Source of the DNA: Verrucomicrobiota bacterium JB022
GTDB taxonomy: Bacteria; Verrucomicrobiota; Verrucomicrobiia; Opitutales; Oceanipulchritudinaceae
Direction: 5' to 3'
Assembly (NCBI GenBank): GCA_030673845.1
Contig: JAUTCQ010000001.1
Coordinates: 124,001-188,000, forward strand
Length of the DNA: 64,000 nucleotides
The notes beneath the pieces were generated by a model. The model worked only from the letters and a program-made list of their open reading frames with translations, was not told where the DNA came from and made no database searches. Positions 1 to 64,000 of the stretch are shown here, one piece after another. Positions within the stretch are counted from its first letter, which is position 1. Every line of letters starts with the position of its first letter. A program made the position numbers and the translations under genes.

Positions 1-1382
<1,382 letters not shown>

Positions 1383-1459
1383 TGGTGGGAGATGGCAGAG
1401 TTGAACTGCCGACCTCCAGTGTGTCATACTGGCGCTCTAACCAACTGAGCTAATCCCCC
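1383..1459 (-). tRNA. tRNA-Val (anticodon GAC), CCA encoded
   Basis: On the minus strand the sequence folds as a complete 77-base tRNA. The acceptor stem GGGGGAT pairs with ATCTCCC with one G-U. The D-arm is AGCTCAGTTGGTTAGAGC. The anticodon stem CCAGT/ACTGG closes a seven-base loop ATGACAC with anticodon GAC. The T-arm carries GTTCAACTC, followed by discriminator A and an encoded CCA. It lies divergent to recN, sharing a short AT-rich spacer of 69 bases that must hold both promoters. Confidence 0.96.
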
Positions 1460-1528
1460 GTAAGAAGAAAAACATTGATAAAACCACCTCGCGTGGTTGT
1501 TTCAAGATAAAAATACGCCTTTTCTCAA

Positions 1529-3199
1529 ATGCTCCACTATTTGCGGATCCGAAACCTCGCCTTGATCGACGAAATTGAGCTGGAGTTCGCCTCGGGACTC
1601 ACGGCGGTCACGGGTGAGACCGGGGCCGGTAAGTCCATCTTGCTCGGTGCTTTAAAGCTGCTTTCAGGCTCGCGGTCGGACAAATCGGTGATCCGTCAGG
1701 GGCAGGAGCGTTGCGAAGTGGAGGCCGTCCTGCACTTTGCCGACTCCAAGGAGCTGGATGCCCGCCTTGAAGGCTTGGGCCTCCCCCCGACCGAAGAGGG
1801 TAACCTGGTGCTGCAACGCACGATCCACCGCAGCAAGCCGGCCAAGGTGCAGATCAATGGCAGCCTGAGCACGGTTGCGCTCCTGCAGGAGCTGGGTACG
1901 GAGTGGATCGACTTTCACGGCCCGGGCGAGCCGCAGAAGCTGCATCACGAACGCTGGCAGTTGTCGCTGCTCGATGCTTTTGCCCAAAACGAGAGCCTGC
2001 TGGCCCGCTATGGCACGGTCTACGAGGCTTGGCAGGCCAAGCTGAAGCAGATCGAGCAACTGCGCGCGAGCGAGCGCCTGAGTGTCGATGAGGTCGACTT
2101 CCTCCAGCACCAGATCGGCGCGATCGACCGGGCGCAGTTGTCCGCCGATGCCGTTACCCAGCTGGAGCGCGACTTTGCCCGCCTCTCCAGTGCGCAGGAG
2201 TTGACCGAGGGGGCGTCGCTGGTCTCGACCGGTCTGACAGGCGACGAGGGCGTCGTGGACCGCTTGCGTCCGCTGATCAACACGGCCTACGAGCTGGCCG
2301 AGATCGACCAGACGCTGATGCCGCTGGCCGACCGCCTGCAGTCGTTGCTGATCGAGGCCGAGGACGTGGCGGGCGAGTTCGAGGACCTCGCGCAGGGGCA
2401 GGATATGGACGAAGAGACCGCGCAGGAGCTGCAGCAGCGGATGGAGCAGTGGCTGGGCCTGCAGCGCAAGTATGGCCCCGACGTAAACGTGATCCTGGAG
2501 CGTCGGGCCGAGATGGCGCGCAAGATCGAGCAGCAGGGCGACATCGAGGGCACCCTCGAGCGTTGGCAGCACGAGGCCGCCAAGCTGGAAAAAGACCTGA
2601 CCGCACAGGCGGAGGTGCTGCGCGAGGCTCGCGTGCGTGCTGCCAAGGAATTGGGGGCGAAGGCGAGCCAAGGCCTGTTGCAGTTGGGCTTCAAGAAGGC
2701 GCAGCTCAGCATCGAGGTGGTGCGGGAAGCCCGCCTTCAGCCGCACGGTAATTCCAGTTGCCAATTCCTCTTTGCGCCCAACGCGGGGCAATCGCTGCAG
2801 CCGTTGAACAAGATCGCGTCAAGCGGCGAGACTGCGCGCGTGATGCTGGCGCTCAAGAGTGTGCTGGCTCGGGTCGACGCCACGCCCGTGCTGGTCTTCG
2901 ACGAAGTCGACGCCAACGTGGGCGGTGAGATCGCGAAGGAGGTCGGGCGCTTGCTGGCCGAGCTGGGAGGGCAGGGGCACCAGGTCTTCTGCGTTACGCA
3001 CTTGCCGCAGGTGGCGAGCCTCGCGGCGGCCCATTACCTCGTGCGCAAAGACCAGACCGATGAGTCGACCGACGTGCACATCGTGCCGCTGCACCCGGAG
3101 CGGGCCGCCCGGCTCGACGAGCTGGCCCGCATGCTTGGCGACCGCCACAGCCACATCGCCCGCGAACACGCCGAGGCTCTGCTACAAGGGCAGGCATAG
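1529..3199 (+). CDS. recN: DNA repair protein RecN
   Basis: RecN is an SMC-like ATPase that acts early in recombinational repair of double-strand breaks. The 556-residue length is normal for the family. The Walker A motif GETGAGKS is at residues 29-36 and Walker B (VLVFDEVDANVGG) near 453-465, followed by the VTHLPQVAS segment typical of RecN. Between them lies a long charged region with coiled-coil character. The start is ATG with no obvious ribosome-binding site, as for most genes here. It is transcribed alone, convergent with the anchored chaperone gene downstream. No LexA-type box was recognised upstream. Confidence 0.97.
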   Translation: MLHYLRIRNLALIDEIELEFASGLTAVTGETGAGKSILLGALKLLSGSRSDKSVIRQGQERCEVEAVLHFADSKELDARLEGLGLPPTEEGNLVLQRTIHRSKPAKVQINGSLSTVALLQELGTEWIDFHGPGEPQKLHHERWQLSLLDAFAQNESLLARYGTVYEAWQAKLKQIEQLRASERLSVDEVDFLQHQIGAIDRAQLSADAVTQLERDFARLSSAQELTEGASLVSTGLTGDEGVVDRLRPLINTAYELAEIDQTLMPLADRLQSLLIEAEDVAGEFEDLAQGQDMDEETAQELQQRMEQWLGLQRKYGPDVNVILERRAEMARKIEQQGDIEGTLERWQHEAAKLEKDLTAQAEVLREARVRAAKELGAKASQGLLQLGFKKAQLSIEVVREARLQPHGNSSCQFLFAPNAGQSLQPLNKIASSGETARVMLALKSVLARVDATPVLVFDEVDANVGGEIAKEVGRLLAELGGQGHQVFCVTHLPQVASLAAAHYLVRKDQTDESTDVHIVPLHPERAARLDELARMLGDRHSHIAREHAEALLQGQA

Positions 3200-3291
3200 C
3201 TTTTTTTGAGCCGCAGATGAACGCGGATGAAACGCAGATGGGAAGTCTGCGTCTGTGCCGCGCCTTGGTGTAATAGCTGCCACTTGGGCAA

Positions 3292-3316
3292 CAAAAAAGC
3301 GGCGTTTCCGCCGCTT
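3292..3316 (-). terminator. Rho-independent terminator of the SurA/PpiD-like gene
   Basis: An 8-bp perfect stem AAGCGGCG/CGCCGCTT (3297-3304 with 3309-3316) has a four-base loop. On the minus strand it is followed by a run of six T, directly downstream of the stop codon of the gene ending at 3340. On the plus strand there is no T run, so it does not clearly serve recN. Confidence 0.85.
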
Positions 3317-3339
3317 GATAAGATCAGACTGTGCCTCGC

Positions 3340-5001
3340 CTAGCTCTCCTGCGCCTCGACTTGGGTGCGGAGGGTTTCGCTGGCGATTTCGAGGATGGCC
3401 TGCCAGCCGAAGAGCGGGCCAAGGTCGCCGGAGCGTTCCGCGACGTAGTCCTGGACTTCCTGGGCGTCGGGCTGCACGTCGGGGGCTTCCTTGCTCTGGA
3501 TGTAGATGAAGGTGCCCTTGCCTTGGCGCTGGATCATCGTGGTCAGCTCGTTGGCAGCCAGCTTGCGGGCCTGTTCCCAGCTGCGGTCCTGCAGGAATTC
3601 CTGGGGCACTTGCACGCCTTCAAAGGGCTCGATTTCGCGCACGGTCAGCCCGAGGTCCTGAGCGGCTTCATTGAACGAGGTGCCGCTGGCGATGGCTTGC
3701 TGCAACTGCTGGCGCAGGGCCTGGCCCTTTTGGGTGAAGTTGCGCTGTTTGTTCTCGTCGCGCCAGTTGGTCTCGACTTGCTCCCAGACGGAGGCGAAGG
3801 GCGGGACCGTCTCGGGGACGAGGGCGTCGCGCATCAGCACTACACCGCCGGCCTGCGTTTGTGCGGGCGAGGAGTAGTAGCGGGGGCCGCTGGAGTAGTT
3901 CCAGAGGTCGTTGAGCACCTGGGCCGAGATACGGCTGTTTGCGGGCGGGTTGTCGCGCGCATAGGGCTGCACTTCTTCGGTCACCGCGCCGCGGGCTTCG
4001 ACGAGCTTGGTAAATTCTTCGGACTCGCGGGCGATGCCCTTTTCGTCGAGCTCCACCGTAAAGTCTTCGGCGGCGCGGGCGGCGAGGGCGCGGGCGCGCT
4101 CCAGCTTCATGTCGGCCAACACACGGGGGCGGGCTTCTTCGAAGGGCAGGGGCTGCGGTTGCTCCTGGGCACCCGTTTCGGGGTTGGTGGTGGGTGCGCC
4201 CATGTAGCGCCAGCCGTTACGGTCGTAATAGGCACGCAGCTCGTTGTCGCCGATGTTGCCCACGCGGTCGACGAAGTTCTGGGCGGGGAAGATCACGGCT
4301 GTGGCCTCCAGCTTTTCGGGCTCGGTGTAAGCGCCGGGGTTCTGGTTGTAGTAGGCTTCCAGCTCTTCGTCGCTCACTTTCTGGTCAAACTCGAAATTGG
4401 TGTAATCCAGCTCCGCCACCGCGATATCGTAGGTGGTGTTCGCCTCCTGGTATTGGCGGAAGCCGATGTAGGGGTTGGTGTAGCCGGGGCCGCCGAGGGC
4501 CTTGACGACCTGACCCACGCGCCAGTCTTCCCGCAGCATTTCGGTGAAGTCGGCCTTGGTCAGGTTGCCGCCGCTGGCGATCATGTCGGCGATCTGGTTG
4601 TATTGCTGGGGGCTGAAGCTGCCCGTCTGCGGGTCCTGGAAAAACTGGAGACCGCGCACATACGCCTGCAGCTCTTCCTGCGTCGGGTTGCCAATCCCCA
4701 TTTGATTGGCCAGGCCGAGGGCGGCGATGCGGGCGTAGATGTAGTCTTCCTGGCTGGCGAAGCCCATCGGGCGGTTCAGCGCAAAGCTGATTTCGGCCTT
4801 GGCCGCGAGTTCGCGGGCGACTTCCGGGTCGTTGAGGTCAAACCCGTAATACTCGACGGAGCGGGCGCTGCCCGAACGATCGGTATGGAAGAGACCGGTG
4901 GGGCCGACCGAGAGCACGAAGACGAAGATGATCACAACCAACAGGCTACCCATCAGCCAGGAGTTGTGCTTGAGCATTAAATTTTGCAGCCAGGTAATCA
5001 T
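3340..5001 (-). CDS. SurA/PpiD-like membrane-anchored periplasmic chaperone
   Basis: The 553-residue protein has a short cytoplasmic N-terminus, one hydrophobic helix (about residues 15-33, WLMGSLLVVIIFVFVLSVG) and a large periplasmic part. This is the architecture of PpiD, which helps fold outer-membrane proteins. The N-terminal third resembles SurA_N domains, with repeated helical motifs such as EELQAYVRGLQFF and DEELEAYYNQNPGAY. I could not find the conserved parvulin signature (the ASHIL-type strand), so peptidyl-prolyl isomerase activity is doubtful. Its own terminator follows. The family assignment is by architecture and local similarity, not a full-length match. Confidence 0.75.
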   Translation of the reverse strand: MITWLQNLMLKHNSWLMGSLLVVIIFVFVLSVGPTGLFHTDRSGSARSVEYYGFDLNDPEVARELAAKAEISFALNRPMGFASQEDYIYARIAALGLANQMGIGNPTQEELQAYVRGLQFFQDPQTGSFSPQQYNQIADMIASGGNLTKADFTEMLREDWRVGQVVKALGGPGYTNPYIGFRQYQEANTTYDIAVAELDYTNFEFDQKVSDEELEAYYNQNPGAYTEPEKLEATAVIFPAQNFVDRVGNIGDNELRAYYDRNGWRYMGAPTTNPETGAQEQPQPLPFEEARPRVLADMKLERARALAARAAEDFTVELDEKGIARESEEFTKLVEARGAVTEEVQPYARDNPPANSRISAQVLNDLWNYSSGPRYYSSPAQTQAGGVVLMRDALVPETVPPFASVWEQVETNWRDENKQRNFTQKGQALRQQLQQAIASGTSFNEAAQDLGLTVREIEPFEGVQVPQEFLQDRSWEQARKLAANELTTMIQRQGKGTFIYIQSKEAPDVQPDAQEVQDYVAERSGDLGPLFGWQAILEIASETLRTQVEAQES

Positions 5002-5093
5002 GGGGCTTTAGGCAAGGTGATAAAGGGGGCAGCGTAGGCTGGGGGCGCGCGCTGGCAAGGAAGAAGCGGCGCGCAAGGGGCAGGAAAACATCG

Positions 5094-6602
5094 CTAGGCT
5101 CGTGACGGGTCGGCCTCTGGGCTGCGGGAGGGGCCGACACTCTCGCGTTGCAGCTCGCTCTCGAAGAGGTCTTCGATCGTCGGCTCGGCGTAGCCCAGGG
5201 TTTCGTCGCGCTGCTTCAGGTATTGGGCCAGCAGCGGGTCGACTTTGGACACCAGGTCGAGGCCGCCGTTGTTGCCCAGTTGTTCGAGCGACTGGTGGAC
5301 TTGCGCCAGCCGCATGAAGCGCAGGGGGCGGGCAGGCTGGTAACGGAATTCTTCCTGCACGTCCGGGTTTTCGTCGGGCACCTTGGTCACGAGGTTGAGC
5401 TGCACGAGGCGGTTGATCGACTCGTTGAGCATGTTGCGCGGGGCGCGCAGGTGCTCGGAGAGCTGCTCCAGGCCGGTTGGCGGCTCCCCGCGGTGGAAGC
5501 GGCGGCAGATGTAGAGCAGCGCGCCCATGGTCAGGCTCTGGCGCACCAGCTGGCTGCTCCGGTCCCATGCGCTCTGGTCGGCCAAAAAGTGCACATTCTG
5601 AGCGGCGTATGAGATTTGCCCGCCCACCAGCACCAGCAGCCACGAAAAGTAGAGGCCGATCATCAAGACCGGCACGATGGCGACCGACCCGTAGAGGTTC
5701 TGGATGCGGATGACCTGCCCCACATAAATGGTGGAGATGAAATTGTTGGCGATGAGCAGGGTGGCGGCGATGGCACCCCCGAGCAGGGCGGGCCGGATGT
5801 TCACCTGCGTATTGGGGAAGAACAGGTAAAAGAACGTGAGCAGCATCGTGAGGATCGCGAGCGAGGGGATCAGCGTGGCGATGCGCGTGAGCGGGCCGAA
5901 GTCGGGCAGCCAGTCGAAGAAGCCGCCCAGAAACGAGGCCGAGATAAACGCGCCCGTGCCGAGGCCGAGGATGGTGCCCAGGCTGATGAAGGCCCAGTAA
6001 AAGACGATACGGTAGCCCCACTCACGGCCCTTTTTGACGCCCCAGATGTCGTTGAGCGTATTCTCGATCGTGGTGAGCAGCTGGATCACGATCCAGATCA
6101 GCACGGCGAGGCCGATGATCCCGAAAATGCCGGAGCCGCTGGTATTGATGCCGCCCAGGGTGTCCTGTGCGCCGGTAATGATCTCCGAGATCAGCCCATC
6201 CAGCTCCGAAGCCGTCTGCTGTGTGGCGGCGGCGACCCCGTCGGCGGCTGCGGCCGTCGTATCGGGTGTCTGCTCCAGGCGGATGTATTCGCCCAGCGAA
6301 GGGGCGAGGAAAATCATCAGCTTCTTGATCTGGCCCTCGGCGTTGCTGGGCCAGAACGACGACGAGATCAACACCACGATCACGATCAGCGGCCCAAGGG
6401 CCAGCAGCGTGGAGTAGGCGAGGGCGGCGGCCCGCGTCAGGATGCCGTTTTGCAGCACCCCATGGATGGTGATGGCCACCAGCCGCGAGGCTTTGACCCT
6501 CCAGTTTACGTCCTGCTCCTGGGCAGCGGCGGGCGACGAGGCCCAGATCTCGTGTTGCCAGTAGTTCTGGACGCGGGCGATATTGTTGTGCAGCGATTTC
6601 AC
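5094..6602 (-). CDS. YihY/BrkB family inner-membrane protein
   Basis: A 502-residue protein with about six hydrophobic helices in its first 330 residues. It carries the YihY/BrkB hallmark LTRAAALAYSTLLALGPL near residue 55, then GWGVKKGREW-like and GGQISYAAQN segments. The family is widespread but its function is still unclear; an old annotation as ribonuclease BN is wrong. The C-terminal 170 residues are soluble and contain a winged-helix-like stretch (LEQLSEHLRAPRNMLNESINRL) also seen in other long members. A region around residues 110-150 (TTAAAADGVAAATQQTASEL) looks like a low-complexity insert in a periplasmic loop. It lies 92 bases upstream of the SurA/PpiD-like gene and may be co-transcribed. 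Confidence 0.88.
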   Translation of the reverse strand: MKSLHNNIARVQNYWQHEIWASSPAAAQEQDVNWRVKASRLVAITIHGVLQNGILTRAAALAYSTLLALGPLIVIVVLISSSFWPSNAEGQIKKLMIFLAPSLGEYIRLEQTPDTTAAAADGVAAATQQTASELDGLISEIITGAQDTLGGINTSGSGIFGIIGLAVLIWIVIQLLTTIENTLNDIWGVKKGREWGYRIVFYWAFISLGTILGLGTGAFISASFLGGFFDWLPDFGPLTRIATLIPSLAILTMLLTFFYLFFPNTQVNIRPALLGGAIAATLLIANNFISTIYVGQVIRIQNLYGSVAIVPVLMIGLYFSWLLVLVGGQISYAAQNVHFLADQSAWDRSSQLVRQSLTMGALLYICRRFHRGEPPTGLEQLSEHLRAPRNMLNESINRLVQLNLVTKVPDENPDVQEEFRYQPARPLRFMRLAQVHQSLEQLGNNGGLDLVSKVDPLLAQYLKQRDETLGYAEPTIEDLFESELQRESVGPSRSPEADPSRA

Positions 6603-6651
6603 GGCCGAGAGATCCCAATTTAGCGCGGCCCGCCCGATCCGGCAAGCAGTC

Positions 6652-7545
6652 TCAGCTCAGCGAGCCGATCCAGTGGGTGAGCAGCGAAGCCTTTTCTTCG
6701 GTCTCCGCCATCAGCTCGGCCACAAAGCGGCCAATGTAGACGTAGGCGAAGAACCCCGTGCCGAGCAATGCGGCGATGGCGGCAGGCAGGAAGGTGCGCA
6801 GGTGCGTGGCCAGCGTCATCGTAAACAGGCCCGCGCCAGCGGCGAGCACGGACAACAGCAGGAGCAGCCCGTGTGGATCGCCCAAGACCATGCGCCCGTA
6901 GAAATACAGCGCAAAATAGCCCGCCCAGAACATGCTGCGGGCGCGCAAAAGCGGGTAGATACTCGTCATCCCGGCGAGCGTCAACAGGCCGAAGAGCACG
7001 TCGAGCATCGCAAGCACGACGGCGGTGGAAAATCCGGGAATGGCAACCGCTTCTTCGCCTGCCTCGGCGATGCCGGCCACCTGGCTGTAGTAGGCGTAGA
7101 CCTGCTGGAAAAAGCCGAGGTTGGCCATGATGATGGCGGCGGCACTGGCGAGCAGGCAGAGCCCCATTAGGTTGGTCGACCAGCCGGCGACACGCTTGCG
7201 CCAGTCGACATTGGCGCTGAGGTGGCGGGTGTCTTCGGTCTTGCCCTCGGCGGCGGCGAGGATGTTGCGCACGGTCACCGCTTCGTCTTCCTCGTCTTCG
7301 CCGGAGAGCAGGTTCAGCTCGTCTGCCCCCTTTTTTCGCAAGGTCAGCTTGCGGCGCTCCGGGAAGATCAGCTGCTTCAGCTCTTCGTTGGAGCCGACGG
7401 CTGCCCACGACTCCAGCTCGTCGTCGTAGTAGAGCGTTTCGCGCGTCACTTGGCCTGCCTCGGCCAGCGTCACGAGTTTATCCACGTTGTACGGGCCCTT
7501 GGCGGTTTCCGAGTCGGGCTGGCGGATGTAGTATTCCTCGGGCAT
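6652..7545 (-). CDS. GYF_2 (DUF4339) domain membrane protein
   Basis: The 297-residue product begins with a GYF_2 domain: EEYYIRQPDSETAKGPY opens it, with the GPY core and a Trp in ELESWAAVG about 40 residues on. This domain is thought to bind peptides. A charged linker (about 65-110) is followed by four or five hydrophobic segments with the motif GLFTMTLATHLRTFLP between them. I chose the ATG at 7545 because the GYF_2 domain begins right there; an in-frame start 14 codons upstream would add unmatched residues. Function is unknown. The adjacent upstream gene is a secreted glycosidase with which no link is evident. Confidence 0.8.
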   Translation of the reverse strand: MPEEYYIRQPDSETAKGPYNVDKLVTLAEAGQVTRETLYYDDELESWAAVGSNEELKQLIFPERRKLTLRKKGADELNLLSGEDEEDEAVTVRNILAAAEGKTEDTRHLSANVDWRKRVAGWSTNLMGLCLLASAAAIIMANLGFFQQVYAYYSQVAGIAEAGEEAVAIPGFSTAVVLAMLDVLFGLLTLAGMTSIYPLLRARSMFWAGYFALYFYGRMVLGDPHGLLLLLSVLAAGAGLFTMTLATHLRTFLPAAIAALLGTGFFAYVYIGRFVAELMAETEEKASLLTHWIGSLS

Positions 7546-7623
7546 GGGAAGCGAGGGGATGCTGCCGGCGTAACTTACAGCCCGCAAGCAAAATACGCCT
7601 GCGGGCCGGAGGGAGGTGCGCCG

Positions 7624-9624
7624 TTACCGTGCGGGCAGGCGGATCACCGTCAGCGAATGGGCCGGCAGCTCGCGCTCCAGCTTGGCCGAGATGGGCAGCG
7701 TGCTTTCCTGGGGCGCCACTTGGTCGGGCTGCTCCCAGGTGTTGACCGCCTTGAGGTCGCCCGCGAGCGTCCAGACTTTCGCCGTGCGGGCAAACTTGCC
7801 CAGCTTGCTCGGGTCGAGGCTCACCGGCAGGGCAGCGTCGCCGTTGTTGACCAGCTTGATAATCACGTCGCCGCTCTGGCTGTCCTTCACACACGAAACG
7901 GAGAGGGCTTCGTTCTGGCCCCCCACCTCGACGGGCAGAAAGGTATCGCCCGCGTGCTGCGCGAAGAGCTTCTGCACGTGGTAGTTGGGCGTCAGCAGGA
8001 TATCCGTGCCGGTAAAGTAGATCAGGTCGGGGCGCCACTGCGTATGGCCCTCGCGGCCCAGCAACGGTGCGTAGGAGGCAAAGTGAACGATGTCGCCATT
8101 GCGCTCCAGGCCGGTCATGAAGGCGGCCTCTGCCAAGGCGCTGCGCAGCGTGTTGGCGCGGTCGGGCTCATGGGCGGCGTATTCGCCCAAGTAGACCTTG
8201 GACTCGTTGCGGTCGTAAGAGTCGTAGCGCTCCTGATTTTCGAGGAACCACTCCGGCGCTACATAATAGTGCTCGTCGACCATCGGCAGGTCGATCTCGC
8301 GGGCCAGCTTCCAGCCGGCATCGAAGTCAGGCCCGTGCCAGAAAGGCCCGGAGGTGCCGATCACCTCGATCTCCGGGTGCTTTTCCTTCACCGCGTCGTA
8401 GATCATGCGAAAGCGCTGCTCGAAGACGGGCGTAATGTGGTCTTCGTTGCCCACGCCCAGCCACTTGAGGTTGAACGGCTCGGGGTGGCCGTTCGCCGCC
8501 CGCTTCGCCCCCCATTCGGAGCTGACGGGGCCGTTCGCGTATTCGATCAGGTCGAGGACCTCTTGGATATAGGCGTCCATGTCGTCCAGCGGGATGCCGT
8601 GCTGGCCTCCGCCTTTGGTGTGGCCGGCGTTTTGACAGCAGACGCCTGCGGGTACGACGGGCAGCGGCTCGGCCCCGAGGTCTTCCGAAAACTGGAAATA
8701 CTCATGATAGCCGATGCCCATCGACTGGTGGTAGCCCCAGAGGTTGAACATGCCGCGGCGCTCCTCCAGCGGCCCGATCGTGTCCGGCCAACGGTACATG
8801 TTGGAGAGATTGTGCCCGTGGGCCACGCAGCCGCCGGGGAAGCGCAGGAAGCCGGGCTTCAAGTCGGCCAGCACTTGAGCGAGGTCGGGCCGCATACCAT
8901 TGGGGCGACCCTTGAAGGTGTCCTGCGGGAAGACGGAAATCATATCGAGCGCGATGCCGCCCGGGGCCTTGCCCAGCAGGACGAAGTGGGCCTTCGGGTC
9001 GCTCTTTTTGGCGGTGATTGTGGCGGTATGCTTCTCCCATTCCGGGCTGGTGATGTCGAACGATGCCTCGCCCAGCACCTCGCCGGATTCGCTTTCGAGC
9101 CGCACCACGACCGGCATGGGTGAGCCGTCGCCAAACGGTTCGCCGCCCCAGCGCGCGCCCATATACGTCAGGCGGCCAAAGAACGATACGTCGTATTTGG
9201 CGCCCTTTTCCAACACAATGCCGTCAAAGCCTTCGTTCCGGATGCCCGCGCCTTCGCCGGGCTCACGCACATGCAGCACGAGGGCGTGCGGGTTGTTTGG
9301 GTGCAGGGGGATGCCTTGGTCCAGCGACCACCAGGCCCTGCCGCCTCCACGCTCCACCAGCTCCCAGCCGGTGAAGTTGTTCCAGGTGGGGTGCGACATG
9401 GCGGAGAATTCAAACGAGCGGTTGCGGATGCGCTCGGGGTAGAGGCCGCCGTCGGCACCCCAGTTGATGTCCTCGAAAAACAGGCCGAAGAGGTGCGGGC
9501 TGATCGCCTTGGCCTCGTCGGGCTTTACGGTGAGGGCGAGGGGGGCAGCGGGGCTCATGACAGGGGTGAGGCACGCCAGCGCAAGCGTGGCGGCCCGTAA
9601 CAAGGGGGATTTGAAGGGGCTCAT
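7624..9624 (-). CDS. Exported alpha-L-arabinofuranosidase, GH51
   Basis: The enzyme removes terminal arabinofuranose from arabinan, arabinoxylan or arabinogalactan. The 666-residue form starts at the ATG giving MSPFKSPLLRAATLALAC, a good signal peptide ending near SPAAPLA; a longer frame upstream would bury it. After a short N-terminal strand comes a family-4-like carbohydrate-binding beta-sandwich (about 60-250), then the catalytic barrel. The acid/base candidate is E394 in GVGNEDH and the nucleophile candidate is E481 in YLGEYAA. The motif LFFEDINWGADGG near the start is a GH51 hallmark. The C-terminal sandwich ends in LPAHSLTVIRL, also typical. No transporter or other glycosidase is adjacent, so the substrate is inferred from the family only. 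Confidence 0.93.
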   Translation of the reverse strand: MSPFKSPLLRAATLALACLTPVMSPAAPLALTVKPDEAKAISPHLFGLFFEDINWGADGGLYPERIRNRSFEFSAMSHPTWNNFTGWELVERGGGRAWWSLDQGIPLHPNNPHALVLHVREPGEGAGIRNEGFDGIVLEKGAKYDVSFFGRLTYMGARWGGEPFGDGSPMPVVVRLESESGEVLGEASFDITSPEWEKHTATITAKKSDPKAHFVLLGKAPGGIALDMISVFPQDTFKGRPNGMRPDLAQVLADLKPGFLRFPGGCVAHGHNLSNMYRWPDTIGPLEERRGMFNLWGYHQSMGIGYHEYFQFSEDLGAEPLPVVPAGVCCQNAGHTKGGGQHGIPLDDMDAYIQEVLDLIEYANGPVSSEWGAKRAANGHPEPFNLKWLGVGNEDHITPVFEQRFRMIYDAVKEKHPEIEVIGTSGPFWHGPDFDAGWKLAREIDLPMVDEHYYVAPEWFLENQERYDSYDRNESKVYLGEYAAHEPDRANTLRSALAEAAFMTGLERNGDIVHFASYAPLLGREGHTQWRPDLIYFTGTDILLTPNYHVQKLFAQHAGDTFLPVEVGGQNEALSVSCVKDSQSGDVIIKLVNNGDAALPVSLDPSKLGKFARTAKVWTLAGDLKAVNTWEQPDQVAPQESTLPISAKLERELPAHSLTVIRLPAR

Positions 9625-9763
9625 GTTTAGTAGTGCGCCAAACATGCCGCATGCCTGCCAAAAATGCACGGGAAACGGATTCAGACGGTTCCGTTTTGCG
9701 CCCGTCACCCAATCGCAACCTTTCTATTGCCAGCGGGCGGTGAATCCGGGCAAGCTGGGTGGG

Positions 9764-10912
9764 ATGTACAAGCAGGCTTTCGATCAGCCAGATTACTTTG
9801 TCGCCAATTGCCGGGCCGGGCTGGAGCCGGTGCTGGAGCGGGAGTTGAAGGACCTCGGCTGCGAGATTGCCTTCGTCGGCACGCGCATGGTCGCGTTTTA
9901 TGGCAGCGAGGAAGATTTCTACCGCGCCAACATGGCCCTGCGCACGGCGATCAACGTGCTGCGGCCCATCCGCAAGTTCCGCGCGAAGGATTACGACATC
10001 CTTTACTTCCAGGCCCGCAAGGCCCCGTGGCACAAGCTCTTCGATGTCGACAAGACGATCCGCATCGACGTGAAGGGCGAGTCGCCCAACTTCCGCAACT
10101 CGCAATACACCGTGCACCGCATCAAGGATGCGATTGTCGATACCTTTCGCAAGCTGACCGACGGCTACCGCCCCTCGATCGAGAAGCGCGAGCCCGACGT
10201 GCACGTGGTGGCGTTCGTCCACCGCGACGAGGTGACGCTATACCTCGACGGGGCAGGGGAGCCGCTCTTCAAGCGTGGCTACCGTATCGAGCACGGCGAG
10301 GCGCCGCTGAAGGAAGACCTCGCGGCGGGCCTGCTCCAACTGGCGGGCTACAAGGGCAACTGCGACTTTGTCGACCCCATGTGCGGCTCGGGCACCTTCC
10401 TCTGCGAGGCCTACCTGCTGGCCAATCGCATCGCGCCCAACCTCAACCGCAGCTTTGCTTTCCAGAACTGGCTCGATTTCGACCCGGAAGCTTTCGAGCG
10501 TGCCCGCCAGTCGCTGATCGAGCGCCAGGTGGACGCAGGCGTGGCGTTCCATGGCTTCGAGGCGGATTTCTCGACCCGCAAGGTGCTGGAGCGCATCGTG
10601 GCCGACCACTTCGGCAACCACCCGTCGTTCAAGATCCACCCGCACAAGTTCCAGGACGGCGACGAGACGTTTTCGCGCAGCGTCATCGTGACCAACCCGC
10701 CCTACGGCGTACGCCTGCAGTCCAGCGAGGCCGACTTGAACCGCCTCTACGCCGACCTCGGCAACTTCCTGCGTCACCGCTGCGAGAAGTGCGGCGCGGC
10801 CGTCTTCTCCAGTAACTCGGAAGCCCTCAACGCCATCGGCATGAAGGTCGCGAACAAGTGGAAGCTCTACAACGGCCAGATCGAAGCCCGTCTCGTGCAG
10901 TACAAGCTGTAA
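9764..10912 (+). CDS. THUMP-domain class I 23S rRNA (guanine-N2) methyltransferase, RlmL N-half type
   Basis: The 382-residue protein has an N-terminal ferredoxin-like plus THUMP RNA-binding unit (about residues 1-165) and a C-terminal SAM-dependent methyltransferase. The SAM-binding loop DPMCGSGTFL is near 204 and the catalytic TNPPYG near 309, as in RlmL/YcbY enzymes that methylate G2445 of 23S rRNA. E. coli RlmKL carries a second methyltransferase that is absent here, so this matches the single-domain form. ATG 9764 begins the conserved start (DYFVANCRAGLEPVLERELK); the upstream open frame crosses the divergent GH51 start and is discarded. Exact target base is inferred. Confidence 0.9.
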   Translation: MYKQAFDQPDYFVANCRAGLEPVLERELKDLGCEIAFVGTRMVAFYGSEEDFYRANMALRTAINVLRPIRKFRAKDYDILYFQARKAPWHKLFDVDKTIRIDVKGESPNFRNSQYTVHRIKDAIVDTFRKLTDGYRPSIEKREPDVHVVAFVHRDEVTLYLDGAGEPLFKRGYRIEHGEAPLKEDLAAGLLQLAGYKGNCDFVDPMCGSGTFLCEAYLLANRIAPNLNRSFAFQNWLDFDPEAFERARQSLIERQVDAGVAFHGFEADFSTRKVLERIVADHFGNHPSFKIHPHKFQDGDETFSRSVIVTNPPYGVRLQSSEADLNRLYADLGNFLRHRCEKCGAAVFSSNSEALNAIGMKVANKWKLYNGQIEARLVQYKL

Positions 10913-10989
10913 GGCGGGGGCAATTGCATCCGCAGGATGCCAGCCCTTAGCCGGGGTGTCGCAGCAAAGCGCAGACCCCCGGTTAGGTT

Positions 10990-11020
10990 GAAAAGAAAAA
11001 AGGACCCCCAAATGGGGTCC
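10990..11020 (-). terminator. Rho-independent terminator of proS
   Basis: GGACCCC (11002-11008) and GGGGTCC (11014-11020) form a seven-base stem. On the minus strand it is followed by TTTTTTCTTTTC. It sits 16 bases past the proS stop codon. Confidence 0.88.
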
Positions 11021-11035
11021 CAGCTCAAAGTGGCC

Positions 11036-12553
11036 CTAATAGCTCTTGGCCCAGACGACGCGCTGCTTGCTGGGCTGGCCGGTGAAGATGCAGGTGCCGG
11101 CCTCCGGGCTGTCTTCAAACGGGATGCAGCGCACGGTCACTTTCAGGTCTTGCTGGATGCGTTCGGTAATGGATTCGTCGCCGTTCCAGTGGGCGAGGGC
11201 AAAGCCGCCGTGGATCTCGGGCTGCTCCTTGTTCTTGGGCGTGAAGAAGTCGTAGAAGTCCTTCTCGCTGTTGATCACGTGCGTGTGTTCGCTGCGGAAG
11301 GCACGGGCGCGGTCGAGCAGGTTTTGCTGGATTGCGTCGAGGCGCTCGCCAATGGTCGCCACGAATTCGGCGCGGGCCACGGGGCCCTTTTCGCCGGTGT
11401 CGCGACGGCCCACAAAGAGGCTGTCTTTCGCGAGGTCGCGCGGGCCCACTTCGACGCGCAGGGGCACGCCCTTCTTGATCCACTGCCACATCTTGTCGCC
11501 GCCGCGCAGGTCGCGGTCGTCGATGTGCACGTCGAGCTTCTGGCCGTGCCAGTAGGTGTTACGCAGTTCGTCGCGCAGCTTGTGGCAATATTCGAGGACC
11601 TGCGCCCGGCTCTCTTCCTGGATCAGCACGGGCAGGATCACCACATGCAGAGGGGCCAGGCGGGGCGGCGCGATCAGGCCGTCGTCGTCGCTATGCGTCA
11701 TCACGAGGCCGCCGACGAGGCGGGTCGAGACGCCCCAGGAGGTAGTCCAGGCGTGCTCCAGTTGGCCCTGTTCGCTTTGGAACTGGATGCCGCTGGCCTT
11801 GGCAAAGTTCTGGCCGAGGAAGTGGCTGGTGCCGGCCTGCAGGGCCTTCCGGTCTTGCATCATGGCCTCGATGCAGAGGGTGGAGACGGCTCCCGGGAAA
11901 CGTTCGCCTGCCGTCTTCTCACCCTGCCAGACGGGCATGGCCATGTAGTTTTCGGCAAAGTCGGCATAGACGGCCAGCATCTTGCGCGTTTCTTCCCAGG
12001 CCTCTTCGGAGGTGGCGTGCGCGGTATGGCCTTCCTGCCAGAGAAATTCGGCCGTCCGCAGAAACAGGCGGGTGCGCATCTCCCAGCGGACGACGTTGGC
12101 CCACTGGTTGATCAGGATGGGCAGGTCGCGGTAGCTCTGGACCCACTTGGCGTACATCTCGCCGATGATCGTCTCTGAGGTGGGGCGCACGATGAGGGGC
12201 TCTTCCAGCGGCGAGGCAGGGACGAGCTTGCCCTCGGCGTTCAGCTCCAGGCGGCTGTGGGTGACGACTGCACACTCCTTGGCAAAGCCCTCCACGTGCT
12301 GCGCTTCCTTCTCCAGATAGCTCTTGGGAATGAAGAGCGGGAAGTAGGCGTTGACGTGCCCCGTGTCCTTGAACTTCTCGTCGAGCGCACGTTGCATCTT
12401 CTCCCACAGCGTGTAGCCCCAGGGTTTGATCACCATGCAGCCGCGCACGGGGGAGTTTTCGGCCAGGTCGGCAGCTTTGACGACCTGTTGATACCACTCG
12501 GGGTAATCCTGATCGCGGGTCGGCGTGATTGCGGTGCGGGCTTGCTTGGCCAT
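11036..12553 (-). CDS. proS: Prolyl-tRNA synthetase, type 3 (archaeal/eukaryotic-like)
   Basis: The enzyme charges tRNA-Pro in the cytoplasm. Its 505 residues match the short type lacking the editing insertion of E. coli ProRS. Class II motifs are clear: VRPTSETIIGEMYAKW, then the motif 2 loop RWEMRTRLFLRTAEFLWQEG. The anticodon-binding domain follows, then a C-terminal domain that closes with the family's characteristic tail, here VVWAKSY. This type occurs in Verrucomicrobiota as well as archaea and some other bacteria. It is a single-gene unit with its own terminator. Confidence 0.97.
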   Translation of the reverse strand: MAKQARTAITPTRDQDYPEWYQQVVKAADLAENSPVRGCMVIKPWGYTLWEKMQRALDEKFKDTGHVNAYFPLFIPKSYLEKEAQHVEGFAKECAVVTHSRLELNAEGKLVPASPLEEPLIVRPTSETIIGEMYAKWVQSYRDLPILINQWANVVRWEMRTRLFLRTAEFLWQEGHTAHATSEEAWEETRKMLAVYADFAENYMAMPVWQGEKTAGERFPGAVSTLCIEAMMQDRKALQAGTSHFLGQNFAKASGIQFQSEQGQLEHAWTTSWGVSTRLVGGLVMTHSDDDGLIAPPRLAPLHVVILPVLIQEESRAQVLEYCHKLRDELRNTYWHGQKLDVHIDDRDLRGGDKMWQWIKKGVPLRVEVGPRDLAKDSLFVGRRDTGEKGPVARAEFVATIGERLDAIQQNLLDRARAFRSEHTHVINSEKDFYDFFTPKNKEQPEIHGGFALAHWNGDESITERIQQDLKVTVRCIPFEDSPEAGTCIFTGQPSKQRVVWAKSY

Positions 12554-12810
12554 GGTGTGGAAAATCGGGCGTTAAAAGCGTGGGAACGGGTTGATCCAGA
12601 AGAATTTAACCAGAGCGCCCCTTTGGGGCGAAAGGAAACATCGCAGCAATTCACCCGCTCGCTGGCGAGGAAAAAGCGGGCCGGGGCGGCGTTGCCCGGC
12701 TGGTGCCGTTTCTTTTGCCCGTTTAGAACTCGTGTCTGCTACTCTCGATAACCGTAAATAACAAAGATAATTTTTGCGTGAATTGCGTTTGACAGGACCG
12801 TTTTTCCCTT

Positions 12811-12816
12811 GAAGGA
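12811..12816 (+). promoter_or_regulatory. Shine-Dalgarno site for the exported aromatic-module protein
   Basis: GAAGGA lies seven bases before the ATG at 12824 and is one of the few good ribosome-binding sites in the window. A TTGACA hexamer at 12789-12794 is also present, but no convincing -10 box lies at the right distance, so a promoter is not claimed. The rest of the 270-base gap from 12554 holds nothing recognisable. Confidence 0.6.
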
Positions 12817-12823
12817 ATAACTC

Positions 12824-13936
12824 ATGTACCGTCGCTTACTTGCTTCCTGCTGCTTGTTTACCCCTGCGTTGGCTTCGGCCGCCACAGTGCAGACTTTCGA
12901 GGCGCTTGCCGCTTTCGAAGACGATGTGGACGTTCAAGCGCTCAATGGACTGATCGAGGCTCTTGAGATTCCCTTCAGCTTCGACACGGTCGTCTTTTCC
13001 AACAGCGTTCTGACGCTGGATTTTAATGTCGATATTGATGGCCAATGGTTCGATGGCAACCTGAGGCTGGACTTGAGCGATGCCTTGAAAGATACGAACC
13101 TCAATGGCATCCCCGATGAAGCGGAACTCGCCCTCGCCAGCCAGTGGAGCATCCCCGTTTCCATGACGATGGTTTCCGGCATCTATAAGGTAGTCGCAAA
13201 CATCGACATCAGCGCTCAGCGGGGAGCTGGAAGCTCTACGATCGTCGGCACTCTCAATATGAGCGCCACTTACTATGAGCGGGGGCGGGCAGTCGATTAC
13301 CTGAACGAATCGCAGAGCCTATACTACGATCTTAATCTGGCTTCCTGGTATGGCGCTGTCGTGCCTGCCGATACACATCTTGAAAGCTACGATGTAGACG
13401 CCAATTTCTATCGCAAGGACGACTCCACCCTCGTTGTCCGCAACTTTATACACCGCGGCTATCCGGTAGATGATGTGGAACTCGCTTACACCGGCAGCGC
13501 GTACGTGGGGCAATTTTACAACGAAACACTCCAGGCTCCTTATTACCTTTCCATTTCCAACCTCAACGACGCTGACGGAGACGGCATCCCTGACCTGACG
13601 GACGTAGACGCGCAGGGCTTCCTCTATGGCAAGGCGGGCGGCGACCTGCAGGGCGGGTGGAAAAAGCTGGGGCACTTCGGCTGGTTCTGGGGCCCGGGCC
13701 TCGACCGTGACTGGTATTACAGCGACAAGCTGAAGGCTTGGGTGTGGCTCGAAGACGGCGAGGCGGACAGCTTTCTTATCTACCAAAGTGGCCCGGGCTG
13801 GCTCTACACCAGCAAGACGCTCGGCGTCTACTACCGCTACTCCGATGGCCACTGGCTCGACTTCGCCAACGAAGTTGACGGGCGTATCAAGTTCTGGGAC
13901 TTCGGGGCAGGAGCGTTCGTCTGGTTCGACAAATAG
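12824..13936 (+). CDS. Exported protein with C-terminal aromatic (Trp/Tyr) module, function unknown
   Basis: The 370-residue product opens with a clear signal peptide (MYRRLLASCCLFTPALASA). A beta-rich region of about 220 residues follows. Two short calcium-loop-like segments are visible, DTNLNGIPDEAEL near 88 and DADGDGIPDLTDVDAQG near 250, resembling single thrombospondin type-3 repeats. The last 100 residues are dominated by aromatics in a spaced pattern (GHFGWFWGP, DRDWYYSDKLKAWVWLED, GWLYTSKTLGVYYRYSDGHW). Similar Trp-rich ends occur on many exported proteins of Opitutae, as I recall, and may be a surface-attachment module. I do not recognise an enzymatic function. It is followed directly by a shared terminator. 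Confidence 0.8.
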   Translation: MYRRLLASCCLFTPALASAATVQTFEALAAFEDDVDVQALNGLIEALEIPFSFDTVVFSNSVLTLDFNVDIDGQWFDGNLRLDLSDALKDTNLNGIPDEAELALASQWSIPVSMTMVSGIYKVVANIDISAQRGAGSSTIVGTLNMSATYYERGRAVDYLNESQSLYYDLNLASWYGAVVPADTHLESYDVDANFYRKDDSTLVVRNFIHRGYPVDDVELAYTGSAYVGQFYNETLQAPYYLSISNLNDADGDGIPDLTDVDAQGFLYGKAGGDLQGGWKKLGHFGWFWGPGLDRDWYYSDKLKAWVWLEDGEADSFLIYQSGPGWLYTSKTLGVYYRYSDGHWLDFANEVDGRIKFWDFGAGAFVWFDK

Positions 13937-13948
13937 GCCGTACAACAC

Positions 13949-13978
13949 AAAGGGGCGCCTTCCAAAAGCGCCCCTTTT
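13949..13978. terminator. Bidirectional terminator between convergent genes
   Basis: AAAGGGGCGC (13949-13958) pairs with GCGCCCCTTT (13968-13977), a perfect ten-base stem with a nine-base loop, ending in a T run on the plus strand and on the minus strand. It separates the exported protein gene (plus) from the DUF3347 gene (minus). Confidence 0.85.
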
Positions 13979-13997
13979 CATCGGTTGCTCTGCAGCT

Positions 13998-14477
13998 CTA
14001 GCGTTCGGCTACGTTTCCTTTGACGACGCCGCAATGAAGCATTTCGGCCCCATAGTAAGGGTTGACGAGCTTCTTGTCGTTCTGGAGCCACTCGGCCCCC
14101 ATCCCGCCCATCGCCATGGGGCAGAACATCAGGTAGACTTCCTTTTCGCTCGAGGTGCCCGGCATTTTCACCAGGCGGATCATCTCTTCGGAGAGAGGCT
14201 CGAAAGCCTGCCGTGCTTCCTTGAAGCGCGTGGCGTCGACAATTTCCTGCGCCTTGCGCGCGATTTCTTCGACCGCGGAATGGTCAATGCCCTCGGCGGT
14301 TTTCACGAGCGAGGCAGCGGCCCGGCGCCCCGCCTCCAGTTTGTCGGCCGCCAAAGCCTTTTGAAGCTGGAAGTAGGGCTCCAGCAGCGTGTCGACTTGG
14401 GAAGGCTCCAGATCGGCTGCCCGCAGGGGCAGGGCCAGCAAGAGGAGAAGGGGGAGGAGGAATGGAAAGCGTTTCAT
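13998..14477 (-). CDS. Exported DUF3347 domain protein
   Basis: A 159-residue exported protein with a strong signal peptide (MKRFPFLLPLLLLLALPLRA). The mature part is a DUF3347 domain: an Ala-rich helical stretch (EPYFQLQKALAADKLEAGRR) and the conserved C-terminal signature FCPMAMGGMGAEWLQND, then NPYYGAEMLHCG. DUF3347 occurs alone or attached to CusB-type metal-efflux adaptors, and the conserved Cys/Met/His suggest metal binding; that role is inferred. No efflux genes are adjacent. It is divergent from the GT2 gene, with 91 bases between start codons. Confidence 0.85.
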   Translation of the reverse strand: MKRFPFLLPLLLLLALPLRAADLEPSQVDTLLEPYFQLQKALAADKLEAGRRAAASLVKTAEGIDHSAVEEIARKAQEIVDATRFKEARQAFEPLSEEMIRLVKMPGTSSEKEVYLMFCPMAMGGMGAEWLQNDKKLVNPYYGAEMLHCGVVKGNVAER

Positions 14478-14568
14478 TGTTCGGTCTTAAGATAAATCGG
14501 CGCCGGTTGCAATGTCCGTAGCAGCTTTCGGCTTGAGTTTCGCCCGCTTGCGGAAAGGCTGGTGCCTC

Positions 14569-15534
14569 ATGCAGCCACCCCCCGTGCTTTCCCTGGCCGT
14601 GCCAATGTATAACGAGGAAGAAGGGCTCGACCTGTTCTTCAATCGAGTACGTGAGGTCATGGCCTCTTTGGGCGTTACTTACGAGATCGTCTGCGTCAAC
14701 GATGGCAGCCGCGACGGCACGTTGGAGGGGCTGCTCGCTCGGCAGGCTCAGATCCCCGAGCTGGTGGTGGTCGACCTTTCGCGTAACTTCGGCAAAGACG
14801 TGGCGCTGACCGCCGCGATCGATCACTGCACGGGCCGCGCAGTGGTGCCGCTCGATGCCGACCTGCAAGACCCGCCGGAGCTGCTGGGCGAGATGCTGGA
14901 GCGTTGGCGCGAGGGCTACGACGTGGTCTGTGCCGTCCGTAGCAGCCGCAAGAGCGACGGCTGGCTGAAGCAGTTTTCGGCCCGCCAGTTTTACCGCTGG
15001 TTCAACCGGGTGGCCGAGGTGCCAATCCCGTCCGACGCTGGCGACTTTCGCCTGATGGACCGCCGCGTGGTCGAGGCCTTGAGTGGCTTGCGCGAGCGCA
15101 ACCGGTTTATGAAGGGCCTCTTCGCCTGGACGGGGTTCAAGACCGCCTACGTCACCTTCGAGCGACCGGAGCGCGCTGCGGGCACGACCAAGTGGAACTA
15201 CTGGAAGCTGTGGAACTTCGCGCTCGACGGCATCTTTGCCTTCAGCTCGGCCCCGTTGCGTATTTGGACCTACCTGGGCGTCCTGATCTCGCTCAGCTCA
15301 TTTTTGTACGCGTTGGTCATCGTCGTGCGCACGCTGTTTATCGGGATCGACGTGCCGGGCTATGCCTCGCTGCTGGTGTTCATGCTCTTCCTCAGCGGCA
15401 TCCAGCTGATCGGGCTCGGCGTGATGGGCGAATACGTGGGCCGGATCTACAAGGAGGCTAAACAGCGCCCACTTTACCTGACCCAAAGCGTGTATCGACA
15501 CGCCTCGGGGCAGGGAGAAACGGCGGTGCGTTAG
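14569..15534 (+). CDS. Membrane glycosyltransferase family 2 (polyprenyl-phosphate sugar synthase, GtrB/ArnC type)
   Basis: The 321-residue enzyme has a GT-A domain (1-230) and two C-terminal membrane helices (about 233-255 and 268-290). Diagnostic segments are [41 protein letters not shown] and the metal/sugar-binding [11 protein letters not shown]. This is the pattern of enzymes that move a sugar from a nucleotide donor to undecaprenyl phosphate at the cytoplasmic face. Whether the sugar is glucose, mannose or an aminosugar cannot be told. ATG 14569 is chosen since the family starts just before [10 protein letters not shown]. It overlaps the convergent chemoreceptor gene by four bases at the stop codons. 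Confidence 0.92.
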
Positions 15535-16973
15535 TTGAGCACGAGGGGCTCCGGCTCCAGGGGGAGCGGGGGCCTGGCCACACGGCGACTGGGCGGCGGC
15601 GTGTTTGCCGGGGGCTGGGCCGGTGCCTGAGGCGGGGGAGGGCTGCCATCCTTTACCGCATGGTCCAGCACCTGGATGACGCGGGCCACCAGGCCTTGCA
15701 ATTCGTTGGCCTGGCTGCGGAGTTCCTTGGAGGCTTCGGCGGCCTGACGCGCTTCGTGCGCATAAGTCTGGCTGTCTTCCTGCATCGTCTGGGCGGCACC
15801 GGAGACTTCCTGAATCAGCTCGGTCTGCTGGCGGGCGGCGCGGGCCATTTCAGCACTTTCGTTGCGGGCCTTGGCGACTTCCTGGGCGATGCTGCGCAGC
15901 TCTTCGTCGGCCTTGCGGGCCAATTCGGCCCCGCGTTGGGTGTTGCGTTGGGCCGAGGCGATCAGGCCTTCCGTCTCGGCGGCGGAGCTGGCGGCGCGGC
16001 GGGCTAGCGCCCGGACTTCTTCGGCCACGACCGCAAAACCGGCACCGGCTTCTCCCGCGCGGGCGGCTTCGATCGAGGCATTGAGCGCGAGGATGTTGGT
16101 CTGGAAGGCAACCTCCTGCAGCGCTTCGACGATGCGCGAAATGGAGTGGTTGGAGGTGGTGATTTCTTCCATCGCGGTGCGCATCTCCTGCATCCGGCGG
16201 GCCCCTTCGGTCGTCAGGGCGTGGGTGGTCTCCATCGATGCATCGAGGCGGATAGCCCGCTCGCCCACTTCATCGGAGCGCACTTGCATCTCGTGCGTGG
16301 CATGGACCGACGATGCCGTCTTTTCCGCCTGATTGGCCGACGCGGTGCGTTGGGCGACGCTGATCTCGCCCATGCGGTCGGCCGTCGTGCGCAAGTGCTG
16401 CGTCACGCGGGTCAAGGGGATGCCGAGGGAGCCTACGACCCCGCCCAGACGGCCAAGGTAGCGCGCGATAAACGCCATCGGCACCGCTTCGAAGATCACG
16501 AAAAACGCGTGCAGCAATACGATGGTAAAGCTGGCCTCGTAATTGAAGACGCTGGCGGGCAGGAAAAAGAAGAACAGCAGGTGGTGCAGCGCAATGGTGA
16601 TCGCTGCCGCGCCGATCGCGACCCACGAGCCTGTCAGCGCCAACACGCCGATACAGGCAAAGATGTGGAAGTGGAACTCGATCAACCCGCCGCCCAGGTG
16701 GATGAGCAGGGCGCTGAAGGCCATCGCGGCAACCGCCAGGGCGGTCGGCTGCAGGCGGTAGGCCTTGAGCAGGTGCAGGGCAAGCGGTCCGGCGCAGATG
16801 CCGAGGCTGGCCAGCAGCGCAGAGAGCATCGACTGGCCAAAGAACCAGGCGACGGCAACCATGGCCGGAATGTGTTGCAGCATGAGGATCAGCCCGATGC
16901 GCGCGGCCTTATGCTGATATTGATGAAGCGCCTCGATCTCTCGAAGGCGGTTCGCGGGAGATACCTGTGTCAT
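15531..16973 (-). CDS. Methyl-accepting chemotaxis protein with a multi-helix His-rich membrane sensor
   Basis: The 480-residue protein has six hydrophobic helices in residues 15-190 instead of the usual two. The helices carry conserved histidines: [28 protein letters not shown] and [12 protein letters not shown]. The second half is a standard methyl-accepting signalling domain with the hairpin tip [28 protein letters not shown] split around E-A-A-R-A-G, so it should contact CheA/CheW. A Pro-rich tail follows. No che genes are in the window. I prefer ATG 16973; a GTG 11 codons upstream would overlap the previous gene. It is probably co-transcribed with the thioredoxin-fold gene 22 bases upstream. 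Confidence 0.9.
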
Positions 16974-16995
16974 CGACGGAGAGGGTGTAGAAAGA

Positions 16996-17526
16996 TTAGA
17001 GGCCACTGGCGGCGCAGCCGTAGGCAGGCAAGGTGGAGCTTTGCTCGCCGGCCATGATCTCGGCTACCAGTTCTTGCGGGCGGGTAGGGGTCAGTTTGGT
17101 GGGGCGTTGCATGGCATAGCCGCCAGAGTAGGCCAGCTCGGCGTTGGGCGTGTAGACCCGCAACCACGGCCCCCCTGCGATGCCGAACTGCTCGGTGGCC
17201 TGCACGTGGTCGAGCACCGTCACCCGGTAGCCATGCTCGGCGAGGGCCTGCTGCAGCGCGTCGTCTTGCCCCAGCAGGTAGACCTCCTGCGGCTCGGCGG
17301 GCGGTGTGGCCAGCAGATCCTTGGTCACTTGGGCGGAGCAGGGGCAGCCAGCGGTAAGAAAATGCTGCACGCGCCAGTGTTCTTGTATCGAAACACTCGG
17401 CGAACCCTGTTCGCGTAGCGGAGCCGTATGGGTGCCCAAGTAGTAGCCGCCGGCGGCGAGAACCCCTACGCCCCAGCAGCCGAGCACCACCGGCCCCAGC
17501 CATTTACGACAATATTTTCCCCACAT
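16996..17526 (-). CDS. Membrane-anchored thioredoxin-fold protein with CxC motif (RedB-like)
   Basis: A 176-residue protein with one N-terminal helix (about 10-31) and a periplasmic domain. The motif [12 protein letters not shown] has C61 and C63 in a CxC arrangement at the place where thioredoxins have Cxx[10 protein letters not shown] strand near 125 corresponds to the cis-Pro loop. The end carries YGCAASGL with a third conserved-looking cysteine. I recall similar RedB-annotated proteins in Planctomycetes and Proteobacteria, but this is memory, not a search. The ATG at 17526 places the membrane helix near the start; a TTG 12 codons upstream is possible. Position just before a His-rich chemoreceptor suggests a joint redox- or metal-sensing unit (inference). 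Confidence 0.7.
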
Positions 17527-17624
17527 GCCGTGTAAAATCGACCCAAGCTGGCTGAACTGCAATTGATTATTAGGGTCAATGGCCTAAGTTTTCGTAAAAG
17601 GCGAAAGTGGAGGCCAAGCGGTCA

Positions 17625-19655
17625 TTATTTCCGGCGAACGTTCTTTTTGCCTCCACCTTTTCCCTTTTGTCCACGGCCTTTTTTAGCGTTAGGCGCGGTG
17701 CCGCCGTTTTTGAGCATGTCGATCTGGTCGCGCAGGAGGGCCGCGCGCTCGAATTCCAGTTTCTCTGCGGCTTCGAGCATCTCGGATTCCAGCTCGGCAA
17801 TCACGGCGGCCACGTCGCCATCGCCTTGGGCCTCGGCTACCGAAATCGGGTCGAGCTGATCGCGGTCGACGTAGTGCAAGCTCTTCTGCAAGCCCCGCTT
17901 GACGCTGCGCGGGGTGATGCCGTGCTCCAGATTGTGGGCGATCTGCTTTTCCCGGCGTTCCTGGGTGATACGCAGGGTCTCCTTCAGCGAATCGTTGAGC
18001 ACATCGGCGTAGAGGATCACGCGGCCCTTCTCATGGCGGGCGGCCCGGCCTGCGGTCTGGATCAGGCTGGTGGTGCTGCGCAGGAAGCCCTCCTTGTCCG
18101 CATCGAGGATGGCGACCAAGGCCACTTCGGGCAGGTCGAGGCCTTCGCGCAGGAGGTTGACGCCGACCAGCACATCGAAGTCGCCCGCCCGCAGCTTGCG
18201 CAGGATCTCGACCCGTTCGATGGCGTCGATGTCGCTGTGCAGGTATTCGACCTTCACATCTCGCTCGCGCAGGTAGGTGGAGAGGTCTTCGCTCATGCGC
18301 TTGGTCAAGGTGGTGACGAGCACGCGCTCGTCTCGCCCCACCGCAGCCTGCACTTCGGCGATCAAGTCTTCCACCTGGCCCTTGATCGGGCGAATCTCCA
18401 TCACCGGGTCGAGCAAGCCGGTGGGGCGGATCACCTGCTCGGCAATCACCTCCGAGAGCTTCGCTTCCTCCTTGGCTGGCGTGGCGGAGACGAAGAGGAT
18501 CTGGCCCGTGATGTCCATAAACTCCTGGGCCTGCAGCGGCCGGTTGTCCAGCGCACTGGGCAGGCGGAAGCCGTAGTCGACGAGGCGCTCCTTGCGCGAG
18601 CGGTCGCCCGTATACATGGCGCCGATCTGGGGCAAGGTCACGTGGCTCTCGTCGAGGATCACGAGGTAATCGTCGGGGAAGAAGTCCAGCAGGCAAAACG
18701 GGCGATCACCCGCCTTGCGGCCCGAGAGGTGGCGTGAGTAGTTTTCGATGCCGTTGCAAAAGCCCATTTCCTGCAACAGCTCCAGGTCATACTCGGTGCG
18801 CATGCGGATGCGCTGGGCTTCGAGCAGGCGTTGCTGCTTTTCAAAGTAGCCAACCTGCTCGTCCAGCTCGTTCTTGATCGCGCGGATGGCGGGCTGCAGC
18901 TTGTTGCGCGGGGTGATGAACTGGTTGGCCGGGTAGAGGTGGAAGTAGTCGAGCCGTCGCCCCATCTGGCCGGTCAGCGGGTCGAGTTCGGAGATCGATT
19001 CCACCTCGTCGCCCCAGAATTCGACCCGGATGGCACTCTCCATGTAGGCGGGGAAGATGTCGACCGTCTCGCCGCGCACGCGAAAGGTGCCGCGCTCAAA
19101 CTTGATGTCGTTGCGCTCGTAGATGTTCTCGACCAGGCGGTTCAGGAACTTGTCGCGCTGCAGCTCTTCCCCCACCCGGATGGGGATCATCATGGCGGCG
19201 AAGTCTTCCGGAGAGCCCAAGCCATAGATGCAAGAGACGGAGGCGACCACCAGCACGTCGCGGCGGCTGATCAAAGAGCTGGTCGCGCTGATGCGCAGGC
19301 GCTCGATCTCGTCGTTGATCGAGCTGTCTTTCTCGATGTAGGTATCGGTGGCCGGCACGTAGGCCTCCGGCTGATAGTAATCGTAATAGCTGACGAAATA
19401 CTCCACCGCATTGTCGGGGAAAAACGCCTTGAACTCGCTGTAGAGCTGCGCAGCCAGCGTCTTGTTGTGCGACATCACGAGGGTAGGGCGCTGCAGCTGC
19501 TGCACAATGTTGGCCATCGTGAAGGTCTTGCCGCTGCCGGTCACGCCCAGGAGCGTCTGGTACTTGTTACCCTCGCGCAGGGAGCGGACGAGCTTTTCGA
19601 TCGCCTGCGGCTGGTCGCCCATCGGCTGATATTCGGCGCTGAGACGAAAATCCAT
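17625..19655 (-). CDS. uvrB: Excinuclease ABC subunit B
   Basis: UvrB is the damage-verifying helicase-like subunit of nucleotide excision repair. The 676-residue length is normal. Walker [10 protein letters not shown] is near residue 39, and the beta-hairpin that probes DNA near 92 ([20 protein letters not shown]). Helicase motif DESHVT is near 340 and [10 protein letters not shown] near 505. The C-terminal UVR motif ([20 protein letters not shown]) binds UvrC. The last 20 residues are a Lys/Gly/Arg-rich tail, an addition seen in some bacteria. No SOS box was recognised in the 122-base divergent gap to the histidine kinase gene. Confidence 0.98.
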
Positions 19656-19777
19656 CCCCGTATCATAGGCGGCGAAGGCGGCGGTGCAAGTGCCGGTAAA
19701 ACCTCCTTGGGAGGCTGAAGCTGGCCCGAGAGCTACCGATATAAGGGAGACACTGCCATCGGAAAGCCTCTTCGCGG

Positions 19778-22417
19778 ATGCCCGAGACTTCGCCCAGCAA
19801 ATTGTTCACGCAACGCAGTTCGCTTTTTCGCGAGTTGCTTTTGCCCTTGTTTGTACTCCTGTGCACCGCATCTGCCGTTACTATTTTCAGCCTTTGGGTG
19901 GCCCAGCATAACAGCCTGCAGGATGTGGTACGGCGCAAGGCCATGATGTCGCTCGACCGCATTCACGACATATGGGCGCTGCGCCGCTTCGAGGGGGAGT
20001 TCATCACCCGCTCGATGCCGTCGACCCATGTGAGCGAGTTCGTCTTCTGGGCGATTTATCAGGAGGGCAGCGGCGAGATCGTGATGGCTTCCGACCCACG
20101 GACAGAAGGCCAGCGTATTTACGACGCCCGGGCACAGTTTGCAGGCTGGCCAGCGGTCGACAACGATGACGGAATGCAGGAGGAAGGTGGGCGCTACACC
20201 ATTTCCCGCCCCTTGAGCGGCGAGCCGGGTCTGCACTCGATCCTCCTCTTCGATGAGCGGGAGCTGCACAAGGGCTTCGACGAGTCCCTCAAGCGCTCGA
20301 TTGTGCTGACGGCTATTACGTTGGCCATGCTGGGCCTGCTCGGCTTTCTCATCTTGCGCTACCGCGTGTTGACGCCGCTTCACCGGCTGCACGATGCCAT
20401 TGTCGGCTTTCATTTTGGAGACCGCAGCGTAAAGATCGACGTGACGGCTCACGACGAGATCGGGCGGATCGGGCACGGCCTCAACGAGCTGTTCCGCAAC
20501 CAGTTGGCGATCCAGGCCGAATCGGAGCAACTGGCCCAGATCGCTCAGGTAACGAACAACCTCGTCTTGCGTCTGGATAGTGAAGGTATCGTGATGTGGG
20601 CCAATCGCTCGGTCGAGCGTCTGGTCGGCAAACCCCTGCGATCGTTTGTTGGGACGGGGCTCGATCAGCTGCTACCGCTGCGGGAAGGGCACGCTTGGCC
20701 CTTCATGCGCGAGGTCGTCGAATCCGGGCAGGGGAGGACCTATGAGGTGGCCCTGGACGTGGGCGAAAACGAACCCCGCATCTTTCGGGCCGACAGCCAG
20801 CCGGTGGTGGTGCGCGAGAATGGGCTCTTCAACGGCGCCGTGATCGTGGCCACCGATGTGACGCCGCTGCGACAGGCGCAGGCCCGGCTGGAGCAGAGCG
20901 AGATCCGCTACAACGAGTTGGTCAACTCCATCGACGAAGTGTTTTTCCAGACCGACCGCGAAGGGCGGTTCATCTACCTCAACCAGGCGTGGGAATCCGT
21001 CAGCGGCTTTACCGTCACCGAGACTTTGGGCGAGCGTATCGAAGAGTTTTTCCACGCCCACGATCGGGGCGAATTCACGCTACGCCGCAAACGCGTGGAA
21101 GACTTTGAAGCGGGACGCGGGCTCTGCGAGCTACGCCTGATGCGCAGCGACGGGCTGGAGCGGGTGGTAGAGGTGCAGTTGCGCGGGCAGCGCAGCACGG
21201 GCGGGGCATTCGTCGGCCTCGCCGGCAAGATGCGCGATGTGACGCTCGAGCGCGAGGCTACCGAGCAGCTCCGCCGTAGCCGCCAACGCCTCGCCCGGGT
21301 GCTCGACGGCAGCAACGACGGCTTTTGGGATTACAATGTGGAGACGGGCGAGTTTTTGATGAGCCCGGGCCACAACCGGATGCTCGGCTTTGAGCCCAAC
21401 GAGGTGGAGCCGACCCTCGAAGGTTGGAAGGAACTCGTCCACCCGGAGGACCTCAGCGAGCTGCTGCGCCGCTTCCAGAGCGCCATACGCGACCGCAGCC
21501 TCTACAGTTGCGAATACCGGATGCGCAGCAAGGCGGGCAGCTACATTTGGGTGCTCGACCGTGGGCGGGTGGTGGACGAGCGCGACCAGCGCCCCCTCAT
21601 CGTCGCGGGCAGCATCACCAACATCAACGAGCGCGTCGAAGTGGAGCAGCGCACTCGCCGCGCGCTGGAGCGCGAGCAGCAGGTCAACGAAATGAAGTCG
21701 CGCATCGTGTCGATGATCTCACACGAATACCGCACCCCGCTTTCCAGTATCCGGCTCTCCGCGACCCTGCTGCAGCGCTACGCCGGTCGCCTCACCGACG
21801 AAGAGCGGGCCAAGCACCTCGGTTTCATCTTCGAGGCGGTCGACCAGATGACGCATTTGATCGAAGAAGTGCTCTACCTCGGCCGGGCCGAAGCCGGTTA
21901 CATGGAGCTGGACCCACAGCCGCACGTCTTGCGCAAGGTCGTCAATGGCCTCGTCGACTGGTTCAACTACCTCTATCCGCGTCGCGAGCTCGACCTGCAG
22001 CTGAAGGGCGATGTCGACCGCGTGCTGATGATCGACTTGACCCTCTTCAAGCGCATCGCGACCAACTTGCTGACCAACGCGGTCAAATACTCTGCCGCCG
22101 ACTCGGTCGTCTCCTTTATCGTGGAGCTGAAGGGGCCGCACCTGATCCTCCAGGTGATCGACGAAGGCATCGGCATCCCGCAGGAAGACCAGAAACACCT
22201 TTTCGAGACGTTCCACCGCGCGAGCAACGTCGGCACTATCCCCGGCACCGGCCTCGGCCTCGTGATCATCCGCCGCGTGGTGGAGAAGCTGGGCGGGCAG
22301 ATCTTCTTCGAGAGCGAAGAGGGCAGGGGCACCACCTTTTCCATCCAGTTGCCCGCGCTGGAGGCCGTCGAGCCCGCCGAGGCAACCTTATCTACCGAAT
22401 TGAGCGACTCCCGATGA
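19778..22417 (+). CDS. PAS-domain sensor histidine kinase
   Basis: An 879-residue membrane kinase. Two helices (about 19-42 and 170-190) flank a periplasmic sensor region, followed by a HAMP-like segment (VLTPLHRLHDAIVGF). Three PAS domains span about 250-625; the last ends with a PAC motif (YRMRSKAGSYIWVLDRGRV). The DHp helix has the phospho-acceptor H649 in ISHEYRTPLSS. The ATPase domain has TNLLTNAVKYS, DEGIGIP and GTGLGLVII boxes. Its stop overlaps the start of the receiver protein by four bases (ATGA), so the pair is translationally coupled and is most likely one signalling pathway. The signal sensed is unknown. Confidence 0.95.
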   Translation: MPETSPSKLFTQRSSLFRELLLPLFVLLCTASAVTIFSLWVAQHNSLQDVVRRKAMMSLDRIHDIWALRRFEGEFITRSMPSTHVSEFVFWAIYQEGSGEIVMASDPRTEGQRIYDARAQFAGWPAVDNDDGMQEEGGRYTISRPLSGEPGLHSILLFDERELHKGFDESLKRSIVLTAITLAMLGLLGFLILRYRVLTPLHRLHDAIVGFHFGDRSVKIDVTAHDEIGRIGHGLNELFRNQLAIQAESEQLAQIAQVTNNLVLRLDSEGIVMWANRSVERLVGKPLRSFVGTGLDQLLPLREGHAWPFMREVVESGQGRTYEVALDVGENEPRIFRADSQPVVVRENGLFNGAVIVATDVTPLRQAQARLEQSEIRYNELVNSIDEVFFQTDREGRFIYLNQAWESVSGFTVTETLGERIEEFFHAHDRGEFTLRRKRVEDFEAGRGLCELRLMRSDGLERVVEVQLRGQRSTGGAFVGLAGKMRDVTLEREATEQLRRSRQRLARVLDGSNDGFWDYNVETGEFLMSPGHNRMLGFEPNEVEPTLEGWKELVHPEDLSELLRRFQSAIRDRSLYSCEYRMRSKAGSYIWVLDRGRVVDERDQRPLIVAGSITNINERVEVEQRTRRALEREQQVNEMKSRIVSMISHEYRTPLSSIRLSATLLQRYAGRLTDEERAKHLGFIFEAVDQMTHLIEEVLYLGRAEAGYMELDPQPHVLRKVVNGLVDWFNYLYPRRELDLQLKGDVDRVLMIDLTLFKRIATNLLTNAVKYSAADSVVSFIVELKGPHLILQVIDEGIGIPQEDQKHLFETFHRASNVGTIPGTGLGLVIIRRVVEKLGGQIFFESEEGRGTTFSIQLPALEAVEPAEATLSTELSDSR

Positions 22418-23550
22418 ACAAGATCCTGTTAGTTGAAGACGATCCCCGCCTCCGTGATTCCGTGGCCCAGATGCTCGAATTCGAGGGCTTCCTCGTCCTG
22501 GCGGAGGAAAACGGGCGCTTGGCCTGGCAGGCTCTCGATCACTTCCGCCCCGACATCGTGGTGAGCGACGTGATGATGCCCGAGATGGACGGGATCGAGC
22601 TGCTGGAGGCGATCCGCGCCCACCCGGGCACGCAGAACATCCCGGTCATCCTGCTCACCGCCAAGGCTTCGCGCGATGACACCCGCGCGGGCATGTCCAA
22701 AGGGGCCGACGACTACATTACCAAGCCGTTCGAGATCGACGAGCTGGTGGCCTCCATCGAGGCGCAGATCGGCAAGCGCTCGACCCGGCTCTCTGGCCTC
22801 GACAACCTCGAATACACCGTCAAGAGCGCGCTACCCAGCGAGCTGTTCTCGCCCCTGCACACCATTCTAGGCCTGGCCGACGGGCTGGAAGAGCAGCTGG
22901 TGGCCGGAAGCATGCCGACCAGGGACGACCTCTGGGAGGCGGTGCGCAACATGAAGGACTCGGGGCGCCGCCTCTTGCGCCAGAGCCAGAACCTCGTGCT
23001 CTGCCGCGAGCTGATGGAGCTGCTGGGCGTGGACGCAAAGCCAGGCGGCTCGTGTATCCCGACGGACGAAGATTTCCAGGCCGATCTGGATGCAGCCCTG
23101 CGGGCCGTCGCCGATCAACGCCAGCGGGAGGAAGACCTCGAAGCCCACTTCGAGCGTGGCGTGCTGGCTATTTCCCCCTGCCACTTCATCAAGACGGTCA
23201 CCGAGCTGGTCGACAATGCCTTGAAGTTCTCGCGCCCCGGCCAGATCGTCACCGTGCGGGGCCGGGTGGAAGGTTGCCAGACGTATGTGCTGGAGGTGCA
23301 CGACGCGGGCCTCGGCATGGCATCGCACGAGATCGAGCACATCGGCATGTTTCGCCAGTTCAACCGCCGCGAGGGCAAGCAGGAGGGCTTGGGCCTCGGC
23401 CTCGCCATCGTGCAGATGCTGTCCCAGCTTTACGGGGGCAAGCTGGCCCTGCAGAGCGGAGAAGGCAATGGCTTGACGGTGCGGATGGAGCTGCCGTTGA
23501 AGGTCGCCGCCCCGCCCGTCGTGGCGATGCCCGAGCTGCCGCCCCTTTGA
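22414..23550 (+). CDS. Response-regulator receiver fused to a histidine-kinase ATPase, lacking the phospho-acceptor His
   Basis: The 378-residue protein has an N-terminal receiver (1-120) with the acidic pocket LVEDD, phospho-acceptor D52 in VSDVMMPEMDG and K in YITKPFE. A DHp-like helix follows, where HELRTPL-type motifs normally sit; here it reads SELFSPLHTILG, so the phosphorylated His is replaced by S142. The ATPase domain is intact: TELVDNALKFS (N box), DAGLGM (G1) and GLGLGLAIV (G2). It is coupled to the PAS kinase by a four-base overlap and is its probable phosphorylation target. Output may be through conformational change or ATP binding, not autophosphorylation; that is inference. Confidence 0.92.
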   Translation: MNKILLVEDDPRLRDSVAQMLEFEGFLVLAEENGRLAWQALDHFRPDIVVSDVMMPEMDGIELLEAIRAHPGTQNIPVILLTAKASRDDTRAGMSKGADDYITKPFEIDELVASIEAQIGKRSTRLSGLDNLEYTVKSALPSELFSPLHTILGLADGLEEQLVAGSMPTRDDLWEAVRNMKDSGRRLLRQSQNLVLCRELMELLGVDAKPGGSCIPTDEDFQADLDAALRAVADQRQREEDLEAHFERGVLAISPCHFIKTVTELVDNALKFSRPGQIVTVRGRVEGCQTYVLEVHDAGLGMASHEIEHIGMFRQFNRREGKQEGLGLGLAIVQMLSQLYGGKLALQSGEGNGLTVRMELPLKVAAPPVVAMPELPPL

Positions 23551-23617
23551 TCACGCGGCGTTCGCATCGCCCGCGTTGTGCGCTTGCGCCCCCGGCCAAA
23601 GCGCACACGCTGGCAGC

Positions 23618-25780
23618 ATGACCGCGCGCGCTGATCAAGAAAAGACGCTCCACCTCGTCGGCCTCTGGGTCGATAACGACGGCACCGTCCACCTCGCCCA
23701 ACGGGCTCCGGGTGGCGAGGTCGAGACCCGGCGCGAGCCCTTCCAGCCTTTTATGTGGACGGTGGAGCCGCCCGTGGGCGGGGAGTGCGAGATCGAGCAA
23801 CTGGCGGGGCCGGGCCCGGTGAGCTATCTCGTTACGGCCAAAACCCCCGAGGCGTTCAAAGAGCTGGGGCAGCAGCGTGACCGCCGCGACGAGTTGATCC
23901 GCCCCTTTGAGCACCAGTGGCTGCTTTCACGACAAGAGCGCCTCTTCGCCGGCCTGAAGTTTGGCGACCTTCGCCGCTGCCAGCTCTCGATCAAGACCGT
24001 CTGCGAAGACCCCGACGGCACGAGCGACCCCTCGCGCAAGGAAGACCGCGTGCTCGCCATCGGCGCTTGGTTCAGCGGCGATCCCGAGGCGACCGTGTTG
24101 CTGCTGGAGGAAGATACCGATGCCGCCGAGCGGGCGCTGCTCAAGCAGTTCAACGAGTTGCTGCAGGAGCGCGATCCCGACATCCTCGAAGGGCACAACA
24201 TCTTCAATTTCGAGCTCGATTACCTCAACCAGCGCTCCCGCCGCTACCGCCTGCCGCGTACGTGGGGTCGCTTTGGGGGCGAGCCGCGTTTCCGCAAGAG
24301 CCGCCAGCGGGTAGCCGAGCGCTGGCTAGACTTCCTGCGCTGCGACATCCCGGGCCGGGCCGTGTTCGACAGCTATCTCGCGGTCCAGCTCTTCGACATC
24401 ACCGCGCGCGAGATGCCCGGCTATGGTTTGCTGGAGTCGGCCGTGCATTTTGGCCTCACCGGCGAAGACGACGACCGGCCCGACTTTGCCCACGGTGCGA
24501 CCCGCGAAGCCCTGGCCGAAGACCGCCCCCGCTTTCTCCAGGCGCTGCGCGAGGACCTGCGCGAGATCCGGGGCCTCGCCGATCGCCTGTTGCCCACCTA
24601 CGTTGCTCAGGCGCAAAACTTCCCGCTGCTGCTGCAGGAGGCCTCGCTGCGCGGCACCGGCCAAAAGGTCGAGATGCTGCTGCTGGAGAAGTATTACGAA
24701 AAGCGCGCGTCGCTGCCGGACTTCAATGAAGTCAGCGCCTACGAAGGCGGCTATACGAAGAGTTTTGGCGAAGGCGTCTACCGCCGCGTGCTGCACTTCG
24801 ACGTAGCCTCGCTTTACCCGAGCCTGCTGCTCGCCGCCCGCCTCAACCCCGCTTCGGACCACCTGGGCGTGTTCATCCCGCTGCTCGACGAGCTGCGCAC
24901 CTACCGCCTGCGCTACAAGCAGCTCGCACGTGAGGCGGCAGACGTCGAGATGCGGCAGGAATACGCCGCCCGCCAGGCCTCGTTCAAGATCCTGATCAAC
25001 AGCTTCTACGGCTACCTCGGCTTTGGCGGCGCACGCTTTGCCGACGGCACGCTCGCGGCGGAGGTGACCCGGCAGGGGCGCGAACTGCTGCAGCAGCTGA
25101 TCGAAGCCTTTGGCCAAGCGGGGGCGGAAGTGCTCGAAGCCGACACCGACGGGATTTACGTCGCCGCCAACGAGGCGCATTGGGAAAAGCCCGAGACGCT
25201 GCTGGCCGTCGTCGAGCGCGTGCTGCCGGAGGGTATCCACCTCGAATACGACGGCAGCTACCCGGCCATGTTTTGCTACAAGGCCAAAAATTACGCCCTC
25301 TTTGACGGTGAGCAAATCACCATCCGCGGCTCTGCCCTGCGTTCCCGCGGGATCGAGCCCTTCCTCAAGGGCCTTACCGACCACCTTATCGCGTGGCTGC
25401 TCGGGCTGGAGGAAGAAGACCCCGAGACGAAGACCGAGCGATTGGCCTGGCAGATCCAGGAGAGCGAGCTGCCGGTGCGCGAGGTGGCCAAGGGCGAGCA
25501 CCTGAGCATGAGCCCGCTCGCCTACCAGCGCAAGATCGAGGCCGGCGGCAAGCCGCGACGGGCCGCACTGGAGGTGGCGCTGCGCATGAACCCCGCGCCG
25601 CGCATGGGCGAAAAAGTGTATTACTACATCAAGCCCAAGGAAAAAGGACAGACGGCCGACTGGCAGCGTGCCGAAGCCGCCGCCCATTACGACCCCACCG
25701 AGCTGCCCTACGACCCGAAGTATTACCTTAAGAAGTTGGCAGACTGGAAGAAACGTTATCAGGTCTACTGGAAAAAGTGA
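23618..25780 (+). CDS. B-family DNA polymerase with degenerate proofreading domain
   Basis: The 720-residue product has all polymerase motifs of family B: DVASLYPSL (motif A, D395), KILINSFYGYLGF (motif B) and EADTDGIYV (motif C, D509 and D511). The N-terminal part resembles the 3'-5' exonuclease of bacterial PolB relatives but its metal ligands are changed. Where exo I normally reads D-I-E, this has S124-I-K126. Exo II has F-E199 for F-D, and the exo III Tyr appears lost. It should therefore polymerise without proofreading (inference). ATG 23618 is preferred over a TTG 14 codons upstream. It starts 67 bases after the receiver gene, with no cofactor gene nearby. Confidence 0.88.
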   Translation: MTARADQEKTLHLVGLWVDNDGTVHLAQRAPGGEVETRREPFQPFMWTVEPPVGGECEIEQLAGPGPVSYLVTAKTPEAFKELGQQRDRRDELIRPFEHQWLLSRQERLFAGLKFGDLRRCQLSIKTVCEDPDGTSDPSRKEDRVLAIGAWFSGDPEATVLLLEEDTDAAERALLKQFNELLQERDPDILEGHNIFNFELDYLNQRSRRYRLPRTWGRFGGEPRFRKSRQRVAERWLDFLRCDIPGRAVFDSYLAVQLFDITAREMPGYGLLESAVHFGLTGEDDDRPDFAHGATREALAEDRPRFLQALREDLREIRGLADRLLPTYVAQAQNFPLLLQEASLRGTGQKVEMLLLEKYYEKRASLPDFNEVSAYEGGYTKSFGEGVYRRVLHFDVASLYPSLLLAARLNPASDHLGVFIPLLDELRTYRLRYKQLAREAADVEMRQEYAARQASFKILINSFYGYLGFGGARFADGTLAAEVTRQGRELLQQLIEAFGQAGAEVLEADTDGIYVAANEAHWEKPETLLAVVERVLPEGIHLEYDGSYPAMFCYKAKNYALFDGEQITIRGSALRSRGIEPFLKGLTDHLIAWLLGLEEEDPETKTERLAWQIQESELPVREVAKGEHLSMSPLAYQRKIEAGGKPRRAALEVALRMNPAPRMGEKVYYYIKPKEKGQTADWQRAEAAAHYDPTELPYDPKYYLKKLADWKKRYQVYWKK

Positions 25781-25831
25781 GGCCGGGGCCCGTGCCTGGG
25801 GTTGCAAAAACAGGCCTTCCGGGGCTACATT

Positions 25832-25836
25832 GGAGG
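25832..25836 (+). promoter_or_regulatory. Shine-Dalgarno site fixing the hybrid-kinase start
   Basis: GGAGG lies four bases before the ATG at 25841. It decides the start against an upstream in-frame TTG at 25802, which has no such site. Confidence 0.75.
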
Positions 25837-25840
25837 TATC

Positions 25841-27283
25841 ATGTCGACTGATCTTGCCGGCCCCCGCCACCCTGAGGCCCCGGAAATTCGCCCCTACCTT
25901 GGCCTGCTCAAGGCCACGATTGAACACCTGATCCCCCTCCTTCCCTTTGGTCTGGACCGTCAGGAGGTGTATAGTTTTGGCGTGTTCGGGCTGGTCGACG
26001 CCCTGCGGACTATGCCTGCCGAGTTGGACAACGCGGCCAAGACGCGCCACGTGGAGGAAGTCATCGCCACCGTAGTGCTGCAAAACTTCCACGGCAACGG
26101 CCAACCGGTGGCGGCTGCAGGCGAGGGGCCGGAGACGGACGATGCGCCGGATTTCCACGGCCTCGACCTGCACGGCAGCCGCATCCTGCTGGTCGACGAC
26201 AGCGCCATGACCCGCCGCACCATGCAGCGCGTGCTGGAGAAGGCAGGTTTTCGCATCACCGAGGCCGTTTCCGGCGAAGACGCGCTCACCCAGGCCGCTC
26301 AGCACACGCCCGACTTGATCCTGCTCGATGTGCAGATGGAAGGCATGAACGGTTACGAGGCCTGCCGCCAGTTGAAGGAGATTCCCGGCCTGCGGGACAT
26401 CCCCGTCATCTTCCTCACCAACCTCAGCGATTCGCAGGACGTCGTCGACGGCTTTGAGGCTGGCGGATCCGACTACATTTCCAAGCCCTTCCACCCCGGC
26501 GAAGGCCTCTCGCGCATCCGTCTGCACCTGCAGAACCGCACCCTGCTGGCCTACCGCCAGCGCAGTATCAACGAGCTGAAGAAGGTCAACCAGACGAAGG
26601 ACAAGTTCCTCCGCATGGTGTCGCACGATTTGCGCAACCCCGTTTCCGCGATTGGAGGCCTCGCGCAGATGATATCCGACGAAATGGCCGGCCCTGTGAC
26701 CGAGGAACAGCGGGAAATGACGGACAGCATCGTGGCGGCGGCCGACGGCATGACGGCTCTGCTCAACGACTTGCTCGACTACTCCGCAATCGAAGGCGGG
26801 CAGGAGACCTTCAAGCCCGGCTACTACTCCCTCATGCAGGAGATTCAGCGCGTGGTGACGCTCCAGCGCGTGGTGGCCGAGCGCAAGCAGATCGGCATTG
26901 AGCTGCAACAGGCCAACGAGGTGCCCGAGCCGCTTTACTTCGACCGGCAAGGGGTCCAGCGCGTGCTGGAAAACCTGCTCAGCAACGCGATCAAGTTTTC
27001 GCCCTTCCAGAGCAAGGTGCATGTGACGCTGAAGAGCGCAGACGGTTTTGCCTGCGTGGAGGTAGACGACGAGGGGCCCGGCATCCCGCCCGGAGAGGAA
27101 GACAAACTCTTCAAGGAATTCTCGCGCACCTCCAATCGCCCTACCGCCGGCGAAAAGAGCACCGGGCTGGGCCTCTCCATCTGCCGCAAGATCGTCGAAC
27201 GCCACGAGGGGCACATCGACGCGGAGAACCTGCCGGGCAAAGGCGCGCGTTTTCGCATGCAATTGCCACTGGGCAAGAGCTGA
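25841..27283 (+). CDS. Hybrid receiver-histidine kinase with an N-terminal sigma-70-region-2-like domain
   Basis: A soluble 480-residue protein. Residues 19-83 resemble region 1.2-2 of FliA/WhiG-type sigma factors: YLGLLK, then LP-x2-L-x5-VYSFGVFGLVDALR, where sigma factors read like LVSYGIFGLIDAI. Receiver: residues 105-225, with LLVDDS, D in LLDVQMEGMNG and K in YISKPF. A coiled linker leads to the DHp helix with H in MVSHDLRNPVSA. The ATPase domain has ENLLSNAIKFS, DDEGPGIP and STGLGLSI. It has no membrane helix. No sigma or anti-sigma gene is adjacent. The receiver-kinase assignment is secure; the sigma-like reading is by eye and needs a profile search. It follows the polymerase gene closely, by 60 bases. 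Confidence 0.9.
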   Translation: MSTDLAGPRHPEAPEIRPYLGLLKATIEHLIPLLPFGLDRQEVYSFGVFGLVDALRTMPAELDNAAKTRHVEEVIATVVLQNFHGNGQPVAAAGEGPETDDAPDFHGLDLHGSRILLVDDSAMTRRTMQRVLEKAGFRITEAVSGEDALTQAAQHTPDLILLDVQMEGMNGYEACRQLKEIPGLRDIPVIFLTNLSDSQDVVDGFEAGGSDYISKPFHPGEGLSRIRLHLQNRTLLAYRQRSINELKKVNQTKDKFLRMVSHDLRNPVSAIGGLAQMISDEMAGPVTEEQREMTDSIVAAADGMTALLNDLLDYSAIEGGQETFKPGYYSLMQEIQRVVTLQRVVAERKQIGIELQQANEVPEPLYFDRQGVQRVLENLLSNAIKFSPFQSKVHVTLKSADGFACVEVDDEGPGIPPGEEDKLFKEFSRTSNRPTAGEKSTGLGLSICRKIVERHEGHIDAENLPGKGARFRMQLPLGKS

Positions 27284-27323
27284 TGCTTGCACCCGGGCCC
27301 TAAAACGTGGATGCTGCCTTGTT

Positions 27324-28190
27324 ATGCCCAAGCAGCATATCCGCGAGTATTTCAGCAATAAAGAGGTGGTGGACCATTATGCCCGGGCCACCGCCAATGT
27401 CGGCCTGTGGGTCTCCGAAGAGAAAATCTTCACCCATATCTTCGAAAAGACCGACCGCGTCCTCGAGCTGGGCTGCGGCACCGGGCGGATTTCCGTCGGC
27501 CTTTACGAGCTGGGCTACGATTTCATGATCGGGATCGACCTCTCGCGCGAGATGGTGAAGCGGGCGCAACGCATCGCCACCGTGCTGGGCTACAACATCC
27601 CGTTCCACACCATGGACGCCTGCAAGCTCAAGTTTGACGACGGCTTCTTCGACGGCGCCATCTTCGGCTTCAACGGGCTGATGCAGATCCCCGGTCGCGA
27701 CAAGCGTCGCCAGGCGTTGGCCGAGATCCGCCGCGTGATCAAGCCGGGCGGCGTCTTCGTCTTTACCACGCACGACCGCTACAGCAGCCAGTTCAAGAAG
27801 TTCTGGAAAGAAGAGCAGACCCGCTGGGACAAGAATCAGCAAAACCGTGAGCTGATGGAGTTTGGCGACCGCCTGGAGCACGACGGCTACGGGATGCTCT
27901 TCGTCCACGTCCCGACGCCAGAGGAAGTGCGCGAAGACCTCAAGGCCACCGGCTGGAAGGTCGACAGCGACGCGCTGCGCTCGACGATTGCCCTCGAGCC
28001 CGGTCACGTGCGCGAATTCTCCGACGAATGCCGCTTCTGGATCGCCCGTAACCCTGACGACAATGCCGCCTACGACGAAGACGAGGCGGATTACGAGGAA
28101 GAGGACGATTTCGAAGAGACCGACGAAGCGTTGGTCGAAGACGATTCGGATGACTCTGAAACGGACGCTGCGGAAGAACCGAAGCAGTAG
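27324..28190 (+). CDS. Class I SAM-dependent methyltransferase with acidic tail
   Basis: The 288-residue protein has the SAM-binding motif VLELGCGTGRISV near residue 46, the acidic D in MIGIDLSREM and a post-II motif VIKPGGVFVFTTHDRY. Residues 1-240 make up one methyltransferase domain of the Methyltransf_11/25 type. The last 45 residues are almost all Asp and Glu (EDEADYEEEDDFEETD), an unusual tail that could interact with a basic partner. Substrate is not evident. It starts 40 bases after the hybrid kinase and could be its last co-transcribed gene. Confidence 0.85.
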   Translation: MPKQHIREYFSNKEVVDHYARATANVGLWVSEEKIFTHIFEKTDRVLELGCGTGRISVGLYELGYDFMIGIDLSREMVKRAQRIATVLGYNIPFHTMDACKLKFDDGFFDGAIFGFNGLMQIPGRDKRRQALAEIRRVIKPGGVFVFTTHDRYSSQFKKFWKEEQTRWDKNQQNRELMEFGDRLEHDGYGMLFVHVPTPEEVREDLKATGWKVDSDALRSTIALEPGHVREFSDECRFWIARNPDDNAAYDEDEADYEEEDDFEETDEALVEDDSDDSETDAAEEPKQ

Positions 28191-28243
28191 TTTTGAGCCG
28201 CCGAGGGTCTGCCTCTGGTCTGGGCCAGATCAATCGCCTGCAT

Positions 28244-28274
28244 AAAAAAGCCCGCGTCGTTTTCCGGCGCGGGC
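28244..28274 (-). terminator. Rho-independent terminator of the coiled-coil gene
   Basis: GCCCGCG (28250-28256) pairs with CGCGGGC (28268-28274). On the minus strand the stem is followed by six T. It lies 27 bases beyond the stop codon of the gene at 28301-28990 and could also slow transcripts from the convergent methyltransferase. Confidence 0.85.
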
Positions 28275-28300
28275 GAAAGTTTGAAGCGGCCTGAAGAGCC

Positions 28301-28990
28301 TTATCGGCTGAGTTGGCGCTCTTTCAGGTAAAGGGCGTCGCGTCGGCGGTAGTTGGGCGAGCGGATTTCGGGGGAGGCGAGCTTGATTTCGCCGCCCATC
28401 GCCATGATCTCTTCTTCCGTCGAGATCTGCTTTTGCTCAAGGGCCTGTTGGCGCTGGCGTAGCTGGGCGTTCTCCTGCTGGAGCTGGGCCATTTGCTGGC
28501 GCTGGTTTTCGAGGTTGCGCTGCAGCTCGTCGGCCTTGGGCTGGTTGGCGGCGGCATCGCGAGCGGCCTGCAGCTCCTGCATGCGGCGCTCGTTTTCGGC
28601 CTGGGCGGCAGCGAGCTCTTGCATGCGTTGTTCGAGGCGGGCGCTGGCTTCCTCGGCGGCCCGGCGCTCCTGGGCTTCGCGGGCGAGGCGGGCATTCAGC
28701 TCTTCCACCCGGGCCTGGCGGTCGGCCTCAGCCTTTTGGGCGGCGGCTTCGGCCATACGGCGGGCCTCTTCGGCCTGGCGAGCCTGAGCGGCGGCTTGTT
28801 GCTGCGCCTGGCGGGCTTGTTCGGCCTCAGCGGCGAGGCGTTGCTTTTCGGCCTCCAACTCGCCGACCTGGCTCGAAAGTTGTTCCTGTTGGTTCAAGGT
28901 TTCCTGGTCGGGACCCTTGGTAAAATAAAGGCCAAATCCACCGGCGGCGAGCACGGCGAGGGCTGCGATTGCAATGGCACTGGTTTTCAT
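28301..28990 (-). CDS. Membrane-anchored long coiled-coil protein, function unknown
   Basis: A 229-residue protein. One N-terminal hydrophobic helix (about 4-24, IAIAALAVLAAGGFGLYF) anchors it, and nearly all of residues 30-195 is an Ala/Gln/Glu/Arg heptad coiled coil with few hydrophobic breaks. The end (SPEIRSPNYRRRDALYLKE) is short, basic and not coiled. Nothing identifies a known family; similar low-complexity coils occur in TolA-like or envelope-spacer proteins. It has its own terminator and is transcribed alone. Confidence 0.75.
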   Translation of the reverse strand: MKTSAIAIAALAVLAAGGFGLYFTKGPDQETLNQQEQLSSQVGELEAEKQRLAAEAEQARQAQQQAAAQARQAEEARRMAEAAAQKAEADRQARVEELNARLAREAQERRAAEEASARLEQRMQELAAAQAENERRMQELQAARDAAANQPKADELQRNLENQRQQMAQLQQENAQLRQRQQALEQKQISTEEEIMAMGGEIKLASPEIRSPNYRRRDALYLKERQLSR

Positions 28991-29182
28991 GAGTTTGCTG
29001 TGATCGGGGGTTCAGCGCGGTTCAGTAGAGCGACAACGAAACAATCCACAACTTGCAGGGAATCCGAGGCTTTCGCAAGCCATCCCCACGAACGGCAGCC
29101 TAATTGGGCCGAACGGCACGTTACATTGAGGGATTCCGCCCGGAAGAAGTTGCGCTTATAAGTTAGTAACGATGTTCGGATC

Positions 29183-29389
29183 CTAGAGATCCAGATTGGC
29201 GCAACAGGAGGCCGTTGTGGTGTCTTCGGCCGGCACACAGCAGGAGGCGGGCGCATCGCCTTCGGTGCAGCAACAGCACGCTGGCTTTTCGCTGGCGGCA
29301 GGGCTGCTTTCGCTGGCATTCGAATAAAGGCTGATGCCGCCGGTCGCGATGACGACCAGAGCGACCAGAGTTGGGGCGCTGATTCTCAT
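29183..29389 (-). CDS. Small exported or anchored Cys-rich peptide, function unknown
   Basis: The 68-residue product starts at the ATG giving MRISAPTLVALVVIATGG, a single hydrophobic segment that could be a signal peptide or anchor. The mature part has eight cysteines in its last 31 residues as one quartet and two pairs (ACCCCTEG, ASCCVP, ASCCANLDL), separated by acidic stretches. That resembles a metal-binding peptide. I recognise no family. The frame continues upstream for 37 codons, but those would overlap the divergent gene's region and precede the hydrophobic segment. Base composition matches the neighbours. Confidence 0.6.
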   Translation of the reverse strand: MRISAPTLVALVVIATGGISLYSNASESSPAASEKPACCCCTEGDAPASCCVPAEDTTTASCCANLDL

Positions 29390-29486
29390 GGGGTTAGTAG
29401 GAGTTGGGGTGGGTGGGGCGATCGTAACCGCCGGGAAGCTTGCATGGAATCCGCCTCTCATGCAAGCTCTCGCTGCCCTAGGTATC

Positions 29487-29888
29487 GTGAAGACGACCAA
29501 CTACTACGACACGTTTATCACCGCCTCGCCCGATTGTGAGGCGCAGGCCGGCAAGACCCCCGCCAAGGAGGGCACTATCGCCGCCCGCCAGCACGCGCTG
29601 CTTCTGGCGCACCCTTACCGGTATACGAGCGACGACTTGCTCTTCGAGGTCTATGCAGAGCGGCAGGGGATTGAGACCGCAGACAGCGAAGGCGCTCGCA
29701 CGACCTTTTTTGCCAAGCCGCAGGCCTGTTTGCGCACCTCGCCCCTGGTGGGCCAGTTCGGCTGGGGACTGCACCACGACGCCGAGGGCAAGGTGGCCGC
29801 CTATGGGGTCGAAACCGAGCGCTACCGGCAGTTGGCCGGCGATCCCGGCTTGAAAGTGGCGCCCGGCATGCGGCGCAAGCGTGCCTGA
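29487..29888 (+). CDS. DUF6157 family protein, GTG start
   Basis: The 133-residue soluble protein reads (M)KTTNYYDTFITASPDC at the N-terminus and has HPYRYTSDDLLFEVYAER, FFAKPQACLRTSPL and FGWGLHHDAEGKVAAYG further on. These match the DUF6157 pattern as I remember it, including the closing GMRRKRA. Function is unknown. The conserved start falls on GTG 29487. An open frame extends 51 codons upstream from 29334, but it runs antisense through the Cys-rich peptide start and lacks family similarity, so the GTG is preferred; AGG lies a few bases before it. Confidence 0.8.
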   Translation: MKTTNYYDTFITASPDCEAQAGKTPAKEGTIAARQHALLLAHPYRYTSDDLLFEVYAERQGIETADSEGARTTFFAKPQACLRTSPLVGQFGWGLHHDAEGKVAAYGVETERYRQLAGDPGLKVAPGMRRKRA

Positions 29889-29956
29889 CGCAGAAAAGCT
29901 GGGCTGTTTATCGGGGGAAACTTGCAGGTGAGGCGCTGCGCTGCCACTTTGGCGGC

Positions 29957-31810
29957 ATGGGTTTTCTCCGCGCGATTTTCAAGTGGCTGGTGGCGTTGAT
30001 CGTGGCTTACGCGCTGCTCTTCATTGCGGTGCTGCTGGGCCTCTCGATGTTTGGCCTCGCCTTTCAGCGCCCGGAGCCGGGCCTGGAAAATGGATCGGTG
30101 CTGGTCTACAACCTCGACCTCAACGTGACCGACACGCCCGCCTTCGAAGGGCCGCGGGAGGTGTTGGAGCAGGCCCTGAGCAGCGAAAATTACGGCTCGA
30201 TCTCCCTGCTGGAGCTGCTCGACGCCTTGCGCGCCGGGGCCCACGACGACCGGATCAGCGGCCTGGTGCTCACGGGGAACGTCTACGGCGCGGGCTATGG
30301 CAGCAGCCTGGCCACGCTGCGCGAGGTGCGTCGCGCGATCGAGGAATTCAAGGCCTCCGGCAAGCCGGTATGGGCCTATGTCGACATGGACGGTGCGCAA
30401 GACTTCTACCTCAAGTCGGCTGCGCAGGAAGTCTACATGAACCCCTTCAGCTATCTCGAATTCAAGGGCCTCGCCTCCGAGACGCCTTACCTGGGCGACT
30501 TTTTGCGCAAATACGGCGTGGGGGTGCAGGTCGCGCGCTCCGGCAAGTTCAAGAGCGCGGCGGAGTCGCTGGTCGAAGGCCACATGTCGCCCGAAGAGCG
30601 CACCCAGCGCACGGCCTTGCTCAACGATATCTGGCTGAGCTTGCGCGAAGACATCGGCGAATCGCGCGAGGTGGAGCCCGAGAAACTGGCCGAGCTGGCC
30701 AACGACATCGCCATCTTTGAAGCCGACGATGCCCTGGACGCGGGGCTGGTGGACAGCCTGCTCTACCGCGACGAGATGGCCAACCTGCTGGTCGACCTCA
30801 CCGGCCCCAGCGAGCGCGGCACTCTTTACCGCGAAGTCAGCCTGCTCGACTACGCCAACGAGCGCAACCACCACCGCTTCAGCGCCTCGCTCGGAGGCTT
30901 TGGCGCCCCCTCCATCGCCATCGTCTATGCGGAGGGCGTCATCGTCGAGGGCCCGGGGGTGATCGACGAGGTGGGGGCCGACACGATGGTCGAATACCTG
31001 CGCGAAGTGCGCCGCGACCCCTCGATCAAGGCTTTGGTCATGCGCGTGAACAGCCCCGGCGGCAGCGCGACCGCCTCGGAGAAGATCCTGCGCGAAGTCC
31101 GCCTCGTGGCAGCTGAAAAGCCCGTCATCGTCTCGATGGGCGGCATGGCGGCCAGCGGCGGCTACTGGATCAGCTCCATGGCCGACACGATTTTTGCCGA
31201 GCCGACCACGATTACCGGCTCGATCGGGGTCATCTCGATGATCCCCAATGTGGGCGAGCTGGCGGCGCAGCACGAGGTGAACTTCGAAACCGTGCGCACC
31301 TCCCGCTTTGCCGACCTCTATTCGATCAGCCGCCCCCGCACGCCGGAGGAAATGGCGCTGATGCAGCAGACGGTCGACAAGATTTACCAGGACTTCCTCA
31401 CCCGCGTCTCCGAAGGGCGCGAACTCTCCCGCGAGCGCGTCAACCAGATCGCACAGGGGCGGGTGTGGTCGGGCGAAAGCGCCGTCGAGCTGCGCCTTGT
31501 GGACTATCTGGGCGGGCTGGAAGACGCCATCGCCTTTGCCGCCGAGGAAGCCGGCCTGGGAGAGGATTACACCCTGCGCGAATACCCGGAGCGCGTGACG
31601 CTGGAGGCGTGGTTCGAGCAAGCCTTTGGCCAGCAGCAGCCCGGGGTGGCCAAGACCTCGACCCTCGATGCCGCCGGTCTGCTGCCGCGCGGGCGCGACC
31701 CGGTGAGCCGCCAGTTGGCGCAATGGCAGCAGACGATGCGCCTGCTTCGCCAGCTCAACGACCCGATGGGCGTTTATGCGATCGAACCTCAATGGGTTTT
31801 CGTTGATTAA
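29957..31810 (+). CDS. sppA: Signal peptide peptidase SppA, long (67K) type
   Basis: A membrane-bound serine protease that degrades cleaved signal peptides at the periplasmic face. The 617-residue protein has one N-terminal helix (about 10-32) and the tandem-domain layout of E. coli SppA. The catalytic dyad is visible: the general base K197 in ARSGKFKSAAE in the first half and the nucleophile S400 in MAASGGYWISS in the second. The MRVNSPGGS oxyanion motif precedes it. Downstream sufT begins 27 bases later in the same direction and may share a transcript. Confidence 0.96.
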   Translation: MGFLRAIFKWLVALIVAYALLFIAVLLGLSMFGLAFQRPEPGLENGSVLVYNLDLNVTDTPAFEGPREVLEQALSSENYGSISLLELLDALRAGAHDDRISGLVLTGNVYGAGYGSSLATLREVRRAIEEFKASGKPVWAYVDMDGAQDFYLKSAAQEVYMNPFSYLEFKGLASETPYLGDFLRKYGVGVQVARSGKFKSAAESLVEGHMSPEERTQRTALLNDIWLSLREDIGESREVEPEKLAELANDIAIFEADDALDAGLVDSLLYRDEMANLLVDLTGPSERGTLYREVSLLDYANERNHHRFSASLGGFGAPSIAIVYAEGVIVEGPGVIDEVGADTMVEYLREVRRDPSIKALVMRVNSPGGSATASEKILREVRLVAAEKPVIVSMGGMAASGGYWISSMADTIFAEPTTITGSIGVISMIPNVGELAAQHEVNFETVRTSRFADLYSISRPRTPEEMALMQQTVDKIYQDFLTRVSEGRELSRERVNQIAQGRVWSGESAVELRLVDYLGGLEDAIAFAAEEAGLGEDYTLREYPERVTLEAWFEQAFGQQQPGVAKTSTLDAAGLLPRGRDPVSRQLAQWQQTMRLLRQLNDPMGVYAIEPQWVFVD

Positions 31811-31837
31811 CGCGCCCGCCCCCGTAGCGTAGAGCAC

Positions 31838-32392
31838 ATGGAGGCAACGACTATCAATTTGCGGACGGGCTGCCCCGCCACGCGTATCCCCAGCGGCGAG
31901 CAGATCACCTTGCCGGAGGGCAGCGAGCTGTTCATCACCCAGGCCTTGGGTGGCTCTGTGACGGTGCGCGACCAAGGCGGGCTCTACCGCGTCGACCAGG
32001 CGCACCTCGACGCCTTCGGCCCCGAAGTGGCGGCCCAACTGCGCGACGAGCTGCAGGCGACCGACCTCAGCGGCCAACCCTTTAGCGAGCAGCAGCTCTG
32101 GGATTCGCTCCGCCAGTGCTTCGACCCCGAGATCCCCGTCAACATCGTCGACCTCGGGCTGATCTACGACCTCCATTACGAGGAAATCGCCACCGGCCGC
32201 TACAATGTGGGCGTCAAGATGACCCTCACGGCCCCCGGCTGTGGGATGGGCCCCACCATCGCCAACGACGCGCAGTCCAAGCTGCAGTCGCTGCCCTCCG
32301 TCGAAACCGCACAGGTAGACATCGTCTGGGATCCGCAGTGGACGCCGCAAATGATCTCTCCGGAGGGTCGCAAGATCCTCGGCCTGGGCTAA
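31838..32392 (+). CDS. sufT: Fe-S cluster assembly protein SufT
   Basis: SufT is a DUF59/MIP18-type accessory factor for iron-sulfur cluster maturation. The 184-residue protein has an N-terminal beta-strand domain (1-85) as in annotated SufT proteins and a C-terminal DUF59 domain with the signature DPEIPVNIVDLGLIYD and a single Cys in TAPGCGMGPTIAND. The closing segment (VDIVWDPQWTPQMIS) is also typical. No other suf genes are in the window. A Xer-type recombinase gene overlaps or abuts its 3' end. Confidence 0.93.
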   Translation: MEATTINLRTGCPATRIPSGEQITLPEGSELFITQALGGSVTVRDQGGLYRVDQAHLDAFGPEVAAQLRDELQATDLSGQPFSEQQLWDSLRQCFDPEIPVNIVDLGLIYDLHYEEIATGRYNVGVKMTLTAPGCGMGPTIANDAQSKLQSLPSVETAQVDIVWDPQWTPQMISPEGRKILGLG

Positions 32393-33318
32393 GCCCGCAG
32401 GCCCCCGCGCTGCCGGAAACGGCCTGGCTCGGCGCTTTCCTGGATTTCCTCCGGGACGAGCGCCAGGCCTCGCGCTACACGGTGCGCAACTACGCGCAGT
32501 CCCTCGAAGAGATTCTCGGCTACTTCCGGCAGGAAGGCTATGCCGGGCCGTTGGAGAAAGTGCCCGAGCGGCTGATCCAGTCGTATCTGGTCGACCGCCA
32601 GCGCGAAGGGTTGTCGCGCCGCACACTGCACCTGCGCCTCTCTGCCGCGCGTTCGTTTTTCGACTACCTGCGCCGCCGCCGCTTCGTGCAGCGCAACCCC
32701 TTCCATACCCTCAGCGCGCCCAAGTTCCACCAGCCGCTGCCCCGCTTCCTTACCGAGAAGCAGATGACGGAGTTCCTCGAAGGCCCGGCCAAGCTTTTCG
32801 AGATGGGGCAAGCGACCCGGTTTGAGGCGGTGCGCGATCAGGCGATCTTTGAGCTGTTTTACGGTGCCGGCCTCCGCATCAGTGAGTTGATCGCGCTTAC
32901 CTACGGGCAGGTCGACTTCCAGCGTGGCCTCGCACGGGTGCGCGGCAAGGGAAACAAAGACCGTATCTGCCCGCTCGGCCCGGTGGCGGTGCGCTGCCTG
33001 GCGCGCTTCCGCGACGAATTTGCGACCGAGCGCGGCTACGAAGCGGTGATTCTTTTCCGCGAGCCGGGCAAGCCGCTGAAGCCCGATTGGGTGCAAAAGC
33101 GCATGAAAGTCTACCTCCAGCTGGCCGGGCTACCGCTGGAGCTGTCGCCGCACAAGCTCCGCCACTCCTACGCCACTCACCTGCTCAACGGCGGGGCGGA
33201 TCTTCGGGCGGTGCAGGAGATGCTCGGCCACGCCAGCCTTGCCACGACGCAAGTCTACACCCACGTAGGCATGGCCGAGCTGAAGAAAGTCCATGCGCTC
33301 AATCACCCGCGCGGGTAG
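32338..33318 (+). CDS. Tyrosine recombinase XerC/XerD
   Basis: Xer recombinases resolve chromosome dimers at dif. The catalytic residues are all present: R in GAGLRISEL, K in VRGKGNKDR, HxxR in SPHKLRHSYATHLL, H in GHASLATTQ and the nucleophile Y in VYTHV. The N-terminal SAM-like DNA-binding domain (LGAFLDFLRDERQASRYTVRNY) is intact. The start is uncertain: GTG 32338 overlaps sufT by 55 bases and gives 326 residues, while the only later option before the conserved domain is CTG 32410, past the sufT stop. Single-copy genes of this type in Verrucomicrobiota serve as XerC or XerD; I cannot say which. Confidence 0.93.
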   Translation: MDAANDLSGGSQDPRPGLSPQAPALPETAWLGAFLDFLRDERQASRYTVRNYAQSLEEILGYFRQEGYAGPLEKVPERLIQSYLVDRQREGLSRRTLHLRLSAARSFFDYLRRRRFVQRNPFHTLSAPKFHQPLPRFLTEKQMTEFLEGPAKLFEMGQATRFEAVRDQAIFELFYGAGLRISELIALTYGQVDFQRGLARVRGKGNKDRICPLGPVAVRCLARFRDEFATERGYEAVILFREPGKPLKPDWVQKRMKVYLQLAGLPLELSPHKLRHSYATHLLNGGADLRAVQEMLGHASLATTQVYTHVGMAELKKVHALNHPRG

Positions 33319-33324
33319 GGCAGC

Positions 33325-34275
33325 CTACGCCTCCTTGATCTCGCTGACCGGCATCACCACGAGGCTGTAGAGGCGGTCATTTACCCCCTCGGCCGCATCC
33401 CGGATCATGCGCAGCTCTTCCGGGGTAGCCGCAGGCCGCTTCATGCGCACAAATATTTCGCCCGTGATGCAGCGGCCCTCTTCACGCAGGCGCACTTCGG
33501 CTTCGGCCACGCCCGCACATTCGAGCACCCGGCGACGGATGTCGCGGTCGATCTGTAGCGGGTGGCTGGAGTCGGCCTCCGTAGGGCGCTGATCGAGCAG
33601 GTTCAGCACGGCATGGCGCAGGTGGGTCGTGCCGTCGTGGATAACATTGAGTGAGATCAGCGCCGCCGCCACCGCATCGGCCCACCAGAGCCCGGCGCCG
33701 ATGCCGATAACGCCCAGCATGGCCGCTACCCCCGTCTGCCAGTCGTCCTTGTTCATTGTGGCGTCGGCCAGAATCGTACGCTCGTTGAGGCGGCAGCAGA
33801 TGCGTTGCTTGAGGAAGCCGAGGATCATCGGCGGGATTACGCTGACGACGAGGGCGCCCAGCATCACCCAGCCCGACCATATCTGCCAGCCGAAGCGGTC
33901 GAAATGGCCCAGCGTCGGGTGTTCCCGGGCGATGAGAGACGACGCCGCATCGTAGAGCATGTAGAGGCCCATGCCGAGAATCGCGACCGCCGAAACGAGG
34001 AACGACAGCAAGGCCGTGCGCTGAAAGCCATAGGGGAAGCGGTTGGTGGGCGCGCGATCCCGAAAGTGGTTGGCGATGAGGAAGGCGGCCGGCGGCACCA
34101 AGGCCAGCAAGTCTTCGATCCAGGCCGTCTTCATCGCCTGCGAGCTGCCCATCGCCACATACATTACCGCGACCACGCCGAGCATGACGACTACTGTCGC
34201 CCACTCCAGCCATACGATCTGGCGACTCTTCCGCTGGGCAGCTCCCGGCAGGCGATAAGGTTCACGGGGCCTCAT
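33325..34275 (-). CDS. Cation diffusion facilitator family transporter
   Basis: A 316-residue protein with a divalent-cation efflux layout of six hydrophobic helices followed by a cytoplasmic C-terminal domain (about 215-316, with DIRRRVLECAGVAEAEVR). Typical CDF features are NRFPYGFQRTALLSFL between helices 2 and 3 and a WIEDLLALV segment in helix 2; helix 5 has a WADAVAAALIS motif. The usual metal-site Asp/His pairs are not all in canonical positions, so the ion is uncertain. The start codon overlaps the preceding lipoprotein stop by four bases (ATGA), so it is translated with that gene. Confidence 0.85.
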   Translation of the reverse strand: MRPREPYRLPGAAQRKSRQIVWLEWATVVVMLGVVAVMYVAMGSSQAMKTAWIEDLLALVPPAAFLIANHFRDRAPTNRFPYGFQRTALLSFLVSAVAILGMGLYMLYDAASSLIAREHPTLGHFDRFGWQIWSGWVMLGALVVSVIPPMILGFLKQRICCRLNERTILADATMNKDDWQTGVAAMLGVIGIGAGLWWADAVAAALISLNVIHDGTTHLRHAVLNLLDQRPTEADSSHPLQIDRDIRRRVLECAGVAEAEVRLREEGRCITGEIFVRMKRPAATPEELRMIRDAAEGVNDRLYSLVVMPVSEIKEA

Positions 34276-34793
34276 GGCGCGTCCTCCACCTGCAAGGCTT
34301 CGACCTCGTCGCGCCGGCTCAGCAAAAACGCTTCCAGCCGCATCAGCATCGCGTTTTCGCCGCTGGCGACGGCCATCACCTGCCGCTTGGGCTCTTCCCC
34401 ATCGCCTGGGTGGATCGTGGCAAAGGGCAGGCTGAAGCCCAGCTGCGTCCGCCAGGGGTTTTGTTGCGTAATGCCCCCAATTACGACATCCAATTCGTGC
34501 TTTTCGAGTGATGCGAATAAATCCTCCGCACCTTCGTGGGACCACTCGACCGACACGCCCAGCTCGCGCGCGAAATCCTCGATCAGCGCCACTTCCACGC
34601 CTGTGACCGTGCCATCGGGCTCCACCGTCACCCACGGCGGGTTCTCAAACGCGCCGGCCCGCAGCACCCCGCGCTTTTCTACTCGCTCCAGAGTGCCAGC
34701 GGGGTCGCGCGGGAAGCGTTCGCAGCCGGTCATCAGGACGCTCAAGCCCACCATGCCGATCAGGATCGTGCGAGGTCTCCAAATACTGCTCAT
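34272..34793 (-). CDS. Solute-binding lipoprotein (SBP_bac_3) lacking lobe II
   Basis: A 173-residue lipoprotein: signal helix, then lipobox LMTGC with the lipidated C24. The body begins like family-3 amino-acid binding proteins (RVEKRGVLRAGAFENPPW, VTGVEVALIEDFARELG, LDVVIGGITQQNPW, FSLPFA). After that, where about 90 residues of lobe II are expected, the chain jumps through an acidic loop (HPGDGEEPKRQ) to the final lobe-I elements (VMAVASGENAMLMRLEAFL). Normal members are around 230-250 residues. No ABC permease or ATPase is adjacent. Four-base overlap couples it to the CDF transporter. ATG 34793 is chosen because it gives a proper lipoprotein signal. Confidence 0.8.
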   Translation of the reverse strand: MSSIWRPRTILIGMVGLSVLMTGCERFPRDPAGTLERVEKRGVLRAGAFENPPWVTVEPDGTVTGVEVALIEDFARELGVSVEWSHEGAEDLFASLEKHELDVVIGGITQQNPWRTQLGFSLPFATIHPGDGEEPKRQVMAVASGENAMLMRLEAFLLSRRDEVEALQVEDAP

Positions 34794-34862
34794 GGGGTAA
34801 AGGGTTCGCTTCCACCGTAGCATCAGGCGGGCCAAGCGCCGGTCCAGGGCTGTGCGAGGCAT

Positions 34863-35690
34863 CTACTTCCGCGGTGGTCGCGCAACCTGGTCGAAGTCGC
34901 GCGCAAGGCGGTCCAGATCGATTCGGATCTCATCTCCCCTCAGGGCCTTGCCATGGCCAGCAATCAATGTCTGGGGCCGCAGAACGGCCAAGCGACGGAC
35001 CGACTCGCGGGCCGCCTCCCAGTCGGGTGTAAAGTAGGTCGGCGGGCCATGAATTTCGACCTTCTGCGCCGCTACGGCGGTAGCCGACGATTGATCGGTC
35101 GTGATGATGGCATCGGCGCTCAGCAAGGTATGGTCATTCAGGCGCCAGAGCGCGACCTGCCCAGGACTGTGCCCCGGCACATGCACCCAGCGCCACTCCG
35201 GCATCCCCGGCACGCTACCGTCGTCCGGCAGCAGCTTCAGGCCCGGCACGATGATCGGCTTTCGAGGGTAGAGAGGGGAAAGGCGTGCCATCAGGCCCCC
35301 TCCGGCGTTCGGACTCGGTGGAGGGTAGGGCGTCGTGCCATCGAGAAAGGGCTTCTCCAGCCGATGGGCATAGACCGGCGTCTCCGGCCAGTGCTCCCGC
35401 AGCTTTTCCAGGGCGCTCACATGGTCGAAGTGCCCATGGGTCAGTATGATCGCCTTTGGGGCGCGTGGCCCGAAGCGTTCTTCAGCCGCCTTGATGATCG
35501 CGCCGCCGCTGTGCGGAAGCCCCGCATCGACCAATACCCACGGCGCATCAGCCGCTTGCGGATCACCCAAAAACACGACATTGACCATCACGATGCGCTG
35601 GTAGGCAACATCGGGCAGAACTTCCTGCGAGCGAGCGTCGGGCGTCGCATCGCCAGCCTTGGTGGAGGGGTCGGTCGGGATCTGGGTCAT
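34863..35690 (-). CDS. MBL-fold metallo-hydrolase
   Basis: The 275-residue protein has the metallo-beta-lactamase fold: motif THGHFDH (HxHxDH), HVPGHSPGQVALW for the third metal His, DAIITTD for the bridging Asp and AGHG for the last His. It should bind two metal ions and hydrolyse an ester, thioester or similar; the substrate is unknown. No signal peptide. The lipoprotein-CDF pair begins 69 bases downstream on the same strand, so all three could be one operon. Confidence 0.88.
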   Translation of the reverse strand: MTQIPTDPSTKAGDATPDARSQEVLPDVAYQRIVMVNVVFLGDPQAADAPWVLVDAGLPHSGGAIIKAAEERFGPRAPKAIILTHGHFDHVSALEKLREHWPETPVYAHRLEKPFLDGTTPYPPPSPNAGGGLMARLSPLYPRKPIIVPGLKLLPDDGSVPGMPEWRWVHVPGHSPGQVALWRLNDHTLLSADAIITTDQSSATAVAAQKVEIHGPPTYFTPDWEAARESVRRLAVLRPQTLIAGHGKALRGDEIRIDLDRLARDFDQVARPPRK

Positions 35691-35767
35691 GAGCGTTACC
35701 CTGCATGCCCCATGCCACGGAGAGAGGAGGGTAGGAATGGCACACCAACTGCGTTACGGGAGTTGCT

Positions 35768-36328
35768 ATGAACGTAAAAACTCCTGAAGATCTATTTCAC
35801 CACGACCTCAAGGACCTCTACGATGCCGAGCACCGAATCGAGGAGGCGCTCCAGAAGATGGAGAAAACCGCGAAGAATGCGGACTTGAAAAAGGCATTTC
35901 GCCAGCATCGCACCGAGACGCAGGGCCAGATCAAGCGCCTGGAGCAGGTGTTCGAGGCATTTGGCAAGACACCCCAGCGCAAGCAGTGCGAGGCCATCAC
36001 CGGCATCATCGAAGAGGGCGAAGAAATGATGGAAGAAGTCGAAACGCCCGACGTCCGCGACAGCGCGCTGATTGCCGCCGCGCAGAAGGTGGAGCACTAC
36101 GAGATCGCGAGCTATCGCACCATCTGCCGTGCCGCCGAACTGCTGGGCCTCAAGGACGCCGCCAAGCTTCTCACCGAGACCCTAAAAGAAGAGTCTGCCA
36201 CCGACGACAAACTGACTGCCCTTGCTGAAAAGCTGGAGCCGCAGCTCGTGAAAGTAGATTTCAGTAAAATCCTGAGAATATACGAACGCGCACCCGACGA
36301 TGGGCGCGTTTTTATTTTGCAAGGCTGA
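35768..36328 (+). CDS. YciE/YciF ferritin-like protein (DUF892), 3' end runs into terminator
   Basis: Small helical stress proteins with a ferritin-like four-helix fold. Residues 1-155 match YciF: NVKTPEDLFHHDLKDLYDAEH, QGQIKRLEQVFEAFG, RDSALIAAAQKVEHYEIASY. Glu/His in those helices are the presumed di-metal ligands. Family members usually end soon after the LKEE-x-ATD-x-KLT segment (near residue 150); this one has about 30 further residues (LVKVDFSKILRIYERAPDD) with no family similarity, and the final codons coincide with a terminator hairpin. A frameshift or lost stop codon is likely. GGGAG lies five bases before the ATG. Confidence 0.85.
   Translation: MNVKTPEDLFHHDLKDLYDAEHRIEEALQKMEKTAKNADLKKAFRQHRTETQGQIKRLEQVFEAFGKTPQRKQCEAITGIIEEGEEMMEEVETPDVRDSALIAAAQKVEHYEIASYRTICRAAELLGLKDAAKLLTETLKEESATDDKLTALAEKLEPQLVKVDFSKILRIYERAPDDGRVFILQG
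36285..36317 (+). terminator. Rho-independent terminator overlapping the 3' end of the yciE/F-like gene
   Basis: AACGCGC (36285-36291) and GCGCGTT (36304-36310) form a perfect seven-base stem followed by TTTTATTTTG. It lies inside the last 15 codons of the open frame that stops at 36328. Confidence 0.8.
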
Positions 36329-36333
36329 CCGAA

Positions 36334-37104
36334 TTACGTGGTTTTGAATAAGTACCAGTTGGGCAGAACTTCCTCGATATAAATAAAGTTGCTTGGGTCC
36401 ATCGGGGGAGGCTCTTTGCCCTCTGGAATAAAAAGGTAGCCTACTTTATCATCCCTCATACCGCCGATGGTGAACTGGATCGCTCCATGAATCTTGGAAT
36501 AGGGTTCCGCATAGGAAAGGTGCAATTCGTAGAGGCGAGCCGCAGCAGTCTTCGGTTCTTCGTTGCTGGCTTGAATGAGCGCCTGATCATCAAACGCAAT
36601 GTTGGTCAAAGCTTTAAGCGCTGCTTCGTTGTCCCGTAGGTGCTGTTTCAGTTGGCTGTCTGATGCCGCTGTCAGCTCCATTATTTCAATCTCCCACTGC
36701 TCACTTGGAGACAGGTTCGGCTTTGCCTTTGCTTGTTCCAAAGCCATGTAGAAGACACCGGGAAGAACAAGCGATCTGACTGCGCTCAGCTTCCATTGAT
36801 CCCCGTCTGGCCGCAGATAAGCATACCAGTTAGAGGTTTCGCCGTCTTTTCTATAGTCGATCGCGTAGACAATCTGGTTTTGGTCTGAGGCAAGCTCGCG
36901 ATAGACAACAGCAGCACCTTTGGTGTAGAAGCCCATGGTCGGGGCGTCGCTGTAAGTTGTTGCCATTTCTCCAATATAGAAGCCTTTCTTCTCCTCGAAT
37001 TCCGGCTGACCAAAAAACCGCTTCACGATCCACTCTGGAGTGCCGTGTTCGGCGGCTGATAGGCACGGTGTAATGGCAAGTAAAAGAATAAAAAGGTATC
37101 GCAT
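36334..37104 (-). CDS. Exported hypothetical protein with AT-rich coding sequence
   Basis: A 256-residue protein with a clear signal peptide (MRYLFILLLAITPCLSAAEH). The mature part is mixed alpha/beta with no cysteines and no motif I recognise; segments include FYTKGAAVVYREL, YAIDYRKDGETSNWYAYL and GYLFIPEGKEPPPMDPSN. The gene is visibly richer in A and T than its neighbours and uses codons rare in them, which suggests recent acquisition. It is transcribed alone, convergent with the ferritin-like gene and six bases from its stop. Function unknown. Confidence 0.7.
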   Translation of the reverse strand: MRYLFILLLAITPCLSAAEHGTPEWIVKRFFGQPEFEEKKGFYIGEMATTYSDAPTMGFYTKGAAVVYRELASDQNQIVYAIDYRKDGETSNWYAYLRPDGDQWKLSAVRSLVLPGVFYMALEQAKAKPNLSPSEQWEIEIMELTAASDSQLKQHLRDNEAALKALTNIAFDDQALIQASNEEPKTAAARLYELHLSYAEPYSKIHGAIQFTIGGMRDDKVGYLFIPEGKEPPPMDPSNFIYIEEVLPNWYLFKTT

Positions 37105-37260
37105 GGGTATAGGGAGGTAACTTGTAGTGAATCCATGAAAAGACTAATCTTTCTTTTGATGCGAAACAAGCTAATAGCGGTTTCAAGCGCTAGCCGCCGC
37201 GTAGGGCGCGGTCTACCAAAACCCAGATGCCGGACGGGGATACACTGAGAATGCGGTTGC

Positions 37261-39441
37261 TCACGCCATTCCAGCCCCCTCCGCCAGCTTCACGCGTAGC
37301 CCTGTCACTCGGTGGAGGCCTTCGGCGCGGCGGACGGCGATGGAGTAGGCGTTGGGATCGCCGATGAGGATGACGCGGCGCTTGCCCCGGGTGAGGCCGG
37401 TGTAGAGCAGGTTGCGCTGCAGGAGCATGAAGTGTTGCTTCACCAGCGGGAGCACGACGACCGGGAATTCGCTGCCCTGGCTCTTGTGCACGCTGATGGC
37501 GTAGGCGAGGTTGAGGTCGCTCAGGTCGCCCTTGGTCAGTTCGACGATGCGTTCGCCGAAGTCGATCTGCAGCATGCCCTCCTCGGGGTCGATGGCCTTG
37601 ATCTGGCCGAGGTCGCCGTTGAAGATGCCCAGCTCGTAGTTGTTGCGGTTCTGGATCACCTTGTCGCCTTCTCGAAATACCGTGGCGCCCATCGCGAGTT
37701 CGCGGCGGTTGGGGCGCTGCCAGGCGGCTTGCAGCAACTCGTTGAGCGTGCCGATGCCGGCCGAGCCGCGGTGCATCGGGGCCAGCACCTGGATGTCCAT
37801 CAGCGGGTCGATGCGCGGCTCCCAGCGCGGCAGCAGGTGACGCACGACTTGCACGACGGCGGCCGCACAGGCTTCCGGCTCAGGGGCCACCACAAACTGC
37901 ACCAGCGGACCCGACTCCAGTTGGTCGACGAGGCGGAGCGGGGAGGGGGGGGTGGGCTTCCCTTGGATGATCTGGTGCGCGAGGGTGACGATGGGGCTGT
38001 CTTTGCCTTGTCGGAAGATCTGCTTCAGCTCCGTCACCGCCACCTTGCGACTACCGATCAGGTCACCCAGCACCTGCCCCGCGCCCACGCTGGGAAGCTG
38101 CTGAGCATCGCCCACGAGCAGTAGGTGACACTCCGGCGGCAGGGCGGTGAAAAACGAGGCGGCGAGGCGGGTGTCGAGCATACTCGCCTCGTCCACGATC
38201 ACGCAATCGGCCTCCAGCGGTTTTTCGGCGGTGTGGAGAAAACCGCCCTGCTGCACGTCGAACTGCAAGACGCGGTGCAGCGTGCCTGCCTGCATGCGGG
38301 CGGATTCGGAAAGGCGTTGCGCGGCGCGCCCGGTGGGGGCGGCCAATTTCAGGCGCAGCTTCTTGGCGCGCAGGATGTCGACAAGGGCGCGGAGGATCGT
38401 CGTTTTGCCGGTGCCGGGGCCGCCCGTGAGGATGCTGACCTTGTTGGAGAGGGCCGAGCGCAGCGCATCGACCTGCTCGGGGGCAAAGGTGAAGCCTGCC
38501 CGCTCCTGTGCCCAGTCGATCGCCGCCTCCACCTTCAGCTCCGGCCAACCGCTGGGGGACGATATGAGGCGCTGCAGCGAATCGGTGATGCGTTCTTCGG
38601 CGCGGGAAAGATAGATGCTCTGGATCAGCCCGGCGTCCTTCAGGTAAATCAGCTCTTTGGCGACGATGCGGTCGTTGATGCGGTGCCCGATCAAGTCCGC
38701 CGCTACGCCGAGCAGCTCGGTTGTCTTCTGGCGCAGATCTTCGGCGGGCATTGCCGTGTGGCCCTCGGTCTCCGCCTCGCCCAGCACGTGCAGCAGGCCC
38801 GCGTCGAGGCGGGCCGGGGCGTCGAGCGCAAAGCCGAGGTTTTGCGCAATCCGGTCGGCGGTGAGGAAGCCGATGCCGTCAACCTCGCGCGCCACCTGGT
38901 AGGGGTTCGCACGGATCACGTCGCCCGCTTGCGTGCCGTAGCGCTTGATCAGCTTGAGGCACAGCGCGTTGCCGACCCCGTAGCTCTGCAGAAAGAGCAA
39001 TACCTGCCGCTGGGCGTGCTGCTCGTCCCAGGCCTGCTTGATCTCGACCGCGCGCTTGGGGCCGATGCCGGGTACCTCGCGCAGGCGACCGCTGTCGTGC
39101 TCGATCACCTTGAAGGTATCGGCGCCAAAGTGGTCGACAATCTTGTCGGCATACACCTTGCCGATACCGGGGATGAGGCCGCTGCCCAGGTATTTGCGGA
39201 TGCCCTGCACATTGGAGGGCAGCTCCGACTGGTATTCCTTGAACTTGAACTGCTTGCCGTGCTGCGGGTGGTTGATCCAGTCGCCCCGCAGGCGCAGCGT
39301 CTCGCCGCACTGCACGCCCGGCAGGTTGCCGAGGATGGTGTAGGGGTGCTTCTCGCCGCTTGGGCGCAGCTCGGCAATCGCGAAGTGGTTCTCTTCGTTG
39401 TAGAAGATAAAGCGCTCGAGAATGCCCGTCAGCTCATCCAT
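37261..39441 (-). CDS. recD2: RecD2-type ATP-dependent DNA helicase
   Basis: A superfamily 1B 5'-3' helicase that works without RecBC. The 726 residues include the N-terminal OB-like domain and tandem helix-hairpin-helix region (GSGLIPGIGKVYADKIVDHF, REVPGIGPKRAVEI) that mark RecD2. Then come Walker A GGPGTGKTT near residue 350, DEASMLD for motif II, VGDAQQLPSVGAG for motif III and the C-terminal SVHKSQGSEFP and TGLTRGKR motifs. The HAD phosphatase gene starts 12 bases downstream on the same strand, so both may be transcribed together. Confidence 0.95.
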   Translation of the reverse strand: MDELTGILERFIFYNEENHFAIAELRPSGEKHPYTILGNLPGVQCGETLRLRGDWINHPQHGKQFKFKEYQSELPSNVQGIRKYLGSGLIPGIGKVYADKIVDHFGADTFKVIEHDSGRLREVPGIGPKRAVEIKQAWDEQHAQRQVLLFLQSYGVGNALCLKLIKRYGTQAGDVIRANPYQVAREVDGIGFLTADRIAQNLGFALDAPARLDAGLLHVLGEAETEGHTAMPAEDLRQKTTELLGVAADLIGHRINDRIVAKELIYLKDAGLIQSIYLSRAEERITDSLQRLISSPSGWPELKVEAAIDWAQERAGFTFAPEQVDALRSALSNKVSILTGGPGTGKTTILRALVDILRAKKLRLKLAAPTGRAAQRLSESARMQAGTLHRVLQFDVQQGGFLHTAEKPLEADCVIVDEASMLDTRLAASFFTALPPECHLLLVGDAQQLPSVGAGQVLGDLIGSRKVAVTELKQIFRQGKDSPIVTLAHQIIQGKPTPPSPLRLVDQLESGPLVQFVVAPEPEACAAAVVQVVRHLLPRWEPRIDPLMDIQVLAPMHRGSAGIGTLNELLQAAWQRPNRRELAMGATVFREGDKVIQNRNNYELGIFNGDLGQIKAIDPEEGMLQIDFGERIVELTKGDLSDLNLAYAISVHKSQGSEFPVVVLPLVKQHFMLLQRNLLYTGLTRGKRRVILIGDPNAYSIAVRRAEGLHRVTGLRVKLAEGAGMA

Positions 39442-39453
39442 TGCACGAGGCGC

Positions 39454-40128
39454 TTAGAGGCCGGTCGGCAGCAGCTCCAGGCCCCAAACCTCGCGGGCCA
39501 TCGCCACCATGTCCGGATAAATGCCGTCGGCCTCGGTTTCTTCGGCCAGTTGCTCCATCGTGTGCGAGCCGGTGGCGCAGAGGTAGCAGCGCATGCCGCC
39601 ATTCTTGGCCGTCTGGAAGTCATACGGGCTGTCGCCGATATAGACCGTCTCGTCGGCCGTCGAGCCGAGGTGCTCGAGCGCATAGGCCACCATCTCGGGC
39701 TGCGGCTTGCGATAGGGCGTATCGAGCGTGCCGATGATCGGGTCCAGATATTCGTCGAGGCCCACTTCGGCGGCGATCTTTCGGGCGTTGTTGCCCTCCT
39801 TGTTGGTCAACATCCCCTGCAGCACGCCTTCGGCCTGAAAACGCTGCAACAGCTCACGCACACCCGGCAGGATGTGGATATCCTGCTGCCAGATCTGCTC
39901 GTAACGCTGGCGGAAGAGCTTCACCGCCTCATCCACGTATTCCTGCGGGATCAGCTTGCCCATCGTCACCGGGATCGAGCCGCCGACCGACGCCTTGACT
40001 TTCTCGAAAGTCACCGGCGGCAGGCCGAGCTGCTCCAGCGCATAGCAGTAGCAGCGGTAGATCACGTCGAAGTGGTCGATCAACGTTCCGTCGAGGTCGT
40101 AGAGCACGGCGGCGGGCAAAGGTTGCAT
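39454..40128 (-). CDS. HAD-superfamily phosphatase, phosphoglycolate-phosphatase type
   Basis: The 224-residue protein has the HAD motifs in order: LYDLDGTLIDHF (nucleophile Asp and acid/base Asp), LTNKEG (motif II), K in TPYRKPQPEM (motif III) and IGDSPYDFQTAKNGG (motif IV). A helical C1 cap follows motif I. This is the layout of Gph/PGP-like phosphatases that clear 2-phosphoglycolate or other small phosphate esters. I chose ATG 40128 because the upstream in-frame extension of 63 codons matches nothing and crosses the divergent promoter region. Substrate is not proven. Confidence 0.88.
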   Translation of the reverse strand: MQPLPAAVLYDLDGTLIDHFDVIYRCYCYALEQLGLPPVTFEKVKASVGGSIPVTMGKLIPQEYVDEAVKLFRQRYEQIWQQDIHILPGVRELLQRFQAEGVLQGMLTNKEGNNARKIAAEVGLDEYLDPIIGTLDTPYRKPQPEMVAYALEHLGSTADETVYIGDSPYDFQTAKNGGMRCYLCATGSHTMEQLAEETEADGIYPDMVAMAREVWGLELLPTGL

Positions 40129-40333
40129 ATGCAGGCCATTAACAGCACGCGCACCAGCGGGCACAAGGGCAAAAGCGGGGAACTGTGGCGGGAGGGAGGC
40201 GCCGCATGTGCCCCGCCACGATATGAAACAGAATGAAATGCGATTAGAGATTGTGATGGACTCGCGGGCCGCCAGCTGATACTTCGTCTCGCGATGCCTG
40301 TCGGTCAGATAAACCACTCATCCACGTAGTCTC

Positions 40334-40936
40334 ATGATTTCACTTCGTTCTATCGTTCGCACCTGTGCGGCAGGTGCTCTTTCCCTTCTGGGAGTCTCCC
40401 AGCTTTCCGCTGGCCTCAACTTCTCGATCTACCCCGTGAACGGCAATGTTGTCATGGTGGGGTCAGGCTCGGTCGATCTTGCCGGTTTAGCGGGGCCCGG
40501 TGGTGCCGAGCAAAGCCCGGCAGTACGCTCCGACTGGTCTTTGATCATGGTGGGTATGTTTGATCAGGAGGTGGATTTCTACAGCCCCGTGACCCCTCCT
40601 TCCCCTGCTCTCGGCGATTCGAGTTTCCGTTTTGTGGCGGACAACGGCTGGGGCGACAGCATTGGCCTGATCGCGATTCCCAATCTCACTCCTGGCCTCT
40701 ACGTGCCCGATAATTACGTTTCTGGCACCTCCTTGTCCGGGACGGCCATTTTTCTCAACACCACGGTGGCTGATCTGGGCCTGACCCCCGGCGTCTATAC
40801 CTGGACCTGGGGCAGCGGTGCCAATGCCGACTCCGCCACCCTCACCATCTCGGTTCCCGAGCCCAGCACCTGGGCCGCGATCGCCGGTCTCGGCGCTCTG
40901 GGCCTCATCGCCCTCCGCCGCCGCGTCAGGGCGTAA
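40334..40936 (+). CDS. PEP-CTERM sorting-domain exported protein
   Basis: A 200-residue exported protein: signal peptide (about 1-26, ending LSAG), a beta-rich body and a textbook PEP-CTERM end, VPEPSTWAAIAGLGALGLIA followed by LRRRVRA. The VPEP motif is recognised by exosortase (EpsH-type), which removes the tail and hands the protein to the envelope or exopolysaccharide. No exosortase gene is in the window. The body has no known domain. Short PEP-CTERM proteins like this are abundant in Verrucomicrobiota. Confidence 0.93.
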   Translation: MISLRSIVRTCAAGALSLLGVSQLSAGLNFSIYPVNGNVVMVGSGSVDLAGLAGPGGAEQSPAVRSDWSLIMVGMFDQEVDFYSPVTPPSPALGDSSFRFVADNGWGDSIGLIAIPNLTPGLYVPDNYVSGTSLSGTAIFLNTTVADLGLTPGVYTWTWGSGANADSATLTISVPEPSTWAAIAGLGALGLIALRRRVRA

Positions 40937-40962
40937 ACGCAGGAGTTAAAGTGAATTTCCAG

Positions 40963-40997
40963 CCGCTCTTTCCGTGAGGAAGGAGCGGTTTTCTTTT
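40963..40997 (+). terminator. Rho-independent terminator of the PEP-CTERM gene
   Basis: CCGCTCTTTCC (40963-40973) pairs with GGAAGGAGCGG (40978-40988) over eleven bases with one G-U and a GTGA loop, followed by TTTTCTTTTG. Confidence 0.9.
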
Positions 40998-41140
40998 GTT
41001 GATGAGGCGTAGGCGGCGAGGTCCGTCGGTGGTGACTATAAGCTCCTCCGTCTCGGCTTCTGACTTTCGCCTCAGGATTCCATTTGCTCGACGCCCGAAC
41101 TGGAGCCAGACTTGTCGTTGTGAAGACGACCGATGCCAGT

Positions 41141-41704
41141 ATGCCCTGCAAGCCGGAGCCGCAGGTCTGCCGATATCTGAGGCTGGAAGGCCCTGAATTG
41201 CTGCGCGCCTACTTCCGACGCCGCGTGGAGTGGAACGAAGCGGAGGATCTGGCGCAGGAGGCATTGCTGAAGGCGTGGCAACACTGCCAGGATGTAGACC
41301 ATGATACCCGGGTGCGTGCGTGGTTGTTTGGTATCGCGCGTCGGCGGTTGTCGGACCACTTTCGCCGCGACGTAAGGCATTGGCAGGAGCTGGACGAGGA
41401 AAGTCGACCCGTTGAGAGTGGGGAGCACCTGACTCCCTTCCGGGCCGAAATCATGACTTTCGTGCGGGCACAGGTGCATGAGTTGCCCCGGGCGCAACGT
41501 GAAATCCTGGAAGCGCTGATGGAAGGGGAACGGCAGGTCGACCTTGCCCAACGGCTGGGGCTGCCGCTTTCTACGGTCAAGGCTCGTGCGCAACGGGGGC
41601 GGCAGCGCCTGCTCGAGTTGGCGGAGCGGCGCTGTATCTTCATCCGCGACGCCTTCGGCAGGGTGGTGGACTGCGAGCCGCGCCAGCAGACATGTTGCGC
41701 CTGA
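41141..41704 (+). CDS. ECF-type RNA polymerase sigma factor (SigZ-like) with a C-terminal Cys tail
   Basis: The 187-residue protein has region 2 (LRAYFRRRVEWNEAEDLAQEAL, then VRAWLFGIARRRLSDHFRR) and region 4 (LPRAQREILEALMEGERQ, then AQRLGLPLSTVKARAQRGRQRL). A 25-residue tail follows with C at the start, VVDCEPRQQ and a final CC pair. I recall SigZ-annotated proteins with a similar Cys-containing tail, which could bind arsenic or another metal; that is inference. ATG 41141 is preferred, but a GTG at 41120 or TTG at 41084 in frame cannot be excluded. No anti-sigma gene is adjacent. arsM starts 78 bases downstream. Confidence 0.88.
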   Translation: MPCKPEPQVCRYLRLEGPELLRAYFRRRVEWNEAEDLAQEALLKAWQHCQDVDHDTRVRAWLFGIARRRLSDHFRRDVRHWQELDEESRPVESGEHLTPFRAEIMTFVRAQVHELPRAQREILEALMEGERQVDLAQRLGLPLSTVKARAQRGRQRLLELAERRCIFIRDAFGRVVDCEPRQQTCCA

Positions 41705-41782
41705 TTCAAAAAAAGCTGGATTCCCTGCGTCTTTTTGGACCTCTGAGGCGTCTTCGTGGGTGAATCTGAAAAACTAGACACC

Positions 41783-42574
41783 ATGAGCAACGAAATGTTG
41801 GAACAAGACGCCACCCGCACCGTCGTGCGCGAACGCTACCGCAAGATCGCCGAGACTGCTGGCGAATCCTGCTGTGCCCCGAGCTGCTGCGGCGGCGAAA
41901 ACAAGGCTTTCTCGCGGGCTGAAGACATCGGCTACAGCAAGGACGACTTATGCTGCGTGCCGGAAGGCTCCGAGATGGGGCTGGGTTGCGGCAACCCCAC
42001 CGCGCTCGCGCAGCTTCAGCCCGGCGAAACGGTGCTCGACCTTGGTTGCGGGGGCGGCTTCGACTGTTTTCTGGCCGCCCGTGCGGTCGGCTCGACGGGC
42101 CGTGTCATCGGGGTCGACATGACGCCTGAGATGATTTCGAAGGCGCGGCGTAATGCCCGGGAAGGCGGCTATAGCAACGTCGAGTTTCGCCTGGGCGAGA
42201 TCGAGGCGTTGCCGGTGCCCGATGGAATCGTCGACGCCATCCTTTCCAACTGCGTGATCAACCTCTCGCCCGACAAGCCGAGCGTCTTCCGGGAAGCGCA
42301 TCGGGTGCTGAAGGCCGGTGGCCGCCTCTCACTCGCAGATATCGTGGCCACCAAGCCGATCCCGCCTGACATTCAGCGCGACTTCGAGGCACTGACTTCG
42401 TGTGTGGCCGGCGCGGCGCAGGTGGATGAGGTCGATTCGATGCTGAAGGCGGCCGGCTTCTCCGAAGTGCGCATCCAGCTAAAGGAGGAGACGCGGGCCA
42501 TGATCAACCAGTGGTCGCAGAGCGGAACGGCTGGGGAATACGTCGTTTCGGCCCTGATCGAAGCCCGTAAGTAA
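41783..42574 (+). CDS. arsM: Arsenite S-adenosylmethionine methyltransferase
   Basis: ArsM adds methyl groups to As(III), giving volatile or less toxic species, in the cytoplasm. The 263-residue protein has the SAM motif VLDLGCGGGFDCFLA near residue 90. The arsenic-binding cysteines are present: C in LGCGNP, C in SNCVINLSPD and C in LTSCVAGA. Extra cysteine pairs lie near the N-terminus (ESCCAPSCCGG, DDLCCVPEG). Normal length for the family. It follows a Cys-tailed sigma factor in the same direction, which likely controls it. No arsR or arsB is seen. Confidence 0.95.
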   Translation: MSNEMLEQDATRTVVRERYRKIAETAGESCCAPSCCGGENKAFSRAEDIGYSKDDLCCVPEGSEMGLGCGNPTALAQLQPGETVLDLGCGGGFDCFLAARAVGSTGRVIGVDMTPEMISKARRNAREGGYSNVEFRLGEIEALPVPDGIVDAILSNCVINLSPDKPSVFREAHRVLKAGGRLSLADIVATKPIPPDIQRDFEALTSCVAGAAQVDEVDSMLKAAGFSEVRIQLKEETRAMINQWSQSGTAGEYVVSALIEARK

Positions 42575-42648
42575 TCCGCTGGCCAACCGCCCATCCGTTT
42601 CCGTTTGCCCTCCGGCACTTATCGGGCAACGTTTTGCGGCACGAGACC

Positions 42649-43809
42649 ATGCCGACCGCCACGCCCACCAACGAAGCCAAGCCTGCCGCCGACTGGAAAC
42701 AGGAGCAGGGGCGGCTGGTATTACGGTTGAGCGGGCGGTGGTCGTTGCATGCGCCGCGGCCCAAAGACCCGCACTTGTTGCCTGCCTTTCGCGCGCAGGT
42801 GAAAGGGTGGGAGGGCGATCAGCGGCTCGCTTTCGACCTCGACGCGGTTGAGAGATTCGATTCGCGCCTGGTGGCGCAGCTTTTTGTGCTGATCGACGCC
42901 GCCGAAGCGGAAGGGTGGGCTATCGAGCGTGAATCGTTGCCCGAGGATGTGTGCAAGCTGCTCTCGCTCGCCCAAGCCTCCGGCAAGACGGAAGCGGAAG
43001 GCGCGGCAAAGGATACCGGCTGGCTCTCGGCTCTCGGCTACTGGGGGCTGGAAAAGTATGCCGGCACCAAGGAGGTCTTCGCCTTCGTGGGCCGCGCCTT
43101 CACCAGCTTCATCAAATTCATCACTGGGCGGGCCAAGATCCGCCGGCAGGACTTTTTCGAGATCCTGCAGGATACCAGCGCCTCGTCGCTGCCGATCGTC
43201 TCGCTGATCAGCTTCCTCGTGGGCCTGATCATCGCCTTCCTCGGCGCCGTCGTGCTGCGGCAGTTCAGCGCGGAGTTTGCCGTCTCCTACCTCGTCGGCT
43301 ACGGCATGTTGCGCGAGATGGGCGCGGTGATGACGGGGGTGATCATGGCCGGGCGCACAGGGGCCGCCTTCGCCGCCCAGATCGGCAGCATGAAGGTCAA
43401 CGAAGAGATCGACGCGCTTTCGACCTTCGGTATCAGCCCGATGGATTTTATCGTGCTGCCGCGTCTGCTGGCTCTGGCCATCATGATGCCGCTGCTCACG
43501 ATTTATGCCGACCTGGTGGGCATCCTCGGCGGCTACCTCGTCGCGACCATCATGATGCGGGTGCCGCACGAGGTGTTCGTGGTCGAGATGGACAACGTGG
43601 TGACAAGCCTGGACGTCTACCTCGGGGTCTTCAAAGGCTTCGTCTTCGGTATCCTTGTGGCGGTGGCCGGTTGCCTGCGCGGCCTGCAAACCACCAGCGG
43701 GGCCGACGCCGTCGGTCGGGCCGCCACCAAGGCCGTGGTCACCGGCATTACGCTGATCATCCTGGCCAACGCCATTATAGACTGGGCTGCCGCCCAAGTG
43801 GGCATCTAG
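42649..43809 (+). CDS. STAS-MlaE fusion permease of an MCE-type lipid transporter
   Basis: The 386-residue protein has an N-terminal STAS-like domain (residues 15-110, with VLRLSGRWSLHAPR and DSRLVAQLFVLID), and then the MlaE permease domain with five or so helices. MlaE hallmarks are VLRQFSAEFAVSYLV, GAVMTGVIMAGRTGAAFAAQ, IDALSTFGISPMDFIVLPRL and the closing GVFKGFVFGILVAV. In Mla systems, MlaE works with ATPase MlaF and MCE protein MlaD to move phospholipids between membranes; MlaB is a STAS protein, so this is a natural MlaB-MlaE fusion. No ATPase or MCE gene is next to it, which is unusual. ATG 42649 is preferred over TTG 42634. Confidence 0.9.
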   Translation: MPTATPTNEAKPAADWKQEQGRLVLRLSGRWSLHAPRPKDPHLLPAFRAQVKGWEGDQRLAFDLDAVERFDSRLVAQLFVLIDAAEAEGWAIERESLPEDVCKLLSLAQASGKTEAEGAAKDTGWLSALGYWGLEKYAGTKEVFAFVGRAFTSFIKFITGRAKIRRQDFFEILQDTSASSLPIVSLISFLVGLIIAFLGAVVLRQFSAEFAVSYLVGYGMLREMGAVMTGVIMAGRTGAAFAAQIGSMKVNEEIDALSTFGISPMDFIVLPRLLALAIMMPLLTIYADLVGILGGYLVATIMMRVPHEVFVVEMDNVVTSLDVYLGVFKGFVFGILVAVAGCLRGLQTTSGADAVGRAATKAVVTGITLIILANAIIDWAAAQVGI

Positions 43810-43850
43810 GGCCGGTCGGCGGGTGGTGTGCATCCTGCTAAATAACCGGC

Positions 43851-44207
43851 ATGCATACCCTTCTACCCGATTCCCGTGACGACCTGGTGGCACTGCGCCT
43901 GAGCGGCAAGCTCGATGCAGCCGACTACGACAGTATCAAGGCGCTGCTTGAAAGCCGTATCGCCGAACAAGGCAAAGTGCGCCTTTATTGGGAGATGGTC
44001 GACTTTGACGGCTGGACACCCCAAGGGCTCTGGGCCGATGCGCGTCTCGACGTGAAACATGCCAACCACTTCTCCAAAATTGCCATCGTCGGCACTTCCG
44101 ACTGGGAAAAGTGGACGACGAAGCTGATGAAGCCTTTTACCAGCGCAGAGGTTAAGTTCTTTCCGCTCGACCAGAGCACGCAGGCGCTCGCCTGGGCCAA
44201 GGCATAA
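43851..44207 (+). CDS. SpoIIAA-like (STAS/DUF3478) small protein
   Basis: The 118-residue protein fits the SpoIIAA-like family: RLSGKLDAADYDSIKALLES, VRLYWEMVDFDGWTPQGLW, KIAIVGTSDWEKWTTKLMKPF. The family is STAS-like and usually lacks the phosphorylated Ser of true anti-anti-sigma factors. Role unknown. It lies 41 bases downstream of the STAS-MlaE gene and convergent to the next gene, and may be transcribed with the permease. Confidence 0.85.
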   Translation: MHTLLPDSRDDLVALRLSGKLDAADYDSIKALLESRIAEQGKVRLYWEMVDFDGWTPQGLWADARLDVKHANHFSKIAIVGTSDWEKWTTKLMKPFTSAEVKFFPLDQSTQALAWAKA

Positions 44208-44211
44208 CGCT

Positions 44212-44475
44212 CTAGAAGTGGCGGAGCCCGATCAGGCTCTCCCATATCACCCAGAGCAAGAACACCGTTCCGCCGATCAAAAGGGCTCGCCGCACCCAGC
44301 GCCGCCGAGCCCGGCGCCGTTCGAAGGTGTTGTAATAGCGATCCCAAAACCGGGTCGACTTGGCCATGGTGAAAAAACCGGCCGCGAAAGGCCCTCGACG
44401 CGGCTCGCGGGGAAGCTTGTAGCGCCGCTTAGCGTCCTGGCGATGCGCGCGCCATAAAAAGAAACGCTCAAGCAT
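44212..44475 (-). CDS. Small basic single-helix membrane protein, function unknown
   Basis: About 87 residues if it starts at ATG 44475. The first half is strongly basic (RRYKLPREPRRGP, RFWDRYYNTFERRRARRR) and the last 25 residues form one hydrophobic helix (ALLIGGTVFLLWVIWESL). That would be a tail-anchored protein with the N-terminus inside. Two other in-frame ATGs (44484, 44367) are possible. It stops four bases from the convergent SpoIIAA-like gene. The next gene, gpsA, is divergent. Coding is plausible but unproven. Confidence 0.5.
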   Translation of the reverse strand: MLERFFLWRAHRQDAKRRYKLPREPRRGPFAAGFFTMAKSTRFWDRYYNTFERRRARRRWVRRALLIGGTVFLLWVIWESLIGLRHF

Positions 44476-44580
44476 ACCGCCCATGTTCGGCGTGGGCGGC
44501 GCGAGACGCAAATCAGATTTGCATTGCCGCCCGCATCGAGCCTTTGCAGGTTAACCCAACTTCCGACTGGCTGACAGCTT

Positions 44581-45579
44581 ATGAACTTTTGCATCTACCC
44601 CGCCGGCGCCTGGGGCACCGCCCTGGCCCTCCACCTTGTGCGCGAAAACCACACCGTGACGCTCGTCCCGCGCGAGCTCGATCACGCGCTGGAGATGGCC
44701 AGCTCGCGCGTGAACCGCCGCTACCTCGACGGCGTGGAGCTACCGCGCGACGTGCAGCTGGGGATGGAGCTTGCCCCGTCGCTGATGGAGGCCGATGTGC
44801 TCGTGCTCGCCTGCCCCTCGCGCTACCTGCGCGGCGTCTGCCGCGAGATCCGCAGCCAGCTCTATCAGGCCGAGCAGCTGGAAGTCGTCCTCACGCTTTG
44901 CAAGGGCCTCGAAGAAGGCACGAACGCGCTGCCGACCGCCGTGGTGGCCGAAGAGCTGCCGCAGTTTGCCCACGGCGCGCTGAGCGGCCCCAGCTTTGCC
45001 AGCCAGGTGGCGGCCGGCCAGCCCACCGCGCTCGTCCTGAGCACCAACCTCCCGGCAGATAAAAACGAATACCTGCAGCAGGCCCTCAGCGGCGAGCGGG
45101 TCCGCGTCTATACCAGCGACGACCTTACCGGCGTCGAGCTGGGCGGCTGCCTCAAGAACGTCTACGCCATCGCGGTGGGCATGTGCGATGGGCTGGGCCT
45201 GCGCGACAATACCAAGGCCGCCCTGCTGACCCGCGCCCTGCACGAGATGGTGCGGGTGGGGGAGGCCCTCGGTGGCAAGCGCGAGACCTTTTATGGCCTC
45301 ACCGGCTTTGGCGACCTCGTGTTGACCTGTAATGGAGCCGAGAGCCGCAACCGCACCTTTGGCGAACGCGTCGCGCGCGGGGAGTCGGCGGAGCAACTGA
45401 TTGCCGCGATGACGGTCGAAGGTTACCGCACCACCGCCTGCTTCCACCGCATCTGCCAGGACAAGGGCGTCGAAGCCCCCATCCTCGAACAGATCTACCA
45501 GATCCTCTTCGAAGGCCGCAGCCTCCGCGAAGCCATCCCCGCCCTCATGGGCCGCCAGCTCAAACCCGAGCGAGCCTAG
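44581..45579 (+). CDS. gpsA: NAD(P)+-dependent glycerol-3-phosphate dehydrogenase
   Basis: Makes sn-glycerol 3-phosphate from dihydroxyacetone phosphate for phospholipid synthesis. The 332-residue length is normal. Family motifs: KGLEEGTNALPT, LSGPSFASQVA, catalytic K in GGCLKNVYAIAVGM, GFGDLVLTCNGAESRNR. One oddity is the N-terminal nucleotide-binding loop, which reads IYPAGAWGTALA where GxGxWG is usual, so the first Gly is replaced by Pro. The rest is intact, so activity is likely. The product is shared with glycerol kinase, partly encoded at the start of the window. Confidence 0.95.
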   Translation: MNFCIYPAGAWGTALALHLVRENHTVTLVPRELDHALEMASSRVNRRYLDGVELPRDVQLGMELAPSLMEADVLVLACPSRYLRGVCREIRSQLYQAEQLEVVLTLCKGLEEGTNALPTAVVAEELPQFAHGALSGPSFASQVAAGQPTALVLSTNLPADKNEYLQQALSGERVRVYTSDDLTGVELGGCLKNVYAIAVGMCDGLGLRDNTKAALLTRALHEMVRVGEALGGKRETFYGLTGFGDLVLTCNGAESRNRTFGERVARGESAEQLIAAMTVEGYRTTACFHRICQDKGVEAPILEQIYQILFEGRSLREAIPALMGRQLKPERA

Positions 45580-45587
45580 GGGAAATA

Positions 45588-45615
45588 GAAAAGCCCTGCA
45601 GGAAACGTGCAGGGC
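45588..45615 (-). terminator. Rho-independent terminator of the sulfatase gene
   Basis: GCCCTGCA (45593-45600) pairs with TGCAGGGC (45608-45615), a perfect eight-base stem. On the minus strand it is followed by TTTTCTATTT. It may also end gpsA transcripts, but there is no T run on the plus strand. Confidence 0.7.
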
Positions 45616-45647
45616 AGGAGCAAATATCAGTAGTGATTTGGTGCGGC

Positions 45648-47186
45648 TTACGGAGCGACGAGTTGAGTAGTCGGGTCTCTTTCCCAAATGGGCATTGGAT
45701 TGTTTCCCATGATGTTGGCACCTTCATGGGCTAACTCGTTGTCCAGGCGTTCAATTAAGTCAGATTTTACATCTGAAAACGCCGGCTCGTTCACCAAATT
45801 AACCAGTTGGTATGGATCATCGTAGGAATAGAGAGAGTTCGAGCCGTTCGCAAATTGCCAATAAGTGAAGTCTGGGGTGATGATCTGGGCAAAATTGATT
45901 CGATTGAAGTTACTTGCATTGTAGTGCAGGACAATAAGTTCATCACGATGCGGCTTACCTTCATATACCGTTGGTAAAATGGATTTTGAATAACGGTAGG
46001 GGTCTTCAGGAGTATCGGCGCCAGCCAAATCCAGGAAGGTTTGGTAAAGGTCGACGAGTCCAACCACATCATGATTGCTTCTTGGGATTACGTGGCCCGG
46101 GTCATACCAGAAGAGAGGAACACCAACCGATTCCTCCATCGGGTGGTTCTTGCCCGCCCAACCGTGTTCTCCATGAGCAAAGCCGTTGTCAGAGGTGAAT
46201 ACCACGATCGTGTTTTCACCGATTTCATCCAGGATCTGGCGAACCGCTTCGTCTACGGAAAGCAGCATCTCGCATTGCCTTACATAATCGTTGCTGTTGG
46301 CCTGGTTAAATTGAAGATTTGGATAGTTTGGAATCTGAAAACCTTGGTCGGAATAACGTCCTTTAAATTGAGAATCAGGGATATACGGGCTGTGTGGATT
46401 CAGGAAAGAAATAAAGAGAAAGTATGGTGCCTCGTTTCTAGTATTGCGTGCGTGGATGAATTCTACGGCCAAATCGCGAAGTACGTCAGTTGAGTAACGG
46501 TGGATTTGAGTCCACCCTCCTGTTGGCCAGTAATAAAACATGTGGTTGTAAGCAACTGAGACGAACCAGTTCCAATATTCGATGCCTTCCCATGGTATTG
46601 ATGAGGGTTTGTGGGCGTGCCCCATACCTCGCCACATATCTGCGCCAACGCGACCGTTGAAATTTCGACCATTAAACCATTTGCCAAAAAAGCCTGTTTT
46701 GTAACCGGCTTTCTGCATTTCCTCTAGCAGGAACGGGCCATTGGGCATCTCATAAGCATGGAGATTGTCATTTGTATGAGTCCTGATACCGTGGCGAGAA
46801 GGTAGCCTGCCTGTAAAAATGCTGCTCCGGCTGGGACCACATAGGGGAGTTGTAACGTAGGCCCGTTGGAAATTGATGCCTTCGGTCGCAAGGCGATCAA
46901 TGTTCGGCGTTTCGATAAACGGATGGCCCCAGGCGCTGTATTGGTCGTAGCGCATGTCATCCGTGAGGATAAAGACGATGTTGGGTCGGTTATCTTCGAC
47001 TTGCCGATAAAAAATCGGGTAATCGAGATCAGGGGCTATAACGTGATCGTTTGCCCCGATATCAGTCCAGTTTTGCAGGTCCGTAGACTGCTGAATCGGC
47101 GCGACTTTAGGAAAATCGATCCGTGTTTCAGCAAAGGTGGCGACAGCGACAACAGCACTCGTTAGCAGAAGAGTAAGAAACCTCAT
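45648..47186 (-). CDS. Exported type I sulfatase with a non-family N-terminal insert
   Basis: The 512-residue protein has a signal peptide (about 1-20) and an S1-type sulfatase domain from about residue 66: NIVFILTDDMRYDQ (metal Asp residues), the formylglycine site C116 in LCGPSRSSIFTGRLPSR, and FTSDNGFAHGEHGWAGK for the remaining metal and sulfate ligands. Between signal peptide and catalytic domain, residues 25-65 read QQSTDLQNWTDIG and YPIFYRQVED, a pattern normally seen as a C-terminal beta module in Verrucomicrobiota exported proteins. The gene is clearly more AT-rich than its neighbours, suggesting transfer. No anaerobic sulfatase-maturating enzyme is nearby. Substrate unknown, probably a sulfated polysaccharide. 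Confidence 0.9.
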   Translation of the reverse strand: MRFLTLLLTSAVVAVATFAETRIDFPKVAPIQQSTDLQNWTDIGANDHVIAPDLDYPIFYRQVEDNRPNIVFILTDDMRYDQYSAWGHPFIETPNIDRLATEGINFQRAYVTTPLCGPSRSSIFTGRLPSRHGIRTHTNDNLHAYEMPNGPFLLEEMQKAGYKTGFFGKWFNGRNFNGRVGADMWRGMGHAHKPSSIPWEGIEYWNWFVSVAYNHMFYYWPTGGWTQIHRYSTDVLRDLAVEFIHARNTRNEAPYFLFISFLNPHSPYIPDSQFKGRYSDQGFQIPNYPNLQFNQANSNDYVRQCEMLLSVDEAVRQILDEIGENTIVVFTSDNGFAHGEHGWAGKNHPMEESVGVPLFWYDPGHVIPRSNHDVVGLVDLYQTFLDLAGADTPEDPYRYSKSILPTVYEGKPHRDELIVLHYNASNFNRINFAQIITPDFTYWQFANGSNSLYSYDDPYQLVNLVNEPAFSDVKSDLIERLDNELAHEGANIMGNNPMPIWERDPTTQLVAP

Positions 47187-47269
47187 TCAAGATCGATTAG
47201 GTCTTGAATGAGGTGGGGGCAAGAGAAACGTTTTTTAGGTTGCGCAACCCTATGGTTTAGAAGACTTTT

Positions 47270-48133
47270 TTAGTGGCTTATTAGTGTTTCGCCCTCATCG
47301 TCGACGTCTTCGTCCATGGGGCATTCCGCTTGGGCGGCGGCGGCGAGGCGGCGCTCTTCTTCGGCCAAGCGCACGACAAAGTCTTCGTAGGTGAGGATTT
47401 CCCAGCGGTTGTCGAAGTGCTCGACGAGGGCGGTGTTACTTTCCACCCAGTCGCCGGAGTTGAGGTAGTGGACCTCGCCCACCATCTTGTCGGCCGGAGT
47501 GTGAATGTGGCCGCAGATAAAGCCGCTGCAATCGTGCTTGAGGGTAAATTCTTCGACGTTGTCTTCGAAGCGGCTGATATAGTTGACCACCTTTTTGGTG
47601 CGGGCCTTGATCGCCTTGCTGAGCGAGAAATAGCCCTTGCCCCGCCAGGCGCGGTATTTGTTGTAGACGCGGTTGACCTTGAGCAGCGTCTGGTAGCCGA
47701 TGTCGCCCAGGACGGCGATCAGCTTGCTGTTTTGGGTGATGGCGTCGAACACGTCGCCGTGCACCACAAGGTAGCGACCGCTGGCAGACTCGTGGATGTG
47801 GCGGTCGGTCACCTCCATGCGCCCGAATTCGAGCGGCAGGAAGCGGTCGAGAATGTCGTCGTGGTTGCCGCGCAGGTAGATGACATGCACGTTCTTTTTC
47901 TCCATCTTCTTCAGCACGAGACGGATGAAGCGGGTGTGCTTCTTGGTCCACCCTCCCTGGCGAGCGAGCGACCACCCGTCGATGATGTCGCCGTTGAGGA
48001 TCAGCTTTTCGCTGTGGGTGTGCTTGAGGAAGAAGTTGACCTTGTCGACCTGGCAGTCGGGAGCCCCAAGGTGCACATCGGAGATAACGATGGTCTTGAA
48101 GGTCAGGACTGCCTTTTTCGTTTTCTTTGTCAT
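47270..48133 (-). CDS. LpxH-like calcineurin metallophosphoesterase
   Basis: The 287-residue protein has the metallophosphoesterase motifs ISDVHLGAPD, LNGDIIDGW, YLRGNHDD, VVHGDVFD and CGHIHTP, with the spacing of UDP-2,3-diacylglucosamine hydrolases (LpxH type). These cleave the pyrophosphate bond in lipid A precursors. The C-terminal 30 residues are acidic and non-conserved. A GT4 glycosyltransferase gene ends 13 bases upstream; such pairs are known in envelope glycolipid synthesis. True LpxH activity is an inference. Confidence 0.88.
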   Translation of the reverse strand: MTKKTKKAVLTFKTIVISDVHLGAPDCQVDKVNFFLKHTHSEKLILNGDIIDGWSLARQGGWTKKHTRFIRLVLKKMEKKNVHVIYLRGNHDDILDRFLPLEFGRMEVTDRHIHESASGRYLVVHGDVFDAITQNSKLIAVLGDIGYQTLLKVNRVYNKYRAWRGKGYFSLSKAIKARTKKVVNYISRFEDNVEEFTLKHDCSGFICGHIHTPADKMVGEVHYLNSGDWVESNTALVEHFDNRWEILTYEDFVVRLAEEERRLAAAAQAECPMDEDVDDEGETLISH

Positions 48134-48146
48134 TGGAGAGAGAAGG

Positions 48147-49286
48147 CTAAGTGACAGTGGCAGAACTCAAGATACCTTGCAGACGTTGCTCAAACTTGTC
48201 CAGCACGGCTTCCCAGGAGACGCTCATCATGGTCTCACGGGCCTTCTCTCGCATCTGGGGCCAGGCTTCGGGGTGGGCCGCCAGATCGCGCGCGGCGGCA
48301 AGGTAGGCAGCCTCGTCGTGGAGCGGCGCGATGCGGCCATTCTCCCCGTCGCGCACAAAGCGTTGCGGTGCGGCGTAGTCGTAGGCCAGCAGCACCAGCC
48401 CGCTGGCCATCGCTTCGGTCACGACATTGCCAAACGTTTCGGTCACACTGCCAAAGAGGAACACGTCGCCACTGGCGTAGTGGCTGGCCAGGTCTTCGCC
48501 CTCGCGCATCCCGGCAAAGACGATCTCCGGGTGCTCCTGGGCCAGCTTGCCGCGTTCCGGCCCATCGCCGACCACCACCAGCTTCAGGTCGGGGCGGGTC
48601 TCTCGCATTGCCAGCCAGGCCTGGATCGTCAACGGCAGGTTCTTTTCGCTGGCGACGCGGCCCACATAGAGGGCCACCGGGGTATCAGGCTTCGCACCCC
48701 ATTCGGCGCGCAGGGCATCGCTGCGGCGGGCGGGCGAAAACAGCTCGGTATCCACGCCGCGGCCCAGGATCTCCAAGTGGTCGAAGCCCGCGCGTGCGAG
48801 GCGGTTGAGCGTATCGTCGCTCGGCACAAACGTCACCTCCGCGTGCTGGTGAAAGCGGCGCATATAAGACAGCACGGCCTTCGTCACGCCGCCGTAGCCG
48901 TAGAAGCGCCCGTAGCTGTGGAAATTCGTATGGAAGCTGGTGACGAGCGGGATCTTGAGGCCTCGGCACGCCCGGCTGGCCGCCCAGCCCAAGGGGCCTT
49001 CGGTGGCGATGTGCACGAGGTCAGGCGGGTTGCCGCGCCAGTGCTTGTTCATGATGCCGGGCAGGGGCAGGCCGAAGCGCAGGTTTTCGTAGCGTGGGAT
49101 AGGCATACCCGGCACGCTGATCAGTTCGCACCCAGGCATCAGGTTGGCCCGCCGGTCGCGGCGCCAAGGAGCAATCACTTGCACCTGATGCCCGCGCCGC
49201 AGGAGCCCGCCCACGAGACGGCTCAAGGTCATGGAGACCCCGTTGATCTCGGGGGGGAAAGTTTCAGTCACCAAAGCGAGTCGCAC
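48147..49286 (-). CDS. GT4 glycosyltransferase (MgtA/PimB-like)
   Basis: The 379-residue enzyme has the two-domain GT-B layout. The N-terminal domain starts LVTETFPPEINGVSMTLSRL and has HIATEGPLGWAA; the C-terminal donor domain has LYVGRVASEKNLPL, LVVVGDGPERGKL and SVTETFGNVVTEAMASGL, the last with the conserved E-x7-E. Close relatives add mannose or glucose to lipids. It precedes the LpxH-like phosphoesterase by 13 bases in the same operon, so a glycolipid product is likely. Acceptor unknown. Confidence 0.92.
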   Translation of the reverse strand: MRLALVTETFPPEINGVSMTLSRLVGGLLRRGHQVQVIAPWRRDRRANLMPGCELISVPGMPIPRYENLRFGLPLPGIMNKHWRGNPPDLVHIATEGPLGWAASRACRGLKIPLVTSFHTNFHSYGRFYGYGGVTKAVLSYMRRFHQHAEVTFVPSDDTLNRLARAGFDHLEILGRGVDTELFSPARRSDALRAEWGAKPDTPVALYVGRVASEKNLPLTIQAWLAMRETRPDLKLVVVGDGPERGKLAQEHPEIVFAGMREGEDLASHYASGDVFLFGSVTETFGNVVTEAMASGLVLLAYDYAAPQRFVRDGENGRIAPLHDEAAYLAAARDLAAHPEAWPQMREKARETMMSVSWEAVLDKFEQRLQGILSSATVT

Positions 49287-49394
49287 GGATTTTTAAGAGA
49301 GCAGAGGGTGCTGTGAATACAGTGTGAATAAGTCGTGAATAAGTCCCGCCCAAAGCTTGTCGCGTCAAACCAAGGCTCTATTTATTAGGCCATT

Positions 49395-50315
49395 GTGTTA
49401 CGAAACGAAGCATCGAGTTCCCCATTTTCACCACGGCTGGTCTTCCTAGTCGGCCCCACCGCCGTGGGCAAGACGGAACTGGCGCTGCAATGGGCGGAGC
49501 AACTGGGCGCTGATATCCTAAGTTGCGACTCCTTATGCGTTTATAGAGGAATGGATATTGGCACCGCCAAGCCCAGCGCTGAGGAACAAGCCCGGGTGCC
49601 GCATTACGGCATCGATCTAAATGCATCATGGGAACCCTGTTCGGTCGAGCAATACGCACGATACGCGGAAACGGTTGTCGATCAGGCTCGTCGGCAAAAT
49701 CGTCACCTGCTCGTAACGGGCGGTAGCGGTTTCTATCTTAAGGCGTTCTTCTCGGCCATTGTGGATAAACTTCACATCCCGTCCGAAATCGAGGCGTTTG
49801 TCGCGGATTTGCAGGCTGCAGAAGGCCTTCCAGGCATGGTGCGCGAGCTGCAGAAGCTGAACCCAAACGGCACGGGAACGCTTGACGTCCAGAACCCCCG
49901 CCGCGTGGAAAAAGCGCTCCTGCGCTGCCTCGCCAGCGGCTTGACTGTGGTGGAGCTGCGCGAGCGTTTCGAAGCCCTGCCTGAGCCTTTTGCGGACTGC
50001 GAGAAACACGTCGTTTTGCTCCAGCGCGACGCGGAAGAGCTGCGCCAACGCGTGCGGCTCCGCGTCCAGCAGATGCTCGATCAGGGCTTGGTCGATGAAG
50101 TGCGCCGCCTGATCGACGAAGGCTTTGAGCGCAACCCCAGCGCCGCCGGCTCCATCGGCTACCGCGAAACCATCCACTACCTCCGCCACGGTGGCACCCT
50201 GGACGCCTTGGCCGAAGAAATCAGCATCCACACCGATCAGCTCATCCGCAAGCAACGCACCTGGTTCAAAAAACAAATCCCCGTGCACGAGGTCTGGGAC
50301 CGCACCGGGACGTAG
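49395..50315 (+). CDS. miaA: tRNA dimethylallyltransferase, GTG start
   Basis: MiaA adds a dimethylallyl group to N6 of A37 in tRNAs reading UNN codons. The 306-residue protein has the P-loop VGPTAVGKTELAL, the substrate motif LSCDSLCVYRGMDIGTAKP, VTGGSGFYLKAFF, and the C-terminal GSIGYRETIHYL with a final KQRTWFKKQ. Normal length. The start is GTG 49395, the only in-frame start before the P-loop that gives a family-length N-terminus. It is convergent with catB and shares a terminator with it. Confidence 0.96.
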   Translation: MLRNEASSSPFSPRLVFLVGPTAVGKTELALQWAEQLGADILSCDSLCVYRGMDIGTAKPSAEEQARVPHYGIDLNASWEPCSVEQYARYAETVVDQARRQNRHLLVTGGSGFYLKAFFSAIVDKLHIPSEIEAFVADLQAAEGLPGMVRELQKLNPNGTGTLDVQNPRRVEKALLRCLASGLTVVELRERFEALPEPFADCEKHVVLLQRDAEELRQRVRLRVQQMLDQGLVDEVRRLIDEGFERNPSAAGSIGYRETIHYLRHGGTLDALAEEISIHTDQLIRKQRTWFKKQIPVHEVWDRTGT

Positions 50316-50322
50316 AGGGCAC

Positions 50323-50351
50323 GAAAAAGGCCCACCGCGCGGGTGAGCTTT
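50323..50351. terminator. Bidirectional terminator between miaA and catB
   Basis: GCCCACC (50330-50336) pairs with GGTGAGC (50342-50348) with one G-U. On the minus strand it is followed by CTTTTTCG; the plus strand has only TTTCG. It lies between the two convergent stop codons. Confidence 0.7.
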
Positions 50352-50414
50352 CGTCAATGAATGCAGATCGGGCCGTCATACCCGCCAACACCATGATGGT
50401 TGCGAACTGTAAGG

Positions 50415-51059
50415 TTAGGCTTGCTCTGCGGGCTCGATCACCGTTTGCCAATGGCGATACAGGGCTGGAATATCGCCGCTGGTCAGGATGGGCATGGCCT
50501 GCTTCAGCTCATCGTCTTTCCAATCCCACCAACGTAGTTCGAGCAGCATGGCGATCTGAGAATCGTCAAACCGCTTGCGGATGATTTTGGCGGGGTTGCC
50601 CCCTACGATCGCGTAAGGTTCAACATCCTTTGTGACCAAGGCCCTGGTTCCAATCACCGCGCCATGACCAATCGTGATCCCGGGCATGATGATCGCCTCG
50701 GAGCCGATCCAGGCATCGTTGCCGATCACCGTATCGCCGGCAGGGCGATAGCCATTTGCAGCTCCTGCAAAGGAAGGAACTTCAGACATCCAGTAAAAGG
50801 GGAACGTGCTGACCCAGTCGTTTCTATGCCCTTGATTGCCTGCCATGATGAAGGCTGCCCCTGACCCGATGGAACAAAATGAGCCAATGATGAGCCGGTC
50901 TACGCCTTCATCGGGCAAGAGGTAGCGGGCGCATTCCTCAAAACGGTGTCCATGGTAATAGCCGGAGTAATAGCTATAGCGCCCCACCTGGATGTTTGGA
51001 TGGGAGACGTGTTGCTCAAGGACGATCCCTTTGAAGGGGCTTTCGAAGACGTTATCCAT
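50415..51059 (-). CDS. catB: CatB-type chloramphenicol/xenobiotic O-acetyltransferase
   Basis: A left-handed beta-helix acetyltransferase of 214 residues. It matches the CatB (XAT) group very closely along its length: [46 protein letters not shown], then the hexapeptide repeats, [13 protein letters not shown] and IPALYRHWQ. The catalytic His is H78 in NQGHR. Real CatB enzymes acetylate chloramphenicol and related alcohols using acetyl-CoA. ATG 51059 gives the family start; an upstream frame of 31 codons matches nothing. No mobile element or attC site was seen beside it, so it looks chromosomal. Confidence 0.93.
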
Positions 51060-51252
51060 AGTATGTAACCTGCATTTTTTAGCGCACCGTAGATGTGTCA
51101 GGCGAAGGCCTGGCCGCAATGAAGCACAAAAATTGTGCCGGGTTGCGATCAAGAACTACCAATGGCCAATAGAATAAGTAAGCGCCATCTTGAGCATCGC
51201 CCGCTGGGCCGAGTGCACTAGATGACGCTCGCATATTGGCTAAATAGAAGCT

Positions 51253-53007
51253 CTACTCTTCCGCCGGCTTCTCCACCGTCACGCGCAGGAGTTGCGCATC
51301 ATTGGAGACGGGCACGGCATATTCAAATGGCGCGGCCAAGGCTTCCCATTCGCCGGTCGTGCCATTGAGGCGCTCGGGGGTCAGGAGCAGGGTTGCATTG
51401 CCGCCCTCCTGCTTCACCACGAGGTCGACCTCCAGGGTCGCCTCTTCCAGCATCTGCTCGGTGTAGAGGTTGTAAGCCGTCGGATTGTCGAACACCTGCT
51501 GGCGGCCCTCCGCACGGGCATTGGCGAGTGCGTCTTCGGTGCAGCCGAGATTGAGCACATTGGCCTCGACCAAGGCGAAGATCTCGGTATCGGCGACAGT
51601 CGGGTTCAGGATGTCATACGCTGCTTCGATATCGTCTGTAAAACCGTCTCCATCTGTATCCGGATCGTTGGGGTTGGTCCCGAGTTCGACGATCTCCTGA
51701 TAATTGGTCAGGCCGTCGTTGTCGTCATCCGCAGTGTCAGGGGTAAAGTTTGCGACGAGCCCCTCGCTCATGTTGACCGTGAGGGTGAAGCTTTGGGCCT
51801 CATCCTGATAGGGGCTGGACCATTGATCGAAGACATAGCCTGGGCTGGCCTCCGCCGTGACCGACACTTCGCTGCCCAAGGCGTAGCTGCCAAAGCCATA
51901 GGCAATGCCGGCGTTGAGGGGCCAGGTGTCAATCGTGATGCTGGCTAGACTGGGAGCCGCATAACCTTCAAGAAGGAAGCCATCATCGAGAGGTTCTTCG
52001 GCGTCGGTTGGGTAGCCTTCCGCCAGATTGGCGTATCCTCCGATTCTCGTGCCGTCAAACGAGATGGAAATCGCTTCGGGAGAGGCGCCAACGTCTGCCT
52101 CAAGCCCGGCAAGTGTTCGCCAGTTGAAGACAGCCTCGTCTAGCGTCTGAGCGCCCCCCGTGCGGCTCCAGATATAGCCTCCGATCACCGCCACCTGGTT
52201 GCTTCCTGCGATGTCGACGGTGTAATTTTTTGGCGTGAGGTTAATCGGGTGAAAGCCCTCTGCCTCCGTCCACCAGAATGCGCGAGTGACAGGGGTAGGA
52301 GCGTCATCGCGATAAAAGCCCATGATCATGCTGCCATCGGGGGATACTTCAAAACCCTGCAGATCATAATTGGGGTTTGGCAGGATTTGCTGCCAGCTGA
52401 GCTCGGCATCCCCTTCCTTCCAGGTCCAAATACTCTGCTGAATGGAAGGGGCATACAGAAATTCCGTGCCGTAGACGGTTAGTCCGCCCACAGTCGTCAG
52501 GTCCGTTGCATACAGATTGCGCTCAGGAATTGTGGGGATGGGCAGCGCGGTCCCATTGTGATCGACGAAAGGGGTGCGGAAAGTAGAGGAGATGTATCCG
52601 ACTGTATAATCCCCGTTCGGGCTAAATTCGATGGGGAGATACTCCGGGCTCAGGAAGCTGGGCCCGGTGTTGATGGTCTCGGCTTCCCAGTCTACCGAGC
52701 CCTTAACGATATCCCCATTCCAAGTGGTGGCCTCACGGAAGAGAATGCTCTCTGCGTTCAGGCTGATGCCAGCAACGTAGTAGCTAGGTATGTTGACCGA
52801 TTTATTGCCGTCCTCATTGATGATGCGGTAGCCGGTCTCGAAGCCGATGCCACTGTCTAGGGCGTAACCTAGAATGTAAATCGAAGGATCGTTGGTGAAG
52901 TAAAACGGAGCACCTTTTCCATATTCTAAATAGGTGACGTTCACCGCAGCCGAAAGAGGGGCCGTTATCAAGCCCGCGCACAGTAAGGAAACAAGGGAGC
53001 GAATCAT
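51253..53007 (-). CDS. Large exported protein with beta-repeat and thrombospondin type-3 calcium repeats
   Basis: The 584-residue product has a signal peptide (about 1-21, ending APLSAA). Residues 25-350 are beta-rich and contain repeated phrases such as FSPNGDYTVGYISS and VSPDGSMIMGFY, spaced like the blades of an extracellular HAF or beta-propeller repeat. Near 385-430 there is an InlB_B-like segment (VSVTAEASPGYVFDQW, VANFTP). Then come thrombospondin type-3 calcium repeats (DDDNDGLTNYQEIVELGTN, DPDTDGDGFTDDIEAAY) and a helical C-terminal region of about 110 residues. Probable surface or secreted protein; function unknown. It stands alone. Confidence 0.82.
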   Translation of the reverse strand: MIRSLVSLLCAGLITAPLSAAVNVTYLEYGKGAPFYFTNDPSIYILGYALDSGIGFETGYRIINEDGNKSVNIPSYYVAGISLNAESILFREATTWNGDIVKGSVDWEAETINTGPSFLSPEYLPIEFSPNGDYTVGYISSTFRTPFVDHNGTALPIPTIPERNLYATDLTTVGGLTVYGTEFLYAPSIQQSIWTWKEGDAELSWQQILPNPNYDLQGFEVSPDGSMIMGFYRDDAPTPVTRAFWWTEAEGFHPINLTPKNYTVDIAGSNQVAVIGGYIWSRTGGAQTLDEAVFNWRTLAGLEADVGASPEAISISFDGTRIGGYANLAEGYPTDAEEPLDDGFLLEGYAAPSLASITIDTWPLNAGIAYGFGSYALGSEVSVTAEASPGYVFDQWSSPYQDEAQSFTLTVNMSEGLVANFTPDTADDDNDGLTNYQEIVELGTNPNDPDTDGDGFTDDIEAAYDILNPTVADTEIFALVEANVLNLGCTEDALANARAEGRQQVFDNPTAYNLYTEQMLEEATLEVDLVVKQEGGNATLLLTPERLNGTTGEWEALAAPFEYAVPVSNDAQLLRVTVEKPAEE

Positions 53008-53286
53008 AAGCGATGAGAGTTGGGAGCGTAAGCATGTTTTCCTGAAGCTGGCTACTCTGCCGCCGGCACTTTCACCACCTAGCGCCGTAGATGCGCATGA
53101 TTGGCTATGAAAATGGCGTTTGCGAGTAGCTCAAACAACCACGAGCGCTTGCCACTTACGGTTGTTTGGCTTCTCCGAAAACCTAACACCAACCCCGTAG
53201 GGTGAGCAACACCAAATAGGGTTGCCGGTGTCTCTACACCATTTGTAGATGTGCGGATTGCTTGCTTCCTCTCCCTCTCGTTCGCC
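53008..53286. other. Intergenic region upstream of the TSP3 protein gene
   Basis: These 279 bases hold no gene. A six-base stem TCTACA/TGTAGA with a five-base loop lies at 53233-53249 but has no T run. The short word TAGGGT recurs at 53199-53221 within imperfect repeats around ACACCAA, of unknown meaning. Confidence 0.4.
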
Positions 53287-54273
53287 TCAAATCGGGCGCA
53301 TCAGGTCTTCGGCGAGGGCGAGACCGCTGAGGGCGGCGGCTTCGATGCGCGGGCCGCCAAAACCGTCGCCACACAGGGCGAGGTTCAGCTCTTCGTTGAC
53401 GTAGTAAGGCTTGCGGAAGGGCTGCTTCTCGCGGAAGAGGTAGGTGGGCTCGCTATAGCGCCAGCGGTGGGCGGAGGCGCTTTCGACCGTACTCTTGAGG
53501 AAGGGCTTGGCCGCTTCGAGCAGGGGCGGGATGCGCTCTTCATCGCTGCTGTCCCAATGCTGCACGGCATATTGGGGAGAGCTGTGGATCGTGACGGTGC
53601 CGGGCTTTTCGGAGATGCCTTTGACGGAGTTGTCGCCGATCCAGCGCAGCAGGCGGTGGTTGAGGTCCATGGCGCCCGGGGCGGGCAGGCCGGCGGGGCC
53701 GTTGAGCTGGGCAAGCACGGAGATGCAGCGCTTGTACTGGATGCGTTTCAGCTCCTCCTCGTCGTCGTAATCCAGCTCGATTTCACTGCGGCCGAGGAGT
53801 TGCAGTGTTTGGGGCACCGGGCAGGTGAGGATGAGGAAATCGCCTTCGAAGCTGACGGTTGCGCCCTCGGCATTCTTACACGTCAACTGCCACTGCCCCT
53901 GATCATGCGAAAGGTGGGTGACGGTGTGCTCGGTGTGGACGGTGAGGTTTTTGGCGAGGAACTTGGGCACCGTCGTCATCCCCTCGGCACCCACGTAGCG
54001 CATGTTACCCTGTGGCCCGATGTACCAGGGTTTGACGACCTGCTGGCCGAGCCAGCGCTCCACCATTTCGCGAAACTGGCGGTTGCGGGTCGTCATGAAC
54101 TGTGCGCCGTGGTCAAAGATCGCGCCGTCCATGCGGCGGGTGGCCATGCGGCCTCCCAGCCCTCGGCTTTTGTCGATTACGGTCACGGGCACTTGATGCT
54201 CGTGCAACTTTTGAGCCGCGAGCAGGCCGCTGATCCCGGCCCCCACGACGAGGCAATGTTCCATCGAATGCAT
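53287..54273 (-). CDS. Renalase-like FAD-dependent oxidoreductase
   Basis: The 328-residue flavoprotein begins CLVVGAGISGLLAA with the dinucleotide-binding loop, followed by VIDKSRGLGGRMATRR and FDHGAQFMTTR. The C-terminal end has LCGDGFGGPRIEAAALSG, the second FAD contact. This is the pattern of bacterial renalases, which oxidise isomeric forms of NAD(P)H. Start at ATG 54273 or 54264; the upstream open frame is discarded because a strong terminator lies in it. Function by family only. Confidence 0.88.
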   Translation of the reverse strand: MHSMEHCLVVGAGISGLLAAQKLHEHQVPVTVIDKSRGLGGRMATRRMDGAIFDHGAQFMTTRNRQFREMVERWLGQQVVKPWYIGPQGNMRYVGAEGMTTVPKFLAKNLTVHTEHTVTHLSHDQGQWQLTCKNAEGATVSFEGDFLILTCPVPQTLQLLGRSEIELDYDDEEELKRIQYKRCISVLAQLNGPAGLPAPGAMDLNHRLLRWIGDNSVKGISEKPGTVTIHSSPQYAVQHWDSSDEERIPPLLEAAKPFLKSTVESASAHRWRYSEPTYLFREKQPFRKPYYVNEELNLALCGDGFGGPRIEAAALSGLALAEDLMRPI

Positions 54274-54280
54274 GCTGCTG

Positions 54281-54314
54281 TATAAATAAAAAAGGGAGTA
54301 GAAATCTACTCCCT
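54281..54314 (-). terminator. Rho-independent terminator of the AP2-domain gene
   Basis: AGGGAGTAG (54293-54301) pairs with CTACTCCCT (54306-54314). On the minus strand the stem is followed by TTTTTTATTTATA. It separates the AP2-domain gene from the renalase-like gene. Confidence 0.88.
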
Positions 54315-54386
54315 GATCATAAAACCAGTAAACCACTCGACGCGAGCCGAAATCTCGGCCTGGGCCGGGGGCGGACTCTCAACTGT

Positions 54387-54872
54387 TTAGAGACCGGCTT
54401 GGGTTTCCTTCATCTTGCGCAGGATGGAGGGACCGTAGATCTCTTTGAGCATCTTCTTGCGGTGGGCGACGGCGAGCTGGAACGCCTTGCGCTCACCATA
54501 CTTGCGAATCGAGAAGGAGGTGCACTTTTGTACGCCCGGCTCGGGACGCCAGCTCACCGAGTAGCACTCGTTGATCTTGCCGTTGGGTCCCTTTTTCGCC
54601 GTGCGGCATACGCCGAGCACGCCCGTCGTGTTACGCGAGTCGCGGAAGACGATCCGGCGGCTGCGTGGCTTGGCCGGGATCTTCTCCAGTTCGTCGTGTA
54701 GCTTGTTACGGTAGTCACGGGCATTATCCAAGGCTTGTTCCTTTCCGCCGCACTTCAGATCGCTGAAGAGCTTAGAATAGGTTTTGCCATTTTTATAGCC
54801 CCTGACGAACCAACCGTGGGTAGAACCAGAATCGATCCGGCTAATCCCTTTGTCCTGTTTACTTTTTGCCAT
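54387..54872 (-). CDS. Protein of two AP2/ERF-like DNA-binding domains
   Basis: The 161-residue basic protein seems to have two AP2-like units. The first (about 10-58) includes GISRIDSGSTHGWFVRGY and a helix EQALDNARDYRNKL. The second (about 80-145) includes NTTGVLGVCRTAKKG, CYSVSWRPEPG, SFSIRKYGERKAFQLAVAHR. AP2 units form a three-stranded sheet and a helix that bind DNA and in bacteria usually occur in homing endonucleases or phage integrases. No nuclease domain is present here. It is followed by its own terminator and not associated with a mobile element. A regulator role is inference. Confidence 0.75.
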   Translation of the reverse strand: MAKSKQDKGISRIDSGSTHGWFVRGYKNGKTYSKLFSDLKCGGKEQALDNARDYRNKLHDELEKIPAKPRSRRIVFRDSRNTTGVLGVCRTAKKGPNGKINECYSVSWRPEPGVQKCTSFSIRKYGERKAFQLAVAHRKKMLKEIYGPSILRKMKETQAGL

Positions 54873-55101
54873 GGTTACCTGTAGGATTGTGACGTTTCTT
54901 GCGCGGGAGCAAGAATATTTTAAACCTCGATTTAACGGGCCTCTAATTGCGCTGCTGCAAAGCCACTAGCTTTACCAAGCATTGGTCATAAAGCTAAGCC
55001 TCTTTGCCCTAGGAGGCAAACGGCGAACTGTGGCCTTCAAATTATTTCGCATTTCTTTAACACACCTTCTTACTCTGCCGGCAAAACGCAAATAAACTTT
55101 G

Positions 55102-55138
55102 GCAAAAAATGAGCGCGCAAATGTAAAAACTTGCGCGC
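55102..55138 (-). terminator. Rho-independent terminator of the superoxide dismutase gene
   Basis: GCGCGCAA (55113-55120) pairs with TTGCGCGC (55131-55138) with a ten-base loop. On the minus strand it is followed by TCATTTTTTGCC. It lies 24 bases past the stop codon. The remainder of the gap from 54873 shows nothing else. Confidence 0.85.
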
Positions 55139-55161
55139 CCAAACGGAGATAATTTCCGGGC

Positions 55162-55938
55162 TTAAGCCTGCTTGGAGGCGGCTTCCCAGCGTGCCGCCAC
55201 GTCGTCCCAGTTTACCACGTCCCAGAACGCTTGAACGTAATCACCGCGCTTGTTCTGATACTTAAGGTAATAGGCGTGTTCCCACACATCGAGCACGAGC
55301 AGAGGCACGACCCCCCAGAGGGCTTGATCCTGATGTTTTTCGACCTGCAGGATCACGGGCATTTGCAATCCGACGTTATAGCCGAGCACGCCCCAACCGC
55401 TACCCTGAGCGCTGCTGGAGGCGGCGGAGAAGTGCTTTTTCATGCCGTCGAGGCTGCCGAAAGCCTTCTCGATCTCACCGAGCAACCATTTCGAGGGCTT
55501 GGTGCTGCCCTTGGGGGCCATATTGGCAAAAAAGACCAGGTGGAGCAAATATCCGCACCCGTTGAATGAGAGTTGATTCTCCCAAAACGAAATTTCGTCC
55601 CAGGTTCCTTCACCCGCGCGCAAGGATTTGAGCTTGGCGAGGGCCTTGTTCATGCCCTTCCGATACCCTTCGAAGTGGATATCGTGGTGCAGGCGCATGG
55701 TTTGAGCGTCGATGGCCGGCTCCAGCGCATCGTAGGCATAGGGGAGGGGCGGCAGGGCAAATTCGTCCCCATTCATGGGGGCGCCGAAGGGGCCTGCGGC
55801 GGCTGATTTGCGGCTGGAGGTGGTTTGGGCGGAGGCGACTTGCGCAAGGCCTAGGCCGGCGAAAGCTGCCGTGGTGGCGATCGCCTGGCGGCGAGACATG
55901 AGGTTAGAAGGGCGTGAGGTGTTAGGTTGAGCATCCAT
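55162..55938 (-). CDS. Tat-exported superoxide dismutase, Fe/Mn family
   Basis: Converts superoxide to oxygen and hydrogen peroxide. The 258-residue protein opens with a twin-arginine signal (SRRQAIATTAAFAGLGLAQV, then ASA), so it is exported folded. The metal ligands are present: H in RLHHDIHFEGY, H in GYLLHLVFF, and D and H in LDVWEHAYYLKYQN. The active-site Gln comes from the C-terminal half (EKHQDQALWG) while the N-terminal site is Gly, as in Mn enzymes; the metal is thus likely Mn or interchangeable. The second His of the usual HHxxHH motif is Phe. ATG 55938 is chosen to begin just before the Tat motif. Confidence 0.92.
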   Translation of the reverse strand: MDAQPNTSRPSNLMSRRQAIATTAAFAGLGLAQVASAQTTSSRKSAAAGPFGAPMNGDEFALPPLPYAYDALEPAIDAQTMRLHHDIHFEGYRKGMNKALAKLKSLRAGEGTWDEISFWENQLSFNGCGYLLHLVFFANMAPKGSTKPSKWLLGEIEKAFGSLDGMKKHFSAASSSAQGSGWGVLGYNVGLQMPVILQVEKHQDQALWGVVPLLVLDVWEHAYYLKYQNKRGDYVQAFWDVVNWDDVAARWEAASKQA

Positions 55939-56036
55939 CAGGCGATATTTTAGGCAATTCATGGCCAAATGCAAAGGGTGCCTGCCGTTTGCGAACGGGG
56001 GTTGCATCGGGCTTTAGCCAAGGCATAGTGCGGAGC

Positions 56037-57422
56037 ATGCGACCCTGGTTTATCCTGTTATTCTACCTGTTGAGTGGGCGAGGCGTCTGGGCCGAGCCGG
56101 ATTACGCGGCGATGATGGCGCAGCGCCAGGCATCGGTCGTCACCCTCAATTACGTGATGGAAAACGAGATGAACCGGCAGGACGTGCGCGCGGTCGGCCT
56201 CGTGATCGACGATGAGGGCCGGCTCGTCTTCAGCGGCGAGGTGGTGCCCGGTTGGCTCCCGGTCGATCGGGTAACCGAAATCGAAATCTTCCCCTCCGAT
56301 TATGCCGGCGAAGGCTACGCTGCCGTCTACCTGGGCCAAAGCCACCGCAGCGGCCTCCAGTTCTTTCAGGTAACGGACGAGGCGCTGCAGGCCAAGCTGG
56401 TGCCGATCACCCGTTGGAAGACTGCCACCCCGCGCCTGGGCGAACCCCTCTGGGGCATCGGGGTGACGGGCGAAGACCTCGACTACCTGGCCTACTGGCT
56501 CGGTGGGCGCTACAGCAGCACGATCGAGCTGCCGCTGGCCCACGGCGTCACCACCTCCGTCGTCTCCACCCCCGGCTCCCTCGTCTTCAACGAAGCGGGC
56601 GAGTGGGTGGGCTGGAGCCTGCAGGGCTTCCCGGAAGAATACGATATGCAGATCGACGGGCGAGGCTTTCGGGCCCAGATGCGCCCAGTCGACGAGAGCA
56701 CCTTTTTCCTTTTTGCCAGCGAGCTGCTGGAAGAGCTGGAGCACGTGCCTGCGGCGCCCGACGCCACTCCCTGGGCCTGGCTCGGGGTGACGGGGCTGCA
56801 GCCCCTCGACAAGGATACCTCCCGCTTCCTCGGGCTCGAAGATCAGGGGGCGGTCGTCGTCTCCGAAGTCATTGCCGACGAGCCAGCGGCGCAGGCGGGC
56901 CTCAAGGCGCGCGACATCATCACCGGCATCGACGACGAGCCGTTGCCCTACTTCCGGGCCGATTTCGCCGTCGTCCAGCACGTCAACCGCCTGCTCGACC
57001 AGCGCGACCCGGGCGACGCCGTAAAGCTCGACATCATCCGCGGAGACGATGAGCAGACGATGACTGTGACCTTGGGCGAAGGGCCCAAACTTGTCCGCCA
57101 GGCCGAGCGCACCTACTTCCCCGGGCTGGGCCTGACCGTGCGCGAACTCGTCTACGACGACGCCTTGGGTCGCCGCGTGCCGTGGAGCGAAGCCCATGGG
57201 GGCGTCGTGGCCTTTGTGCGCCCCAACAGCAGCCCCGATACCGCCGGCTTGCAACCGGGGGACTGGATCACCGAAGTCAACGGCACCCCGGTGGCCGATT
57301 ACGCCGAAGCGCGCACCGCACTGGAGCAAGTGCGTGACACTCAGGATTCGGGCGAGTATATACTGCTCGTGCAGCGGGGCAACGAGACCTCCCTCATCCG
57401 CGTTCCCCGTGTATCCCAATAG
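56037..57422 (+). CDS. Exported trypsin-like pseudo-protease with two PDZ domains (HtrA-like)
   Basis: The 461-residue protein has a signal peptide (MRPWFILLFYLLSGRGVWA). Residues 25-240 look like a trypsin-fold domain, but the catalytic motif is not GNSGGP; the matching site reads SVVSTPGSLVFNEAGEWVGW, where the nucleophile Ser position is Pro. The usual catalytic His is also not evident. Two PDZ domains follow (about 250-340 with GAVVVSEVIADEPAAQAGLK; about 370-460 with FVRPNSSPDTAGLQPGDW). So it probably binds misfolded or C-terminal peptides without cutting. ribE follows 17 bases downstream and may be co-transcribed. Confidence 0.82.
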   Translation: MRPWFILLFYLLSGRGVWAEPDYAAMMAQRQASVVTLNYVMENEMNRQDVRAVGLVIDDEGRLVFSGEVVPGWLPVDRVTEIEIFPSDYAGEGYAAVYLGQSHRSGLQFFQVTDEALQAKLVPITRWKTATPRLGEPLWGIGVTGEDLDYLAYWLGGRYSSTIELPLAHGVTTSVVSTPGSLVFNEAGEWVGWSLQGFPEEYDMQIDGRGFRAQMRPVDESTFFLFASELLEELEHVPAAPDATPWAWLGVTGLQPLDKDTSRFLGLEDQGAVVVSEVIADEPAAQAGLKARDIITGIDDEPLPYFRADFAVVQHVNRLLDQRDPGDAVKLDIIRGDDEQTMTVTLGEGPKLVRQAERTYFPGLGLTVRELVYDDALGRRVPWSEAHGGVVAFVRPNSSPDTAGLQPGDWITEVNGTPVADYAEARTALEQVRDTQDSGEYILLVQRGNETSLIRVPRVSQ

Positions 57423-57439
57423 CTTTTCTCCAAATAGGT

Positions 57440-58060
57440 ATGTTTTCCGGAATTGTTGAAGAAACCGGCCGCGTCATGGCGGTCGAACAACGGGGCGACG
57501 GCCTGCGCCTTACTGTGGCTGCCGACCGCGTGCTCGCCGAGCTGGAGGCGGGCGACAGCATCGCCGTCAACGGCTGCTGCCTCACGGCGGTGAGCTGGAC
57601 CGACTCGCAGGTATCGTTTGACCTGTTGGCCGAGACCGCCCGCGTCACGAATCTCGGCCACCTGCAGGTGGGCCAGAAGGTCAACCTCGAGCGCAGCCTG
57701 CGTTACCAGGCCAAAGTCGGCGGCCACCTCGTAACCGGCCATATCGACGGGGTGGGGAAAGTCGTGCTTTTCGAGCAACAAGGCACCGACTACCTGCTCG
57801 AGATCGAGCCGCCCCCCGCCTTCCTGCGCTACCTCGTCTATAAAGGCTGCGTCGCCATCAACGGCTGCTCGCTCACCGTGGTAGACGTAAAGGAACGCAC
57901 CTTCACCATCTGGCTGATCCCGCACACCCTGCAAGTCACCAACCTCGGCGACCTGCAGGCCGGTTCGCCCATCAACCTCGAAGTCGACCTCATGGCCAAA
58001 TACGCCGAGCGCCTCCTCCAGCCACGCAGCGCCCCGACGGAGAGCCAGTTCCATACGTGA
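57440..58060 (+). CDS. ribE: Riboflavin synthase alpha subunit
   Basis: The enzyme dismutates two 6,7-dimethyl-8-ribityllumazine molecules to riboflavin. The 206-residue protein is two repeated beta-barrels: the first begins MFSGIVEETGRVMAVEQR and carries GDSIAVNGCCLTAVSW, the second has GHLVTGHIDGVGKVV and KGCVAINGCSLTVVDV. Both lumazine-binding motifs are intact. The rest of the rib pathway is not in the window and no FMN riboswitch precedes it; a 17-base gap to the PDZ gene suggests one transcript. Confidence 0.96.
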   Translation: MFSGIVEETGRVMAVEQRGDGLRLTVAADRVLAELEAGDSIAVNGCCLTAVSWTDSQVSFDLLAETARVTNLGHLQVGQKVNLERSLRYQAKVGGHLVTGHIDGVGKVVLFEQQGTDYLLEIEPPPAFLRYLVYKGCVAINGCSLTVVDVKERTFTIWLIPHTLQVTNLGDLQAGSPINLEVDLMAKYAERLLQPRSAPTESQFHT

Positions 58061-58141
58061 GGGCTGGGCCCCGTTTGGTTGTTTTTCCACCCCCAGTCAC
58101 CTTTTGGGGGCCGTCTGGATCACAGGAAGATGATAAGAAAA

Positions 58142-58182
58142 GCGCGATCCCCGTCTCGGCTTGCCTCGACCGAGGGGAGCGC
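58142..58182 (+). promoter_or_regulatory. Structured leader upstream of cysI
   Basis: A long imperfect hairpin: GCGC (58142-58145) with GCGC (58179-58182), CCC with GGG and CTCGG (58155-58159) with CCGAG (58170-58174), around a ten-base loop. It sits about 105 bases before the cysI start in a 227-base gap that also holds a CCCCC/GGGGG hairpin at 58090-58110. There is no T run, so it is not a plain terminator. No known riboswitch class was recognised. Confidence 0.3.
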
Positions 58183-58287
58183 GTAGGTTGACCGATTCGA
58201 CAGAATATGGGAAAGAGGCGGGATTTTATTCTTTACTATCTTGCCTCGGATACCAAAATACAGAGCAAAAATCGCATCCCCACTGAC

Positions 58288-60003
58288 ATGATTTCCGACA
58301 GTTCAGCGCCGAAACTGCACAAAAACGAAGGTCTTAAAACAAAGAGCAATTACCTGCGCGGCAATCTGCTCGAAAGCCTCGCCGATCCCATTTCCGGCGG
58401 CATCTCCGAAGACGATGCGCAGCTGACCAAGTTCCACGGCACCTACGTGCAGGACGACCGCGACCTGCGCAACGAGCGCCGCAAGAAGAAGCTCGACAAG
58501 GCTTACTCGTTCATGATCCGCGTCCGCGTGCCCGGCGGCGTCTGCACCTCCCAACAATGGCTGCAGATGGACGAACTGTGCGACAAGTATGCCAACGGGA
58601 CGCTGAAGCTGACGACCCGCCAGGCCTTCCAGTTTCACGGGGTGCTGAAGTTCAACCTCAAGAAGACCATGCAGGGCATCAACGCCGCCCTCATGGACAC
58701 CATTGCGGCCTGCGGCGACGTGAACCGCAACGTGATGTGCAACCCGAACCCCTACCAGAGCGCGGCCCACGCCGACGCCCTCAAGCTGGCGCAGGACATT
58801 TCGGACCACCTCACGCCCAAGACGCGCGCCTACCACGAAATCTGGCTCGACGAAGAACCCGTCGCCAGCAGCGAGGAAGAAGAGGAGCCGATCTACGGCA
58901 AGACTTACCTGCCCCGCAAGTTCAAGACCGTGGTGGCCGTGCCCCCGATGAACGACGTGGACATCTACGCCCACGACCTCGGCTTCATCGCCATCCTCGA
59001 AGGGGAGAAGGTCGTCGGCTACAACGTGACCGTCGGCGGCGGCATGGGCACGACCCACGGCAACACCGAGACTTATCCCCGCCTCGCCGAGGTCATGGGC
59101 TTCTGCACGCCCGAACAGGCTGTCGACGTGGCCGAGAAGGTCGTGCTCGTGCAGCGCGATTACGGCGACCGCACCAACCGTGCTCACGCCCGCCTCAAGT
59201 ACACAATTGCCGACCGCGGCCTCAAGTGGTTCCGCGAGCAGGTGGAAGAGCGCCTCGGCTACAAGCTGGAGGAAGCCCGCGAATTCAAGTTTGAAAACAC
59301 CGGCGACCGCTACGGCTGGGTCGAAGGCATCGATGGCAAGCACCACCTCACGCTGTTCATCCAGAACGGCCGCGTGAAGGACGTGCCCGGCTACGCCATG
59401 CGCACCGGCTTGCGCGAGATCGCCAAGGTCCACACCGGCGACTTCCGCCTTACCTGTAACCAGAACCTCATCATTGGCGGCGTCACGGCCGAGCAAAAGC
59501 CCGTGATCGAGAAGATGGTGGAGGAATACGGCCTCATCCAGCGCCTCGAAACCTCCGGCCTGCGCCTCAACTCGATGGCCTGTGTGGCGCTGCCCACTTG
59601 CGGCCTCGCTCTGGCCGAGTCCGAGCGCTACCTGCCCGACCTCGTAACCGAGCTGGAAGAAGTGGTGGAAGAAGCCGGCCTGCGCGACGACGAAATCGTC
59701 ATCCGCATGACGGGCTGCCCCAACGGCTGCGCACGCCCCTTCCTCGCCGAAATCGGCTTTGTGGGCAAAGGCCCGGGCAAGTACAACATCTACCTCGGTG
59801 CCGCTTTCAACGGCTCCCGCCTTGCCAGCCCCTGGCAGATCAGCGTGAAGGCCGAAGACATCAAGGAGACGCTCAAGCCCGTGATCCTGCGCTACTCCAA
59901 GGAGCGCAACGAAGGCGAACGCTTTGGCGACTTCGTGATGCGCGTAGGCATCGTCAAGCCGTTCGAATACGGCATGAACTACCACGAGCCGATCGTCCCG
60001 TAA
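58288..60003 (+). CDS. cysI: Sulfite reductase hemoprotein (beta) subunit
   Basis: Reduces sulfite to sulfide with siroheme and a 4Fe-4S cluster in sulfate assimilation. The 571-residue length matches E. coli CysI. The four cluster ligands are C432, C438, C477 and C481 in ACVALPTCG and [10 protein letters not shown]. The siroheme-binding [13 protein letters not shown] and [11 protein letters not shown] are present. An acidic insert (about 195-202, SSEEEEEP) is unusual. ATG 58288 corresponds to the family start; an upstream in-frame ATG 27 codons earlier adds unmatched residues. The flavoprotein partner CysJ is not in the window. A terminator follows. Confidence 0.95.
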
Positions 60004-60028
60004 GCGGACGCGCCAGCGTGATACTTTG

Positions 60029-60066
60029 AAGCCCGGACGCCTGTATGGCCTCCGGGCTTTTTACTT
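60029..60066 (+). terminator. Rho-independent terminator of cysI
   Basis: AAGCCCGGA (60029-60037) pairs with TCCGGGCTT (60051-60059), a perfect nine-base stem followed by TTTACTTG. Confidence 0.88.
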
Positions 60067-60091
60067 GTTAGGGTAGGTTGAAAAAGGCTCT

Positions 60092-61225
60092 CTAAGCGCT
60101 CAGGCTCAGCTGCAGCTCATGCACGGCCTGCCGGGCGCGCTGATATTTTGCGATCAGGCGCGTCTGGGACTGGTCGGCATCGGCGGCCACAAGGAAGCCG
60201 GCCTCCTGCAGCTCGGGGAAGTGCTCTTCCAGCAAGCCCAGGATCACCTCCAGTTGGCGCGAAGCCAGCGGGGTCCAATACTGCTGGTGCAAGGCGTGCT
60301 CCACATCGTAGACGAGGCTCCGGTAAAGCTCGCGCAGGTAGAGGCGATCCTCTTCGGCCGGGTTTGCCAGCGCCTCCTTCCAGGCGAGGGCATGGTCGCG
60401 GTAGTGGCGGACAAAGGTGCGTTGGGCGCCGATCCCGTGCAGCTTTTCCGACAGGCGGAAGTAGTGGGGGATGGCCGCCTGCTTGCTTCGCCGCCACAGC
60501 TGCCGCGACGTTTGCGAAAGCAGGTCTTGCCCGCCCTTGAGCAGGCAGGGGAAGAGCGTGCGCGTCTCGAAGCGCTCGGCGGGGTGCACATCCGGCCGCT
60601 CCAGCCCCGAGCTGTTATACTCCACGCAGGCGTCGAAGAAGTAGGCATGCCCAAAGTCGAAGAGCCGCGCGGTGCCGTCTTGCTCGTCCACCAGGATGTT
60701 GCCGGGCGAAGGGTTCCAGTCGAAGACCCCGAGGCGGCAAAGGAAAAGCTGGGCGGCGAAAAAGCTGTCGAGCAACTTGTCCGACCACTGGCGGGTGGGC
60801 ACGTGCCAGAGCGTGCTGCCCACGATCCAGGGCGAGACGAGCACGTTGTGATTGAGGCTGCCGAAGATGCTCTTCACCAGATATTGCATCGGCGTGTCGG
60901 GCGAGTAATGGATCTCGCGCGAAGCCTCGATCCGGCGCCGCACCTCCAGCTCGGTCAGGAAGGCCAGCTGCTCATCCATGCGCGGGTCGGTCCACTCGCG
61001 GCGCCACAGCTTGAGCGCGTATTCGAGGTCGCCGATCGCCACGCGCAGGATCTCGGTCGTCTGCTGCGCCATGTGGCCGATGACAAACCGGTGCGCCGTG
61101 GTGAGCTTTTCGAGCTCGGCGTAGGGGAGGGGGATGCGGACCGTCGTCCCCACCCGGACTTCCTCGCCCGAGTGGAGAAGTTGCAGGCCGGCGCGGTGCC
61201 GGCGTTCGTCGGAGCTGTAAACCAT
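60092..61225 (-). CDS. Kinase-fold (lipopolysaccharide-kinase/APH-like) protein, function unknown
   Basis: The 377-residue soluble protein resembles an atypical kinase. A Lys sits at the beta-3 position (YALKLW, K72). The catalytic loop reads VFDWNPSPGNILVDEQDG and ends in LFDFG, equivalent to HxD..N..DFG (D169, N176, D190-F191-G192). In the usual HGDLHPGN register the catalytic Asp would be at N171, with D169 two residues earlier, so activity is uncertain. Residues 240-377 are helical with charged segments (ELYRSLVYDVEHALHQ). It is transcribed alone, divergent from metE. No substrate can be named. Confidence 0.65.
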   Translation of the reverse strand: MVYSSDERRHRAGLQLLHSGEEVRVGTTVRIPLPYAELEKLTTAHRFVIGHMAQQTTEILRVAIGDLEYALKLWRREWTDPRMDEQLAFLTELEVRRRIEASREIHYSPDTPMQYLVKSIFGSLNHNVLVSPWIVGSTLWHVPTRQWSDKLLDSFFAAQLFLCRLGVFDWNPSPGNILVDEQDGTARLFDFGHAYFFDACVEYNSSGLERPDVHPAERFETRTLFPCLLKGGQDLLSQTSRQLWRRSKQAAIPHYFRLSEKLHGIGAQRTFVRHYRDHALAWKEALANPAEEDRLYLRELYRSLVYDVEHALHQQYWTPLASRQLEVILGLLEEHFPELQEAGFLVAADADQSQTRLIAKYQRARQAVHELQLSLSA

Positions 61226-61467
61226 TGGGTGACCTGGGCTGAAGTGACCGTGACGGTGGTAGATGTATCAAAGTAGGGTTTCTAATGCTATGGTTGATTT
61301 TGATTAAGGTTCATTATTCGAAGCGCTTAATACTGGCGTAGCTGCGCTTATGCTCCAGTGGAACGTCCTTGCATCACGCAGATGGCTTGAAAATAATCAC
61401 ATCATCAAATCATGATAAAAAGATATTTGACTGCGGGTCTTTTAAATGGCAACTTGATGTCATTAAG
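61226..61467. promoter_or_regulatory. AT-rich divergent leader upstream of metE
   Basis: A 242-base region between the kinase-fold gene and metE, noticeably more AT-rich than its flanks. It contains a perfect eight-base palindrome AAGCGCTT at 61321-61328 flanked by TATT and AATA. An open frame runs in phase from 61369 into metE but has no family similarity, so it is likely non-coding leader. I see no B12 box, SAM riboswitch motif or MetJ box. It should hold both promoters. Confidence 0.4.
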
Positions 61468-63765
61468 ATGCAACTGGTAATTCACAACCTTGGCTACCCC
61501 CGTATCGGGGCGAAGCGTGAACTGAAACGCGCTCTGGAGCACTATTGGCGGAGCGAGACCTCTACCGAAGCGCTCGCTGGCGCGGCTTGCGCCCTGCGCC
61601 TGCGCCATTGGCAGGAGCAGGGCTCGCGAGGCGTGCAGATGCTGCCCTGCAACGACTTCAGCTACTACGACCAGATGCTCGACACCGCCTGTCTGTTCGG
61701 CAACGTGCCCGCCCGCTTCGGTTCACTGCCGGACCGCATCGATCTCGACACTTACTTCCGCATCGCCCGCGGCCAGGCCCGCAGCAACGAGGCTGCCGCC
61801 GTGCCGGCGGCGGAAATGACTAAGTGGTTCGACACCAACTACCACTACCTCGTGCCGGAAGTCGGCCCCGATACCCGCTTCCGCCTCGCGAGCGACAAGA
61901 TCTTTGTCGAATTCGAGGAGGCCAGGGCGGCTCAGCCCGAAGCCACGCCTACGCCCGTCCTGATCGGGCCGCTGACCTACCTGAAGCTGGCGAAGACTCA
62001 TGAGGGCATCGCTTTCGCGCCCCTTTCGCAAATTGATCGGCTGACCGAAGTCTACCTCGAAGTTTTGGAGCGTCTGGAAGGGCAGGGGGCGCAATGGGTC
62101 CGCCTCGATGAGCCCGCTTTTTCCCTCGACCTCAACGCCGAGGAGCGCGCGGGCGTGCGGCGGGCATACGAGCGCTTGGCGGGTGGCTTAAAGAGCCTGC
62201 GCCTGATCGTCGCAAACTACTTTGGCCCGCTGGGCGACAACCTCCCGACTTTCTTTGCCCTCCCGGTGCAGGGCCACCACGTGGACGCGGTGCGAGGGCG
62301 GGAGGAAGTCGATGCGGTGCTGGAGGCGCTGCCAACCGGTCGCATATTGTCTCTCGGCCTGATTGACGGGCGCAACGTCTGGCGGGCGGATCTGGTGGAT
62401 CGCCTGGCGCTCGCCCAGAAGGCACTGGACCGGGTGGGGGCGGAACGGCTGTGGCTGGCTCCATCCTGCTCGCTCCAGCACGTCCCGGTTTCGCTGGAGC
62501 CGGAGACGGAGCTGCCCGACGGGATCCGCTCCTGGTTGGCCTTTGCCCACGAAAAGCTGGAAGAGCTGCAAACCCTTCGCGCCGCCCTGCTGGGCGATGT
62601 GGCTGCCTTGGAGGCGGTAGAGGCATCGCGCCGCCTGCAGGAGCAGCGTCGCCAGTCTCCATGCTTGCGCAACCCCGGAGTACACGAGCGTTTGCAAGGG
62701 CTGCAAGCGGATGATTTCCAGCGCCAAAGTCCTTTCCGCGAGCGGATCGCCACCCAGCAGGCACACCTCACGCTGCCGCCTTTTCCGACTACGACCATTG
62801 GCTCGTTTCCGCAAACGGATGAGGTGCGGGCGCAGCGGGGGCGCTTCCGCAAGGGCGAGATCGACGAGGCCGCCTACCACGAGTTCCTGCGCGAAGAGAC
62901 GGTGCGTTGTCTGCGCACGCAAGAGGAGATCGGCCTGGATGTGCTGGTGCACGGCGAATTCGAGCGCAATGATATGGTGGAATATTTTGGTGAGCAACTC
63001 GACGGTTTTGCCTTCACCCGCTTCGGCTGGGTGCAGAGTTACGGCTCGCGCTGCGTCAAGCCACCGCTGATCTACGGCGACGTCTCGCGCCGCCAGCCCA
63101 TGACGGTAGAGTGGAGCCGCTTTGCCCAGTCGCAGAGCACGCGGCCGGTCAAGGGCATGCTCACCGGGCCCATCACCATCCTGCAGTGGAGCTTTGTTCG
63201 CGACGACCAGCCGCGCCGCGATACGGCTTTCCAGATCGCGCTCGCCGTGCGCGACGAGGTGGTCGATCTTGAGGAGGCGGGTATACGGGTGATTCAGGTG
63301 GATGAGCCGGCGATCCGGGAGGGTCTGCCGCTCCGGCGCTCCGATTGGAAGGCGTATCTGCAATGGGCGGGGGAGGCTTTTCGCCTCAGCACCTCGGGTG
63401 TGGAGGACGGCACCCAGATCCACACCCACATGTGCTACTCGGAGTTCAACGACATCCTGCCGAGCATCGCTGCGCTCGATGCCGACGTGATTACGATAGA
63501 AGCCTCGCGTTCGAATATGGACTTGCTGCAGGCCTTTGTCGACTTCCGCTACCCCAACGACATCGGCCCCGGCGTGTGGGACATCCACAGCCCGCGTGTG
63601 CCGTCGGCAGAAGAAATGGTGCGCTTGCTGCGGCGTGCCGCCGAGGTCGTGCCGCCCGAACGACTTTGGGTCAATCCAGACTGCGGCCTTAAAACCCGGC
63701 GTTGGCAGGAGGTCAAGCCTGCCCTCAGCCACTTGGTAGCGGCCGCCCACCGTATCAGAGGTTAG
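61468..63765 (+). CDS. metE: Cobalamin-independent methionine synthase
   Basis: Transfers a methyl group from 5-methyltetrahydropteroyl-triglutamate to homocysteine. The 765-residue length is normal. The N-terminus has LGYPRIGAKRELKRALEHYW and the C-terminal barrel the zinc ligands H654 and C656 (THMCYSEF) and C739 (NPDCGLKTR), with FPTTTIGSFPQT starting that barrel. ATG 61468 is the family start; the in-frame upstream ATG at 61369 is in the AT-rich leader. Adjacent cysI supplies sulfide for the same pathway, two genes away. A terminator follows the stop. Confidence 0.97.
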   Translation: MQLVIHNLGYPRIGAKRELKRALEHYWRSETSTEALAGAACALRLRHWQEQGSRGVQMLPCNDFSYYDQMLDTACLFGNVPARFGSLPDRIDLDTYFRIARGQARSNEAAAVPAAEMTKWFDTNYHYLVPEVGPDTRFRLASDKIFVEFEEARAAQPEATPTPVLIGPLTYLKLAKTHEGIAFAPLSQIDRLTEVYLEVLERLEGQGAQWVRLDEPAFSLDLNAEERAGVRRAYERLAGGLKSLRLIVANYFGPLGDNLPTFFALPVQGHHVDAVRGREEVDAVLEALPTGRILSLGLIDGRNVWRADLVDRLALAQKALDRVGAERLWLAPSCSLQHVPVSLEPETELPDGIRSWLAFAHEKLEELQTLRAALLGDVAALEAVEASRRLQEQRRQSPCLRNPGVHERLQGLQADDFQRQSPFRERIATQQAHLTLPPFPTTTIGSFPQTDEVRAQRGRFRKGEIDEAAYHEFLREETVRCLRTQEEIGLDVLVHGEFERNDMVEYFGEQLDGFAFTRFGWVQSYGSRCVKPPLIYGDVSRRQPMTVEWSRFAQSQSTRPVKGMLTGPITILQWSFVRDDQPRRDTAFQIALAVRDEVVDLEEAGIRVIQVDEPAIREGLPLRRSDWKAYLQWAGEAFRLSTSGVEDGTQIHTHMCYSEFNDILPSIAALDADVITIEASRSNMDLLQAFVDFRYPNDIGPGVWDIHSPRVPSAEEMVRLLRRAAEVVPPERLWVNPDCGLKTRRWQEVKPALSHLVAAAHRIRG

Positions 63766-63795
63766 AGATAAAGTACAGCTAAGCATAACGGCATT

Positions 63796-63828
63796 GCCCG
63801 CGACCGCGCATGGTCGCGGGCTTTGTTG
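63796..63828 (+). terminator. Rho-independent terminator of metE
   Basis: GCCCGCGACC (63796-63805) pairs with GGTCGCGGGC (63812-63821), a perfect ten-base stem with a six-base loop, followed by TTTGTTGT. Confidence 0.85.
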
Positions 63829-63884
63829 TCCCCAGCTCAAGGAAGGATTTGCCTCCAGGGCGGGTAAGGGGCACCGTTGGAAGC

Positions 63885-64000
63885 ATGAAGTTTCTCCGGA
63901 AGTTGTTCGGCGGTCGCAAAAAGCCCGCGACGCCCGAAGCGGAAAGCCAATCCGAAGCCCCGGCCAAGATGCAGGTGGTCGACGAGTTCGGCCGCATGCT
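63885..64000 (+). CDS. Start of a gene cut by the window end
   Basis: An ATG at 63885 opens a frame that continues off the window. The visible 38 codons begin MKFLRKLFGGRKKPA, then a Glu/Ser/Ala-rich stretch and MQVVDEFGRM. This resembles a short basic amphipathic start followed by a linker. Too little is visible to name a family. It lies after the metE terminator, so it is probably a separate unit. Confidence 0.5.
   Translation, partial: MKFLRKLFGGRKKPATPEAESQSEAPAKMQVVDEFGRM

Follow-up and report, generated by a model that had tools for sequence, protein, structure and literature searches.

Introduction

Solute-binding proteins (SBPs) are built from two lobes that hold the ligand in the cleft between them, and they usually serve importers. 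We know of no cation diffusion facilitator (CDF) that requires an extracytoplasmic partner. CDFs are described, in the accessible part of PMC5703985, as exporters out of the cytoplasm. Only two families of secondary transporters, TRAP and the tripartite tricarboxylate transporters, were known to use an SBP before TAXI-GltS was described (according to the available part of PMC12344293). Isolated lobes can still bind: the engineered domain 1 of TmArgBP binds arginine at about 3 uM (available part of PMC7589609), and the loss of lobe II alone therefore leaves solute binding possible.

Results

Layout of the locus

Two overlapping genes in the window (the whole 64-kb stretch of DNA analysed in this work) encode an SBP-like lipoprotein with a single lobe and a CDF-fold transporter. 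The features of the locus were the following:

34863..35690, minus strand: MBL-fold hydrolase, co-oriented and directly upstream of the pair (Pfam)
34272..34793, minus strand: SBP_bac_3-like one-lobe lipoprotein, 173 aa (Pfam match, open reading frame and AlphaFold2 model)
34272..34275, minus strand: ATGA, overlap of the lipoprotein stop and the transporter start (read from the sequence)
33325..34275, minus strand: CDF-fold cation transporter, 316 aa (Pfam/TIGRFAM match, predicted fold)

An earlier note on this DNA had reported the stop/start overlap, and the ATGA at 34275-34272 is indeed shared by the lipoprotein and CDF genes. The stop of the MBL-fold hydrolase abuts an in-frame upstream ATG at 34862; this alternative lipoprotein start was set aside in favour of 34793, because the lipoprotein signal fits the latter. 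Promoter and terminator scans of the window pair gave nothing. On the downstream side, a tyrosine recombinase (Phage_integrase domain, 32227-33318) is convergent with the CDF gene, its end lying 7 bases from the CDF stop. A DUF892 gene (35768-36328), which we take to be YciE/YciF-like, is divergent from the MBL gene. The MBL-fold hydrolase was not found beside the pair of the same-genus relative L002, and its place is taken there by a divergent ORF that presumably resembles a zinc-type alcohol dehydrogenase.

The absence of an importer permease close by, also claimed in the earlier note, was borne out for ABC systems by a search of the whole genome: PF00528 had no match in the 64 kb, and all 15 genome matches lay elsewhere, the two on the same contig each more than 100 kb away. 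The window lipoprotein was the only SBP_bac_3 match in this genome (4.35 Mb, 97% complete), and the window CDF was the weakest by Pfam of four CDF matches.

A lipoprotein with one SBP lobe

The lipoprotein begins with a lipobox (LMTGC, the lipidated residue being Cys24) and a PRDP tether, followed by lobe I (residues about 33-124), a replacement loop, a return strand (136-143), a GEN motif (145-147) and C-terminal helices. The loop, of 13 residues (125-137, ATIHPGDGEEPKR), replaces lobe II and stands where a canonical SBP has about 93 residues. Pfam SBP_bac_3 (PF00497) matched residues 51-125 (E 3e-11, profile positions 9-83 of 132) with 43.7 bits against a gathering threshold of 26.4, which places the protein in the family by sequence; the two lobes that define an SBP are not present. 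The same profile was matched at E <= 0.001 by 73 of the 81 aligned family members.

Structure prediction of the lipoprotein alone, a check proposed in the earlier note, gave a confident single lobe (AlphaFold2 with an alignment of 77 rows; pLDDT 91.7, pTM 0.83). The four highest-ranking Foldseek matches of this model were structures of isolated domain 1 of TmArgBP (7a99, 6y16, 6gpc), with TM-scores by target of 0.85-0.87, and LAO domain A (6xks) followed at rank 38 (TM-score 0.72). VIA-align superposed the lipoprotein on lobe I of AncCDT-1 over 138 residues (Z 20.2, rmsd 2.0), a match tied with other SBPs at most 1 Z unit apart. Pfam, AlphaFold2 and Foldseek thus agree with the one-lobe architecture that had been read from the letters, lobe I being present and lobe II reduced to a short loop.

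Conservation was concentrated in the tether and near the end of the lobe. Among the 81 aligned members, Cys24 was present in 80, P28 in 81 and D30 in 76, and the GEN motif, just ahead of the last lobe-I helix, was nearly invariant (G145 in 81, E146 in 80, N147 in 81). In the window protein, the invariant proline (P28) follows Cys24 at a distance of four residues and the next helix begins at residue 34; with so short a tether, the lobe would be held near a membrane. Actinomycetota are mostly monoderm, so that in this phylum the tethering membrane would be that of the CDF.

In SBPs for amino acids, one arginine grips the carboxylate of the ligand. The corresponding column aligns with W114 of the window lipoprotein, and arginine was found there in 0 of 81 family members, one- and two-lobe alike, against 18 of 18 ordinary SBP_bac_3 proteins that the Actinomycetota search had also yielded. 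The absence of this arginine therefore cannot be put down to the missing lobe II.

Conservation of the gene pair

The earlier note had proposed that the gene pair be looked for in other genomes, and there the pairing proved constant. A profile search of genome contigs with the CDF alignment gave 395 confirmed relatives, and the best 80 of these, ranked by similarity to the window CDF, were analysed. An SBP-family sequence lay directly upstream of the CDF in all 80 of these best 80 of 395 relatives; it formed one frame spanning the profile in 77 of them, being split in L039 and L062 and incomplete in L088. By record titles, the best 80 of 395 span eight phyla: Verrucomicrobiota, Pseudomonadota, Actinomycetota, Bacteroidota, Planctomycetota, Acidobacteriota, Gemmatimonadota and Bdellovibrionota. 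A stop/start overlap of 4 bases was present in 75 of the 85 pairs measured (among them the window pair, L001, and two entries from a single genome, L002 and L027). The count leans towards overlaps, because whichever in-frame start codon lay closest to the SBP stop was assigned to the CDF. No fusion of the two genes was noticed in the course of these comparisons. As judged from this overlap of reading frames, the SBP gene appears to be coupled to the transporter gene in the manner of TAXI-GltS.

Because the best 80 of 395 were those most similar to the window CDF, separate samples of phyla were drawn. CDFs of the subfamily (E < 1e-100) were rare in them: 2 of 387 Verrucomicrobiota genomes, 10 of 296 Actinomycetota, 4 of 398 Pseudomonadota and 1 of 296 Bacteroidota, own or centre genomes included. 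When the own and the three centre genomes were removed, an SBP was found upstream of the subfamily CDF in 13 of 13 cases (with a broken frame in one, L137), at least 4 of these 13 genomes being already among the best 80. Upstream of other CDF loci, an SBP was found in 0 of 12 (475 to about 1500 bases upstream examined). In the Actinomycetota sample, where the best 7 CDF and the best 9 SBP candidates per genome were scored, the SBP (E <= 1e-39) and the CDF (E < 1e-100) occurred in the same 10 of 296 genomes and were adjacent; the next SBPs appeared only at 1e-12.

The exceptions to the pairing were all on plasmids. CDFs without SBP were carried by plasmids of Variovorax PBS-H4 and S. yanoikuyae YC-XJ2 (L169 and L170; profile coverage begins only at positions 46 and 21), and on a plasmid of Arthrobacter Rue61a (L022) an SBP with a broken frame stood without a CDF. 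Arthrobacter sp. Soil782 carries the pair twice (L105 and L106); the copies have diverged, and in both of them the CDF is accompanied by a one-lobe SBP of its own. The one-lobe SBP is annotated as an enoyl-CoA hydratase in Sulfitobacter records (L025, 3950-4387, the only one examined), a label that may have been transferred from the gene upstream.

Both Verrucomicrobiota genomes with the CDF belong to the genus of the window. Because these are the only 2 of 387, and because the CDF tree and the lobe-I tree both place the pair of this genus with Gammaproteobacteria, the pair was probably acquired as a unit. On these comparisons, the window pair is not an isolated decayed fragment, and its CDF belongs to a distinct subfamily with an SBP-like upstream partner.

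One-lobe and two-lobe forms

Mature binding proteins fell into two size classes, with 121-152 residues in 50 cases, 210-225 in 31 and none between (85 pairs less four: L050 without lipobox, L066 with a misplaced one, and the incomplete L062 and L088). The 84 rows of the CDF tree comprised 51 one-lobe, 32 two-lobe and 1 uncertain form (lobe state set by hand for L066, L059, L039, L050 and L062; L088 left uncertain). The deletion of lobe II, for which a search in other genomes had also been proposed, was thus found in several separate clades. Lobe state changed at least 6 times on the CDF tree (84 rows) and 5 times on the lobe-I tree (81 rows), and the placing of one-lobe rows in a single clade was rejected (p-AU 7e-46, quick tree), which makes them polyphyletic. 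These counts carry no direction; as the wider SBP family is two-lobed, we infer that lobe II was repeatedly lost. Pseudomonas MYb185 has one lobe and is nested among two-lobe Halopseudomonas on the CDF tree. The window protein, also with one lobe, has as its sister the two-lobe protein of the same-genus relative L002 (the same genome as L027), which has a shortened lobe II (mature protein of 215 residues vs. 150 in the window), within a group that includes Microbulbifer and Halopseudomonas.

The dN/dS ratios of the one-lobe proteins were 0.05-0.36 in 11 close pairs (two of the loci enter two pairs each; the window copy lies outside these pairs), and those of the CDFs 0.05-0.14 in ten of the 11, dS being saturated for the CDF of L078/L086; several dS values exceed 1, making the ratios rough. 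One-lobe forms are, on these ratios and as a family, under purifying selection, and thus differ from decayed fragments, that is, short forms without conservation or selection. Decay was set aside for the family, given the conserved one-lobe clades and these ratios of 0.05-0.36, though not fully for the window copy.

According to the earlier note, two-lobe relatives with the same neighbour would mark the window copy as a decayed fragment. Such relatives do exist (L002 and 31 other rows), but they do not imply decay, because one-lobe forms are conserved in several clades and are under purifying selection. What might still apply to the window copy is a recent deletion of lobe II that left it non-functional while other family members kept their function. 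Its same-genus sister (L002/L027) has lobe II, the allele was seen in one genome only, and Gln replaces the common H138, all of which would suit a remnant. Nevertheless, its frame is intact, with the lipobox, P28, D30, E67, W84, W114, the GEN motif and the ATGA overlap all kept, its predicted fold is confident, and a short linker in place of lobe II is stable in other lineages; a decaying remnant is very improbable on this evidence.

The transporter of the pair

The window CDF matched Cation_efflux (PF01545; E 4e-16, 59.8 bits against a cut-off of 26.6) and, just above the cut-off, TIGR01297 (84.6 against 82.35 bits), and is a member of the CDF family by these matches; TIGR01297 was found at E <= 0.001 in all 84 subfamily members. 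The AlphaFold2 model (pLDDT 89.3, pTM 0.81) resembled YiiP in both structural comparisons (Foldseek, 8f6e, E 4e-12; VIA, 5vrf, Z 21.1 over 273 residues).

Differences were seen in the A-site. In an alignment that used a YiiP D51A mutant as marker, residues E54, A58, M174 and D178 of the window CDF corresponded, with an uncertainty of one residue in the TM2 register, to D47, D51, H155 and D159 of YiiP. The first of these positions was E in 83 of 84 subfamily members, the second S in 60, G in 16 and A in 8, the third M in 73 of 84 and the fourth D in 82 of 84. Two of the four positions of the canonical metal quartet (TM2/TM5) are therefore changed, and E/(S,G,A)-M/D is absent among the quartets named in the accessible part of PMC5703985 (HD-HD, ND-DD, DD-DD, DD-HD, EN-HD, HH-DH and HD-ED). 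Control CDFs compared with the same profile (11 comparable; L133, a fragment without the compared columns, was left out) had a published quartet in 7 of 11 cases (HD-HD in three, ND-DD in two, EN-HD in two). An eighth had E/D-D/D, and TM2 register was apparently shifted by one in the other three; it is because of these three, and of D55, which is invariant in the subfamily, that the register of the A-site is uncertain by one residue. With its A-site changed in this way, the CDF could move no metal at all.

The non-canonical A-site would also suit a solute-dependent secondary transporter like TAXI-GltS, with a lipoprotein that delivers an organic solute or conditions transport and a CDF whose cargo is maybe not a metal. 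Lobe II is kept in 32 of 84 tree rows, and TAXI-GltS is recognised genetically by translational coupling between an SBP and its secondary transporter (available part of PMC12344293). However, the ligand arginine is missing in 81 of 81 members, lobe II changed state repeatedly and losing it would abolish clamshell closure, and the CDFs treated in the accessible part of PMC5703985 are exporters out of the cytoplasm. Dependence of the transporter on a delivered solute is thus quite unlikely.

The TM3-TM4 loop is extracytoplasmic in CDFs. In the window CDF, TM3-TM4 takes up 12 alignment columns more than in YiiP, and 79 of 84 subfamily members have 22 residues between positions 114 and 137 while the other 5 have 24, against 11-16 in 10 of 11 control CDFs. 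The long loop (about residues 115-136 in the window CDF) was modelled by AlphaFold2 as a short hairpin and is conserved at G123 (82/84), G129 (77/84), W133 (84/84), G135 (84/84) and W136 (78/84); Trp occurs at the W133 column in 3 of 11 controls, and the whole loop pattern in 0 of 11. The loop as a feature unique to the subfamily was rejected, since the remaining control (L117) has 22 residues, the same as the window CDF. We infer that the TM3-TM4 loop is a candidate docking site for the lipoprotein.

Neighbouring genes and the cargo

An all-against-all comparison of flanking ORFs gave no cluster present in more than 5 loci, and the 5-locus clusters were mostly from Halomonas/Vreelandella. When 78 upstream and 82 downstream neighbours were scanned with Pfam (78 of 79 and 82 of 83 ORFs passed the alignment step), no family turned up in more than 4 members and no metal-handling gene recurred near the pair across phyla. 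These scans covered the loci other than 12 near relatives (all five Halomonas/Vreelandella, three of four Aequorivita, L034, L070, L087 and L089) and, besides them, L001 and L027; ORFs shorter than 95 aa and those with wrong-frame composition were also left out. With no recurrent neighbour, the operon context gives no pointer to the cargo.

Ku/LigD, Dps, SDR, DUF892 and MgtC neighbours occurred, each in a few loci only, and may point to a stress-gene setting for the pair. In Halomonas/Vreelandella (L041, L043 and L046-L048), a small Cys-rich protein is encoded about 175 bases upstream of the SBP; we take it to resemble copper-binding four-helix proteins.

In the earlier note, the lipoprotein was put forward as a periplasmic acceptor or sensor of the exported ion; its lobe I would capture the ion, free or complexed, once the CDF had released it, and would buffer or sense it. 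The pairing evidence applies equally to this role, the conserved acidic and amide residues (D30, E67, D102, E146 and N147) could bind hard cations, and the engineered lone lobe I of TmArgBP keeps its ligand binding (available part of PMC7589609), which makes such a role conceivable in principle. Against it, no conserved cluster of soft metal ligands (Cys/His/Met) was found in the alignment of 81 lipoproteins; 62 of 81 members have His at position 138, where the window protein has Gln; and metal-handling neighbours do not recur across phyla. In addition, because the CDF departs from the canonical metal site at two of four positions, the metal cargo is itself putative. The acceptor or sensor role is thus not supported so far, and we consider it unlikely.

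Discussion

Lobe I, the tether and the GEN motif were common to every member, and the sole constant companion was a CDF of the subfamily. Whatever function the members share must lie in lobe I, the only lobe they all have, and an accessory subunit fits a shared lobe I and a constant CDF better than a solute catcher does. We propose, with a probability of roughly 0.6, that the two genes form a conserved module composed of a CDF-fold secondary transporter and a dedicated extracytoplasmic, lipid-tethered accessory subunit or regulator derived from a family-3 SBP, in which lobe II is dispensable. The lipoprotein would lie on the outer face of the cytoplasmic membrane and would dock on the transporter through lobe I, the GEN and PxD motifs of the lipoprotein and the TM3-TM4 loop of the CDF being the candidate contacts. 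Once docked, the accessory subunit may gate the CDF, stabilise it or receive cargo from it, and would not act as a nutrient-delivering clamshell.

A more far-reaching version is put forward only tentatively: this may be the first CDF to depend on an SBP-derived extracytoplasmic subunit, with a half-SBP that captures no solute and serves as a gating or docking subunit, lobe II lost in parallel in several phyla, and a non-canonical cargo site together with a lengthened loop that receives the partner.

A dedicated SBP-CDF pair would add one more pairing between SBPs and secondary transporters, and the repeated loss of lobe II would be a natural experiment separating the roles of the two lobes. 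The pair suggests that a fold for catching nutrients was put to new use as a subunit accompanying a transporter of a kind that ordinarily functions alone, and the GEN motif and the TM3-TM4 loop provide handles on this CDF subfamily. No description of an SBP-CDF pair was found in the literature searched, whose reach excluded most subscription papers; as far as seen, the families themselves are known, and what lacks a description is their constant pairing, along with the parallel lobe II changes and the alteration of the CDF site.

Comparison with known systems

The lipoprotein resembles family 3 SBPs (PF00497; ArgBP, AncCDT-1) in its sequence match and lobe-I fold, and differs from them in that lobe II is absent or shortened, the ligand arginine is missing, the window has no ABC permease and the partner is a CDF. 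As an isolated lobe I, it is comparable to TmArgBP domain 1 (6gpc, 6y16, 7a99) and LAO domain A (6xks), but these are laboratory dissections, whereas the protein described here is a natural one-lobe protein. TmArgBP domain 1 binds arginine (available part of PMC7589609); the natural one-lobe protein, in contrast, is without the ligand-gripping arginine.

The transporter shares its fold and topology with known CDFs (PF01545, TIGR01297: YiiP/FieF, MntE, MamB/MamM, ZnT), and differs from them in its E/(S,G,A)-M/D A-site, in a TM3-TM4 segment longer than that of YiiP, and in its constant lipoprotein partner.

The pair is similar to TAXI-GltS, where the translationally coupled partner of a secondary transporter is a lipoprotein SBP and no TRAP membrane component takes part (available part of PMC12344293); in the pair described here, coupling is predicted from the overlapping reading frames. 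The window pair combines a family-3 lobe I with a CDF fold, whereas TAXI-GltS, an importer, combines a TAXI SBP with a Na+/glutamate symporter; its ligand has been demonstrated, and fusions are known (available part of PMC12344293).
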